The notes under the pieces: generated by a model
The model's database searches: none
Told to the model about the DNA's origin: nothing
What the model saw: only the letters and a program-made list of their open reading frames with translations
NCBI RefSeq assembly: GCF_000002515.2
Contig: NC_006042.1
Span: 806,001-870,000 of the forward strand
Length of the DNA: 64,000 nucleotides
Origin: Kluyveromyces lactis
Taxonomy: Eukaryota; Ascomycota; Saccharomycetes; Saccharomycetales; Saccharomycetaceae
Direction of reading: 5' to 3'
Position numbers and translations under genes: made by a program
Part shown: piece by piece, positions 1-64,000 of the stretch
How the letters are laid out: each line of letters begins with the position of its first letter
How positions within the stretch are numbered: position 1 is the first letter of the stretch

Positions 1-410
1 GTTTCTCAATTATGTTGTATTTCATAGCCACGCTCGCGTGTATGACCGAAATCGGGCCATATCGTAATGCTCTTTATAGAATATATGATTTGATGCCCGA
101 TGTTGGTTTGGCCCATTCGTCTTAAGTCTTCAGTATTTATGTCTTCATCAGGCCGTTTACAACTTCAAGTGTATTAACTTCTCTGAATAAACTGTAGGTT
201 TAATAACAGGCATGGTTCACCATTTTCTTTCGAATGCTTTCAATCAATACGTTATTGATTACCCATTATTTTCCATTCATATTTTCATTGTTGTTCATCA
301 TATTCAAAAACTCATGATTCTCTCTTGATTATTCTCCCATGTACTTGTGACGTTAACTATCGACTCGAGGATACTCTTCAAGTGTTGCTGTACTCACTTT
401 TTGACGGATA

Positions 411-449
411 CTGCTCTTGGTGGTTCTGCTCTTGGTGGTTCTGCTCTTT
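411..449. repeat. 15-bp tandem repeat, about 2.6 copies
   Basis: The unit CTGCTCTTGGTGGTT occurs at 411-425 and again without change at 426-440. A third partial copy (CTGCTCTT) follows from 441. No coding frame spans it. Confidence 0.85.
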
Positions 450-559
450 AGTGCTATAACCTATTAACCAATACTATGTGTTGAAAGTTCAATGAAATTT
501 CTGTATACAATTATTTGATACTTTCCACTAAGCTGAAAGTGCTCATTGACACTCTCACC

Positions 560-860
560 CAAACACAGAGCAGGAGCTACCAGAGTGATTTCCAGAATTG
601 GCATCCAGCACAGCGTGCATGAGACAAACACAATATCCAGCCCGTAGCTAGGCAGAGGTTAGGGAAGAGACGACACCAAAGTTGGTGAGAGAATAGAGAG
701 GGAAAAGGATGATCGTGGGCCAGCGGCGGGAAGTTAGAGAGAAGGAGCCATGACCCCAGAGGGAGGAACAATGGGGGGGGCTTGGCCCAGTGCCGCTCGC
801 TCGAGGGCAAGGCCTCCCTAACACAGTCACGGTAGTACACCACAGGCTTCCCAAGTTAGA
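560..860. other. GC-rich island with a strong imperfect hairpin
   Basis: About 300 bases are markedly richer in G and C than the AT-rich flanks, with strand asymmetry (purines on plus, pyrimidines on minus). Bases 773-788 (eight G, then CTTGGCCC) and 805-818 (GGGCAAGGCCTCCC) can pair with each other with small bulges, leaving a loop of about 16 bases. No protein homology was recognised. It could be a structured non-coding RNA, a relic, or simply an unusual spacer; I cannot assign an RNA family. Confidence 0.4.
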
Positions 861-1368
861 AAAATAAAAAATGTATTCCTAGTTGAGTATGTTTTAAGAT
901 CTATTAAAAAAAACAAAATACTATACTCAAAATGTACGGATGTAAACAGTCCCAATGAATACAATGCTGTAGGACCTCTTTTCGGCTGACATCACCCTGG
1001 TTTAAGGTACATGCAGAAATTAGGCAAGAAGCATATACCCTGTTAAATTAAAGAGTGAGAACAATACCAAAACAAAATATCCGTTAATGTGATTAGACAA
1101 TCAAAGAAAAAAGAGAGAATATCAAGGAGTTATAATTCAATATTCTCTCCTGCTTCATGATCTTCAATGCATACATCATTCCAGATACACATCGATTCAT
1201 AAACGAGTGATGATGATAATAATAATAATACTTAAAATAATCTATATATATTTATTATATAAGAGCAAAGTGAAGAAAAAAAGGACGAACATAACATCTG
1301 GACTATCAAACAGTTGAGACAACGGTGAAAAATATCCATTGGCGGTCAATTTCCTATAATGTCATTCA

Positions 1369-2451
1369 TCAATTTGCTTCTATCGGTTCAGCATGTTGAA
1401 TCTCTAAAGAAGGAACTTGTTGGTCGTTTGCTTGTTCTGCTACAATACCATTCTCCTGTTGTTCACTCTCTGTAGGTTCTTCAGTAATGGCAGCTGCAGC
1501 CGTAACTTCATCATTGGAAGTAGTTCCTTTTTTTTTGAAACCTGGAATAGAAGCTAAAGGGGAAAAAGATTTTATGTAATCAATGGTTTCCTGATTCAAT
1601 TCTTGGAAAGAATCCTTGGTGGCTACCCAACTTTTTGGCAAAGATAAATCCTCCTGGTTGTCCAAATTTACGTTCAAGACATCGTTAACATGTTTAACGT
1701 AATTGCATGGAGCCAAAATAGTCTCCTTAGATCTTTTATTGAAAACAGAAGCAGCTCTTTGAATAGCATTGAAAGTTAAGGCAAATGACCTATCCAATTC
1801 ATTAGAGAATCCATTTGTAGGAACTTCTTTACCCTCAGGGAAAGAAGAATTGATTAAAGATTCGTACCATTTGTTACAAGGAGAAACAAGTGGATCCAAC
1901 GAACCTCTAATTAATGGCTTTCCGTGAGTGTCATAGACTTTTTCATTGTAGTATTGTCTAAACTTTAAAATTTGGTTATGGGTCGGTTCATAAATGTAAT
2001 TCTCAGCAAAAGACACAGTTGTGTCAACAGTTTTATTCACAGCCTTACTTGTTAGATTATATGGGATCATAGCCTCTTCTCCGAGTCTCTGATAAGTCTT
2101 GGTTTTCAAACTAGGAATTACCTTTTCTGTTACAGTTAATCCAGTGTCAGCGACAGTATCCACAATCTTAGTTACAGGTTCCACAAACTTGACAGGTTTG
2201 GAGGTCAAAATTGCTGTAGCAGTTGGTAATGTATTAGCCTTTACAACTCTGGCAACAGAGATACCATCCAATATTTCTTTAGTTTGCTGGACTAAAGGAT
2301 ATCCATTGATATGATCAACGGTCTTGTACGACGTAATTTGATTTTCCACTGGATTTTGGGATTCTTCTGTATTTTGGTTATCTTCATGTGGCTGAACTGT
2401 GGTTTGTTCTTCACCAGTTGGTTGGTTGTGTTTCTTCCTGAAAATTGACAT
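1369..2451 (-). CDS. SPS4: Sps4/perilipin-like lipid-droplet protein
   Basis: The 360-residue protein resembles the yeast Sps4 and Pet10/Pln1 group, which are perilipin-like proteins that coat lipid droplets. The middle (about residues 45-160) has the repeated amphipathic pattern with many Val, Thr and Lys typical of droplet-binding 11-mer segments. The C-terminus is rich in Glu and Gln. Gene order favours SPS4 rather than PET10: the next genes are SFG1 and COT1, matching YOR313C-YOR315W-YOR316C. S. cerevisiae Sps4 is of similar length and is made in mid-sporulation. The ATG at 2451 is the first in frame. Alternative: it could be the single ancestor doing both the Sps4 and the Pln1 job. Confidence 0.75.
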   Translation of the reverse strand: MSIFRKKHNQPTGEEQTTVQPHEDNQNTEESQNPVENQITSYKTVDHINGYPLVQQTKEILDGISVARVVKANTLPTATAILTSKPVKFVEPVTKIVDTVADTGLTVTEKVIPSLKTKTYQRLGEEAMIPYNLTSKAVNKTVDTTVSFAENYIYEPTHNQILKFRQYYNEKVYDTHGKPLIRGSLDPLVSPCNKWYESLINSSFPEGKEVPTNGFSNELDRSFALTFNAIQRAASVFNKRSKETILAPCNYVKHVNDVLNVNLDNQEDLSLPKSWVATKDSFQELNQETIDYIKSFSPLASIPGFKKKGTTSNDEVTAAAAITEEPTESEQQENGIVAEQANDQQVPSLEIQHAEPIEAN

Positions 2452-2706
2452 TGCAAGATAGTATTAAAGCGCTATAGTTGTTGATATTTTAGTGATTGTA
2501 TTAAGCAATGATAGTTTTGTACTAGTAATAACCAAAATGCAGATGAGAAATCTCTTAATGGAAGCAGATAAGACACAGAAATGATAAGTATGGAAAGACA
2601 ACTTCTCAATATTAGAGATACTTTATTCGCCATTTATATATTTTTATTTTTATGTGTCGATCATGGTGTCTTGTGTCAGTTCTATCACAATACAATAATA
2701 AATTGT

Positions 2707-2715
2707 TTTTGTGTC
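2707..2715 (-). promoter_or_regulatory. candidate mid-sporulation element (Ndt80 site)
   Basis: Read on the minus strand the bases are GACACAAAA, which fits the mid-sporulation consensus gNCRCAAAW. It lies about 255 bases upstream of the SPS4 start, in the direction expected for a gene whose S. cerevisiae counterpart is switched on in mid-sporulation. A single nine-base match in AT-rich DNA can arise by chance. Confidence 0.3.
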
Positions 2716-4942
2716 TGTTTCTCACAGCAATAAGGAAACAAAGAGCACAGTACAGTATCCTTCTGGATTTTATTTCAAACAGCCGCAATTATATCTGAAT
2801 GTCATCCCTATTTTGTTGATAGCACCTCGGATTGCCACTGACGCGCGTCAAAAAAAAAAGCATTATCGCTCTGTCACAAAATGTAGTGCTTTATGTAAAA
2901 GTCACATGTGGTATGCTGTACTACTAAAACGGCCTACAGAAATGACTACTGGGAACTAGAGAAGACTGTGTAATGGTATTTGATCATCCAGATGCTAATG
3001 GATCGGTCTATCTATCAACTATTTGCGAAGCTAGCTTCGGATTTATGATATTATACCCATATTCTCCACCGAAAATCAGAAGAATCTGCGGCTGGACGTT
3101 TGAAAAAACATACAAACGGATATCAATACCTGTTGAGATGTGTCAACCGATATTAAGCGAGTCGGAAAAGGAAACCATAGTGATCGTTATAGTATTCGGA
3201 CAGTAAAAAAATGAGTCTAGCCATTCTGCCATGCTATTAAATGTTTCATGGAACATTTTCTGTTAAGACGTTAATTCACCCGAAACGATAATCATGCCAT
3301 TATATTCCGACAGATTCCGTGAACACATGTATTCTGACACGGAGTGGACAAAAAAAAATGAAATAAAATATAACGGTGATCATGTAACTCATGCTTATTC
3401 CTGTTTATGCAAACAATCAGTACTATTATCTCTTGTTTTTGTTCATTTCTGGTAAATTACCAGAGCCGCTATTAAAAATTACTGCAAAGTGCGTTGCAAC
3501 GGGAAGTAATCTATTTTTAAGTAAAGCCGAAGCTCATAACGGGCCATTAGACCCTGTGGTGGGAACCCGATGAAAGGGTCGAGAAGAAACTCCAACTTAT
3601 CACGTGAAGCGCAAATCAAAAAAAACCGTTATGATTTCCTCTTTCGACAGGTATTAACATGAGCAAAAAAGGATCTAAATCCTAGATAAAGAAATAAATG
3701 CTAACAAATGCTTCAACAAATCTGCAGTCTTGATTTCCTATAAAGGTAAAATGTAAACAAGCGATAGTAACGTCGAACAATAAGATCGGAAAAAGAGCAT
3801 TTAAGGGAAGAGGAAAGCACCAAGGTCATTAGAACATTTGCAACCAACAGTGCGAAGATCATACTGGGTGTCAATCCTTTCCATTGAAAAAGAAATAAAG
3901 TACCTTAGTTTTATTCCTTCTAGATGCCAATTCCTCGGAATAATGCACCATCTTTTTTATGATGATCCAGGAGTGGATTTTCCTAATGTATTAAAAAACT
4001 GAGTTGCATACTACATTAGGATATCATCAGCGTTGTTAGAGGTGCATATGATATACAAATATCTTTAGGACCAGTCCAGCTGTACACTTATATTTACAGG
4101 ATTGACCAACATAGTTGTTTACGTCTTCAACTAGATTTGGTCAAGCGCTCTTTTTTTAACATTTAATTCCTACAAAGCTATGGTTCATTCGAGCATGATC
4201 GATTCAATCATGCATTCCGATGTCCTACCTGAAAATTTATACTAGATTTATAAATATCTTAGTTTTTCTTTCAGTTGACCAATCAATATTTTTACCTGGA
4301 TTGGAGTGTGTATTCCACATTCATTTCAGTATTTTTACCCACTTAAAAAATTGAAGGGACAATCATATGTAACTCAGGTTACTGAAAATCTGAAACAGGC
4401 TTTCCTTCCATATAAGTTGTGTTTACTCCAACAGATCGGATTGATTCTATTATTCCGCCTTACCTACTTATTGCCAACACTTTTAGTTTTACCATTTTCG
4501 AATGTTATTGTTTTTCAAAAACATTTCTTTTCTGTATTTCCTCCTTCTCACTGCGGGAAATTAATGAGGAATACTTGTATTTTTTTAGTCTCATGCAATT
4601 CAAATACTGCAGATAAAGCCGTGGCGGTTCAACTCTTTTTGATAAAATCACTTCAGATCCTTTTCTTTAAGCTCAAGGAATTGACCATTGAAACAGTTAT
4701 TCTATCGTTGTTTCTACGTGTGATGATCCGGATGTGTAAACAATAATTTCTGTGTAGCTGAAGTGTTTGTTGTCCTTTTCAGTCTTAATATGTGCGTTTG
4801 TTTACTTTCTTGAAGATCTTCATACGTATATACATGCATGAAAGTTTTCATGATTTCTCGAGACAAGATTGATTATCCACTTCTTAGATAGGTGGGGTAT
4901 ATGACTCTTGTCTCTTTATTTATTACAAATACCATCTTAGAA

Positions 4943-4961
4943 GGCGAATAGCCTATTCGCC
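4943..4961. repeat. 19-bp perfect inverted repeat in the SFG1 promoter
   Basis: GGCGAATAG and CTATTCGCC are exact reverse complements around a single central C. The element lies about 150 bases before the SFG1 ATG. It could be a dimeric regulator site or an RNA hairpin if transcription starts upstream of it. Confidence 0.7.
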
Positions 4962-5111
4962 CCATCCCAAGTTATTCTTCTTTCATTAGCCACGTATCGT
5001 TTCTTCGTTTATTATTCCGTTCCATTCTGTTTTATCTTTTGATATTACTACCCCGGATCAATTTCCATTTTCCAACAGCGTACAAATTGTCATTATAGTT
5101 GGAATAACTGA

Positions 5112-6152
5112 ATGAAGCAAGAAATGTTGCAAACCCCTTGTACTCCCAAGCATAACATTACTCGAGTGGACAATACTTTGCCCTTTAATGGACCTAGATT
5201 CGGCTCTAAACCGAAATTTCAGTTCCCACCGCAGAATACGAATTCCGAAAGTCCTTGTAAATCACATTTCGAAATGATGCGAAGTCAACAACTACTGGCA
5301 AACCAATTGGACTCTAAATATAAATCCAAAGATGGTCTGAGGCTTTCACCTCATATTTCAATCCCATTAATACGGACTGAGGACGGGGACATTGAAGACG
5401 ACGATTATGATTTCAATGGTGATGTTGAAGATGAACTCGAGAGTTGTGAAGATGATAGTGTAGCAAGCAGTATACTCTCATCACTTTCAGATATTGAGTC
5501 ACCAACACCCTCTTCCTCTCCTGTATTTGATGATACATCTTTCAGGAACGCGTTGAAACCAAATGCGATGAAGAATGTAGTTGATCCAGCGACAGTGGCA
5601 ATGTTTACATTACCACTTCCAACAAAAATAAAGTTTAAACCAAATAAAGCACTAAAGCCACTCGCATCTATTCTTAAGAGAACCGCAGGTTTGAACTTTA
5701 TCATGAATTCGTTGAACGGAAATTATAAAGACGCAACGATATTTGCTACAGAAGTTAACTCTTATTTGTCTGAAAATGTACCATATCCAACCTGCACTAT
5801 AGAAAGAGTTACGATACCCGTGAATTCAGAAATTAAGAGGAAATACAAACAAGATAGAAATGAAATGTTGGGTGGTTATTATAACTCAAGCGATGAAGAT
5901 CAGGATAATTTGGTGTACGAAAGGAATGATGACACTAATGAACAAAATTCTAAGCAAGCCAACGATAAAGCTTCTTCTGATGCAGCTGTGATAAGAGCAT
6001 ATGATTTCAATTTTGAAGATAGCACCATACTCAATAAGAGTGATAGGGTCACTACACATCTGGGAATTTATTCCCAGAATCAACTAATGAGCCGCAAACA
6101 AACTCCTTCAACAGCAAAAAAAGTCAGATGGTGTGAATTCTTAGAATGGTAA
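5112..6152 (+). CDS. SFG1: Sfg1-like putative regulator of cell separation and pseudohyphal growth
   Basis: The 346-residue protein has the same length as I recall for S. cerevisiae Sfg1 (YOR315W), a nuclear protein needed for superficial pseudohyphal growth. It sits between SPS4 and COT1 as in S. cerevisiae. There is no classical DNA-binding fold. Visible parts are a Pro-rich N-terminus with a TPCTP motif, an acidic stretch (about residues 93-120), a Ser-rich run, a central block around residues 155-235, and a basic-aromatic C-terminus ending KKVRWCEFLEW. Several SP/TP pairs suggest control by cyclin-dependent kinase. The KVRW tail resembles a PP1 docking motif. Confidence 0.8.
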   Translation: MKQEMLQTPCTPKHNITRVDNTLPFNGPRFGSKPKFQFPPQNTNSESPCKSHFEMMRSQQLLANQLDSKYKSKDGLRLSPHISIPLIRTEDGDIEDDDYDFNGDVEDELESCEDDSVASSILSSLSDIESPTPSSSPVFDDTSFRNALKPNAMKNVVDPATVAMFTLPLPTKIKFKPNKALKPLASILKRTAGLNFIMNSLNGNYKDATIFATEVNSYLSENVPYPTCTIERVTIPVNSEIKRKYKQDRNEMLGGYYNSSDEDQDNLVYERNDDTNEQNSKQANDKASSDAAVIRAYDFNFEDSTILNKSDRVTTHLGIYSQNQLMSRKQTPSTAKKVRWCEFLEW

Positions 6153-7011
6153 CTGAGGACTTCACAAGACATCCCCAACAGAGGCTTAAGAAACCTTTCA
6201 ATTCTTCCCAATTCTTAACCCTCTTCCGTTATTCTCTCCTTTCTGCTAGTGATTAATCAAAATTTGGTTCCTTTACCATGACCGTCAATAATGAAAAGTA
6301 TTGTCGAATTAACAAAATTGCTGGCAATACCAAATAATGATATCAGTACAGAACGAAACTAAAGGAAGATAAAAACACTACATTGTAAAACTTAAAAACA
6401 TAAAGCCAAAAATATTCTGAAATATCTGGCGATGTAATAATACTAAACAATTACTCAGAAAGTAATAATTCTACAAACATACTAATCAATTTCTGAAGCC
6501 CAAATAAAAGTAAAAATAATAACAAAATAGAAGTCATGTCAATAGAAGCTTTTGATTGATCACCCTTTTTGATTTTCCTTATGCTAATTGTTCTTAAATA
6601 GTTTTGTATTTGTATTCATATTTGTGTATTCATATTACGACAAATTTAGTTCGAGATCTTCAATAGCAGAAAATATTGACAAACTTATGAAGTGACGAGG
6701 AAATGTTACTATTTTGTCTAACTAAACTAAAGTGATTATTAAGAAATGTGAGTGTATAAAAAGAGTTCATGAAGATGAACAGGATAGACCTGTCGATAAC
6801 AGTCAACTTGAGAGACCTGAAAAATCTGAAAAAATGATAGACTAGAAATAGAAAAGAGGACAATTCTTGTTTTAAAATTGAGAATGTTAATAATATGATA
6901 TGATTATTATGATAGTAATGCATTAGACTTGATTACTGAAGTTTGCCAACGAATGTCTTAGCTCCATCTGTTTCTCAGAGGGGGAAAAAAGGCTAACCAA
7001 AAAAAAAGTAT
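6153..7011. other. convergent spacer SFG1/COT1
   Basis: An AT-rich 3' region shared by two convergent genes. Only short chance open frames are present; I see no RNA gene. Confidence 0.6.
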
Positions 7012-8322
7012 CTATTGTAGACAAGTTTCACTGTTGCACTGAGCATTTTCGTCAATGGTACATCCAGTCAAGTTTGTAGTTGAGCCATAGACACCACCAC
7101 CGGCAATTCTGCTGAATCGACGGGCGATATCTTCAGTGACTGCACCTGATCCAACGAATTCTGGTTGTACAGTAGCAGAGTGAATACCATATCTGTGGAA
7201 GATGGACCTAATAACTTGGGCAATGTTCATAAATTCTTCAGGGTTAGATTGAATTTCAACGTGGACAGATGCGATGTATAGGGATTCGGTCAAGTTCCAG
7301 ATATGGAAGTCATGAACTGATACGACACCCGGTAGAGATAAAATGTCATGCTTAACATCGTCAGCAGAAACGTTAGATGGAGTAGCCTGTAACAAGATTC
7401 TAGAAGCCTTCAGCGATAAAGGAATAGCGCTTGAGAAAATGATCAGAGAAATCAATAACGACACAGCAGGATCAGTATAGAATCTCCAAGAGAAATCTGT
7501 CTTCCAGATGAACAATGCCGTTGCAATGACACCAACGTTACCCAACGCATCACCTAAAACATGTAAAAAGACACCGTGCATGTTCATAGAACGTTGCTTT
7601 GATTTCTTTTGCTTCTTGACCTTGGCCAGAGTTTTGTTCAAGTGCTGTTCGGTTAACAATCCAGTGGATTCATCGTCTTCGTCGTCGTAAGAAGAATCTA
7701 CAGGAGTAGATTTAGGGGAAAAAGTTCTTTCAACGATAGAATGAGGCATCATATCTTCGATGGTCTCTGGTTCGTAGTCGCTACCTTCATCTAATCCATT
7801 AGTCTGGTGAGAATGACCATGGCTGTGACCATGACCATGTTCGTTGTCATCATCTTCTTCTTCACCGTGTTCCAAATCCGGAGCACCTCCATGGCTATGA
7901 CCATGCCCATGACCACCGTCACTATGGAATAAAGCTAACCCAATAAAGTTAGAAACTAAACCGAAACAACCAACGATTAACACAAGTTTAGGGTTGGTAA
8001 TCTCTTGCGGCTGGAAGAATCTTTGAATAGCTTCAATCAAGATGGAAACACAAAGAGCAATTAAGAAAACGGCGTTCACTAAAGCACCTAAAATTTCAGC
8101 TCTTTTCCAACCGTAAGTGTACTTAGCATCCGGATTCTTATTCTTGGCAACGTTAACCGCCCATAATGCAATGACAAGAGAGATAATATCGTTTAACATA
8201 TGGAAAGAATCAGCAATCAAAGCCAACGAATGAACCATATAACCGGAAATCAACTCGATGAAGAAAAAGGTAGTATCGATGACCAATAAGGTCACTATCC
8301 TCGCCTCCTTACCACTTAGCAT
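7012..8322 (-). CDS. COT1: vacuolar zinc/cobalt transporter of the CDF family
   Basis: This 436-residue cation diffusion facilitator exchanges Zn2+ or Co2+ for protons across the vacuole membrane. It has six predicted membrane segments. The metal-site residues are visible in helix II (DSFHMLND) and helix V (HVLGDALGN). A His-rich cytosolic loop (about residues 131-175, GHGHGHSHGG and HGHGHSHGHSH) separates helices IV and V. Length agrees with S. cerevisiae Cot1 (439) and Zrc1 (442). The neighbours come from both the COT1 locus (SFG1) and the ZRC1 locus (SUN protein, COA6), so this is probably the single unduplicated ancestor of the two. Confidence 0.95.
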   Translation of the reverse strand: MLSGKEARIVTLLVIDTTFFFIELISGYMVHSLALIADSFHMLNDIISLVIALWAVNVAKNKNPDAKYTYGWKRAEILGALVNAVFLIALCVSILIEAIQRFFQPQEITNPKLVLIVGCFGLVSNFIGLALFHSDGGHGHGHSHGGAPDLEHGEEEDDDNEHGHGHSHGHSHQTNGLDEGSDYEPETIEDMMPHSIVERTFSPKSTPVDSSYDDEDDESTGLLTEQHLNKTLAKVKKQKKSKQRSMNMHGVFLHVLGDALGNVGVIATALFIWKTDFSWRFYTDPAVSLLISLIIFSSAIPLSLKASRILLQATPSNVSADDVKHDILSLPGVVSVHDFHIWNLTESLYIASVHVEIQSNPEEFMNIAQVIRSIFHRYGIHSATVQPEFVGSGAVTEDIARRFSRIAGGGVYGSTTNLTGCTIDENAQCNSETCLQ

Positions 8323-9921
8323 ACTTACAGTGTTTTTACTTCTTGTATGCTATAACCCAGTGGTCTTGTATTCTGTATTACAACCTTACTAATGTCTTTT
8401 GATTGTGTAACCTTGAACCTGGAGATAGAAACAGTATAATCCTTTAATGAAATTCCAACGGCTGCAAAAATAAAGCTTATTTTGTATGGAAAAGAAAATG
8501 ACAAGAGCACCGAGAAAAAAGACAAGAAAATCCTTGTCCGAACAAAGAGCATAGAGCACTAGGTATCAGTATAGCAAGTTTTCCTCATCATTTTGTTTTT
8601 TTATTTAGACGTTCTGTCAAAAAGAAACTTTGTTCTGAAGGTTACCTTACCTTTATTTCAGACCAAGAGCAAGAGCAGTGGGCATTGGTGGTTTTAGGCT
8701 AATTCTTAGTCGAATCTATACGATGCAACGCCGTTGAGGAGGTGGACTTTACACACAAATTAGATGAATTCTATAGGGCAATGGGAAAAAGAGAGTGTGA
8801 TGAAGGAAAAAGAAACTTCCAGATGAGGGACAATACACAAAGTTGGTCACCGAGAAGTTAAGCTGAAAAGGTACCTACCGGTGCCAAAAAAAAAAAGCTT
8901 GGTGTCCTAGACACTGAAAAATCGTGCTGGTGAGATTATATTGAGTTTCTCTTGGACTTAACTCCATACAATTTTAATGCCACTGGACAGTTTAATAAAG
9001 CTCAACATTCTTCTTCCAATCTAAGCTTCAATCTTTAGTCGATGACTTCTGTCTGCGTGGCTTTTCCAATATTTTTCCGATCCATCAACATCTAGTCTGT
9101 GCCCATCTAGGGCCACACGGAAGTTCTTTTCTTTTGTGACCTAATCCGGGTAAACCAATAGAATTAGCGTATTTGTTTCTCACCAGCGTTTTCTTATGAA
9201 TGGAATGTCTGGGTGTCTGGAACAACTCTTTTTTTTCTCCTGGGTATTCAAGCAAATTACATAATCGTTGGGTACAGGTTACTTTTTTACTTTGTTCGGT
9301 GTGGATTATGTAACTCGAAAACAATTTTTCTTTCCGAGTCATGTTCTTTCTTTCTTCCTTTCTTTCTTTTCATTTGCTGTCCGGCGTCAGAGCTACTGAC
9401 AGTTGAGTCTTCGACCTGAACATCCGATAGATATTAGGTAATAAATAGCTGTTAATGCATCAGTATGAACCATACAGCGTTCGGTAAACCGCATACTACG
9501 CCCTTTTAGTTAAAAGAAAGAATGACATGAGAATGTGTGAATTATGTTGTGCGCTTTTATACAATGATCAAGCACCATATCTTAAGTTCTAGAACGGATC
9601 AAAGAGTGCACTGCTAACGACCATCATTTGGACGAACTACTTGGTTTCCATGATGGCAGTGTAGTAACGATGGAAGTCTTTCCTATTGGAATAAGAGCAA
9701 TCTTGTTTCTTCTTTTGAGCGTAGCTGCTTTGCTGGAGTCTCGGAAAGATATTTCATCAATTCAAATAATCCAAAGTTCTAGCTATCTCTCGTGTATATA
9801 AACTGTCCAAATCATCGATAGTAAGCTTTTCCAGTTCACGTTTCGAAGAGTAATATTCGATAAATTGTCCTGAGATCAACGCAAACAGCAGTAACACAAA
9901 TATTTATTGGAGTTTTTCGAT
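8323..9921. other. divergent promoter region COT1/SUN gene
   Basis: This 1.6-kb spacer contains pyrimidine-rich runs (TTTC repeats near 9340-9372) and a TATA element (9795-9802) serving the SUN gene. No convincing coding frame is present. Zap1-like half sites (AAGGT, ACCTT) occur near 8636-8652 but in the wrong relative orientation for a full zinc-response element. Confidence 0.55.
9795..9802 (+). promoter_or_regulatory. TATA box of the SUN-family gene
   Basis: TATATAAA lies 120 bases before the chosen ATG at 9922, a normal distance for a TATA-dependent yeast promoter. Confidence 0.55.
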
Positions 9922-10983
9922 ATGCCAAGTGTCAAATTTATAGTTTTGCTGTGCGTTTTGCCAGTGTTCTTCAGCCAGGGCTCATGTAAGGACTCGGATT
10001 CATACCATAATGTGCATTCTCTTAAGCATGCCAAGGCACAGGGAAAACAAATTGAAGGTAAAGAAGTCGCACATTTATTCCGTAGAGGGGGTACTTGCAA
10101 ATTCCCCAACGGAGACGGAATGGTAGCGGTGCAAACCAGTGGGAAAAATGCGGGATGGGCCATGCATAATGACCAAGAATGTTCATATGGATCGTGGTGT
10201 CCATATGCATGTGAATCAGGACAATTGATGAACCAATGGGATCCCGAAGTCACTTCGTATACCTACCCAGGTTCCCAGTACGGTGGATTATACTGTGACG
10301 ACAGTGGTAACTTGCAGAAAAAGAGAAGCGGTGGCTACTGTTACGAAGGTAAAGGAACAGTCGTCGCAAATAACAAGGCAGGTTCAGGTGTTGCCTTTTG
10401 TCAAACTGTCTTACCAGGTAATGAAGAAATGATGATTCCAACTTTAGTTGATGGAGGTTCCCAAGAAACTTTGGCAGTTCCTGGTACTGAATATTGGGCG
10501 GGTACTGCCGCTCATTACTACATCAACCCTCCAGGCACTAGTGTCAGTGATGGTTGTCAATGGGGATCTACGGCAAAGGCCATTGGTAACTGGGCACCTT
10601 ATGTGGCCGGTGCTAACATGGATGACAGCAAAAATACATTTGTGAAAATCGGTTGGAATCCTGTCTACTTGGAATCAGGCTCACCTTTCAAGAACACAAA
10701 GCCTAGCTTTGGTGTCAAAATCACTTGTGATGATGAATCTAATTGTGAAGGGTTGCCTTGCAGTATCGATCCATCTAAACAGGATGTTAATGAAGTTGAA
10801 TCGAATGAAAAGTCTACCGGTGACGGCGCAACTTTCTGTGTCGTAACTGCGAAGAACGGAGCCAAAGCAAATATCGAAGTGTTCGAAAGCGGTAGTAGCA
10901 GCCAGAAAAAGAGAGAACATCACGCCCACAGGGAAAACGTGCAGACAACAACAGAGTATAAGACAGTTACAGTGAAAGTTTAA
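9922..10983 (+). CDS. secreted SUN-family cell-wall protein (YMR244W-like)
   Basis: The 353-residue protein starts with a clear signal peptide (about 20 hydrophobic residues ending near SQGSC). A dibasic FRRGG site near residue 50 looks like a Kex2 cleavage point just before the SUN domain. The domain carries the family cysteines (GGTCKFPNGDG, QECSYGSWCPYACESGQ, YCDDSGNLQKK). SUN proteins act in cell-wall remodelling and septation. Its place next to COT1/ZRC1 and COA6 matches YMR244W, the least studied S. cerevisiae member. I chose ATG 9922 because the upstream in-frame codon at 9907 is TTG. The C-terminus is basic and lacks a GPI signal. Confidence 0.85.
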   Translation: MPSVKFIVLLCVLPVFFSQGSCKDSDSYHNVHSLKHAKAQGKQIEGKEVAHLFRRGGTCKFPNGDGMVAVQTSGKNAGWAMHNDQECSYGSWCPYACESGQLMNQWDPEVTSYTYPGSQYGGLYCDDSGNLQKKRSGGYCYEGKGTVVANNKAGSGVAFCQTVLPGNEEMMIPTLVDGGSQETLAVPGTEYWAGTAAHYYINPPGTSVSDGCQWGSTAKAIGNWAPYVAGANMDDSKNTFVKIGWNPVYLESGSPFKNTKPSFGVKITCDDESNCEGLPCSIDPSKQDVNEVESNEKSTGDGATFCVVTAKNGAKANIEVFESGSSSQKKREHHAHRENVQTTTEYKTVTVKV

Positions 10984-11540
10984 AATGGATAGGTAAAGAA
11001 ATGTCTCCCAAACATGATTATAGTTTGTCCGTCAAGTACTATTCTTCATTCTGATAAATGAGATAACAAACCAAATCCCCCATGTTAGAATAAAAAAATA
11101 AAGGAGTAGAAATGTGGGCCCATCAATGTATTTATTGCCTTTTCTAGTTGCCTTCATTTCCTTCTTTTCAAATAGTTTTCAGTTCTTGTTTTAGTTTTCT
11201 AAATGTTAACATGTATGTATTAGTGAAAATGCTTAACCGAATATTCAATAAGAAGAAGTTTTGGCAATATGCCGTCAGCGATTCACGCCACGCCCTTCGA
11301 ATATATCATAGATCATTGCTAAATAAGGATATTTAAAGGGTACTAATAGAAGAAGTTTATATACAGTTAGGAAGAATTCCAGTTAAAGCCTAACGGAAAA
11401 CGTCATTGTTAAAATAAATACATGCCGGAAAACATTATCAAATGAGTTCACAGGAAGAGAAAGAATTTTCTATAGGGGTACGTGTTTGTACTTAAAAGGA
11501 GTGAAAATAACTTCGCACAAAGAAAGAAATCCCTATCGGA
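10984..11540. other. convergent spacer SUN gene/COA6
   Basis: Shared 3' region; nothing beyond AT-rich sequence and one chance frame was seen. Confidence 0.6.
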
Positions 11541-11837
11541 TCATTTTTGCTGTTCCTCCATTTCTTTCAGGAATTTTTCCCTCTTAAAATCGACGACTCT
11601 TTTCTCTTTAAAATAGCTTATCCAGCTAGTAGCACAGTCTTGTTCAAACTTTGCCTCTTCGGCAGAGCACGACGCCTTGATAGCCTTCTGATGCTTTGGA
11701 TCAAGTGCGTTAACAACACTAATCTTATCTAGACATCCGAAGAACAAATCTCTAGACTCCCAGCATTGTTTCCTAGACGATCTTGAAGGTGCCTTTGTAG
11801 GATCATCCATTTCCTTTTGCTTGCTAAACCAACCCAT
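11541..11837 (-). CDS. COA6: cytochrome c oxidase assembly factor Coa6
   Basis: The 98-residue protein has the twin cysteine signature of the Cox12/Coa6 family: Cx9C (CWESRDLFFGC) and Cx10C (CSAEEAKFEQDC), imported into the mitochondrial intermembrane space by the Mia40 relay. Coa6 helps copper delivery to Cox2 with Sco1. The size agrees with S. cerevisiae Coa6 (104), and gene order matches YMR244W - YMR244C-A. No N-terminal presequence is present, as expected for a Mia40 substrate. Confidence 0.95.
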   Translation of the reverse strand: MGWFSKQKEMDDPTKAPSRSSRKQCWESRDLFFGCLDKISVVNALDPKHQKAIKASCSAEEAKFEQDCATSWISYFKEKRVVDFKREKFLKEMEEQQK

Positions 11838-12540
11838 TTTCTCGCTGTTTATTCGTATCTAAAACTCCGTTGCTGTTTTAATGTGACAAGAAAACTCACT
11901 GACGATAGATAAGTAGTTCGTAATGCAAAGATTTGCAACTTTTCCTTAACAATTATCTGAATTCTAACTTACAGAGTTACAGAAATTCACATTTCAGTGT
12001 TTCGATATTGTTGGATGCAGCGAAAAGGAAAATTAAGTCTAGATCACGTGCTTTGGATCAGACACAAAATAGCCTTACGACTGAGGTAATGTGATGAAAT
12101 TGAACTGCTAGAGGTTTGGCTTGTTTTGAAAATCCGACCCCATAAGAAGTTTAGTCTAGTGAGCAACCTGTCACTATCAGATAAGATGATACTCATTTCT
12201 GAGGTCCAATTGACTTTACTTTTGTGAATCAGGAGCGTGTTTATTAGGGAAATCGAAATACTTCAATGTTTAAATTCAGATTACTTTTTTTTTTATTTAT
12301 ATAAGGAAGCTCCACATTGTAGATCGACAACGTAGCCAAAACTTCAAATTAGAGATGGGAAACACACACTCATAGCGCCTATAAGACCATTGCTAAACGC
12401 TACCAGCACTCTGAAATAGGTTACATTATTTTGTGACTTTAAATTTTCTGTTCTGTTAGAATTATATTAGGAATAAAGGCGGTAAGTGTTTAGTTCCTTT
12501 TTTTGCTGAGAGTATTCTCTTTCGGTTGATAGATTTTGCA
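11838..12540. other. divergent promoter region COA6/GYP8
   Basis: Holds an E-box CACGTG (12045-12050) and a T-rich run near 12286. No gene is seen. Confidence 0.55.
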
Positions 12541-13731
12541 ATGAGTTTGGAATGGGAAGACACTGCTTTTGATATGGCTTCATTGTCCTTCATTTCTGAT
12601 CTGAACCAGAGTAAATTGAAACGAGTCATTGTTGCCAATGCTTTACAGAACGAGGATTTGGCGAGTTTAGAACATTTGGGTACTTCCAGATTTGGGTTTG
12701 TAAATTCGCAATTGCGAAGTCAGGCATGGTTGAGTATTTTGCAGTCCAGAGTCAAAGGGTCACACGCATGCGGGTCGTTGAAAGAGCCGCATAAGGACGA
12801 ATATCAAGTGAACTTAGACGTGAATAGATCATTTTCTTTTATTAAAGATTCTTCAGAAAAATTACAATTAAGGGATCTGCTCTATGATACGATTGTGAAA
12901 ACTTTAAGAAAGTTCCCACAGTTAAATTATTACCAGGGATATCATGAGGTTGTGTCAGTTTTTGTACTAGTCTGTGACCGTGATTCTTTGAATGAAACAG
13001 TAGAACTTTTTACATTACTATATCTCAGAGATTATATGATGGACTCTCTACAGTGTACTTTGGAACAACTCGAAGTATTAAGTCAATTTATCATGGAAAG
13101 AGATGCTGACTTAGCGAAAATCTTACAATTGAACCAGAAAAAGCCCATATTTGCCATTGCTTCCGTTTTGACCTTATTAATTCACAATTTCGAAAACTTT
13201 GAAGAAGACAGCCCTATTTTTTCAATCTTTGATATCGTAATAACGACCAATAATTTATCTAATCTGTTCGTCGTTTATACAGAACTGTTAATTTATTTTA
13301 AGGTGCCAATTTTAAAACAAGTGGAGGCTTATGAAATTGATTTTGAGAATGACATGGACCTGATACATTCTGTAGTACAACAAACTTTGCTGAAATTTCT
13401 AACCCGATCATCATGGGATGAAATATTAACCCAGGCAAGACTACGGCTAAACAATAGTACGGTTAGAGTGGCAAAATATGTCAACAAATACAGTAGTTTG
13501 ATATCTGTATCCAATATTGAGTTCTCTGAATTAATAAACGTTCTTTCAAAAGAAATAGAATGGGACGCTTCAAGGAAAATCGTCAAAGCGTCACCAAAGA
13601 TTCCACTATTTGTTAAATGGTCTCTCGTTATAGGCATAATTGCGGCTGTAATCAAGGTGGGTTCTTCACATACCAACACTATACATAGTTCTTCGTTGAT
13701 AGATTCTTTGAAAAAGGTGCTAAGTCCGTAA
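12541..13731 (+). CDS. GYP8: Rab GTPase-activating protein of the TBC family
   Basis: The 396-residue protein has a TBC domain that stimulates GTP hydrolysis on Ypt/Rab proteins. The arginine finger motif (NLDVNRSF, about residue 97) and the glutamine finger (NYYQGYHE, about residue 131) are both present. A single hydrophobic segment near the C-terminus (about 357-375) should anchor it in a membrane, as in S. cerevisiae Gyp8, which is longer (497). The start is the ATG at 12541; the frame also opens at a TTG five codons earlier. It begins the block that corresponds to chromosome VI (YFL027C) interleaved with chromosome XII. Confidence 0.9.
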   Translation: MSLEWEDTAFDMASLSFISDLNQSKLKRVIVANALQNEDLASLEHLGTSRFGFVNSQLRSQAWLSILQSRVKGSHACGSLKEPHKDEYQVNLDVNRSFSFIKDSSEKLQLRDLLYDTIVKTLRKFPQLNYYQGYHEVVSVFVLVCDRDSLNETVELFTLLYLRDYMMDSLQCTLEQLEVLSQFIMERDADLAKILQLNQKKPIFAIASVLTLLIHNFENFEEDSPIFSIFDIVITTNNLSNLFVVYTELLIYFKVPILKQVEAYEIDFENDMDLIHSVVQQTLLKFLTRSSWDEILTQARLRLNNSTVRVAKYVNKYSSLISVSNIEFSELINVLSKEIEWDASRKIVKASPKIPLFVKWSLVIGIIAAVIKVGSSHTNTIHSSSLIDSLKKVLSP

Positions 13732-13833
13732 TAAGTCCGTTTAGTTGCCTTCCGTGTAATGATACAGATATATTTAACATGTATTTATTTTATACAGGTT
13801 ACCGAATACTTATAACACTGCTTCATCAAATGT

Positions 13834-15479
13834 TTAATTTAGTTCAATATCATAGATTAAAGTTACATCGGTCGCTGTACCTTGCCAGCCTCGGTTACCA
13901 CTTGTACTAATCATGAATCTACATGTAGGATCCACATAAAGATTTGAGATACATCCACCATGATGTCCTGGAATAATAAGTGGGGTTTTATCGATATGGT
14001 TAATATCAAAGATTCTGATGTTATCGTTAGATGCCGCAACAACGTGGCTATTGTTAGGCATTGCCTTCACTTTAGAAACGGGTCCTGAAATTGATGGCAA
14101 TTTTAATTTGCTTTCCACTACCTCGGGCTTTCTTAAATCATATATTTCTACAACAGCATTTCTTCTACCTGCTATTACTTTACCCCCGTCTACTGACCAA
14201 CATGCAGACATGCACCATGGCGGTGTTGAAACATTACGACCAAGTTTGATAATTTCGCTCGAGGGTTGTCTTCGATCCCAGATTTGAATATTACCATCAA
14301 TGCAAGACGTCAAAAATAAGTTTTCATCCGTTTTCAAAGCTAAAGTATTCTTACTAATGGTTTCTGATTCGACCTTCTTTTCTGATGTGTGTTCTTGTAT
14401 CTCATTTTTATCTTTGTTTTCTTGTTGAGTATTATCTTCAGCTTTCTCGGTATTATCGTTGGTAGCTACGTGTTGATCATCCTGATCATCATCATCATCA
14501 TCATCACCAAACAATGAATTAGTATCAACATCATCGATATCAGCTGCATCTCCGTTGCCAACTACATTATTGCTATCGACATCAGGATTGTGTCCACTCA
14601 AGTTAGGCTCAGGAAGTTCGTAGGCGGCATTGGTGGGTCTGAATTCTAATGAAGACAACTGTGATGTAGCATTGAACTTGGTTATATCAGTTCCTGTTTC
14701 CAAATCCCATTCAATGACGGTTTTGTCCCAAGAACCCGATAAAAACCTAGTTTCCTCATCATTAAGTACAAGATGGTTAACGATGGATTTATGACCTTTA
14801 AAATAGTGTGCAGTCCTCCCTTCAAAATATCTAACACCCTGCATTACGATACCGCCAGTTTCTTGTCCGGCTAGTATGAACAAACATTCATTTTGAACCG
14901 CCAAGGAGTGGACAGGTGAGACGAGAGGAAGATACTCCGACTTTTGTTTTACCCATTTTACTTTTGACGGAGGTTGCGGTACTTCATTCTCCCAATAAGA
15001 AGTCAAGATACCCGCATTGACAATTGAATCCACCAATGCGTTCTTCTGCTGAATAGTTAGTGATAGCTTACCATCCACAGTATTTAAGAAGTCAAACTTC
15101 CTTATAAACCCGTCTGACCCACCGAGAAATAGATACCGTAGACCCTTGGACATGGTCAATGCCTGTACATTAGTCTGTATTGGTATTGCTGCAGTTGGAA
15201 GTATATTATAAGATTCTGCTACAGATGCAGATCTATAAAGAGTCGTATAATATTGATGTATCTTATCCAGCTTTGACATTTCAGTAGATTTCCCATCTGA
15301 AGAAGATGGAGAATCCTTCTCAGAAGTTGCGGATTCCTTTTCGGCACTCTCGGCATCATCATCTCCAATTTCGTGGGTATTAGATTGTTTAATTTCCCCC
15401 GTTCTCGTGCCCTCTTCACCATTCTCTGTCTGTTCTTCATCTTCTTCCTCGTCATCATCGTCATCATCGTCATCACTGC

Positions 15480-15515
<36 letters not shown>

Positions 15516-15744
15516 CACTTCGATCTTCAGCATCTTCGTCATCGCTCCGATCTTCATCCTCATCGTCGTCATCATCGGCATCTTCAGCATCTTCATCTTG
15601 TTCTTCCTCGTCCATCGGCTCGTCCTCTTCGGCGTTCGGAACATCCACATCTACATCCTCCAATTCATCGTCCATGTCAACATCATCATCTTGAGTATTT
15701 TGAACGTTATTTTGATTCAAGATTTCATCCACATCATCATCCAT
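13834..15744 (-). CDS. SPT8: SAGA subunit Spt8, WD-repeat protein
   Basis: This 636-residue protein is the SAGA-complex subunit that contacts TBP and helps load it on promoters. The first 120 residues are almost wholly Asp and Glu. WD40 repeats follow from about residue 185 to the end, interrupted by a second acidic insert (about 400-450, with GDDDDDDDDQDD). The acidic DNA is a GAT/GAC trinucleotide repeat region prone to length change. Length is close to S. cerevisiae Spt8 (602). It is convergent with GYP8, with about 100 bases between stops, and divergent from CAF16. Confidence 0.95.
15437..15560. repeat. ATC/GAT trinucleotide repeat coding the Spt8 acidic tract
   Basis: Imperfect runs of ATC (GAT on the coding strand) encode up to ten successive Asp residues. 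The complement read in other frames gives long poly-Ser and poly-Met/Ile open frames, which are artefacts. Confidence 0.85.
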
Positions 15745-16038
15745 ATTGGAACGTGGCTTAGGTGGGAAAGGACAATGTTTTGTTGTGATGTGTTACAGTG
15801 TTTCCTGTCATATTCACTGTGTCCTAAATTCGTACAGACAGGTTTATTTTGGTTGAAATCATTTCAATATCAACAGTTTTATTTTCCAAATATCAAATTG
15901 AATCAGAACACTTTCAAATGGAGACAACAAGATAACGATCCTATTATACACTGGCGGAGCTTCTAATCACCGCTCAATCGGTATCTAACTATAGAACAAG
16001 TCACTCAAACCTTTGAAAACTACAAGCCAAAACAAATA

Positions 16039-16860
16039 ATGGCCTCGAACGACCTAGCAGTGGAAGTGCACGATCTAACGTACGCATTCCCCGGAAGTAA
16101 ACGCTCAGCAATCCACGATCTATCGCTAAGTGTCGAATGGAACAAGAAAGTCTTAGTGGTGGGTAACAACGGTGCTGGAAAATCTACGCTGTTGAAACTA
16201 CTAAGTGGTAAACATTTGTGTCTCGGTGGGAACATAAAAGTTGGAAACAAGAACCCATTCGCACCAAACAATGACCAGGAGTCCGTGATACTGACTACTT
16301 ACTTAGGCACTGAATGGGCTAGTATGGCTATTGTACACAGGGATATAGGAGTCCTGGAACTCTTGGAGAGTATCGGACTAAGCCACTACAGGGCTCGAGG
16401 TGAAGAGCTAGTGAGAATCTTGGAAGTGGATATCAATTGGAGAATGTTCAAACTTAGCGATGGCCAAAAGAGACGTGTACAACTGTGCATGGGTTTATTG
16501 AAACCCTTCAAAGTTCTGCTATTAGACGAAGTCACTGTGGACTTGGATGTCGTGGCACGTGACCGTCTATTCCAATTCCTGGATCGAGAAACGAGAGACA
16601 GACAATGTAGCGTTGTGTATGCAACGCACATTTTCGATGGGCTAGCACCATGGGCTGATGAGATTATCCATTTGCAAGATGGCACCATCACAAGAACGTT
16701 GGATTACCAACGTGATATCCACTTTACAAAGGAAATAGAGGGCGTCCAAGAGCGAAAGGACAACGGACGACACACCGTGATACTAGGCTACATGAAGAGT
16801 TTATACCCGCTTGCACTCCACTGGTTGACCAGAGACCAAGTCGAAGACCAAAAGCTTTGA
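16039..16860 (+). CDS. CAF16: soluble ABC-type ATPase Caf16
   Basis: This 273-residue single ABC nucleotide-binding domain without membrane segments matches Caf16 (289 residues), linked in S. cerevisiae to the CCR4-NOT complex and Mediator. Walker A is GNNGAGKST (about residues 42-50), the signature is LSDGQKRR (about 139-146, with the usual Gly-Gly position changed to Asp-Gly), and Walker B is LLLDEVTVDLD (about 162-172). It is transcribed away from SPT8 and towards ERG3. Confidence 0.92.
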   Translation: MASNDLAVEVHDLTYAFPGSKRSAIHDLSLSVEWNKKVLVVGNNGAGKSTLLKLLSGKHLCLGGNIKVGNKNPFAPNNDQESVILTTYLGTEWASMAIVHRDIGVLELLESIGLSHYRARGEELVRILEVDINWRMFKLSDGQKRRVQLCMGLLKPFKVLLLDEVTVDLDVVARDRLFQFLDRETRDRQCSVVYATHIFDGLAPWADEIIHLQDGTITRTLDYQRDIHFTKEIEGVQERKDNGRHTVILGYMKSLYPLALHWLTRDQVEDQKL

Positions 16861-17022
16861 TTCAACTTCTAAACGGTCAAACCGATATATGTCTGTAATA
16901 TACTATATATACATAATCAGACTTTAATCATACACAAAGCGAAAGATAAATCACGTGAGTAATATATCGGTCCATTGCCTAGGTTCCCTCCCTTCCTCGT
17001 TTAAAAAACGTAATGCTGCCAA

Positions 17023-17029
17023 TCGTATA
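17023..17029 (+). promoter_or_regulatory. sterol response element (Upc2/Ecm22 site)
   Basis: An exact TCGTATA core followed by A lies about 570 bases before the ERG3 ATG. This is the known binding core of the sterol-sensing factors Upc2 and Ecm22 that drive ERG genes when sterol is low. Confidence 0.55.
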
Positions 17030-17244
17030 ACGTCGTTTACGGGATTTCGCCTCGAGGGAACGAAAAGAATGAAAAGCATAATACGAAGCGAATAAAAAAA
17101 AACAGTTAGGAAACCCCAGAAACTGCCGTACCAGAAAGGAAACTGGGTGGTGCTGAAATGTGCATCAAAGCCCAACTGGCGACAGAAAAACAGGCCACAA
17201 CTTGCGAAAAGTACGCCGTAAACACTCTAGAAGAAAAGAGCTAG

Positions 17245-17251
17245 TCGTATA
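17245..17251 (+). promoter_or_regulatory. second sterol response element
   Basis: A second exact TCGTATA, about 345 bases before the ERG3 ATG, sits within a small inverted repeat (CTAGTC/GACTAG, 17241-17257). Two exact cores in one ERG promoter make sterol control likely. Confidence 0.6.
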
Positions 17252-17594
17252 GACTAGCTGTGATAACGGTATGAACGGCTTGGTTTCGCAAGCCAATGCT
17301 TATTGAAGAAATGGACCGATGAGGCTCGATACTCTTCGCATTCTATCGTTAAAACTCGGGTTTTTTATCGTTCAATTTGGTTAACTTCGTGAAAAAAAAG
17401 TTAAAAATGAAATCGTGATATTTTCTATACACACTGATATATAAATAATATATGTATATAAGGCGATGAGTTAGCCAGTTTGATTTAGTTGCTAGATTCA
17501 GATCGTAAAAGCAGCAGGAATAAGTCGGCATATAGAAGCAAAACACAGTAGAGGGAGAATCCCAAGCTGATATACATATATTCGAATACACACC

Positions 17595-18656
17595 ATGGAT
17601 TTATTATTGGAAGTTTGTGATACGTATCTGTTGGATTACGTTTATGGGAAAGTATTCCCTGTGAATATGCTACCCAGCAGTGTTACCAATAGTGTTGGTC
17701 AGTTTTTGGACTTGAACACAGGAAATTTAAACGGCACTGCAGCCAAGCCAGCTGGTGATGTGTACGGTTATGAACCATTCTTGTTGGAATTCACTGATTA
17801 TACGTTCCAATCAATTTTCCCTCGTTATAATTTGTTTAGAGAAACGCTAACGATGTTTGTCTTGATGACAATTTTTGGATGGGCTTTGTACTTCAGTGTC
17901 GCTACGATGTCGTACCTTTTCGTTTTTGATAAGGCTGTTTTCAATCATCCCCGTTATTTGAAGAACCAGATGTCGTTGGAAATGAAACAGGCATTCAGTG
18001 CCATCCCAGTGATGGTTCTGTTGACTATACCATGGTTCTTGTTCGAATTGAACGGATATTCGAAGCTTTACCTCGATATCGATTATAAATCATGGGCTGG
18101 AATTCGTCAACTTGCGTTTGAAGTGATCTCTTTCATCATGTTCACCGATTGTTTGATTTATTTGGTTCATAGATGGTTGCACTGGCCTAGAGTTTACAGG
18201 GCTTTGCACAAGCCTCATCACAAATGGTTGGTTACCACTCCATATGCGTCGCATGCGTTCCACCCAGTGGACGGTTACATGCAATCTGTGCCATACCATC
18301 TTTACCCAATGATTTTCCCATTGCAAAAAATTTCATATTTGATTCTTTTCACCTTCGTTAACTTCTGGACTGTAATGATCCACGACGGTGAATATCTGGC
18401 TAATGACCCTGTCATTAACGGTGCTGCTTGCCACACTGTGCACCATCTATATTTCAACTACAACTACGGACAATTCACTACCCTATGGGATAGATTGGGT
18501 GGTTCTTACAGAGAACCAGATCAAGAACTTTTCAACAAATCTTTGAAGAAGAGCAAACAAACTTGGGAAATCCAAGTCGAAAAGATGGAGGCCATCAAAC
18601 AAGAAGTAGAAGGTGACTGTGATGACAGAGTTTACGTCACAACCAAAGCTTCTTAG
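17595..18656 (+). CDS. ERG3: sterol C-5 desaturase
   Basis: This 353-residue membrane enzyme of the endoplasmic reticulum introduces the C5(6) double bond of ergosterol, using a di-iron centre and cytochrome b5. The three histidine boxes of the fatty-acid hydroxylase superfamily are visible: HRWLH (about residue 192), HKPHH (about 205) and HTVHH (about 280). Several hydrophobic segments flank them. Length compares with 365 in S. cerevisiae. The gene follows CAF16 in the same direction, and its own promoter carries two sterol-response cores. Confidence 0.97.
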
Positions 18657-19216
18657 GTTAATTGTAAGTCGCTCTTTCTCGATTCAAGACTCTTCACTCC
18701 ACTTTGCATGCATTTGCACACCATAACGAACTACATTCAAGACTGTAACTACTCGTTTTCTTTTCTGTTATGATTATGACTACTTTTTTTTTCTCCTACT
18801 CACAATAAACACATGTCCTTCGTACGATATCTCATTTCCCCTCTCTCGGATACCTGTTACCAATTGAATTTCCATCTCTTCCCTTTTAGTTAATTGATGT
18901 CTGTCTTCGTTGGATCAAACTTTCCCCATTTTTATGTATCTATATATACATCTTACTTACTTGTACAATTATAGAACCTTCAACATACGTGTTTTTATTT
19001 TAGTAATTATAGTGATTCCTTGCGATACTACAAAATGCTACACCTTTTCCTTGTCTTTTGTCGTCCTTGTCTTTTGTCGTCCTTCCTTCATTTATCACAT
19101 TAATGACATAAAACGGAAATTATAGATTAGTTCTAATCTCTTCGGACATGAAACTGAACCATTGGGTTTGTCACTGACAAGACTAGGGGTATAGCGTACT
19201 AACCTACATTGGCTAC
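18657..19216. other. spacer ERG3/CAK1 with a 16-bp tandem duplication
   Basis: T-rich 3' region of ERG3 and promoter of CAK1. The unit CCTTGTCTTTTGTCGT is repeated exactly at 19049-19064 and 19065-19080. No gene is seen. Confidence 0.6.
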
Positions 19217-20182
19217 ATGACAAACAAGACAAATATGACAACTCCAATTAAGATTCAAACAGGTTGCGCTGATTTAGAATTGTTTCCTGACATTGTGGTG
19301 AAACGGATAGATCTTGAGTTGCAAAGACCTCCTCATAATGCACATACTGAGTTAGAAATTTTGAAAACACTATCAAATAAGCATGTGATACCCTTGCTCG
19401 GTTCTGAAACCTCACCAAGGTATGTTACATTCAAATTCAAACGGTATCAATGCGATTTAAACCAGTTCATGGACCAACATTGGAAGGCGAAATACAATCC
19501 GTACTTGTTAGATAATTCTACAAAAACATATTCAAATACCATACCACTCGATCACTCGACAGTGATTATAAGACAAATAATCGAGGGATTAGTTTATATA
19601 CACGGTAATGGCATTATACATAGGGATGTCAAACCGCAGAATATCATGCTTAACTCGTACAATGAAGTCGTATTAGGGGACTTCGGTATAAGTTACAATA
19701 GGAATCTGGATAATGAGGCCAAGACCTGTGATTGTTCCACATCAATTTACAAAGCACCAGAGCTTCTCTTTAGCGTGTCAAATTACAAATTCGAGATAGA
19801 TATTTGGGCATTAGCTGTGTTGATTTCTCAACTCTGGAACGATAAAACACAATCCAAATCAAAAAGCAGCAAAGTGATAGACATTGATTTCGACGAATGT
19901 TCTGACATAAAACTTGTGCTCACTTTATTTGATAAGTTTGGGAAACCCAGTAACGAGGATTGGCCTCAGGTGACTAAAAATGAATCATTCAATGGGATGT
20001 TCGGGAATGTTTCAAGCGATAATTTCTTGCATAGGAGACCAATTGACGAACAACTGATTCAAGTGTACAAATGGATGCCTCTCATAACGGACAACCCAAA
20101 ATTAGCTAAGATGTGGCTACGCATGGTCAAATTCGATGGTAATCTGAGAATATCGGCAGAGCAACTCTTGGTATCTATCTAG
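19217..20182 (+). CDS. CAK1: monomeric CDK-activating kinase Cak1
   Basis: The 321-residue kinase phosphorylates the activation loop of Cdc28 and other CDKs. The catalytic loop is GIIHRDVKPQN (near residue 135) and the metal motif is GDFGISY. The Gly-rich ATP loop is not recognisable, which is a known oddity of Cak1. An APE-like element reads YKAPELLF. It is shorter than S. cerevisiae Cak1 (368). Its stop codon overlaps the end of a small convergent frame on the other strand by eight bases. Confidence 0.9.
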   Translation: MTNKTNMTTPIKIQTGCADLELFPDIVVKRIDLELQRPPHNAHTELEILKTLSNKHVIPLLGSETSPRYVTFKFKRYQCDLNQFMDQHWKAKYNPYLLDNSTKTYSNTIPLDHSTVIIRQIIEGLVYIHGNGIIHRDVKPQNIMLNSYNEVVLGDFGISYNRNLDNEAKTCDCSTSIYKAPELLFSVSNYKFEIDIWALAVLISQLWNDKTQSKSKSSKVIDIDFDECSDIKLVLTLFDKFGKPSNEDWPQVTKNESFNGMFGNVSSDNFLHRRPIDEQLIQVYKWMPLITDNPKLAKMWLRMVKFDGNLRISAEQLLVSI

Positions 20183-20375
20183 TAGTGTTTCTTTGTAGCT
20201 CCATAAAATGTTGAACCTGCTTTAATCTTTGTATCTCTTTCTTCTGAACTAACATCTGTCTTTTCATCTCGTTCAATTCGACAGATGGTGTGCTAACTTT
20301 CTTCTCGGTATCCATATTTAAAACTTCGGCGGGGTGACAACAATACCGGTTGTCAGAAATTTCATTTGAATCCAT
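20175..20375 (-). CDS. hypothetical 66-residue coiled-coil protein
   Basis: From the ATG at 20375 the frame codes 66 residues. The first half has a Cys-Cys-His-Pro motif (RYCCHPAEVL); the second half is a short charged heptad-like helix (VELNEMKRQMLVQKKEIQRL). I do not recognise it. It lies between CAK1 and MNL2 and overlaps the CAK1 stop by eight bases on the opposite strand. The open frame extends upstream without another ATG to about 20438. It could be real or a chance frame; conservation in relatives would decide. Confidence 0.4.
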   Translation of the reverse strand: MDSNEISDNRYCCHPAEVLNMDTEKKVSTPSVELNEMKRQMLVQKKEIQRLKQVQHFMELQRNTTR

Positions 20376-20573
20376 TGGCAGTTTCCCTCGATTTATTGTC
20401 CTTGAGTGGACTATTGTGACCTTGAGAGATGAGATCAAAATCCGTTTTCAAATTAGAAAAACATACAAGCACGATATTGGATTCACGAAATAGATAAGTT
20501 ATAAACTACTTCATGTCTATCCCATTAGCTAGACCTACGATCTCACAGGAACATTAACACATAGGAGAGGACT

Positions 20574-22685
20574 ATGTTTCTAAGGTTACTCCTCCATACA
20601 TGGAGGAAATGCCGATCAATCCTGCTTTTGCTCATTACTGCAAGCGTTTTATTCTACTATACCTTTGAAAATGAGATTGAGCATCTTAATTCTTTTGCAT
20701 ACACTGATTCTTTACCATTGATTCAGAACCAAGATTCGCATAATGCTCCTGTAGCTGGTTCTGCAGATAAAATTACACACGATGAAATATCCAAGGAGCT
20801 GACCGATAAGTCGAGTTTGTCTGAAAAGAATAAGTATTTCCCCATATTGCTAGAGAATAGCGACGAAGCCTTGAAGTATCGGTCGGAAAATTATGACAGT
20901 AAGGAGCCATTCCACCCCTTCCATCCTTTCTATGAGAAAAAAACTGTTATACCTTACAAACAAATTAGCAAACAGTATCCGCAATTGAATCGAGTGTCAT
21001 CTATTCATTCGAACGCTTTAATAAAGGACGAGCTATTGTATCATTGGACAGCTAGAATAAACCGCATTACAGACCATGCCTACTTGGATTTGCAAACAAA
21101 TATTTCCATTTTGTCTACGGACTCACTTTTACAGCGAAATGAATCACTTCTTACCGTGACCGCTGTACTTAATAAGTTTGATGACCCAATGGATCAACGG
21201 GTCTGGTCATCTGAGATTTTAGGTTCATTATTAGCTGTAATTGGTAATAGGAAAGAGAAGAATCCTGAATTGTTACAGTTGATAACGATAATAGGTGAAA
21301 TGTTGCTCCGCAGTTACGACACTCCAAACTATTTACCGCAGATTCCTTTCTTTTGGAAAACATCTGTCCCAAATCGATACGCTTTCAAAAAGACAAAAAC
21401 TAGCATGTTAGCAACTAATATACTTGAGTTTCTTACTTTGTCACACATAACTAATGACCCACAATTTGACTCAGTTGTTTCTCACTCTTTGCAGACGATG
21501 TCAAGATCCGTGCTTTTATTCGATATAGATTACCTTTTCCCTTCCTTTGTTGACGCAAGTGGTTGTAAACCTTTATCTGATGAAAAAATTGCAAAAGGAG
21601 ACCACCTTCGTGAATCCAACGTTTTGAAGTCTATGCAAAATGGTAAGTATATTCATTGTGTTATCAAGGAATCGCTACTTCCTCAACATAATGTCGATGG
21701 AAATCCCATTACACTGGATACAATCGATTTATACTTGACCGTTTTGAAGGCTTATCATCTTAATAACGGTAATCTGTTTGAGAAAAGAGAGGCTGAAAAG
21801 TCTATCACTAAATCGTTGTTACACTCAATTAAGATGATAAATGACACAATGCTATTTCAGCCGTGGCTTCCATCTGATTTAGAGGATCTTTTGCTTCCAA
21901 CCAGTATTAAAACAAACATTCATTTCGACGTTTTAGAGGATAGAAACGAAGTCTCTATCGGGAAAGAATACAAGGTGACGCCAGATGGTGCTAAAATGAG
22001 TTCACTTTTATCCATATCTAGCGTTTTGTTTAATGATTCATCATTGATCGAGCAAGCAAAGGCTATCACTAAGGGGTATTACGAATTATACAAGTTGTTA
22101 GATCAAATTCCAGATGTTGTGGCATTGGATAGAAAACTTCCTACTTTCGGAATGTTTGATCCAACTGCTAAGATTGCGCTAATCAAATCTGGACACTATA
22201 AATCAAACACCATGCAGCAAGGCGTCAAAATTACGGAAACGACAGAAGACAAATCAAAACACTATACGAACACGGATGCGCACAGCTTCTCACCCAACGT
22301 CAAAGACATAAATGAAGAACAATTGTGTTGGAAGCTGCATACTTGGCCGTTTTATGTCAATGATATGGTGGTATCAACAAGGCCACCTTTCGAACTCATT
22401 GAGTCGTTAATTTATCTTTACAAAATAACCGAAGACTATCAATGGAAGCTCATCGGTGAAGATCTTATGCATAGCATCGAATGGTCACAATTAACCGTAG
22501 CGGATACGGGAAAGTTAGTAAGGTTATTTTATGCATTGTTTGAGGATCACGTTAATATTGATGAATACGTCATAAACAGCAAGTACCATTTCATTGCCAG
22601 ACAATTTGAGGTTAATCCGACTTCTAAACGGATTTATCATACCTTTGACGACATAAAAGAAACCAACAAGCTAATGAACCCGTAA
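20574..22685 (+). CDS. MNL2: Mnl2-like glycosyl hydrolase family 47 protein
   Basis: The 703-residue protein has a short basic N-terminus followed by one hydrophobic anchor (about residues 15-29), giving a type II membrane protein with a lumenal domain. The rest resembles the divergent alpha-1,2-mannosidase fold of Mnl2 (YLR057W), implicated in glycoprotein degradation from the endoplasmic reticulum. It is shorter than S. cerevisiae Mnl2 (849). Assignment rests on gene order (ERG3, MNL2, SHM2) and general similarity; I could not confirm each catalytic acidic residue. Confidence 0.8.
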   Translation: MFLRLLLHTWRKCRSILLLLITASVLFYYTFENEIEHLNSFAYTDSLPLIQNQDSHNAPVAGSADKITHDEISKELTDKSSLSEKNKYFPILLENSDEALKYRSENYDSKEPFHPFHPFYEKKTVIPYKQISKQYPQLNRVSSIHSNALIKDELLYHWTARINRITDHAYLDLQTNISILSTDSLLQRNESLLTVTAVLNKFDDPMDQRVWSSEILGSLLAVIGNRKEKNPELLQLITIIGEMLLRSYDTPNYLPQIPFFWKTSVPNRYAFKKTKTSMLATNILEFLTLSHITNDPQFDSVVSHSLQTMSRSVLLFDIDYLFPSFVDASGCKPLSDEKIAKGDHLRESNVLKSMQNGKYIHCVIKESLLPQHNVDGNPITLDTIDLYLTVLKAYHLNNGNLFEKREAEKSITKSLLHSIKMINDTMLFQPWLPSDLEDLLLPTSIKTNIHFDVLEDRNEVSIGKEYKVTPDGAKMSSLLSISSVLFNDSSLIEQAKAITKGYYELYKLLDQIPDVVALDRKLPTFGMFDPTAKIALIKSGHYKSNTMQQGVKITETTEDKSKHYTNTDAHSFSPNVKDINEEQLCWKLHTWPFYVNDMVVSTRPPFELIESLIYLYKITEDYQWKLIGEDLMHSIEWSQLTVADTGKLVRLFYALFEDHVNIDEYVINSKYHFIARQFEVNPTSKRIYHTFDDIKETNKLMNP

Positions 22686-23000
22686 ATATGTATATATTCG
22701 CATTTGTTATAGCAAGAATGATCATGATTATTTTGTTGAATATGATTCAATTGTTGAATTGAACTACTTAAAAAATATACGAAAAGAGATGCTATTTATA
22801 CATATCATCAATTAGATAAAAGAGATACCATTTGTTGAAAATTAGAACCCAAGTTGATAAAAAAGAGTGTGAATTGCAATTGGTATTACGGATCATCAAT
22901 TTGTTGGATGTCCATAAGAATTGAAATAGGATAGTCATTATTACAGTGTGGAAAGGAAAGAAAACAAGTGTCTGTCAAATATTTTTTAATCCAAGTTCGT
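22686..23000. other. convergent spacer MNL2/SHM2
   Basis: AT-rich 3' region; nothing recognised. Confidence 0.6.
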
Positions 23001-24410
23001 TTACACTGGCAATGGGAATTCACCGGCCCATTGGTAGATTTCGTTCTTCAATTGGGTCAATTCTTCAGAACCTTCGTTGACCTTAGCCTTGAAGTCCTTC
23101 AATTTGTTGGCTTCCTTTGGCAAAGATTGTTGAGTCTTAGCAGCAAATTGAACGGCCTTGTCAATGTAGTCGACGATTCTAGCGAATTCTGGTTCACCGA
23201 AACCTCTAGTAGTCATAGCTGGAGCACCGATACGGACACCACCTGGGACCAAAGCAGATTTGTCACCTGGGATAGAGTTCTTGTTCAAAGCGATGTTGAT
23301 GTTTTCACAAACGTATTCGACACGAGCACCATCGACACCCTTTTCTCTCAAGGAGACTAAGACCATATGGGAGTCAGTACCATCGGACACTAATCTGTAA
23401 CCCAACTTCTTGAAGGACTCTTCTAGAACCTTAGCGTTCTTCAAGACTTGAGTTTGGTACTCCTTGAATTCTGGAGTGTTGGCTTGCTTCAAAGCAGTAG
23501 CCAAGGCAGAGATGGTATGGTTGTGTGGACCACCTTGGTGACCTGGGAAGACGGAGAAGTTGATTGGACCTTCCAAATCGTATGGGATTTCCTTACCAGT
23601 CTTTGGGTTAACAGATCTGATACCTCTTCTGAAGAAGATCATAGCACCTCTTGGACCACGCAAGGACTTGTGAGTAGTGGTAGTGACAATGTCAGCGTAT
23701 TCGAATGGAGATGGAATAACACCAGCAGCGATCAAACCAGAGATGTGAGCCATGTCAACCATCAAGTAAGCACCAACCTTGTCGGCGATTTCTCTCATTC
23801 TCTTGTAGTCGATCAAACGACAGTATGCAGAAGTACCAGCAACCAAGATCTTTGGTCTGTACAAGATGGCATTCTTTTCCAAAGTGTCATAGTCGATGAT
23901 ACCAGTCTTTGGATCAACTCTGTATGGGAAAGATTCGAAGTAAGTGGAGACAGCAGAAATCTTTCTGTTTTCAGTTTGGTAACCGTGAGACAAATGACCA
24001 CCATCTGGCAAGAACAAACCCATCAATCTTTCATGAGGTCTCATCAAGGCTTGGTAGACTTGCAAGTTAGCTGGAGAACCAGACAAAGTTTGGACGTTAA
24101 CACCCCATTTGTCAGCAGTCAAGTTGAAAGCTTCTAGAGCTCTCTTTTGACACAACAATTCCATACGGTCAATGTGTTCGTTACCACCATAGTATCTAGC
24201 ACCTGGATAACCTTCAGAATACTTGTTACACATTGGAGTTCCCAAAGCATCGAAAACAGAGGTAGAGGTGAAGTTTTCAGAAGCAATCAAGACAATAGAG
24301 TGCTTTTGTCTGTCAATTTCATCCTTGATGATTTGTTCGACTTCTGGATCACTTTCAGACAAGTGAGCAGAAACCAAGTTCTTGTGAGAGTCAGATAGAG
24401 CGTATGGCAT
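23001..24410 (-). CDS. SHM2: cytosolic serine hydroxymethyltransferase
   Basis: The 469-residue PLP enzyme interconverts serine plus tetrahydrofolate with glycine plus methylene-tetrahydrofolate. The PLP lysine lies in [13 protein letters not shown] (near residue 248). Length equals that of S. cerevisiae Shm2, and there is no mitochondrial presequence, so it is the cytosolic form. Codon use is strongly biased to preferred codons (AAG, TTG, GGT), as expected for an abundant enzyme. The next gene on the same strand, AGX1, also makes glycine. Confidence 0.97.
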
Positions 24411-25231
24411 CGTTAGATTATTATAGTTGTTGGTTCTATCCTTAATGAAGAGTAGCTTGGAAGAGAAGAAATACTATAAACCTCTAAAACAAAACGAATA
24501 ACAAGGATTCCAAGATAAAACACAATTAGATAAATGGTAGTCCAATATATATACTTGTACACGTTTCCCTCTATCAGGTATCCTTCATATTTATAACGAA
24601 TAAAGGATTTCGTAAGAACTTAATTTTTTTTTTTTTTTCAATTAAAATTTCACAGTAACTTGATCAAAGAATTATGATAATTCTGAAAAAGAAAATTACT
24701 ACGTAAATAAAATCATCGTAAGTACTTTCAGTACTGACAGTAACCTTATTACTTACCCGTTGTAAGATAGAATTAGCTTGGATTGGAACCTGTGAAAAAA
24801 ATTTGGGACTGTTACTTATGTCACTGCTGCTCTGCTGCGCAACGGCAGTAATAGTACCTTCAAGTCATCGGAAAAAAAAACACAGTGATGGTTATGTAGG
24901 AGCACTACACATAGTTGCATACATTTGTGTATAAATTTCGTGGCCCACAAAATAGTAGTGAAATGAGTCGTGATAATACGGGCCTTTGTATCCAATATAT
25001 GACTTGAATGGAGCTGGAGCGGTGATACACACATTTTGAGAGCCACCACTGCATTTCTTGTTCCTTTTTTTTTCACTTTTCACTTCTCGAGATGAGCTTC
25101 CATTTTTGACTTGAAAAGGTTCGACAGTAGACTTGACGAAGAAGAGGCATGGCATTGGCATAAAGAGTTTGACTTGAGTGAGGGAAGGAGTATACAGATC
25201 GTTATATACAAACAGGATGGATTTCCCTAGA
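24411..25231. other. SHM2 promoter and AGX1 3' region
   Basis: A run of 15 T (24624-24638) about 215 bases before SHM2 is a typical nucleosome-excluding element of strong yeast promoters. Minus-strand open frames here are chance frames. Confidence 0.6.
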
Positions 25232-26335
25232 TTAAATAGATTCCTTGATTGCTTCGAATACCTTGTCGATGTGGTGCAAGTTGTCATCGATGGCAGAGAT
25301 ACCCATGTGACCAATTCGGATATACTTGTCCTTGATGCCGGGTAAGATTCCACCGGCGATGACTATACCCTTTGATTTCAAGGAAGAGATCACTTTACCT
25401 GGTTGGTCGACGTATACGGCAGTCAATCCATGAGCGCTGTTGGAATCCTCTGAGACCAAAGTGAGACCCAATTGTTTCAAGTTATTTTTGAACTGGTCAG
25501 AAGTTTTCTTGTTCTTGGCGATTCTGGCCTCGAGTCCATAGGACAAGATTTCTCCAAGGGAGACGTTTAATGCGTTAACTAATTGAATTGATGGAGTAGC
25601 GAAATATTGGCCTACACCAGCTTCGTATGCTTTCATGATTGGGATCCATTTCTTTAAGTTAGCATAGAATCCATGGGTGGATTCGTTGCTCAAAGCGTAT
25701 GATAAGGCGCGTTCACTGATCAAAGAAACACTTAACCCAGAAGGACATGATAACGCCTTTTGAGATGCGGTCAAAACGAAATCGACAGACCATTCGGAGA
25801 ATTTAAATTCTTCGCATCCAATGGAACAAACACCGTCAACAATAATGAAAGTTTCTGGAGAAACTTTCTTCACCAACGAGGTGATTGATGGGAGATCCAA
25901 TAGGGTAGCAGTAGAGGTATCGACGTGAGTCAAAGTGATCAATTGGTATTTCTTGGACTTTAATTGAGATTCAATTTTGTCTAACGCAACGACTTTACCT
26001 GGTTCGCTCTTTAACACATCGACATCAGCACCGTACGTTTTCAAACATTCAGCAAATGAATCTGAGAAGAATCCGGTAGAAATTGTCAACGCTGAGTCTC
26101 CGGACTTTAACAAGTTGTTACCGACGATATCCCATCCTAGGGTACCGGAACCAGAAATGACAATAGGTTGGTCACCAGCATTACTTGTTTGGAAAACTGT
26201 TCTCAACTTTTGCAACGCCCCTTGAAAGATCTTAACAAATTCTGGAGAGGTATGAGCCAACGATTGAATGCTGGCGGCTTCCTCGACAGCCGAAGACACC
26301 ATAATTGGACCTGGAATTAATAATAAATCTGACAT
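25232..26335 (-). CDS. AGX1: alanine:glyoxylate aminotransferase
   Basis: The 367-residue class V PLP aminotransferase converts alanine and glyoxylate to pyruvate and glycine. The PLP lysine is in TASQKALSCPSG (about residue 192). The N-terminus (LLIPGPIMVS) and the C-terminal RIGHMG element are typical. Length is a little below S. cerevisiae Agx1 (385). It stands head-to-tail with SHM2 (821 bases between) and just beyond HAC1 as in YFL030W-YFL031W. Confidence 0.95.
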   Translation of the reverse strand: MSDLLLIPGPIMVSSAVEEAASIQSLAHTSPEFVKIFQGALQKLRTVFQTSNAGDQPIVISGSGTLGWDIVGNNLLKSGDSALTISTGFFSDSFAECLKTYGADVDVLKSEPGKVVALDKIESQLKSKKYQLITLTHVDTSTATLLDLPSITSLVKKVSPETFIIVDGVCSIGCEEFKFSEWSVDFVLTASQKALSCPSGLSVSLISERALSYALSNESTHGFYANLKKWIPIMKAYEAGVGQYFATPSIQLVNALNVSLGEILSYGLEARIAKNKKTSDQFKNNLKQLGLTLVSEDSNSAHGLTAVYVDQPGKVISSLKSKGIVIAGGILPGIKDKYIRIGHMGISAIDDNLHHIDKVFEAIKESI

Positions 26336-27059
26336 GGCTTTTTTGTTTTATTTTCTGGGGTTCTATGAGTCTTTATGCTTAAGTCTATTTTTTTTTGCCC
26401 AACTCTTGCTTGATCCGCTTTGACAATCTATCTAACTTAGTTGGTATAACGGCTTCTGTTATTAGTTATATTTCTTTGCCTCTTGCCTGGCAAAACTTTA
26501 AAGCGACTTGCTCAAAAGAGACTTTTTTAACTGTTCCACATTTAAATGAGTCTTTCGGTCTTTTCTTAATATTGGAGCGCAATCGGATCAAGAAAAAAAG
26601 GTTAGTATGATTCGGAGAAGACCGATTAAAGGACCGACGGAAGAGAAGACAGGATAAAGCAAGATAGAGGTAGTCATGTGACGAAGTAGATTATATCATT
26701 CTGTTCCAAAAACAAAAGAATATCTTTCTGCTATTTAGTGATACTCAACAGTCGCTGCGTAAGGATGAACGCGCGCCACATTAAATACATAAGATACAGA
26801 GAGATACATATATACTTATCTTAAAATAAAATAATATCGTGGATTGTCGAATGTCATGATATGCTGTCATACAAGCACTCTGATTCGGCTGGAATTGTTG
26901 AATGGAAGCCATATAATAGTAGTACCCATTGTAAAAAAAGATTGAATAGTAGTAGAAAACAAAAAGAAGATCCGAAAATGATATAAGAATAAAGGTAAGA
27001 AAAGGGGAAACCAATGTTAAACTTCATGAGAGGCCTCCGTCACCTCTCGAGTGTCTGGT
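26336..27059. other. AGX1 promoter and HAC1 3' untranslated region
   Basis: No gene is seen. The part next to 27059 should be the HAC1 3' untranslated region, where S. cerevisiae carries a stem-loop that docks the mRNA on Ire1; I could not identify an equivalent with confidence. Confidence 0.55.
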
Positions 27060-28211
27060 CTAATCCATAAGATCGTCAAAGTCCACGGCTAACATACTTG
27101 ACTGCGCTTCGGGCAGAGAAGTAAAAAATACTCGCATATACAATGTAAAGACATCACGCTTGTGATATTATCTCTTAACATTTGGCAAAAACACACACAC
27201 AGGTGTTTGACCCTTGAAAAGGGCAAACTGGGAAAGAAGAGAAATGAGAGAGGAATAAAGGAGCTTGTATTAGCTGTGAGACGGCTAGATTTGACTGATT
27301 ATTGACTGGATACAACGTGGTGATCATGTCTCTTCTCTTCTTTCGCATAAGTGTCTGTGTCCTGGTATATGCTGAGTATCGTATACTTTTCATGTTACAA
27401 TCACTGCTGGATTGCGCCATGTGTCAAGGCCGATTGGACTTATTATATCTGATGGTTCAAGTTCAGACAAGTCGGAGTTTAGTTCAGGAGGTACCGTCAA
27501 CAAGAGGTTCCAACCTTCGCCAGTTTCCTGGTTTCTCATATCTATATTTTTGTTGTCGCTGTTGGTACCATCTTCAGCGATGAAGGAAATTCCCACATCG
27601 TTTAGATCAGCATCGCCATTATTTTCTAAAAGCATCGAATGGTCTTCTTCGAGCTTTACCACAGGAGTAGATGATAGTTGGTAATTCTGTTGTCCCAAGA
27701 TGTAATTCAAAGAATTGTTATCTTCGTCAAGCATACCATTGTCAGTTACCATTCCATGCGGTAGATTCGAAGGAGAAGAAGAGGATGAAGAACTACTTAT
27801 TGATGTCGAATGACTTGAATGAGAATAATGGTCCTTCTTATCAGGACTAGACGTTAGACTCTCTGGAGAGTCTAGCATCCCGGTGTTACTGTCATGAGAA
27901 GAAATACTTCCAGAATCACTGACTTGCATTTCTCTCCATTGTTCAACCATCCCGCTAAGCTTCGCGTTATTCTCACTCAAAATATCCAAATCAACCATTT
28001 TCAAAATGCCTTCCAATAGATGACATTTCTCTTCCAACCGTTGCACATGCAAACGTTTCTTCTCACGAGATTGATGTGCAGCCCTACGGTTACGCAAAAT
28101 TCTCTCGATCCTTCTCTGCTCCTTCTCTTCCTGAGTCTTTGCCCGTTTCCTTGGTGGTAATGTGGGCTTAAAGTTCACTGGAATATCACTCACGCTGTTT
28201 TTTCCTGTCAT
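27060..28211 (-). CDS. HAC1: bZIP factor of the unfolded protein response, with Ire1-spliced intron
   Basis: Exon 1 is 28211-27407 (268 codons plus one base) and exon 2 is 27109-27060. Splicing gives 284 residues; without splicing the frame runs to 27390 and gives 273. The bZIP basic region (about residues 22-50, ERILRNRRAAHQSREKKR) and leucine zipper follow a proline-rich start. The middle is Ser-rich. After splicing, the tail changes from AVIVT to EAQSSMLAVDFDDLMD. EAQS also begins exon 2 of S. cerevisiae Hac1, and an acidic-hydrophobic tail fits an activation domain. Order AGX1-HAC1-REX2 fits an unduplicated ancestor. Confidence 0.95.
27110..27406 (-). other. HAC1 non-spliceosomal intron (Ire1/tRNA-ligase type)
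   Basis: The 297-base intron lacks GT-AG spliceosomal ends. At the 5' end a six-pair stem (27397-27402 with 27410-27415) holds the seven-base loop CAGCAGU, cut after its first G. At the 3' end a four-pair GC stem (27102-27105 with 27113-27116) holds loop CCGAAGC, cut after its G. Both loops fit the Ire1 pattern CNGNNGN. The S. cerevisiae intron is 252 bases. Confidence 0.9.
27274..27299 (-). promoter_or_regulatory. intron arm of the HAC1 translational attenuator
   Basis: Bases 27274-27289 of the intron can pair with 28250-28265 of the 5' leader over 16 consecutive pairs including one G-U. After a three-base bulge, 27293-27299 pair with 28243-28249 for seven more. In S. cerevisiae the same kind of leader-intron duplex blocks translation of unspliced HAC1 mRNA. 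Confidence 0.85.
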
Positions 28212-28716
28212 AATGAATTTGTAATATCTTAGCTTCTTATTTATCAGTCTCTAACCGTCTCACAGGTTGTTTATCCCAATACAAGTTATTTTGTCTCTGA
28301 GGGTGGAAGATACTTAAAAAATATATAAGATGAGCAATAGTACATTCTTAAAGCTATCGAAACATGGATTAAGAACACATCATCATATTCAATCTCCTTA
28401 TATACTTTTTCTCACCTGAAACCAAACCGTTAAAAAAGATCTTTGAAAATCTTTCGCTTCCACCCCAGGTCGTTAGGATCAGGATACGTGGGTCATTGCG
28501 ACTGCCAGGAAAAAGCCACCTACACAGAAGTTGACGTAGGAAAACAGTGGCCAAAAACGGTTTCAGTTCTTTTGATATTCTATAAGGGTTATTTTTGGAC
28601 ATGTTTTCCGGGTAATAGAAACGTTGACACGTGATGTCTATTCTATTTTCGTGCCTTGTCCACTGTACTTTTGACATCTTCAGAGACATTTATGAGCATA
28701 TTATATGTATGTACGA
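28212..28716. other. HAC1 leader and promoter, REX2 3' region
   Basis: Besides the attenuator arm, an E-box CACGTG lies at 28628-28633, about 420 bases before the HAC1 ATG. No gene is seen. Confidence 0.55.
28243..28265 (-). promoter_or_regulatory. 5' leader arm of the HAC1 translational attenuator
   Basis: This 23-base segment ends 31 bases before the HAC1 ATG and is complementary to the intron segment 27274-27299. Its closeness to the start codon fits a block on scanning or initiation that is released when the intron is removed. Confidence 0.85.
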
Positions 28717-29637
28717 TCATCTGGCTGATGTTATGACATTATTGCTGCTGTCATCTGCAGAATCAAGTTTGATTTTCTTCTCGGGTTGGGACGAAGTTTC
28801 TAATTCGGGATTTCCCTCGGAATCTCTCTTGTTATCTTCTTTTTCCTTCGCATTCTCAGCTTCTCTTTGTATCTCAGCCTTCCTTCTGTCAACGAATTCT
28901 TTCGTTTCGGTGTCATTTTTGAAATAATGGTTTTCGTAGAACTTCAATTGTTCAATACTCTCCAGGATATCCGCCTTGGCTGTGTGTGCGCCCTTTTTCT
29001 TGTACGTAACGCTTGCTAGTTGTGGGTTATGCCTGCGCGCCACTTCCATGATACTAGATACATCGATAATCCTATAGAACAAATGATCAATCACTTTCGG
29101 GAACTCGTTCAACATGAATAATCGGTCCATGTGTACCGAATTTCCGGCTAGCACACCTTGTCTCTGGTCTGGAATCCATTTCTTGATATAATTTAATAGC
29201 TCTTCCTCCACTTGTTCTCTAGTCTTTACCGAATCCAGTACTTTTTGAGTTAGACCGCTAAATCCATGCTGGTTGATACACCATTCGTTCATGTTGTCCA
29301 TGATGGATTTATCGTAATGGATTACACTCTCGTACCCATCTTCGTCAGCGACGTTTAGTTGTCCATCTGTGATGATACAACATACTTCGATGATTTTGTC
29401 ATTGATATGGTCAAGTCCAGTCATTTCACAATCGATCCATACGATAGGTTGCTTCAACGCACCCGGTATCAGAGCTGCAGGAGGATTCAGCGTCGTGTCA
29501 TTGTTTGAATCGTGTAAAGTAGTCATTATTGTCGTAGGTTGGCTCCAAATTGGACGTTTTTTCAAGTATGGGTTGTAGAACCGCCTTGTTGGTAGTAGAA
29601 TACGTTGGCGTAACCTGGTTCCAATTCCTGTGAACAT
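28717..29637 (-). CDS. REX2: mitochondrial oligoribonuclease Rex2
   Basis: The 306-residue protein is a DEDDh 3'-5' exonuclease that degrades short RNA oligomers in mitochondria. The acidic residues are visible in VWIDCEMTGLD (about residue 67), in GNSVHMDRLF, and in the H-x-D of HTAKADILES. The N-terminus is rich in Arg without acids (MFTGIGTRLRQRI), a good presequence. I chose ATG 29637; the frame opens nine codons earlier at a TTG. A Lys/Glu-rich tail of about 50 residues makes it longer than S. cerevisiae Rex2 (269). Confidence 0.92.
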   Translation of the reverse strand: MFTGIGTRLRQRILLPTRRFYNPYLKKRPIWSQPTTIMTTLHDSNNDTTLNPPAALIPGALKQPIVWIDCEMTGLDHINDKIIEVCCIITDGQLNVADEDGYESVIHYDKSIMDNMNEWCINQHGFSGLTQKVLDSVKTREQVEEELLNYIKKWIPDQRQGVLAGNSVHMDRLFMLNEFPKVIDHLFYRIIDVSSIMEVARRHNPQLASVTYKKKGAHTAKADILESIEQLKFYENHYFKNDTETKEFVDRRKAEIQREAENAKEKEDNKRDSEGNPELETSSQPEKKIKLDSADDSSNNVITSAR

Positions 29638-30286
29638 CCAAAGTTTGATCTCTTTGTTCACCAAAATTTTATAGTCCTAGTGGATTTGCTGGACTAAATG
29701 GTGCAATTATGGATTGTGTGTCCTGATTCAAATGGTGAATAGATTACAACTTATATCCTCCACTCTGTCTAAGATTATGAGATTCTAACTGTTAAACTGT
29801 CTCCTGTAGATTCCCAATTCCGTTTGCCCATCTTGTTTCTTGGATCTATGTATCTCTCTAATGTCAATTTTTCAATTTGCTTAATTTCAATATACAAAAG
29901 TGAAAGGAAGGAATTATTGAACTTGTACCTAAGGATTTCAGGATGATTTTGAATCTATTACAAGTAAGTGGTACCGCATAGTACAAATTGATTCAAATTC
30001 GCGCTCCTATTTGTTGCCAAATCGATTCTCGGTGCTTTGCAGGTAAAATCACCTTGGTTTGCTTCAAAGTAGGCAGATTAAAAGAAGTATTATCCAGCAT
30101 TTTTTGAAGGGGACTCCGTCTTTTAGTTTTTTGTGCGATCCACCTTGGTTTCGCTAGACGTATTGTTATCATAATTTCCCACTCTATTGATCGTCTCCAT
30201 TCTCATTCCGCTTTATAGCTTACTTTTATCCTTTCGATTGTGCCTCCCGAAATATTTTGCTCAACTAAAAGGTAATATATCAAATA
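29638..30286. other. divergent promoter region REX2/RIM15
   Basis: No gene or strong motif recognised in this 649-base spacer. Confidence 0.55.
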
Positions 30287-33200
30287 ATGGAACAAGATTC
30301 TGACGAGGCAATCTCTGTCTCGTCTTCTAATTACGACAAATATTTGAGATTAGCCACCGATAAAAACCCTAGTATACTTTTAGAACTTGACTTACAGGGA
30401 AATGTTAAACACCTTAGCAAAGTATGGAACACCGTCATAGGAACCAATAGACTTAAGATCTTGGGGAATCCAGTCTCAAACATCATCATAGGAAGCGATT
30501 ATGATAAGTCTGTTTTCCATCGTGCCTTGAATATGATGCTTGAAGATGATAATAGTTATAGAGTCAAATTTCTGACGGAAACCGGCGATTTAATGGGTGA
30601 TACAGATCAATTGGGGTTGTCGAGCTCTCCTTCTAAATCCTCCGATTCTTCTTCTGTGAGTTCAAGTAGTGACGAAATCAATGCTGAAACTATTAGAAAC
30701 GATAACAATGAGCTTATAGATGCAGAATGGCACGGAAATGGGGATACCATAGAATTAGAAGCGCAAGGAATCTTAATACATGATATTTATACCAAAAAAC
30801 CATCGCACACTATGTGGATAGTAAAACCTCTTTATGATATTGATGAGTTAGATAATTTGCCGTATGATTTGGTAAAGAGATTAGGATTTGGGGCAAAACT
30901 TTTCTCCCAATATTTGCAGAAGATAGAAGATATGATGATCCTAGACGAGATGGATCTTCCCACTCCTAATTTCGAATTATGTCGAGTTTGTGAAGTTATG
31001 GTTCCTACATGGTGGCTCGAAACTCACTCTCAGATTTGCGTTTGTGAGCACAGACTAGAAAGTGTGGTGCAAACTGCACACGACGAGCTACTAGAACAGA
31101 AAGGTTTAATCGAATCGATTATTGGATCATTAGAAGAACAAGAGTACCCTCCCATTACAGAATATAAGAATTATCCACTACCCCAAATTAATAGTAGGGG
31201 AAGATCACCAAGTCCGCCATTCCATGAATCGAATGGATCCTATCGGTCATCTTCAATGGAAAGATCAAGTTCCTCACTGCTGAAATCATCTACTAATATT
31301 ATGCAGCAAAACATGAGATTCCCATTTAAACCGCTATATATGTTGAAAGAGCTATGTGAAGAGGCAATTCAAGTCAATACAAGCCAGTTGAAAATGCAAT
31401 CTGAAGAAATATACAATAATGGTATTCTGCACCCAACTTCAACATTCTATCAATTTTCCCCAAATACTGAATTGCATATTGATCATGTTTTGAATTGGAA
31501 ATCTTCATTTGAAGTTTCAGATCCTGCCATAAATTTATTGATACAGGACACCATGGCTATATGTAGACAGAAGGTCGAAACTGTCATAAGAATGGACAAC
31601 ACTCTCAAATATTCACACAAAGTAAAGAATGAGGTGGATTTGTCAATTTCACAATTAATCAAAGAAAGGATTCACAGCAATCGATTGAATGTTTCTTACA
31701 CTTTAGATCTAGTGCCGAATATCAATTCGGGACCAGGCTCAGCTGTTAATCTAGGAACACCTTCATCACCAAAATTAGCCACCCCTCTTCCACAACGGCT
31801 ACCATCATCCAGTAACCTATTCTCTGATTCTTATATTGGCACCGACACTATTCCAGAACCTCATCCATTTGGCAAATCAAATGCTGACATTGCAAGATCT
31901 TACTTTGAAAACTCCGGTTCAAATTCTGCACATGCATCTAAATCTGTAACTCCTAAACAATCAGTAGGAGAGCAAGATTCTAAGATAACTACTGATGATA
32001 TTTCAATGGGCGAAGGATTGGAAACTTCTATGGATAGCCGATCTAATCCTTCTACTCCTAAGTTTGCCCTGAACAATTATTTTCATCTTCCCAAATTAAC
32101 AAGTAGTATCAGTCTCACTCCTCGAAGAGGATCACCTGTAAACTTCTCTACTCCTACCTCGTATACTCAGAATGGTGCTCAAATCAATCCAAATTATTTT
32201 TCTTCCGCCAATATCATGGGTTCGTTATCCACTACGAAGTCGATCACTGACAATTCGCCGATGCTCTCGCCCTTCATTTCCGGTTCTGAAGCAATGCAAC
32301 TATCTGATAGTAATCAACATCGCAATCAACCTCTTTCACCGCTACTGCTTCCAACCACAGGTAAATCGATTATTCCTTCGATACGAGACTACGATGTGAT
32401 TAAACCCATCAGTAAGGGCGCCTATGGGAGTGTCTACCTTGCTAAAAAGCGTGTCACTGGAGAGTATTTTGCTATCAAGGTACTCAAGAAATCAGATATG
32501 ATCGCCAAGAATCAGGTAACGAATGTCAAATCGGAACGCGCAATAATGATGGTTCAGAGTGATAAGCCATATGTTGCTAGATTATATGCAACGTTTCAAA
32601 ACAAAGAGAATTTATTTTTGGTGATGCAGTACTTGAGCGGAGGAGATATGGCTACTTTAATTAAAATGATGGGTAATTTGCCAGAAAAATGGGCAAAGCA
32701 GTATATTTGTGAAGTGATCTCAGGTGTTGATGACATGCATCAAAATGGTATCATTCACCATGATTTGAAACCAGACAATTTGTTGATTGATTCTTTAGGT
32801 CATATCAAATTGACAGACTTTGGGTTGTCACGTATGGGTCTTTTGCGTCGTCATAAAGAGAAGAGGCGTAACAGCCAAATTCAAAGTTCAAGAAATCCCA
32901 GTTTCACTTGTGATAGCTCTGTGACGCGTAAAAATTCTGTCACAGATTCATTACAATCCGTACCGGGCGCGGCTGAGAATATTTATGACTTAGTCAAAAA
33001 GACTAAAGGTCCCAATCATCCTCTAGCGCACATTCACAATCTCCATCAACTGTTACCGACGTACCTTATTTGAAAAGAAATGGTTCCCACGTTTCATTTA
33101 CAATGGCTGGTCTTTCACGCTCCGGCACGCCTCCCTTATCTGCAACTTTGATGTCAACATCAGATCATCTAAGTATTCCCAACCAAAATCATCACCATCA

Positions 33201-35004
33201 TTCCAGGACAAACTCAAACCTTTCTGAGACCAATGTCCACGATTCGCCTAAGGATTTGTCTTTATTCAATCCCAATGAATCTAAGAATTTTTTTGGAACT
33301 CCAGACTATCTCGCGCCAGAAACTATAAAGGGTACTGGCGAAAGTGATACTTGTGATTGGTGGTCCGTTGGGTGCATATTTTTTGAGTTTTTGTTTGGAT
33401 ATCCCCCATTTCATGGTACAACAGTAGATGAAGTCTTCGAAAATATAATTGGTGGTGTCATACGCTGGCCAGAATTCCCTGATGCGGAGACAGAAATGGA
33501 ATACATATCACCAGATGCAAAAGATTTGGTAATTAAGTTATTGGTGCTTGATCCGAACAAGAGACTTGGTGCCAGTGGCTCTCAGGAGATCAAAGAGCAT
33601 CCGTACTTCAAAGATGTTGATTGGGACCATGTGTATGACGAGCAACCATCATTTGTACCACGAGTGGAACATCCTGAAGACACTGAGTACTTCGATTTAC
33701 GTGGAGCGTCTCTCGATGAATTTGCTGCTTCGAATTTCGATGAAGATAATGATTATACGATGCTAGACGCCAAAAATGGTACAAAATCACTCGACTCTCA
33801 GTTACATCGGAGACTGTCTGACCAAAGCAGTGGTAGAAACACTCCAAAACAAAGATTAAGTATAAGTTCTGTTCTTGAAATGGTGAACCAAAACTTAGAA
33901 TCACCAACCGCGAACAATTCACCGATTACAAAACATATACCGCTCGCTATCCCTCCACACATGAGAGACAGACGTAGTAGCAAATTGAACGACTCCTCTC
34001 CAGAATTCGGCTCCTTTAACTACAGAAACTTAAATGCTTTAGATAAAGCCAATAAAGATGCAATCACTAGGTTGAAATCGGAACATCTGTCGGAGTACCT
34101 CCACCAGAGAACTTCAAGTTCGTCTTTATCTAGCTCTTCTTCGGAAAACTCAGGTAAGCTGAAACAATCAAGTGCTAATAGTGCACAGGGATCAGTCCCA
34201 ACCTCTATGGGTACACGTAGATCTAACTCTCCTCAAGTACTGAAATGGAATACGAATGCTTCTCCAAGCAGGCGCAACAGTGTCGACACCATGAGCCCTC
34301 AACCGTCAGCGACTAAAAGATTTTCGGACATAGGATCATATCTAACTGAAGAATCTGCTCACGGGAGTTCTTCGACGTCATCTCCGTTAGCATCAAAATT
34401 CAAGTCTCCACTATCACCACCATCAGTAAACGGCACTCTGGGTTCAATTTCAAAATCACGGAAAGTATCAAGAAATAGTTTCGGTTCTACAACGGAGGAT
34501 GATGAGAGACTCTCCGCATTATCAAGGGTAAACACCGTCAGAAAGCTCAGACGACGTAGTGGGCGGAAATCTTCTTCCAACTCGAACGGTATTAGATACA
34601 AGTTGGATGTCTTACTCTGTGAACCTATTCCAATTCATAGATACAGAGTAGCAGAAGACTTGGAAAGCATTGGGTGCTCTGTTGTTTCCGCTGGAAATGG
34701 TGAAGAGTTGGTTCGTCGTGCCACAACAGGCGTAAAGTTTGACCTAATCATCACAGCAATGAAACTTCCAAAATTAGGCGCAATCGATATAGCAAAACTT
34801 ATAAGACATACCAATAGTGTCAATTGCACGACACCAATAGTAGCCTTAACAGTCTATTATCACGACGCCAAAGAATCTAAGGTGTTTGATGATGTCTTGG
34901 AAAAACCTGTAAGCGTGGAACAGTTACGGAAACTTGTGTCCAAATATGCGCTACTTAAGTCACAAAACGAAGAAGACACGCTTCTGAGTGACACAGAATC
35001 TTGA
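30287..35004 (+). CDS. RIM15: Greatwall-family kinase Rim15, frame broken once
   Basis: Rim15 drives entry into quiescence and meiosis downstream of TOR and PKA. The first frame (30287-33073, 928 codons) has a PAS-like domain (about residues 15-95), a C-x2-C...H-x3-C zinc motif (CRVCEVM...HSQIC, about 232-252), and the kinase N-lobe with SKGAYGSVYLAKK, AIKVLKKS, HHDLKPDN and TDFGLSR. The second frame continues (to 35004) with FFGTPDYLAPE, the C-lobe, and a C-terminal receiver-like domain. The switch must occur within 33007-33072, in the unconserved kinase insert. It needs a one-base deletion (or two-base insertion) relative to the ancestor. No intron signals or slippery heptamer are seen. It may be a natural loss or a sequencing error. 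Confidence 0.9.
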
Positions 35005-35040
35005 ACAGCGAATAGACTTCGAACTCACGAATTGTCCTAA

Positions 35041-35071
<31 letters not shown>

Positions 35072-36590
35072 CTAGTCAATGCATACATACATATACACAC
35101 TCTCTTTTATTGTGAAAGCTATGGATATAGGAACCTTATTGATAATTATAATGAATTTGACGTAGTCCTTCTGCAGCATTCAAAAAAAATAAAAAATAAA
35201 ATAAAGGGAAAACTCAGATTTAAGGAAAGAATGCACAGAACCACCCCTTAAAGAATGATATACTTACCGAAGGTGTCAGGAAGATACACACACACACACC
35301 AGAGAGCTATCAGCACAATCGAGTCCTAAGCGGTTGTAGCAGCAAGTGTGTTACATACAGGAATAATTGATACAAGCTATTATAATTGCCGCTGTTTCTT
35401 TGCTTCTTTTTTAATCATCAAGTTCCCTTATTTGACGCTCAGATTCACTACACTTTTGGTCATATAACGTTTAATAAGAGAGCAGCAACAAATTACTAAA
35501 AGCAAATATACATCATTCATTTGATAGTCTTTTCTTCACTACATTTGCAAAGCTATAGTTTCCCTTTTAAAACAAACAAGAAGTGTCTGTTTTCAGTTAA
35601 TGATTCTTACTTTTTATTGGAACTTAGAACACATTATTGATTGCTTCTCTACTGTAAGACAGCTGGATTGATAGTTACAGTGAGAAATTTGCCAATTGGA
35701 CACACGTATTCCTTTTTATCGTTTTGTTTAACGCTGAAAATCCTTCGCAAAGCTTCCCCAGAGTACCCCCAATTAATCGTACTCTAGATATTCCCAAGTT
35801 TAAAATAGTCAAGTATCCTCTGGTAAACCCTTTCCATTTACTAGATTTACGTATTGCAGAGGCAAAAAAAGAAGAATTCTTCGAATCGTTCTAAGCGTCT
35901 TTTAGCCTCTCTTTTTTAAATCTACAAAATAACAGCATTATTATTTGCATCGCTATTTGTTAGAGCCAGCTCAACTGTTACATTTCTGACGCTCGTAAAG
36001 TGCTTTACTGTACCCCGTCAACCGTTCTCACGTGAAGTGCCTGCAGTTTTCTACCCACAAATCAATCGATTTTTCCTTCTTTTATCAAGAAAATCGTGAA
36101 ATCGTCGAATTCTGATTTTTTTCTTCCAAAGAAAAGTTTTAGGAAATCGGAAACATTAAAGTTTTCTAGTTAAAAAAGTGTAAAGAAGGAAAAAGGGTTC
36201 TTCCTTGAAGTTAAAACACCGTTGACACGGTACCTTACAATCGTCTTTGAGAATTCAAGTGTTCCCAAGCACAGTAATTGTTGGTGAGCTCGTCACAATA
36301 CACGTTAATAGCAAGTTTTAAGTGCGAATTTTGGGTTTTACTTCTATTCCCCTTTCTCAAAATCAGATTTCCCTACAGTTGAAAGAAAACTGAAAAGAAA
36401 AAGATCTGATTGCGTATACTTATCTGTTACTGTAGTCTGGTGGCCAATTCCAGTGTACATCTTTTGTTTCGACTTGGTTTAAACCTTTTGTTTTATTTCT
36501 GAAAAGCAGTTTAGCTGGGATCAGTTGTTTTATCTGTATTGGACGCGTGTGTTTTATTAGATTCCTCGATAGGAAGCGTTGGTAAGAGAT
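35005..36590. other. long spacer before CDC55
   Basis: Starts with a (TA)n run (about 35042-35067), followed by a short CA run near 35287. Then come about 1.3 kb without coding potential upstream of CDC55. This is the junction between the chromosome VI/XII block and the chromosome VII block. Confidence 0.6.
35042..35067. repeat. (TA)n microsatellite
   Basis: About 13 uninterrupted TA units lie some 40 bases after the RIM15 stop. Confidence 0.9.
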
Positions 36591-37949
36591 ATGTCACAGC
36601 ACGGGTTCGATTTCAAGTTCAGTCAATGCTTTGGTGATAAAGCAGATATCGTGGTTACAGAGGCAGACATTATAACGGCGTCGGAGTTCGATCATACAGG
36701 TGATTATCTTGCAACCGGTGATAGAGGTGGACGTGTAGTTTTATTTGAAAGGAACAATACAAAGCATTGCGAATACAAGTTTCTAACGGAATTTCAGTCA
36801 CACGATGCAGAATTCGATTATTTGAAATCTTTAGAGATTGAGGAGAAGATTAATCAGATCAAGTGGTGTCGGCCAACGAACCAATCGCATTTCTTGTTAA
36901 GTACAAACGATAAGACGATTAAGTTGTGGAAGATATATGAGAAAAATATCAAATTGGTTAGTGATAACAATCTATCAGAGGGAAATAAAGACTACCACAG
37001 ACGCTCTGCTGGGAACGGTAGCGCAAGAGCTGTACTGTCTTTGCAGACTTTGAAGTTACCCAAGCTGTCCTTACATGATAGAATTATAGCTGCTGCACCA
37101 AAGAAGATTTATAGTAATGCTCACACCTATCACATCAATTCGATATCGTTGAATTCAGATCAGGAAACGTTCATCAGTTCAGATGATTTGAGAATCAACT
37201 TATGGAATTTAGATATACCGGACGAATCATTCAATATTGTTGATATTAAACCAGCCAACATGGAGGAACTAACAGAAGTCATTACAAGTGCAGAATTCCA
37301 TCCTCAACAGTGTAATGCTTTCATGTATTCTTCATCGAAGGGGACCATCAAATTATGCGACATGAGACAGAATGCTCTTTGTGATTACCGAGCTAAGGTG
37401 TTCGAAGAATACCTTGACCCAATAAGTCATAATTTTTTCACAGAAATCACTTCATCAATATCTGACGTCAAATTCAGTCCTGATGGTCGTTATATTGCAT
37501 CTCGTGATTATTTAACCGTTAAGATATGGGATATTAACATGGATAATAAGCCATTGAAAACGATAAATATCCATGAACAACTAGAAGAAAGATTAAATGA
37601 TACTTATGAAAATGATGCTATATTCGATAAATTCGAAGTTGCTTTCAGTGGTGATAGTTCAAGTGTAATGACAGGATCATACAACAATAACTTTATGATT
37701 TATCCCAACGTAGTAAAAACGGGCGATTATCAAGCACCTACTGGAATGGATGAAATTGTATTACAAGCAGATAAGACTGCATTTAAATCAAAGAGGTTGA
37801 GTAGTTTGCAACAGCAAAGTGCGAGAAATAAAGAATGGGGTGATGAAATTGATTTCAAAAAATCCATTCTGCATTTCTCTTGGCATCCAAGAGAAAATAG
37901 TGTTGCCATTGCAGCCACTAATAATTTGTTCATCTTCTCGGCATTGTAA
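36591..37949 (+). CDS. CDC55: PP2A regulatory B subunit Cdc55
   Basis: This 452-residue WD40 propeller is the B/PR55 regulatory subunit of protein phosphatase 2A, which acts in mitotic exit, the spindle checkpoint and the Rim15-endosulfine pathway. The conserved start [17 protein letters not shown] and blades such as [13 protein letters not shown] and [21 protein letters not shown] are clear. It is shorter than S. cerevisiae Cdc55 (526), mainly through shorter inserts. The ATG at 36591 is preferred to an in-frame TTG four codons upstream. It lies next to RIM15, whose substrates inhibit PP2A-Cdc55; this adjacency may be chance. Confidence 0.97.
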
Positions 37950-38700
37950 TTTTACTCCTCATCAAGTTGTAATCAATAGTGTTACAGTTTGCCATTTTAC
38001 ATACGTATATCCATATGTACATATAATCTCTAATTTTCTCGTCGAATTAAATAACATATCGAAGGTAAACTAATAGCTCGGGGCATAGCTTCAAGTGTGC
38101 TCCGGATATATTCTGGATATATGTTGTATATACGCTGTACCAGCGTATCACTTTTCGTTTTCCCCTTATTTTTTGTTCGGTTAACAATGGGGAACAATGT
38201 AAAGTTAAAGTTTTTGGAACGTAAAGTCAGTTTGTATTCATCATTCGTGAAAAAAAAGTAAGTATTGAGTTACTAAAGACGTTTGCCATAACGCTGAGCA
38301 TATCGAAGTTGATGTACTGCTTGTCACAGATTCAGTACAATAGATATTGATAATGAAGAAACTTATATCTACTTATGATCATTGACACAGTGTGACGTGT
38401 TTTATTCTATTTTTCTAGGACTGAATTTACAATAAAGATAAAAAGTGTGTTTATTCTTCTTGAGTTAAATAATAATTATTTGTATGGTGGAAACTCCACT
38501 ATAAAGTTTATCCATATGTTTGTTGTATTTTGAAGTATAATGCCAGATTAAACGGATGTTTGAATTCTTTTGAAGATAATTTGAGGATATTTGATAAAAG
38601 GTGTTTTAAAAGATAAAAAAACCCACAGGCAGGGGCTATCTTGATATTTCATTATGAATGGCCAAAGCCCAACAAGTTGAGATCATTTATCGAACTGTGT
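37950..38700. other. convergent spacer CDC55/COX13
   Basis: AT-rich with repeated GGATATAT-like motifs near 38104-38130. No gene seen; 751 bases is long for a convergent spacer in this window. Confidence 0.55.
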
Positions 38701-39084
38701 TTAATCGTGAGAGACGTGTCTGTTAATGACTGGGTTCCAGAACAAAGTCTTGTCACCGTCACCCCAGAAGAAAGGCTTTTGTCTTAAGTTTTGGAATTCG
38801 TAGTCTCTTGGCCATTCTTCATCTGGAACGTGCTTCAAATGTTCACGGTGCTCAGCGTGTTCAGCTTCAACGAAGTAGGTGTTGACAGCGGTCAGAGCAA
38901 TAGCTGGAGCAGCAACAAATATGGAGATCTTAACCCACAAGTTAGAGGTTTGCTTAGCGTGCTCAGTACTGTGCTTCATGTAGTCCTTGTAAGCTTGGGC
39001 AGCAGCCAAATCTGGCTTACCGAAAGCTGGTTCCAAAGCATACTTTGGTAGAGTAGAAGCTCTTCTAATGGCTTGTTTGAACAT
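38701..39084 (-). CDS. COX13: cytochrome c oxidase subunit VIa
   Basis: The 127-residue subunit of mitochondrial complex IV has a basic presequence (MFKQAIRRASTLPKYA). One membrane helix follows (about residues 50-69, VKISIFVAAPAIALTAVNTY), then the conserved tail with EEWPRDYEFQNLRQKPFFWGDGDKT-type sequence facing the intermembrane space. Length matches S. cerevisiae Cox13 (129). Order CDC55-COX13-IME4-HOS2 equals YGL190C-YGL191W-YGL192W-YGL194C. Confidence 0.97.
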   Translation of the reverse strand: MFKQAIRRASTLPKYALEPAFGKPDLAAAQAYKDYMKHSTEHAKQTSNLWVKISIFVAAPAIALTAVNTYFVEAEHAEHREHLKHVPDEEWPRDYEFQNLRQKPFFWGDGDKTLFWNPVINRHVSHD

Positions 39085-40170
39085 TTTTGATTATATCTAG
39101 GGTCTGGCTTTTCGAAACAGAATATCCTTATGGAATTAATTCACCAAACACAGTTGACGTTAAATAGATATCAAACTCGAAATGAATGTAAAATGAATTG
39201 TAAACAGTAAGAAAACTAATCACAAAAATCTCTTTTAAAAAAGTACTTTGACTTACCAATAAAACCTTTTCTATTATGGAAAGAGTAGCTTTAATAACTT
39301 GAACTTTCCTAACTATTAAACAATTTTTTTTTTCCTACCTCCAAAATTTTCTAGCATCAACACAATCTCTCTCGCGATATTTCCATATCCCACTCCATAT
39401 AAAAAACCAAAAATGGCACGACGGAGAAACTAGACAAAGATCATGCTTTTTCGATGTTGTAATTTCGGTATCACATTACACGGTATGAAAATGATTGGTT
39501 GCTGGTCACGAGAGACTTAAGTTCTGGTAATGGACACTGAGCATAAAAGGTTCCTATTCCTTGTTTAAATGGTGTTGCTGTCTCGCCGGGACTACAAACC
39601 CACAAGTAGCTCATACGATACCGTTCACACTGGCAACAGATTCAGAAGTACTTCCTACTTTATTTTCTGTTTCTGTTGCATCTCTTTATACATATTGACA
39701 AACAGTGTAATATTGACGTTCAGGAATTCAAGTCCGGGTAACAATATTTGTTTCACGGCCTGGCGGTAATTGATTTTGGGTTTTTAGCAAACCTGAGCCA
39801 TCGCATGTCATTCTAGTAGCTGCTGCAGGGACTTGCCGGCTGGGGTTGGTGTAGTGGACAGAAACACCGTTCCTAATATATAGAATGCTAGATTAAGCTG
39901 AGAGCTTGTTGCATTGAATTCAAAAAACAAGCGCGTTGGCTAATAGAACGCCCGTAGGATCAGCCATGGTTATGGAAATCAAAAGATTGCCTATTGCTGC
40001 TTAAGTGTAGCACGAACTTGTGGGTAATGTAACGTTTGTAATTACAAGGGCGTATGACATAAATTAAAAAAAAGAAGAAAAGTAAGAAGGAACACATACA
40101 GACTCCTAATGGATACTGTGTATCGACAAATAAAAGCTAGGACATTTGAAGTAAAGAGAGTATTACATCT
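39085..40170. other. COX13 promoter and IME4 3' region
   Basis: This 1.1-kb spacer shows no coding frame worth calling. In S. cerevisiae the region downstream of IME4 drives an antisense RNA repressed by a1-alpha2; I looked for a full a1-alpha2 operator here and found none convincing. Confidence 0.5.
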
Positions 40171-41745
40171 TTAGTTTGTCTTTGAATTCTTTGATTTTTC
40201 CATGAATCTTTCGTATTTCCTTTTCACATCCACTTCATGGATAGATGAGCCTGTCACTTGATTTCCTATCGTGAACCATCCAGGACGGATGTTATGGTCC
40301 CTACCGAAAATTTCAAGTTTACGGGCATGTGTACCGACAAGTCTTTCAATGATTCCATACAATTCGTCCGGCTTTCTACTGGTTTCTCTAGTTGCGCTAA
40401 TGATCAAGTCAATGTCTATTTTTCTGTTTAGCCATTCCGGATTGCCTTTGACCCCGACGAGTAAATGCTCTTTACTGTGGTTCAACCAATGGCCAGTTCT
40501 ACCTGTCACAATTGTTCTTCCTAATTGGTTTGTCTTGATCCAAGATATTTCATTTATTACTTCGTAACCCCAATTCTGCAATGATTCTTTCCCTACTTCG
40601 ATAGCACGGCCGGTTACCCACAAGAACAATAAACCTTCTTCCTGCAAGAGATCAAATGGTAGTTGCAGTAACTCATTATCATTGCAAGTACCGTAGGGCA
40701 AATTCATATGAATGTTCCATGCGGGATCTGCAATAACGGCTGAAAATTTACCAAGAATATCGAAGTCAAACTTTCTGACGTCACATTTGATCCATTGTGG
40801 AGGAAGAAGCTTCTTAAACGATGAAGAACAGCACTCTCCATGCGTATAGAACGAATACTGCTTGCGTTGCTCTTTTTGTTCTTCAATTTTCTGTTTTTGG
40901 AGAGATTCAGGATAATATTGCAGATAGTGGACGTATCTGCAGGTACTTAACTTGTGACAAGTATCCAAATACGAACAATCTCCCAACGAAAGATCCGTCT
41001 GTGGCTTTAAATTTGGTATGAAATGAATGTGCGTGTTCGAACATTCGATAATATCCGGACAATCAGCTTCAATCTTCTTTAATTTTTCACCTTGCAAAGA
41101 CATGATTTTGTTGTTAACAGTATTGATGACGGTGGATAGTAGTGACACATGTTTCGGATCTGAGCATATTGGTATGAAAGGTGATCGCTTAGTGTTTAAT
41201 TTTGCCTGTTCTTTAGATAACTTAGTGGATCCGAGTTCTAACGAGAGGATTTGATTTAAGTGTCTTAGACACTTAGCATTAGGGGTTACAATTTCACTCT
41301 GGTCCAAAATGCCCATCAACTTATTTAATAATATGGGTTCGCTTTCAATTTTTCTTTCTTTAACCTGAACAGAATCTTTATCGATCGCAATCTGCTTGGC
41401 TTTATTGCCAGTATGTGATAATGACAATTTAATAGCTTGGTCATAATGAACTTTTTGCAATATTTTCAAGGAGTCCCCATCAACAAATGAAATCTTTTGG
41501 CCAAAAATATTCCCGCCACTATCATCTTCAAAATTCATGCAACCACCACATACTTCTGAAATTTTATTCAAATCTTCACAAAACTGGTAATACGTCTCAC
41601 CACATTCGTTATTCTTCCATAGGAAATTTTGCATGAACATGGAATAAATGACATAAATGTCGTGTAAGCTACCATTGATCGGGGATGCAGTGATGGACGC
41701 ATAGTTGTCCAACATAAAATCAACTAACCCCCAATTCAAAGACAT
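40171..41745 (-). CDS. IME4: mRNA N6-adenosine methyltransferase Ime4
   Basis: This 524-residue METTL3-type enzyme methylates mRNA adenosines during meiosis. The SAM-binding catalytic element reads ADPAWNIHMNLPYGT: the Asp and Trp of the DPPW signature are kept, with Ala in the second Pro place. Further conserved elements are FLWVTGRA, IKTNQLGRTIVTGRTGHWLNHSKEH (partial), KPDELYG and ARKLEIFGR. A Cys/His cluster before the domain (CSYLDTCHKLSTCRYVH) resembles a CCCH zinc finger. It is divergent from HOS2 as in S. cerevisiae and somewhat shorter than Sc Ime4 (600). Confidence 0.95.
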   Translation of the reverse strand: MSLNWGLVDFMLDNYASITASPINGSLHDIYVIYSMFMQNFLWKNNECGETYYQFCEDLNKISEVCGGCMNFEDDSGGNIFGQKISFVDGDSLKILQKVHYDQAIKLSLSHTGNKAKQIAIDKDSVQVKERKIESEPILLNKLMGILDQSEIVTPNAKCLRHLNQILSLELGSTKLSKEQAKLNTKRSPFIPICSDPKHVSLLSTVINTVNNKIMSLQGEKLKKIEADCPDIIECSNTHIHFIPNLKPQTDLSLGDCSYLDTCHKLSTCRYVHYLQYYPESLQKQKIEEQKEQRKQYSFYTHGECCSSSFKKLLPPQWIKCDVRKFDFDILGKFSAVIADPAWNIHMNLPYGTCNDNELLQLPFDLLQEEGLLFLWVTGRAIEVGKESLQNWGYEVINEISWIKTNQLGRTIVTGRTGHWLNHSKEHLLVGVKGNPEWLNRKIDIDLIISATRETSRKPDELYGIIERLVGTHARKLEIFGRDHNIRPGWFTIGNQVTGSSIHEVDVKRKYERFMEKSKNSKTN

Positions 41746-42466
41746 AATACCAGTTTCACTCCTTTCACTGCTCGGACAATTTCTTTCGAGACGCAGCTAT
41801 ATTCAGTTTCGTTTCACCTTGTTACTCCACTCAATAAAAAAACAACCGCCGACGTCAATATCTCTGGCTCCAGACAAGATATAACAAATCCGTATATTTT
41901 TTTCGATCACCACAACTTTCACAAACTTTCTGTGCCTACAATGTCATGAAACTATATATAAATTGCCGGCTTTTCCTCTCAGTTCCATCCACGTTTAACA
42001 ATGGTTCTGTCTTAAAAAGATGGTGTATTTCGTGATGAAGCTGGGATTTTTTATTTTCAAATCCGAGTTTGATCTAGGTAGGAATTCGTTGTGAACAGGG
42101 GAATACACAGGCTCCAAACTGGCAGGAAAGTGAAGGGCTTTACCAGTGTATTATACGTGAATCTGCAACGATGCTGATCTCTCTTTAGAATTGTGGGGTA
42201 CATCCTTCATCTTGATACGTTGTTATCACGTGATTGGTTCATGTGATGTACGGAGTTTATGGTTCTGATCCACTTGGAATAAAAAAACATGGAATTTGAA
42301 AATACAGTAATAACAGAACAACACATAAATAAAGTACGGAAAGGTCGAATAGACAATCGACCGAGCCAATACCCAACTCTTTGCAGATTGTAGCTACCAA
42401 GTATCAATTCTGGCTGAGTGGCAGTTATTCATTACGGGTAAGTGGTAGCGGAATCCTTTTCATAAG
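41746..42466. other. divergent promoter region IME4/HOS2
   Basis: Contains an E-box TCACGTGA (42226-42233). A TGGCTGAGTGG sequence (42412-42422) resembles a tRNA A box, but no B box follows. Confidence 0.55.
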
Positions 42467-43825
42467 ATGTCATCGGATACACTTAAATTTGATGAGAAAA
42501 CGGAAGCTGAGAAGCCATTGTTTGATTGTGATTTTGGGACTTCCTATAGTCCCAGAGTCTCGTACCACTTCAATTCGAAGGTATCACAATATCATTACGG
42601 TGTCAAGCATCCAATGAAACCTTTTAGGCTTATGCTTACCGACCATTTGGTTTCGGCATACGGGTTACACAAAGTGATGGACTTATATGAGACGAGGTCA
42701 GCAACAAAGGATGAGTTAACAAAATTTCATTCTGAGGACTATGTCAATTTCTTAGCGAAGGTAACACCAGATACATTGAATAAACTTCCTCGAGGGTCAC
42801 TCGAGAAATTCAACATTGGTGACGATTGTCCTATCTTCCAAGGAATGTTTGATTATGCTGCCTTATATGCTGGGGCATCGTTAGATGCTTCTAGAAAGCT
42901 ACTTAATGGTCAGAGTGAAATAGCTATCAATTGGTCTGGTGGTCTACATCATGCGAAAAAGAACAATCCATCTGGTTTCTGTTACGTTAACGATATCGTG
43001 TTAGCCATAGTAAATCTACTGCGGTATCACCCGAGAGTGTTATACATCGATATAGATTTGCACCATGGTGACGGTGTACAGGAAGCGTTTTACACTACTG
43101 ACCGTGTGTTCACTGTTTCATTCCATAAGTATAACGGCGAATTCTTTCCAGGTACAGGTGATTTGGATGAGATAGGTTGCTCCAGAGGTAAGCATTTTGC
43201 ATTGAACGTTCCGTTACAAGATGGGATCGAAGACGACTCATACATTAATTTATTCAAAAGCATTATTGATCCCGTAATAACATCTTTTCGGCCCAGTGTA
43301 ATTATTCAGCAATGTGGTGCCGACTCCCTTGGCCACGATAGACTTGGCTGTTTTAACTTAAATATCAAGGCTCATGGTGAATGTGTACGGTTTGTCAAGT
43401 CGTTTGGAGTACCAATGCTTGTGGTTGGAGGTGGTGGTTATACACCAAGAAATGTTTCAAGATTGTGGACGTATGAAACAGGATTATTAAATGGGGTATT
43501 GCTACAACCTAAACTTCCAGAAGGTATTCCATTTAGAGATTGGTTTGGCCCAGATTATTCATTACATCCAACACTAGATGACTTGTATGAAAACAAAAAT
43601 TCCAAGAAATTTCTTGAAAATATACGGATTAGATGTTTGGAGAACATCAAATACTTACAGGGTGCCCCAAGTGTTCGTATGGATGCAGAACTCATCCCAA
43701 CACAGGACATCACTGGCCTAACTGAAGAAGAAGAGGAACTGATAAAAGAGTTAAATGTCGAAGAGGACAAGGCTAGGTTGGCACAAATGGAGAAGGATGA
43801 CTTTAAAGTGGGCGAACTATACTAA
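42467..43825 (+). CDS. HOS2: class I histone deacetylase Hos2
   Basis: The 452-residue zinc-dependent deacetylase is the catalytic subunit of the Set3 complex, which represses early meiotic genes and acts on H3 and H4. Active-site elements are intact: [41 protein letters not shown] and [14 protein letters not shown]. The length equals that of S. cerevisiae Hos2. The acidic Glu-rich C-terminal tail is also typical. It is transcribed divergently from IME4. Confidence 0.97.
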
Positions 43826-44287
43826 AATATCACGTGCGGAAATCTGATATATTTGTTTTTTTTTCTTTCTTTTGGTTACGCTTTGTAAATAGATATCCTA
43901 TATGGAGTTGTTAGAATACTACTAAATTAACACTATTAAGGTAAAATTATGAGCACGAAGAAAGTGCCTTCGAGGTTAAATAAATACATTATTACCAATT
44001 AATATTAAGATCGTATACTTCATTATGCTTACATGGTATGGGTTTTTATTTAACTTGTCTATATGTGTTAAGAAATTTTCTGAAGATATCCTTTAGTAAA
44101 TAGAATATCTTTAAATTGCTGTGAATATTAAATAATAATGGCGGATGGAGGTACAAAAGGTATTGTTTTGAAGTACCATCATAATTTTGTAAATTGTCGA
44201 AAACTTTTGAGAATAGTCTTCATCAAACGAAGAGTACTTTTTTGTCAGTCTACTGGGATTTTGAAATCAAACAAAAAAAGCGTCTCC
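43826..44287. other. convergent spacer HOS2/GDP1
   Basis: AT-rich 3' region; nothing recognised. Confidence 0.6.
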
Positions 44288-45358
44288 TTAAACACCAGCT
44301 TCGAAGTCCTTTTGAGCCATGAAAATGGATAAATCAACCACTCTTGAAGAGTAACCATATTCATTATCATACCAAGAAAGGACCTTGAAAAAATGGTCGT
44401 TCAATTCAATACCGGCCTTGGCATCAACAATAGATGAACGTGAATCGGATGTGAAGTCAGAGGACACAACGGCGTCTTTGGTAACACCCAAAACACCCTT
44501 CATATCGCTGCGAGATCTTTGTTCTAGGGCCTTCATAATGTCATCGTAAGAAGTTTTCTTTGCTGTACGGAATGTCAAGTCAACCAGGGAAATATTAATT
44601 GTTGGGACTCTTATAGACATACCGGTGATCTTACCATTAAGTTCAGGCAAGATTTTCCCTACAGCCTTAGCTGCACCAGTAGATGAAGGAATGATATTTC
44701 CCTGGCAAGATCTACCGCCTCTCCAGTCCTTACCACCAGAACTGGTACCATCGACAGTCTTTTGAGAAGCAGTAGTTGCATGAATAGTTGTCATCAAGGC
44801 TTCTTCGATACCGAACTCATCGTCCAAAGCCTTAACCAACGGAGCCAAACAGTTGGTAGTACAGGAGGCATTAGAGACCACGTGATCCGTCAATGGGTTG
44901 TATTTAACGTGGTTAACACCATAGACGTACATTGGCGCGGTCTTTGATGGAGCAGTAATGATAACTTTTTTGACACCTTTATGTCTAGAGGCTGTATCGA
45001 CTTCCTTGAAGACACCGGTTGAGTCAATTACATAATCGACGTTGTAGGAAGCCCATGGGATACGCTCTGGTTCCCTAAAATGAGATAGAGGGATATGAGC
45101 CGAAACATGGTCATTTTGAATGATGATACGTTCATCGTCGAATTCAACTTCACCACGATACTTGCCGTGAGTAGAATCGTATTTGAACAAATAAGCAGCG
45201 TATTCTGGTGTTGTGGATGGATTATTGATTAATCTGACCTTAACTTCTGGGTGCGTCAAAGCAGCACGTAGAACCAATCTACCGATTCTACCAAAACCAT
45301 TGATACCAATGTTAATTTGAGCTGGCTTAGAAGAAGATTCGTTTGTCATATCGGGCAT
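44288..45358 (-). CDS. GDP1: NADP-preferring phosphorylating glyceraldehyde-3-phosphate dehydrogenase
   Basis: The 356-residue GAPDH keeps the catalytic Cys ([12 protein letters not shown], about residue 165), the Rossmann start [11 protein letters not shown] and the C-terminal [10 protein letters not shown]. Unlike Tdh1-3 it has a 14-residue N-terminal extension, an insertion in [12 protein letters not shown], and Asn46 in place of the Asp that normally holds the adenosine ribose of NAD (LINNPS instead of LNDPF). Loss of that Asp relieves exclusion of the NADP 2'-phosphate. This fits Gdp1, the fungal NADP-GAPDH first described in Kluyveromyces lactis, which gives NADPH from triose phosphate. 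S. cerevisiae has no counterpart at this locus. A second in-frame ATG (residue 4) is an alternative start. Confidence 0.9.
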
Positions 45359-46528
45359 CTAAAAAAGTGACAGTATCAATTCTGTGAGATTTTAAAAGGT
45401 CCGGTTTAAAGAAAAAAAGTAACTTTTCTCTCAAATAATAATAATAGCGGTAATATGTGCCAGTAAATATTAGAAAATAAAGAAGTTTTCTAATGTCAAT
45501 GTTATTAAATCACAAGTGGATGACCTAGCGTAGCAGTACCAGTAAGATCTTTATTTCTTAAAAAAGGTAAAAAGAAGAAAACGGTGATGCGAAAGCAGTG
45601 AAAGCAGAGCAGACAGCGGTTAATTAGATATGATTATCTCTGGATTTGTATAATTTAAGGAAACCATCAACCAAAAAAAAAAACACCAGTCGTTTACCGG
45701 TTAGATGATTTCGTCTTAAATTGCCCATGGCATGTACATCCCATATTTATATATACTTGAGGATAACAGATAAATGAATGAAATAGAAGCCATAGAGAAA
45801 CCCCGGAAGAATGTTTCAAACTGGTCTAAATATTTGAAAGGTTGAAATTCCAACCTGCTTCTCTGTGGCAGAGGAACGTTGAGAAAAAAACACAAGACAA
45901 GTAAATAAAAAGGTCAAATTCACAACAAAAAAACGCCAGAAAAACTACGTAAAATGAAAGGCTTTTTTTCGCTGCTGCTTCCGTGCGATTTTCTACGCCA
46001 ATCCCTATTGAATAATACTAGGACAGCGAAGCATCGGTCGGTTATTGATTGCTTCTATGTGGCTGTCTGCCCTATCTTGAGTCACGAATCAGAGACAAGG
46101 GGAAACCACTACATCAATTAGACGCCAGATAAGAATAGAGACAGACGCTTTAATGAGCTTACTGGCCAATAGGAAGCGTTTTTGGTCATCAGATTGTATG
46201 CCTATTATGTTGTCCGGTCTCTGGTAGATAATGTCATAAGTATGCCGAAGCTTTAGTATGAAAAAATACTGAAAAAACTCCGGGGTTCGTGACAGTTTTT
46301 TAGGGACAAAAAAGTCCTACCGGAGCAAATTGGAAGAGACAGACAATTTGGCCCTGAAACAATTCGGAGTTTCAAGAAAAGAGGGAAAAACAGAGAAACG
46401 CATAAAGAGCAGACATGATTTGGTAATAGTTCCGGGGTGAGGGGCACAGTAGATACTGCAGATAAAAGGGTCTTCTTCTTATCCTCCTTTCTTAGATATG
46501 TACATAGATATACCTTTATCGAATCTGC
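45359..46528. other. GDP1 promoter region
   Basis: This 1.17-kb spacer has several AGGGG/CCCCT stress-type elements (near 46099 and 46438) and two CCCCGGA/TCCGGGG motifs (near 45800 and 46430). No coding frame is called. Confidence 0.5.
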
Positions 46529-47803
46529 CTAGAGAACCCGGGGGAGCTGTGAAAGCGATGTTTTCCGGGCAGGGGCTGGTGCTTTTGAGAACGGTTCAGA
46601 GTCGGGCTTGGAACCGAATCTTCCGGGTACTGAATTCTTGGAAGGTTCGGAAGAGGAAGAAGCACACACGTGACTCAAAACTTGTAGCGCCAGTCTATTG
46701 CTCGCTTCCCAGACAGCTCTTGTGCTGCTAGCTATATGGGGGGTGATGGTGTTATAATGGCAATCCTCAGATAACCATTGTTCTACAATTGGCTCATCGT
46801 GAAACACGTCCATTGCTACATGTCTAACTCTGCCGGGTTCTTGTGCCATAATATGCTGTAATGCATCATCGTCGATTATTGAGCCTCTTCCGACGTTACA
46901 GATAACAACGCCGAACTTGCATCTTGACAGAAAAGTTTTGTTGATCATGTGATGTGTTGATGCATTTCCTGGTAGACATATTACAATGCAATCAAACGTT
47001 TCAAGGCATGGACTGCTTCCATGCGCATCCTGAAAATCAGACTCAAGTAGCTCAGAGATTGGATGGAATTGCCACTTCTGGATATAAGTGTCCGAGCTTA
47101 TTTGTTCTTTTGTAACCGGATTTCTCTGCGTGTAATGTATTTCCATTCCTAATCCGGAATCCAATTTCCTACCACACTGGATTCCAATACGTCCAAGTCC
47201 CATAATGAGACATCTCTTGTTCCGACAACTTTCATTAAAGGTTCCTCGTTTCCATCTGTGCCCAAATTCGAACCTTGGTGAATTGTTTTCACCGTGTTCC
47301 AGTACGATTTCTGAACGAGCCTTGATAGTGTTTCTTGCTGATCTCAATGCATGTGCCTGACTTGAGAATTTCCGAAACCCATCTAGAACGTGCCAGAGGA
47401 CGCAATCTGCAACGTCGTTGGCTACAATTCCAGAGTCCTGTATCATGTCGTCATAATTGTACAGTTGAATGCCCTTTTCCCGTAGTGACTTCAGGTCGAG
47501 CCAATTGTAACCTACAGAACACAGACATATGCACTTGATCGACCCAGGCCAACGATGATCATCCAAGATTTCTGCACTCAAACCACCTAAGGGAGCGAAT
47601 TGTGGATACCCTCCAAATATTCCGACAATTGGACCCTTTTGCTTCGAATGCTGGTCCAAGAAAGTTAGAAATGCTTCCTTACCAGTGCCATCAACATCTC
47701 GTTCAAGTGTGTAATTAACCGTGTTGAACTCTTTTTGCAAAAGCTTATATTCCTGTAAACTGTATTCAGGTTCAGCTATGAATAGTATCCATGGCCTGTC
47801 CAT
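46529..47803 (-). CDS. D-isomer 2-hydroxyacid dehydrogenase (YGL185C-like)
   Basis: The 424-residue protein has the NAD(P)-binding motif GLGRIGIQCGRKL (about residue 200), the catalytic Arg region (NVGRGSIIDDDAL), the acidic partner (MDVFHDEP) and the catalytic His (TPHIASSTRAV). That makes a full active-site set for a glyoxylate/hydroxypyruvate reductase-like enzyme. S. cerevisiae YGL185C (379 residues) is the likely counterpart. The last about 45 residues are a Ser/Pro-rich, basic tail unlike the family, ending SQLPRVL, which might hold a targeting signal. The physiological substrate is unknown. It is tandem with GDP1. Confidence 0.85.
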   Translation of the reverse strand: MDRPWILFIAEPEYSLQEYKLLQKEFNTVNYTLERDVDGTGKEAFLTFLDQHSKQKGPIVGIFGGYPQFAPLGGLSAEILDDHRWPGSIKCICLCSVGYNWLDLKSLREKGIQLYNYDDMIQDSGIVANDVADCVLWHVLDGFRKFSSQAHALRSARNTIKARSEIVLEHGENNSPRFEFGHRWKRGTFNESCRNKRCLIMGLGRIGIQCGRKLDSGLGMEIHYTQRNPVTKEQISSDTYIQKWQFHPISELLESDFQDAHGSSPCLETFDCIVICLPGNASTHHMINKTFLSRCKFGVVICNVGRGSIIDDDALQHIMAQEPGRVRHVAMDVFHDEPIVEQWLSEDCHYNTITPHIASSTRAVWEASNRLALQVLSHVCASSSSEPSKNSVPGRFGSKPDSEPFSKAPAPARKTSLSQLPRVL

Positions 47804-48313
47804 CGTGAAACGAAGTTTGGGACAAATGAGGGAATATGGTTTTGTGTATAAACTTTGCAGTGAAGGGATCCGAGTTTTTCTCTGCCAACCCAGGATCGTC
47901 TTTGTTATAATTAATATTGAAACCTCCGTTCACAGATCTGGGTCACGTGAAGAAAACTTCAGTCACTATTTTACGATATTGGTTGAACTGACATACTACC
48001 TTTCGAGGTGCTGAACATTCCTGGATCTTCAGCAATTTATGAGCATCTGAAATTGTCCAACTAGTTTGTTAACGCTCGAGATCAATGCCTGAACTGAATG
48101 CAGTTATATGCGTCTAGAACGTTTGTCTTTTAACCTTGAATTAGTGTTGAAAATAAAGAAAGTGCGATTGTTACAATAAAAATAACAATAATAGGGAGGA
48201 TCATAGTATTTAGCAAGAAAACAATAACGACTTCAAACGTAGGGCTACCTTCAACTAGATAGGAAACGTTGGACCTAGTTCATAGAACGTCGAATTGACA
48301 AAAGCTTGTAATA
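47804..48313. other. divergent promoter region of the dehydrogenase and GDI1
   Basis: Contains an E-box TCACGTGA (47943-47950). No gene is seen. Confidence 0.5.
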
Positions 48314-49651
48314 ATGGACGAAAATTATGATGTTATCGTCCTTGGGACAGGTCTTACCGAGTGTATATTATCTGGCTTACTCTCAATCGAGGGGAAAAAA
48401 GTCTTACATGTTGACAGACAGGACCATTATGGTGGTGAATCATCCAGTGTCACATTAACGCAACTATACTCTAAATTCAAACAACATCCTTTGAGTAAGG
48501 AAGACATTGAGTCAAAGTTTGGCAAGGATAGAGATTGGAACGTGGATTTGATTCCTAAGTTCTTGATGGCGAATGGTGAATTGACTAACATTTTGGTTCA
48601 TACTGACGTCACCAGATATATCGAGTTCAAGCAAGTTGCTGGCTCGTACGTTTACAACAGAGGTAAAGTATATAAAGTTCCTGCTAACGAAATGGAGGCT
48701 ATTTCATCTTCTTTATTGGGTATCTTCGAGAAAAGAAGGATGAAGAAGTTCTTGGAATGGATCAGTGCATACAATGAAGAAGATATCGCCACACATCAGG
48801 GCTTAAACTTGGATCAAAACACTATGGATGAGGTATACTACAAATTTGGCTTAGGAAATTCAACCAGAGAATTTATTGGACACGCAATGGCCCTTTGGAC
48901 CAATGACGATTATCTGCAACAACCTGCTAGACCATCAGTGGAAAGAATTATCCTATATGTGCAATCGATTTCCAGGTTTGGTAAATCTCCATATATTTAC
49001 CCTATGTATGGGTTGGGCGAATTGCCTCAAGGATTTGCTAGATTATCAGCTATTTACGGTGGGACATACATGCTAAATACCCCAATTGAAAAGGTTTTAT
49101 ACTCAGACGATGGTAAATTCGAAGGTATTGTCACCAAAGAAGGTACTGCAAAAGCACCAATAGTCATCGCAGATCCAACATACTTCCCTGAGAAATGTAA
49201 AACTACAGGTGAAAAGGTGATCAGAGCAATTTGCATCACTAAACAACCTGTTCCTAACACTAGTAATGCTGATTCTTGCCAAATAATTATACCACAATCA
49301 CAAGTTGGAAGAAAGAACGACATTTATATTGCTACTGTCTCTGACGCCCATAAAGTTACTTCGAAGGGTCATTACCTCGCCAGTGTATCAACCATCATTG
49401 AAACTGATAAACCTCATATCGAATTAGAGCCGGCTTTCAAAATGTTGGGCCCAATTGAGGAGAGGTTCATGGGTATTTCAGAAATCTTTGAACCGATCGA
49501 AGATGGCACTAAAGACAACATTTACATCTCTAAATCTTACGATTCCTCATCTCACTTCGAATCCATGACCGACGATGTCAAGGATATCTACTTTAGGATT
49601 ACTGGTCACCCCCTTGTTTTAAAGAAGAGAGAAGATGTTGCAGAGGAGTAA
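48314..49651 (+). CDS. GDI1: Rab GDP-dissociation inhibitor
   Basis: This essential 445-residue protein extracts prenylated GDP-bound Rab/Ypt proteins from membranes. The N-terminal FAD-like fold (YDVIVLGTGLTECILSG) and the sequence-conserved regions shared with Rab escort protein (HVDRQDHYGGESSSV, and the region around IYPMYGLGELPQGFARL) are clear. Length matches S. cerevisiae Gdi1 (451). Confidence 0.97.
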   Translation: MDENYDVIVLGTGLTECILSGLLSIEGKKVLHVDRQDHYGGESSSVTLTQLYSKFKQHPLSKEDIESKFGKDRDWNVDLIPKFLMANGELTNILVHTDVTRYIEFKQVAGSYVYNRGKVYKVPANEMEAISSSLLGIFEKRRMKKFLEWISAYNEEDIATHQGLNLDQNTMDEVYYKFGLGNSTREFIGHAMALWTNDDYLQQPARPSVERIILYVQSISRFGKSPYIYPMYGLGELPQGFARLSAIYGGTYMLNTPIEKVLYSDDGKFEGIVTKEGTAKAPIVIADPTYFPEKCKTTGEKVIRAICITKQPVPNTSNADSCQIIIPQSQVGRKNDIYIATVSDAHKVTSKGHYLASVSTIIETDKPHIELEPAFKMLGPIEERFMGISEIFEPIEDGTKDNIYISKSYDSSSHFESMTDDVKDIYFRITGHPLVLKKREDVAEE

Positions 49652-50055
49652 GTGAGAACTACGAGATAACCGTGATGCTAACTTTTGAAAATATCGTACC
49701 TTCACGTACTTCTACGTACTTTTACGTTACTTTCTTGTTTCGTTACAATCTTTATCATTATCATTTTATTTTTGTCTATTTACTATCTAGCCCCACATAT
49801 TAGCTTGAATGTTTTGGCAATAGTTTTATTTCAGCAATCGACGTAAAAATATCCCAGCTAGTCCTCTTAAGTCCAGCAGCTTCTCTACTTCTACATATGA
49901 AGTTGTGTATGTCAATTTTGTACATGTATCTTTTTTTTTTCCTTCAACATGAAATTGTTTAAAACAATTTCATGTTGAAATTTGACAATACAACTACAAC
50001 ACATTCAAAAGTCAAATGCATGGACCTCTGAACCAAGGCCGTACTGTCCAGAACC
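49652..50055. other. spacer GDI1/LSM2
   Basis: Holds the perfect 37-bp inverted repeat listed separately, preceded by ten T. Confidence 0.6.
49943..49979. repeat. 37-bp perfect inverted repeat
   Basis: Two 18-base arms (TTCAACATGAAATTGTTT and its exact reverse complement) flank one central A at 49961. Ten T precede it (49931-49940). It ends 76 bases before the LSM2 ATG. It could extrude as a cruciform or fold as an RNA hairpin in the LSM2 leader or GDI1 trailer. Confidence 0.95.
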
Positions 50056-50343
50056 ATGCTATTATTTTCATTTTTCAAGACCCTGGTTGATCATGAAGTC
50101 AAAGTCGAACTAAAGAACGGTATTGAACTAACAGGTACTCTAAAATCAGTCGACCAATTTTTGAACTTAAAATTAGACAACATTTCGTCCAACAATAATG
50201 AAAAATATCCACATCTATCAAGCGTGAGGAACATGTTCATCAGAGGTTCTACTGTGAGGTATGTACATTTGAAGAAATCTATGGTGGATACCAACCTACT
50301 TCAAGATGCAACCAGAAGAGAATTAATGAGTGAAAGAAAGTAA
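50056..50343 (+). CDS. LSM2: Lsm2, U6 snRNA and mRNA-decay ring subunit
   Basis: The 95-residue Sm-like protein is part of the Lsm1-7 (mRNA decapping) and Lsm2-8 (U6 snRNP) rings. Sm1 (VELKNGIELTGTLKSVDQFLNLKLDN) and Sm2 (IRGSTVRYV) motifs are intact, and the length equals that of S. cerevisiae Lsm2. The S. cerevisiae gene has an intron near its 5' end; here the frame runs unbroken from MLLFSFFKTLVD, so the intron is absent. Confidence 0.95.
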   Translation: MLLFSFFKTLVDHEVKVELKNGIELTGTLKSVDQFLNLKLDNISSNNNEKYPHLSSVRNMFIRGSTVRYVHLKKSMVDTNLLQDATRRELMSERK

Positions 50344-50466
50344 ACGAAAGAAGCAGCGAAAAACAGGGTTCCTGCTGCAGAAAGGAATAATTTATAACTG
50401 TTAAATATCATTCGAGTCTACCACTCTCACACTATTCACATATGTAATAATAGAACACATTACCTA

Positions 50467-50856
50467 TCATGGTGGAACTCCCAAGAGTTTCTTCTCACAT
50501 TTTGATCGGAGGTGTCCAGTTTCATTGCAATAAGAACATTTAATGTTGTTAGCTTTAGACTTTCGTTTTCCAAATTTGGCTTGTTTAGGAGTTCTTTGTA
50601 CTGGAATTAGAGCATATTCTTGACCGTCTTTCTGAATAATCTCAATTTGTTTCGAAATCATTTTTGAGAACTTCTCTTTATCCAGTTCAACGGATGTAAT
50701 CATCGAGATGAGCTCATCAACGTTCTTCAGTTTGTTCTCGTATTCCTCTTTTAAAGACGGGAGAGTCGACTGCTTTTTTTGGGACTGAGATAACACTAGT
50801 TTGGCTAGTTGATCAAGCGCCTCAGACTGTTTAATAATCTTGTCTGCATCCGCCAT
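50467..50856 (-). CDS. small CCHC zinc-knuckle protein
   Basis: From the ATG at 50856 (MADADK) the protein has 129 residues; a longer frame from 50895 is possible. The N-terminal two thirds are charged and helical with coiled-coil character. A basic stretch (KFGKRKSKANN) is followed by one zinc knuckle C-x2-C-x4-H-x4-C (CSYCNETGHLRSKC) at the C-terminus, suggesting binding to RNA. By position next to GDI1 and LSM2 it may correspond to the uncharacterised S. cerevisiae YER137C; I cannot verify this from sequence memory. Confidence 0.75.
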   Translation of the reverse strand: MADADKIIKQSEALDQLAKLVLSQSQKKQSTLPSLKEEYENKLKNVDELISMITSVELDKEKFSKMISKQIEIIQKDGQEYALIPVQRTPKQAKFGKRKSKANNIKCSYCNETGHLRSKCEKKLLGVPP

Positions 50857-51153
50857 GATAGAGCTTGTGGTCACTGGGGTTATCCGATACCACACTTCCT
50901 ACTCTGGTGGTCCTGAATTTGATCCTATCTCTCTATCGTTCTTTTTTCACTTAGATTCCATAGTGAAAGTGAAAATAAAAAACGACATCGGACAGGGACG
51001 GATGTGACCCCGTGAGAAGAGGTGGAGTCGCATTTCCTTACGACTATATGCTCATTTCAACATACGAGATATACATATATACCATGCAACTATTTTTAGG
51101 TTGATTTGTCTTACTATCACAAACTTTTCTTTGTTCTTGAACAGAACTGCCCT

Positions 51154-51921
51154 TTACGAGGCGTAATTAATAGTTTGCGATTCCAATTTCACATCAGCAG
51201 GGTTCGGAGCCGCCTCATACACTGCAACAATTGGAACTCCTGAATTTCTTAGTTTCCCTGTCGCTTCACCTCTTAACTCACAGAAATATAATCTATTAAG
51301 GTCATCCTCATCACCCGACCAGTTATCCTTCACTAAGACAGTCAAGTTCTCACAATTCTGGAAGATATTCCTTGGCAAGTCAAACTTGATAAATGTGTCA
51401 TCATCAAATAATGATTCATTATTATAATCTGGTTCAATACCGACGTTGTCTGGAAACTCGACGGTGTACTCCGCCTTCAGATCGTTTATGGTATCAAAGT
51501 CCAAATTCTTATTGTAGTTCTTATACAACTGAATGTGTCTTGGTGTACTATACCCTGATCCACCCTTGTTAACTCGTAATATAATTGCAAATATTTTAAC
51601 AGATGCAGTAAAGGGAATCTGAAGTAACACTTGACAGTCTGCGTCTGACTCTAAGTAAAGGGAAGTATTATACTTCTCATCTTGCGGCTTCAAAAAGCTT
51701 TTTGAAACCAAACTTGACCTATCATTGCTAACTCCATTCAGGACTTGTACTTTTGTCATGTCAATATGTGTATATAGGGACTGGTTAGAGAACGTTTCTG
51801 CAGGTGGTTCATGAGAATGTCCATGATCGTGGTTATGACCATGTCCGTGATCATCGCCATGACTGTGACCGTGGTCATGGTTATGAGAATGCAACTCGTC
51901 TTCACAACTGAAGCCTGACAT
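51154..51921 (-). CDS. PITH-domain protein with His-rich N-terminus (PITHD1-like)
   Basis: The 255-residue protein matches human PITHD1 along most of its length. Shared elements include YTHIDMTKVQVLN, the YLESDADCQVLLQIPFT segment, HIQLYKNY and EAAPNPADVK near the end. The PITH domain is the proteasome-interacting domain first seen at the C-terminus of thioredoxin-like TXNL1. Residues 11-38 hold about 14 His in HSHNHDHGHSHGDDHGHG-type runs, which could bind metal; human PITHD1 has a shorter version (HGHSHGG). I recall no S. cerevisiae counterpart. Function in yeasts is not established. Confidence 0.88.
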   Translation of the reverse strand: MSGFSCEDELHSHNHDHGHSHGDDHGHGHNHDHGHSHEPPAETFSNQSLYTHIDMTKVQVLNGVSNDRSSLVSKSFLKPQDEKYNTSLYLESDADCQVLLQIPFTASVKIFAIILRVNKGGSGYSTPRHIQLYKNYNKNLDFDTINDLKAEYTVEFPDNVGIEPDYNNESLFDDDTFIKFDLPRNIFQNCENLTVLVKDNWSGDEDDLNRLYFCELRGEATGKLRNSGVPIVAVYEAAPNPADVKLESQTINYAS

Positions 51922-53655
<1,734 letters not shown>

Positions 53656-54010
53656 AAAAAGAAGCCACTCACTCATCTACGAATCATAACTCCATACCTT
53701 TATTCATATTCTAATGACCATGGCATGTTCTAGGACACAATCTTTTGTTATTTTCTTCTTTCCTCATAGCCCTCTTTCCTATTGCGAAATCATAATACGC
53801 ACTGCCTAATTAAAGGGTACATGCCAAAGTATAATTTCCCATTCCTGTAAATCTAAATGTAAAATGGTTTGTATATATTATTAATTAATTGAATGAATGA
53901 AATAATACAGAAACTTCAACAACCAGCTAGAAATGCAAGACGCAAAATACTGTTGTATTCACAAAGACGAACTTAGAGCATTCTATTTTCCATACTATTT
54001 CCTTTCTAAT
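53656..54010. other. convergent spacer HEM2/VPS20
   Basis: AT-rich 3' region; nothing recognised. Confidence 0.6.
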
Positions 54011-54676
54011 TCATGCTAATAGTGGTTCTTCTTTTGGAGTTTCCTTTTGGGACTCTCCATTTTCCTTTTCTGGTTCCGAAGCCTTGAGTTCTCCCAATTC
54101 CTTTGTTGATGGGAGTTGATCCAGTCTATCTTGCACACCAGGTGCAGTCTCCTTGGTACCGTTAACCTCACGGTCTAACTGTTCCAATTCTCTATCAACT
54201 TCATCATTTATCGTAGATCCGACAACCGCGTTTGATAAAGCATCGTCTATCTCTCTTTGAATTTCTATCTGTTCTGCAGCAGTATCCATAATACTCTCTA
54301 CTTTCTCTAGATTCAACTCAACGTTAAGCTTCTTTAACAATTGATTTCCCTTCTGTAGTCCATCGATAAATTTCTTTTCTATTAGTTTAAATTCAATGGA
54401 TTGGACCATTGTCTCCAAATTTATTATCTGATCAGAACACTGTTCCAATAATCGTTCCTGATAATGTATCCGCTTTAACAACAATCTCGCACGATTATCC
54501 TGTTTCAATTGCTTCCCCTTAAGTTTAATGCAAAGAGTCCTTAACTCAGCTCTTTCGACCCCTATCAAATTTTCAGTACGACGAGAATATCTATGTAACT
54601 CATCTTTAGCCATCTTCAGTTGCAACATTGCCTTATCGGACTCTGTAACTTTTATTCGACTTCCTTGTTGTCCCAT
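54011..54676 (-). CDS. VPS20: ESCRT-III subunit Vps20
   Basis: This 221-residue CHMP6-type protein nucleates Snf7 polymers on endosomes during multivesicular body formation. The Gly after the start Met (MGQQGS) fits N-myristoylation. The N-terminal half is basic and helical (residues 1-110); the C-terminal half is acidic with a Pro/Glu-rich tail. Length equals the S. cerevisiae protein as I recall it (YMR077C). Confidence 0.92.
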   Translation of the reverse strand: MGQQGSRIKVTESDKAMLQLKMAKDELHRYSRRTENLIGVERAELRTLCIKLKGKQLKQDNRARLLLKRIHYQERLLEQCSDQIINLETMVQSIEFKLIEKKFIDGLQKGNQLLKKLNVELNLEKVESIMDTAAEQIEIQREIDDALSNAVVGSTINDEVDRELEQLDREVNGTKETAPGVQDRLDQLPSTKELGELKASEPEKENGESQKETPKEEPLLA

Positions 54677-55756
54677 CTCGTGAATATATGTGCTTGTTTT
54701 TATACTACCAAAAGTACTAACAAGTGTAGCTATTGAACTACCACTTTCGATTCCGTTACTAACTCCAAACCCTTCTCCAATATCAAAAAGTCGTTTGACA
54801 ATAAGTCTTCAACTGTTGGGCTTTCCTCATAGATGCATAGAATGGATATTCACTGTATCGATAACGCATAATGGACCTTTGGATCGACATAAAGATTTCA
54901 AGATAGTATATTTAAATATTACCCAGACAAAGTCACATGCAACCCATTTGCCAGAAAAAGATGAAATAGTATTCAAGTCACGTGAAATTACACAGAACAC
55001 TGCTTGTAAAAGACCGCTCTGGGCGGTCGCAAGCACAACAACATGAAATCAAGCCGCAAGAAGTTAGCCAGCCGCCTACTTCGTAGTTAAAGGGTTTTTG
55101 ACATATTCTCGAGATGAATCATGTCAACTATACGATCATTTGTAGTTGAACACTATCATACACACTTGTTCGGTTGTGTTGTCTTGTATGCTACATTTTC
55201 TGGTGGGATAAGGACAGCATCTTAAGCTGAAGACACCAAGATGACTAACTAAGCGTAAACGGCTTTTCTATGCGTGTTTAACCCAAAGCACTTGAATATT
55301 TCAGGTGAATCGTACTACTCTGCAAGGATGAACCGCAATATGATCCCAAAGACGAATCGAACCTACTGTCCCTTGTCGGATTATTAACTGATCAGTCACA
55401 ATGAATATGCATCATCTTACATATAAAACTTTTTGTTTCTTTCCACTTTTCTCTGCGAAAAAGCTTTGAAAAATTGTAAAAAGTAAAGTGAGGCGATAGT
55501 AAGAATTAGAATTGACTTCTTGTTAACCTAGCCATGTCATGAGACAAAGTTATTGATCAATTATAAGTTGATAAATAACGAGGCCCTCCATAGCTTTTTC
55601 ATCACAAATTTAATCGACTGGTAATACTATTAAATCGGTTAGCGGTGCCTACGTTTGATTCTATTGTTTCTACCGGTTTATCATTAATAATTAGTAAGGA
55701 CTTTTGAAAGTAAAAAGCCTTACCACAAGGAAGAACTAAAAATCAAATCTCCAAAT
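54677..55756. other. divergent promoter region VPS20/CYS4
   Basis: Contains a palindromic Cbf1-type E-box TCACGTGA (54978-54985), 300 bases from VPS20 and 770 from CYS4. Cbf1 sites are usual in sulfur amino-acid promoters. No gene is seen in the 1.08 kb. Confidence 0.55.
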
Positions 55757-57238
55757 ATGGGTTACGATACTCGCCATGATGTTATCGACTTAGTCGGCAA
55801 CACTCCTTTAATTCGCTTGCAAAAATTGCCAAAGGCAATTGGTATCAAACCTAAGGTCTATGCCAAGTTAGAGTTGTACAACCCAGGTGGTTCCATCAAG
55901 GACCGTATTGCTAAGTCCATGATCGAAGCTGCTGAAGAAGAAGGTATCATTCATCCATCCAGATCCACTTTGATTGAACCAACTTCCGGTAACACCGGTA
56001 TTGGTTTGGCTTTGATCGGTGCCATTAAGGGTTACAGAACTATCATTACTCTACCTGAAAAGATGTCTAACGAAAAGGTTTCTGTCTTGAAGGCTCTAGG
56101 TGCTGAAATTATCAGAACTCCAACTGCTGCTGCCTGGGATTCTCCAGAATCTCATATCGGTGTTGCCTTACGTTTAGAAAAGGAAATTCCAGGTGGTATC
56201 ATCTTGGATCAATACAATAACATGAAGAATCCAGAAGCTCACTACTTCGGTACTGGTAAGGAAATCCACCACCAATTGGAAGATTTATCTTTGTTCTCCA
56301 AGTTGAAAGCTGTTGTCGCTGGTGCTGGTACAGGTGGTACTATCTCCGGTATCTCGAAATATATCAAGGAACAGAACGACAAAATTGCCATTGTCGGCGC
56401 TGATCCTGTTGGTTCCATTTTGGCTGTCCCAGAAAAATTAAACGAAACCGATGTCACTGAATACAAGGTAGAAGGTATTGGTTACGATTTTGTTCCAAAG
56501 GTTTTGAACCGTGATTCTGTTGACCATTGGGTCAAGACTGATGACAAATCCTCTTTCAAATATGCTCGTCAATTGATCTCCAACGAAGGTGTTCTAGTTG
56601 GTGGTAGTAGTGGTAGTGCATTTACTGCTTTGGTTGATTACTGTAACGAACATCCAGAATTGACTGAAGATGATGTTATCGTCGTTATCTTCCCAGATTC
56701 CGTCAGATCCTACTTGACTAAGTTCGTCGATGATGAATGGCTAAAGACCAACGGCCTATGGGATGATGCCATTGCCACTCCAATTGTGCAAAAAGAAACC
56801 GATGTTTTTGAAGATGCCACCGTGAAGGATTTGAACTTGAAACCAGTGGTCTCTGTTGAAGAAGACGCTTCTGTTGCTACTGTCATCAAGATTTTAAGAG
56901 ATAACTCGTTCGATCAACTACCTGTGTTAACAAAGGATGGAAAGTTGTGCGGTTTGGTAACTTTGTCTCAATTATTAAAGAAATTATCCACTTCCAAGGA
57001 TGTTTCTAGCATTAAAAGTCTGTTCTTTGATTTCCGTAAGTTGAATAACTTTGATGACATCTCTTCCTATAACGCCGACAAGTCTCATAAGAAGATATTT
57101 GTTCGTTTCGATGTCAATACAACTTTGTCTGAGTTGAACTCTTTCTTTGAAAAGAACTCAGCAGCTATCATTACTGAGGGTCTGAACCCAGTCCATATTG
57201 TCACAAAGGTGGATTTATTATCTTACTTGGCCAAATAA
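55757..57238 (+). CDS. CYS4: cystathionine beta-synthase
   Basis: The 493-residue PLP enzyme joins homocysteine and serine to cystathionine in the transsulfuration path to cysteine. The PLP lysine is in NPGGSIKDRIAKS (about residue 50), the phosphate loop in GAGTGGTISG, and substrate binding in EPTSGNTGIGLA. The C-terminal 150 residues form two CBS motifs, as in S. cerevisiae Cys4 (507). There is no N-terminal haem-binding segment, as in other yeasts. Codon bias is strong, so it is probably highly expressed. Confidence 0.97.
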   Translation: MGYDTRHDVIDLVGNTPLIRLQKLPKAIGIKPKVYAKLELYNPGGSIKDRIAKSMIEAAEEEGIIHPSRSTLIEPTSGNTGIGLALIGAIKGYRTIITLPEKMSNEKVSVLKALGAEIIRTPTAAAWDSPESHIGVALRLEKEIPGGIILDQYNNMKNPEAHYFGTGKEIHHQLEDLSLFSKLKAVVAGAGTGGTISGISKYIKEQNDKIAIVGADPVGSILAVPEKLNETDVTEYKVEGIGYDFVPKVLNRDSVDHWVKTDDKSSFKYARQLISNEGVLVGGSSGSAFTALVDYCNEHPELTEDDVIVVIFPDSVRSYLTKFVDDEWLKTNGLWDDAIATPIVQKETDVFEDATVKDLNLKPVVSVEEDASVATVIKILRDNSFDQLPVLTKDGKLCGLVTLSQLLKKLSTSKDVSSIKSLFFDFRKLNNFDDISSYNADKSHKKIFVRFDVNTTLSELNSFFEKNSAAIITEGLNPVHIVTKVDLLSYLAK

Positions 57239-57494
57239 AAAAAGGATATTTCATTAAACTAAGAATCATGTCCAAAGTGCAAGGTATATTTCCACTTACA
57301 TTCAATATATCACAACCCCAAGCCAATCAATCCTGCAATGAAATAATTTCATAAAATATACATATTTGTTGTAAAAGTATAGTATAGATATCTATTGACA
57401 TAAAGTATACAAACAGACAGTCTATTATCAACATGCCTGATGATTCTTCCAGTGAATAATCAGGAAGTGAGATGCAGGAAGTCATTGAACAATA

Positions 57495-57920
57495 TTACTT
57501 CTTTTCGATTCCTAGAACTTTCATCAAAGGCCCTAGTTGGTCAGGACCCAAATTTATGCCAGATTTGTCCATCTCTGATTTGAATTTCTGCATAGCTTCT
57601 CTAATATCCTTATCCATCATAAGCTTTACCATCTGCATGATACTTGGAGGTTCATTCGATTCTGGATCAATTAACTTCTTTTCTCGCATGATACTGTTAA
57701 GATTTTCCAAGGATTCCACAATAGATGGATGGGAATGAATCTCGTCCATAAGTTTCTGTACTTTGACATGAGCATCCAGATCCTCGGGTGATTTGTCCCA
57801 TGACGAAGCATATCTCTTGTTTTGTAGAAGAGGAATGATTGTTCTACAACTTCTTTGAGCAGTAACTGCTCCAAATGTGGCAGCTCTTAGCCCAGAACGG
57901 AATACAGAACGCGATAACAT
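57495..57920 (-). CDS. small mitochondrial protein (YGL041W-A-like)
   Basis: From the ATG at 57920 the protein has 141 residues; upstream of it the frame opens only at a TTG (57956). The N-terminus is Arg-rich and acid-free for about 40 residues (MLSRSVFRSGLRAATFGAV), a clear mitochondrial presequence. The mature part is helical and charged, ending MKVLGIEKK. Position between HEM2/CYS4 and DST1 matches the uncharacterised mitochondrial S. cerevisiae YGL041W-A. Function is unknown. Confidence 0.8.
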   Translation of the reverse strand: MLSRSVFRSGLRAATFGAVTAQRSCRTIIPLLQNKRYASSWDKSPEDLDAHVKVQKLMDEIHSHPSIVESLENLNSIMREKKLIDPESNEPPSIMQMVKLMMDKDIREAMQKFKSEMDKSGINLGPDQLGPLMKVLGIEKK

Positions 57921-58424
57921 GTTTTCTATATGAGGATTATTGAAGTTCCACAGCAACAGGACCGGTTAGGTCTCGGATATTCTATATTTTCTTAATTTAG
58001 TATGCAAGCGGAAAGATAATTGCGCTTTCACATTTTTTTGAAGTTGATAAAATTTCAGACCTTAACATGATGGACTGTTATCGAACAGGAGTCTGAAGGT
58101 AATAATTGAAGGTGAGCACCGACTATTTTCATTTGAGCTTGCAATATATAAACAAATCGAACTACAATGAATTCAACACCATCTGTAGAGTATTTACCAT
58201 AGATACGATTCTTAATTGTGATATTACAACTTTGGTCATTTATACATGAAATACTAGTTAGCCGGAAGAATGTATGATGTAGAATTGGCGGATGCTATGT
58301 GTACACATCTAGCTAGCAATGAAATAACGAAAGAGTTTTAGTGCTTGATCACTGCCATCATCATGCTGCTTTAGTGTATCATATGCCAAGGCTATCTTCG
58401 TAAAATTCAAAGTGAGAATTTCAA
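57921..58424. other. spacer before DST1 3' end
   Basis: Promoter of the small mitochondrial gene and 3' region of DST1; nothing further recognised. Confidence 0.55.
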
Positions 58425-59303
58425 CTACGAGAACTTCCATCTATTACCGCAATTCTCACATGTACAAAAAGTAGTAAGAGGTTCATCCGCAGATCTTGTT
58501 TGTAGTTGGTAGTATGATACTTTTCTTTGTTTACATTTGCCACATTGGAATCTATCTGTTACTGATCTTTCTACAGTTGCACCTTGTGCATTAAACAAAT
58601 TCTGTTTCTCAATTTCCTCAATTTTCTTCTTTAAATGTTCCGGTGCCAAGTCCTTAGGATCAGCAGTCACTAAATGTTTGGCTGATACTTCTCCATTCGT
58701 AATTCTATGTTTCAAATCTGGATTGTTCTTGGAGATTATATTTGAGTAAATTATTCTGTATTTGTCACGATATCCCTTTTCGTCAGACTCGGGATTGAAC
58801 AGATTAGCCATTTCTGTCTCAATACTCATTACTGTATCTAGGATAGCTACTGGAGGATGTTCACTTTCTTTTGCCAATGCATCATATAATGCCCTAATAG
58901 CCATATCTCTAATCTTGACACCATATATATCCGTTTTCACACCGTCGTTCTTAGCATTTCTTGGAGCTTTGCTGACATATTTCTCCTTCTTTACTGCTTC
59001 TCCACCGCTTGTACCATTATTGTTACTTGTAGATGAGGAATTGCTGCTTAGTTTGCTTTTCTTTTCACGAGCCACAGCATCTTTCCAGGATAAAATCATC
59101 TTCTTCACCAATTTGACGATGTCTGGATTGGAAGATTTCTTAAATTGGTTGACTACGACCCCTACTTTCGTCTCTCTAAGAAGCTTCTCATTAACATCTT
59201 TCAAATCTTTATCTAATGACTGTAGAATCTTGAACACAACATCATTATTATTTTTGTTCTTCTCTAATCCTTTGACGGCTTCTAAAACGTCCTTGGTTTC
59301 CAT
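58425..59303 (-). CDS. DST1: transcription elongation factor TFIIS
   Basis: The 292-residue factor rescues backtracked RNA polymerase II by stimulating RNA cleavage. It has the LW domain I (residues 1-75), a Ser/Asn-rich linker, the central polymerase-binding domain (about 130-240), and the C-terminal zinc ribbon with CGKCKQRK and CENCGNRW. The catalytic acidic hairpin RSADEPLTTF is intact. Length is close to S. cerevisiae Dst1 (309). Confidence 0.97.
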   Translation of the reverse strand: METKDVLEAVKGLEKNKNNNDVVFKILQSLDKDLKDVNEKLLRETKVGVVVNQFKKSSNPDIVKLVKKMILSWKDAVAREKKSKLSSNSSSTSNNNGTSGGEAVKKEKYVSKAPRNAKNDGVKTDIYGVKIRDMAIRALYDALAKESEHPPVAILDTVMSIETEMANLFNPESDEKGYRDKYRIIYSNIISKNNPDLKHRITNGEVSAKHLVTADPKDLAPEHLKKKIEEIEKQNLFNAQGATVERSVTDRFQCGKCKQRKVSYYQLQTRSADEPLTTFCTCENCGNRWKFS

Positions 59304-59709
59304 ATCCGCAGAAGATATCTCAGTTTCTATCTATATTCCAGGATCAATTTCTTTCGAAGATGAAGAATGAATGTTAATAATACACAGCAAATATTGCTCT
59401 CAACAGATTCTAATGAGTTAGGACCTGCTGAAATCCACCATTTGGACAATGGACAGTGTTGATTGTTTGAAGTCATTAATTAGTTTTCAATTCTAATTTC
59501 ATTTCATTCGAACATTGAAAAAAAAATTAGAATTGAAGTTGATGACGAAAGTTGAAGAATCGAACAATAAAGCCATATCTGAGTTTTATTACACTTATAA
59601 AGTACCGCTAAGAGCATCGAAGGACTTGTAAGACAGACTTCCACCAGACAGCTAGCTGTGAAAATAACCTGGTGCAACCAATTTCAATCATAGAAATAGT
59701 TAAAAAGCA
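59304..59709. other. divergent promoter region DST1/RNA15
   Basis: Nothing beyond AT-rich sequence was recognised. Confidence 0.55.
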
Positions 59710-60486
59710 ATGAACAGGGGAAATCCATCGCGCACAGTTTATTTAGGTTCGATACCGTATGACCAAACAGAACAACAAATATTAGACCTATGTCAGACGA
59801 TAGGACCAGTAACGGCAATGAAGATGATGTTTGACCCAACGACGGGTAAATCTAAGGGTTATGCTTTTATTGAATTCAAAGATTTGGCAACTTCGGCAAG
59901 TGCAGTTAGAAACTTGAACGGGTATACATTGGGTTCAAGATCGTTAAAGTGCGGATACACCACCGGTAGTGGCATAAACGGCAGCGGATCTGGCCCCGGA
60001 GATGAAGAGGAGAATGGAAACATGGTTGAGGATGTGAAGTTCCCATGGCTCCCGGTAGGGGTGGACGTTAACATCAATATGACTACACCAGCAATGTGTA
60101 TCAGTAGTGAATTGGGGAAGCTACAAAAGGACCAACAGATGGCTCTACTAAAAGTAATCCAACATTTCTGTAAAGACGACAAGGAAACTTTCGTAGCACT
60201 CCTAGAAGAGGCACCTCAATTGAGCTATGCTATTGCGGAACTCCTGTTGAGTAACGGTGTGTGCAGTGTGGACCAATTGACACAATTGGCTATGGCGAGT
60301 AAACAAAGGCCAGAGGAACAGACTGATAACACAGTGGAAGACGGATTAGACGAAGAGAAAGTGGATCTTCTAAGGCAAGTTCTACAGCTACAGGATTCAG
60401 ATATAGCAATGCTTCCGCAAGACGAAAAGATGGCAGTTTGGGAACTCAAACAGAGGGCAATGAAAGGTGAATTCGGTCATCTTTAA
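59710..60486 (+). CDS. RNA15: cleavage factor IA subunit Rna15
   Basis: The 258-residue CstF64-type protein binds U-rich signals in mRNA 3'-end formation. An RRM occupies residues 9-85 with RNP2 (VYLGSI) and RNP1 (SKGYAFIEF). The hinge that binds Rna14 follows (about 115-195), then the small C-terminal Pcf11-binding bundle ending AVWELKQRAMKGEFGHL. It is shorter than S. cerevisiae Rna15 (296) because the Asn/Gln linker is nearly absent. Order DST1-RNA15 equals YGL043W-YGL044C. Confidence 0.96.
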   Translation: MNRGNPSRTVYLGSIPYDQTEQQILDLCQTIGPVTAMKMMFDPTTGKSKGYAFIEFKDLATSASAVRNLNGYTLGSRSLKCGYTTGSGINGSGSGPGDEEENGNMVEDVKFPWLPVGVDVNINMTTPAMCISSELGKLQKDQQMALLKVIQHFCKDDKETFVALLEEAPQLSYAIAELLLSNGVCSVDQLTQLAMASKQRPEEQTDNTVEDGLDEEKVDLLRQVLQLQDSDIAMLPQDEKMAVWELKQRAMKGEFGHL

Positions 60487-61881
60487 TAGATCGTCTCATG
60501 GATGGAAAATCAAAAATAATGAACATGCGTCAACTATAAAGTTCATTAATGCTTATAGATGAAACGGTGTAGAATGTACAAATTGAATACGCACTTTCGG
60601 ATGAAGTAAAGTTCAGTCTCTAAAATATACCTTCAATGAGCCAGAATGCGCTTGACGGTAAGACAGAAGTAGCAGTATAATTTTATGGAAATAATGAAGA
60701 GAAGGGTTAATAACCAAGCTTACTCCACGTATGCAGTATCTATTCAAATTAATTAACTCTGTAAAGTCACGTGTATCAGCTCCAAGAAAATGAAATTAAC
60801 TAGCGTCTACCCTATTAACATTTGTGAAAACTTCAACCCAGAATGAGCTGAAAGACACTAAGGTGGAGGCTTTAACGGATAAGAAGAGTACTCATGTGTG
60901 GAAAGCAATAATCCGAGTCAAGTATAGCACAATTTTTTCAAGTTAATCGTCAATGATATCCATCTGATGATGATGCTGCTGCTGTAAAATGACAACTGCC
61001 GCAAACATCGTTTCTCTGCCACCAAGTTTGTGACAAATGAATAAGCTTTCTCAGCCTTGCTTCATATGTAGCAAGGCTAAAGGAAATACAACCGTCCATA
61101 GCGGACTAGGCCATGAACCAGTTACCATCGAGATTTTTAAGCAACCAGAAAAATAAGTGTTCTTATTCGAATGGCATATTTCTCTGGCAGCCGTAAAGTC
61201 TCACGAAAGACACAGACACAGAAACTTCATAGCCAAAAAAAAAAATTAATTTACAACTAGCTTCAGCAGTGAACCTAACCTTAATTTCGTGCAGGTACGG
61301 TCAAGGGGTCCTGTTTATCGAATTATCTTTCTACGGAGGTATAAGCGTCGAACCTTTGTGATTGTTGTTCGGAAATAGGTTTGTGTGATTGTGTTTAGTA
61401 ACCTATTTGGATGTCTTTGATATTCGAAGATACCCCAAATTCGGTCGTTACGGTTCCTTCCAGTATCATAACTCGATGATAGTGACTTTTGTTCCTTTCG
61501 ATTCTGCCAGTTCCTCGTGACATTATAAAGCTTTTATGGTTTAATTCGACATCCGTAAGGTATTTCCTTTGAAGTCTTTCGAAGACTCTTTCGATCGAAT
61601 GGTTTACGCTTCTTATTCCGGTACAAGGGCCTGAAATATGACTTCGACCCTAACAACACTTCCAAATTACACTGTTAATTTCCATTCGCCATGTTTTAAT
61701 ATGTCATACGAAGTTGATTAAGAACCCAAGAGTATATAAATGATGAACAGACACCACTAATTTCTTCATCGGCTTGAGTTCAGTTTGTTTTGAGATGTGA
61801 TTGGATCTGGTATTTAAGATAGAGTTTCACACATAGAAACTACAAACCGCAAGTGGGTAACTGTTCATTTTAAGTTCAACA
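60487..61881. other. promoter region of the permease gene
   Basis: A 1.4-kb spacer with an E-box CACGTG (60768-60773) and a TATA element (61733-61740). No coding frame is seen. Confidence 0.55.
61733..61740 (+). promoter_or_regulatory. TATA box of the permease gene
   Basis: TATATAAA lies about 140 bases before the ATG at 61882, consistent with an inducible gene. Confidence 0.55.
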
Positions 61882-63513
61882 ATGGTGGATTTTGAAAAAC
61901 AGAGGGTTGACTCGGATGTGAAAAGGATTTCACTATCCAGTTATGATGTTGAATTACGTTCTCAGGATTCATTGGATAGTGATAATCCGTTTAGTGATCC
62001 CCTGATCGCCGAATATTATCGTGCACTATATGAAGAAAGCAAATACGAGAGTAGAAGCGCATTTGATCCGGCGTTCACATGGACAAAGGAAGAGGAGAAG
62101 AAATTGCTTTGGAAGTTGAACTTCAGAGTTGCATTTGTGGCATGTTTTTTGTTTATTGCTCTTCAATTGGACCGTGGTAATTTATCTCAGGCAGTGGCCG
62201 ACAATCTTCTTGAAGATTTACACATGGATACCAATGACTTTAATTTGGGTAACCAATTGTTCTACCTCTCCTTTTTCCTTGCAGAATTGCCTTCTCAGTT
62301 GATTTCCAAAAGATTGGGTCCTGATATTTTCATTCCCATTCAAATTTGTGCTTGGTCCGTCGTTGCCATGGCGCAGGCTGCTATGCATAATAAAGCAGGG
62401 TTTTTGATCTGCAGATGTTTGATTGGAGCTCTCGAGGGTGGATTTATTGCTGACCTTGTTTTATGGCTAACTTACTTCTTCACTAGTAAAGAACTTTCAA
62501 TCAGGTTATCATGGTTCTGGACTAGTTTATCAATCGTTCAAGTTGTGAGTGCTTTACTGGCGTACGGTATTTTAAGAATGAGAGGCATCGGTGGTCTTGC
62601 TGGATGGCAATACTTGTTCTTGCTAGAAGGAATTTTAACCTTCCTCATTGGTCTTTCCGGTTTTTATCTAATGGTCCCTGGCGCCGTCCAAACGAAAAAT
62701 TGGATGCATCCAAAGGGGTGGTTCACAGAAAGAGAGGAAAAGATTGTTGTTAACAGAGTTCTTAGAGATGATCCATCTAAAGGTGACATGCATAATAGAC
62801 AACCGATCTCTTTCAAGTTGCTGTGGAGTGCTATCTCTGATTATGATCTATGGCCAATTTACTTGATTGGGTTGATTGCTTATGTCCCAATGAACACTGT
62901 ATCGACATATCTAACATTAACACTAAAATCTGTGGGATTCAGCACTTTGAATGTGCAGCTACTTTCTATTCCATACCAAGTTATCCACATTACTCTTCTC
63001 ATTGGAGTTACTTGGTACGCAGAAAGAATTGACCAAAGAGCGTACATGGGAGTTATCGCTTCGATTTGGAATGCCTTGTTCCTTGGTGTTCTAAGATGGT
63101 GGAAGGGATCCCTAGTTGAGGCATGGCCTACATTCGCGTTGTGTACATTATTACTGGGTGGTCCATACGTGCATGCAATCTGTGTTAGTTGGGTCTCTAG
63201 AAACTCCAATTCTATCAAAACTAGAGCTTTGAGTTCTGCATTGTATAATATGGCCGTTCAAGTAGGTGCAATTTATTCCACTCAAATCTACAGAAAAAAT
63301 GATGCACCGTTGTATCATACCGGTAACACCGTTCTATTTGCGATATCCATTGCAGGTATTCCGGTTTTCCTCTTTGCGAAATGGTATTACCGCACAAGAA
63401 ACAAGCGAAAGGAAGCTATCTGGAGCCAAATGTCCGAGGACGAACGTGTCGAATATATCCAAACGACCAGCGACCAAGCAAATAAAAGATTAGATTTTAG
63501 ATTTGCTGAGTGA
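61882..63513 (+). CDS. anion permease of the Dal5 family, Soa1-like
   Basis: This 543-residue major facilitator protein has about 12 membrane segments and a long charged N-terminus. It belongs to the Dal5 anion:cation symporter family (allantoate, nicotinate, vitamin H, sulfonate carriers). The central loop motif RVLRDDPSKGDMHNRQP and the C-terminal pattern ending RLDFRF resemble S. cerevisiae Soa1 (YIL166C, 542 residues), a transporter of sulfonates and inorganic sulfur compounds. Substrate is not proven from sequence; an E-box lies far upstream. The TATA-type promoter suggests nutrient-responsive expression. Confidence 0.8.
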   Translation: MVDFEKQRVDSDVKRISLSSYDVELRSQDSLDSDNPFSDPLIAEYYRALYEESKYESRSAFDPAFTWTKEEEKKLLWKLNFRVAFVACFLFIALQLDRGNLSQAVADNLLEDLHMDTNDFNLGNQLFYLSFFLAELPSQLISKRLGPDIFIPIQICAWSVVAMAQAAMHNKAGFLICRCLIGALEGGFIADLVLWLTYFFTSKELSIRLSWFWTSLSIVQVVSALLAYGILRMRGIGGLAGWQYLFLLEGILTFLIGLSGFYLMVPGAVQTKNWMHPKGWFTEREEKIVVNRVLRDDPSKGDMHNRQPISFKLLWSAISDYDLWPIYLIGLIAYVPMNTVSTYLTLTLKSVGFSTLNVQLLSIPYQVIHITLLIGVTWYAERIDQRAYMGVIASIWNALFLGVLRWWKGSLVEAWPTFALCTLLLGGPYVHAICVSWVSRNSNSIKTRALSSALYNMAVQVGAIYSTQIYRKNDAPLYHTGNTVLFAISIAGIPVFLFAKWYYRTRNKRKEAIWSQMSEDERVEYIQTTSDQANKRLDFRFAE

Positions 63514-63663
63514 ATTTCGTGAACTGTATTATTTGTTACTTTTGTTTACAATGTGCACGGCATGAATTCCCTGTATACTACATGCATATATACCAGAACT
63601 TTGATCTTTAATCTATAAAAGTTTTAACTACAACATTGTTTAATTCATTATGAAAACTCTTTT

Positions 63664-64000
63664 TTAACCACATTTCCCGGCTTGCTTCATCCCTTTTTCT
63701 ACATCGACACTGAAGAATAGTAGTAGAGCCACCAAATATAATAATGTGTTCGGAATGAATGGCATCCTGGAGTTCCCTGTCTTATCTTGAAGTAAAGCAA
63801 CAATCAAAGATTCAGACCAACCAGTACATAAACCAAGCATTACTTCAAAGCCAAAATATTGGTTTTCTTTACCTGTAGGTAACATTGCACTATATGCAAC
63901 GCGGTTGATTGTTCTGATACCAGAACTTGTGCTAACGAACAAAATCTGAAATAACCAGAATTCCCATCGATATTTAAAGCCAACCTTACTATTGAAGTTA
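63664..64000 (-). CDS. Atg22-like transporter, C-terminal part only
   Basis: The frame is open from the stop at 63664 through the window edge, so only about the last 112 residues are seen. They contain two or three hydrophobic segments and the pattern RTINRVAYSAMLPTGKENQYFGFEVMLG, then VDVEKGMKQA. This resembles the C-terminal region of Atg22-type vacuolar amino-acid effluxers in the major facilitator superfamily. Which of the several fungal Atg22-like subgroups it is cannot be told from this part. Confidence 0.7.
   Translation of the reverse strand, partial: NFNSKVGFKYRWEFWLFQILFVSTSSGIRTINRVAYSAMLPTGKENQYFGFEVMLGLCTGWSESLIVALLQDKTGNSRMPFIPNTLLYLVALLLFFSVDVEKGMKQAGKCG

What the first reader, a model, noticed from the sequence alone, without database searches (positions are those of the whole stretch)
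27060..28211. Complete Ire1-type HAC1 intron located to the base
The minus strand shows two seven-base loops of the form CNGNNGN on stems (CAGCAGU at 27403-27409, CCGAAGC at 27106-27112). Joining at the cleavage points removes 297 bases and creates a new 16-residue tail starting EAQS, the same first residues as exon 2 of S. cerevisiae Hac1. The unspliced form stops only five codons past the junction. Ordinary ORF calling would give the wrong C-terminus and miss the exon.
Basis: partly seen in the sequence, partly recalled or inferred. Interest (0 to 1): 0.8.

Follow-up and report, generated by a model that had tools for sequence, protein, structure and literature searches.

The report
Known HAC1 stress-response intron, Kluyveromyces lactis

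Summary
On the minus strand, exon 1 (805 nt), a 297-nt intron and 50 nt of exon 2 fill 27060-28211. The splice loops lie at 27409-27403 (CAGCAGT, 6-bp stem) and 27112-27106 (CCGAAGC, 4-bp stem). Joining 27407 to 27109 replaces AVIVT-stop by a 16-residue tail, EAQSSMLAVDFDDLMD, giving 284 residues. Three of 120 listed relatives carry the same junction, WRNP|EAQS; 30 of 120, this ORF included, carry the unspliced WRNP|AV. The genome (10.73 Mb, 7 contigs) holds one IRE1 RNase domain, one tRNA-ligase domain and one HAC1. Its hexokinase is identical to PDB 3o08, recalled as K. lactis KlHxk1. A 2018 paper on K. lactis (PMC6116095, passages) gives KlHAC1 as 1152 nt with exons of 805 and 50 nt, a 297-nt intron and a 284-residue product, reports two transcript forms on a Northern blot under ER stress, and intron-5'UTR pairing, which I find at the stated places. 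Already known, low interest. Left over: a RIM15-like kinase next door is split by a frame break.

The parts
27407..28211 (-). HAC1 exon 1 coding part, 805 nt, with the bZIP match at residues 29-71
   Evidence: Pfam bZIP_2 over its cut-off and bZIP_1 just under its cut-off
27110..27406 (-). Ire1-type intron, 297 nt, with an in-frame stop (unspliced ORF ends at 27390)
   Evidence: same length in PMC6116095
27403..27409 (-). 5' splice-site loop CAGCAGT on a 6-bp stem; cut after 27407
27106..27112 (-). 3' splice-site loop CCGAAGC on a 4-bp stem; cut after 27110
27060..27109 (-). HAC1 exon 2 coding part, 50 nt including the stop; encodes the tail EAQSSMLAVDFDDLMD together with the last base of exon 1
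   Evidence: same junction residues in P0012, P0024 and P0027
28239..28263 (-). 5'UTR stretch (-52 to -28) that pairs with the intron
   Evidence: Coordinates from PMC6116095; pairing reproduced
27276..27303 (-). Intron stretch (+909 to +936) that pairs with the 5'UTR; duplex of the two stretches -33.0 kcal/mol
   Evidence: Coordinates from PMC6116095; pairing reproduced

Best explanation
This is the HAC1 gene of Kluyveromyces lactis. Its mRNA is made with a 297-nt cytoplasmic intron near the 3' end. Without stress the intron pairs with the 5'UTR and should hold back translation; any leaked product ends in AVIVT. Under ER stress Ire1 cuts in the two seven-base loops, the tRNA ligase joins the exons, and the 284-residue bZIP activator with the tail EAQSSMLAVDFDDLMD is made. 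Shown here: sequence, hairpins, frame, possible pairing, and presence of IRE1 and tRNA-ligase domains. Shown in print by Northern blot: a second, processed transcript form under stress. Inferred: Ire1 as the cutter in this species, translation block, ligation by Trl1.
For: Exact anatomy. Lengths equal to the published KlHAC1 in the five numbers compared: 1152, 805, 297, 50 nt and 284 aa. Junction residues WRNPEAQS in 3 of 120 fetched relatives, and the unspliced counterpart WRNPAV in 30 of 120, this ORF included. The 391-nt region around the intron folds better than 100 of 100 shuffles, z -4.28. One Ribonuc_2-5A domain, in an ORF whose best solved match is IRE1 3fbv; one tRNA_lig_CPD domain; one HAC1. 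Hexokinase aligned to 3o08 without a difference over 485 residues, recalled as K. lactis KlHxk1. Published intron-5'UTR pairing present as stated.
Against: Nothing found against the identity. Weak points: no transcript data could be read here; the paper says that exon and intron sizes come from sequence analysis, and its Northern blot shows size classes, not the junction base. The intron-5'UTR pairing alone is only moderately beyond chance. 3 of 1000 dinucleotide shuffles reach the duplex energy of -62.2 and 1 of 400 mononucleotide shuffles the 16-pair run. But 12 of 430 window tiles, one of them the complement of the UTR itself, have an energy as low or lower, and the intron is not among those tiles as cut; 4 of 430 reach a run of 16 or more: the self tile, the intron tile and two unrelated ones. 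Rfam gave no related match at E up to 1; I do not know whether it holds a family for these hairpins.
Confidence: 0.98

Rival explanations
1. The gene is a HAC1 orthologue whose intron is no longer cut, as reported for Candida glabrata, so that only the unspliced form works.
For: PMC6116095 describes C. glabrata HAC1 as unspliced under stress, so loss happens in this family (PMC8002603, lists C. glabrata among species with observed splicing, so the two papers disagree on that species).
Against: Both consensus loops are intact here, while C. glabrata is said to apparently lack the splice consensus; the same paper reports two transcript forms of KlHAC1 under stress.
Confidence: 0.01
2. A chance pair of hairpins; the gene simply ends at 27390.
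For: 15 of 505 CNGNNGN sites on the minus strand of the window have stems of 4 bp or more, and one such site (27577) in exon 1 has no evident role.
Against: The joined frame gives WRNPEAQS as in three public relatives, and the published lengths agree exactly.
Confidence: 0.005

Closest known systems
Kluyveromyces lactis HAC1 (KlHAC1), PMC6116095
   Same: Gene length 1152 nt, exons 805 and 50 nt, intron 297 nt, product 284 aa, pairing stretches -52 to -28 and +909 to +936
   Different: No difference in what I compared; taken as the same gene
Saccharomyces cerevisiae HAC1
   Different: Intron 252 nt against 297 nt; tail 18 against 16 residues; intron-coded end 10 against 5 residues
Candida glabrata HAC1
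   Same: Putative intron of 379 nt in an orthologous bZIP gene
   Different: Said to apparently lack the splice consensus and to stay unspliced; PMC8002603 lists it as spliced

Membership tests
HAC1/XBP1 Ire1-type intron | bZIP factor in exon 1 | tested here: met
   PF07716 23.7 bits against cut-off 22.3; PF00170 25.7 bits, under its cut-off of 27.6; named hits include HAC1 of Eremothecium, Zygosaccharomyces and Saccharomyces
HAC1/XBP1 Ire1-type intron | Seven-base loop CNGNNGN on a stem at both boundaries, cut after the third base | tested here: met
   CAGCAGT and CCGAAGC with 6 and 4 bp; the cut itself was not tested
HAC1/XBP1 Ire1-type intron | Splicing changes the C-terminus in frame, with the family's junction residues | tested here: met
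   284 aa, WRNP|EAQS as in P0012, P0024 and P0027, 3 of 120 fetched
HAC1/XBP1 Ire1-type intron | Ire1 and a fungal tRNA ligase present in the genome | tested here: met
   One PF06479 match (best solved match of that ORF is IRE1) and one PF08302 match
HAC1/XBP1 Ire1-type intron | Cut by Ire1 on ER stress | not testable with these tools
   Northern blot with two forms under 2-deoxyglucose reported in PMC6116095 (passage and legend)
S. cerevisiae-type long HAC1 intron | Intron pairs with the 5'UTR | tested here: met
   Longest run 16 pairs; published stretches -33.0 kcal/mol; only moderate on chance alone
S. cerevisiae-type long HAC1 intron | 3'UTR bipartite element on a stem-loop | tested here: inconclusive
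   The paper says it is present in K. lactis; the motif letters were not available to me, and the 60 nt after the stop did not fold into the GAGAGG/CCTCTC hairpin that I expected by eye

The most novel reading that the evidence does not exclude
The five-residue end AVIVT of the unspliced form acts as a short degron, and the 10-residue degron of S. cerevisiae could have grown from such a short one. Four fetched relatives, P0001 to P0004 (P0001 is this ORF), end identically in WRNPAVIVT, and P0005 and P0006 end in WRNPAVIAT, although P0002-P0006 are only 38-62% identical to the query. PMC8002603 (passages) says the first four residues are the better conserved part and that the need for a degron remains to be tested in other yeasts. 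Against it: these codons also form the splice stem, which may be the whole cause.
Probability: 0.15. Interest if true: 0.3.

Novelty: already known. Interest (0 to 1): 0.07.

Why it matters
It confirms that raw sequence reading can find a non-spliceosomal intron to the base, and that the gene call for this locus in a public protein set keeps the unspliced end (273-residue form). For biology it adds little to the 2018 description.

Tried and rejected
Rfam search of 26500-28800 gave one match at E up to 1 (snoR79, 20.7 bits against a gathering score of 80, E 0.53, plus strand); dropped as chance. ARAGORN with the bacterial code found no tRNA in the window. Hooks and Griffiths-Jones 2011 (PMC3225973), from which PMC8002603 says it took the K. 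lactis splice sites, is not held and was not read. DNA of related yeasts was not at hand: the window's genome has no relatives in the genome search, and I tried no other collection, so no covariation test on the hairpins was made. Paper searches on the finding were (38, 275 and 28 papers; 20, 20 and 10 listed). One search for a RIM15 frame break in K. lactis gave 2 papers; by their listing neither is about it, and I opened neither. The third hairpin at 27577 was not followed.

Full report
Observation. The minus strand of 27060-28211 was read and translated. Exon 1 runs from the ATG at 28211 to 27407 (805 nt), the intron from 27406 to 27110 (297 nt), and the coding part of exon 2 from 27109 to 27060 (50 nt with the stop). 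The two loops are CAGCAGT (27409-27403) on a stem of 6 bp and CCGAAGC (27112-27106) on a stem of 4 bp. The unspliced ORF ends five codons beyond the junction (AVIVT) and has 273 residues; the spliced frame has 284 and ends in EAQSSMLAVDFDDLMD. The numbers in the finding are right.

Chance. On the window's minus strand 505 sites read CNGNNGN, and 15 of 505 have stems of at least 4 bp with G-U allowed. Around the gene end, 26900-27700, there are 3 (27577, 27409, 27112), against a mean of 0.12 in dinucleotide shuffles and 0 of 1000 shuffles with 3 (the printed label '>=2' there stands for the observed number, 3). The 391 nt around the intron fold with z -4.28, 0 of 100 shuffles as good. Local folding draws both hairpins; in the 5' one the first C of the loop pairs with its sixth base, G.

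Relatives. A protein search with the spliced form found 385 proteins, of which 120 are listed and were held. The best is the window's own ORF in its unspliced form (273 aa, 100%); the next is from K. dobzhanskii (62%). Three of 120 hold EAQS anywhere, all as WRNPEAQS near the C-terminus: P0012, P0024 and P0027. Thirty of 120, the window's own included, hold WRNPAV, the unspliced reading of the same site, and P0001 to P0004 end identically in WRNPAVIVT. The remaining 87 hold neither string and were not sorted.

The machinery. The window lies at C6:806001-870000 of a genome of 10,729,447 bases in 7 contigs. It holds one Ribonuc_2-5A domain, in an ORF whose best solved match is IRE1 3fbv at E 2.9e-178; one tRNA_lig_CPD domain; and one HAC1.

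Species. One of the two hexokinase matches of this genome aligns to PDB 3o08 without a difference over 485 residues; I recall 3o08 as K. lactis KlHxk1. The longest contig bearing the same Hac1 protein has 2,602,197 bases, which I recall as the length of K. lactis chromosome F. With the HAC1 lengths this makes K. lactis near certain.

Known already. PMC6116095 (Cells 2018, passages and legends) states that KlHAC1 is a 1152-nt gene with exons of 805 and 50 nt and an intron of 297 nt, that the spliced mRNA predicts 284 residues, that two transcript forms are evident after 30 min of 2-deoxyglucose (Northern blot, probe from the first 500 nt of the ORF), that the boundaries can form stem-loops, that +909 to +936 can pair with -52 to -28, and that a 3'UTR bipartite element is conserved. 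Its legend says that exon and intron sizes were determined by sequence analysis, so the junction base itself is not shown by reads in the passages I saw. PMC8002603 (passages) counts K. lactis among species with observed splicing, citing that paper, and took the K. lactis splice sites from Hooks and Griffiths-Jones 2011, which I could not read.

Pairing with the 5'UTR. The stated stretches pair with a computed energy of -33.0 kcal/mol, and the longest unbroken run between 150 nt of 5'UTR and the intron is 16 pairs. As a stand-alone test this is moderate. 3 of 1000 dinucleotide shuffles reach the energy of the best duplex, -62.2, and 1 of 400 mononucleotide shuffles the run. Of 430 window tiles of 297 nt, 12 have an energy of -62.2 or lower, one of them the complement of the UTR itself; 4 reach a run of 16 or more, namely that self tile, the tile with the intron stretch (27173-27469) and two unrelated tiles. 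The support comes from the agreement with the published analogous structure, not from these statistics.

Verdict. A real, correctly placed and correctly interpreted Ire1-type HAC1 intron, in a species where it was already described with the same lengths. Not new.

Noticed in passing
30287-33073 and 33103-35004, +: Two adjacent ORFs (928 and 633 aa) carry the first and second half of one protein kinase domain, the second also a response-regulator domain; the first is closest to greatwall in the PDB. RIM15 by recall. The downstream frame opens at 33007 and overlaps the first ORF to its stop at 33073: a natural frame break or a sequencing error.
   Followed up: partly
20574-22685, +: Glycosyl hydrolase family 47 protein of 703 aa, perhaps the ERAD mannosidase HTM1/MNL1 (recalled), which would be a protein-quality-control gene near HAC1.
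   Followed up: no
28717-29637, -: RNase_T exonuclease ORF of 306 aa upstream of HAC1 on the same strand, perhaps REX4 (recalled).
   Followed up: no
27571-27577, -: A third CNGNNGN loop (CTGAAGA) on a 4-bp stem inside HAC1 exon 1; probably chance, but a possible extra Ire1 site.
   Followed up: no
27390-27406, - (protein P0001): The public protein identical to this ORF is the unspliced 273-residue form, listed with 79 contigs: that gene call misses exon 2. P0002 to P0004 also end in WRNPAVIVT.
   Followed up: partly
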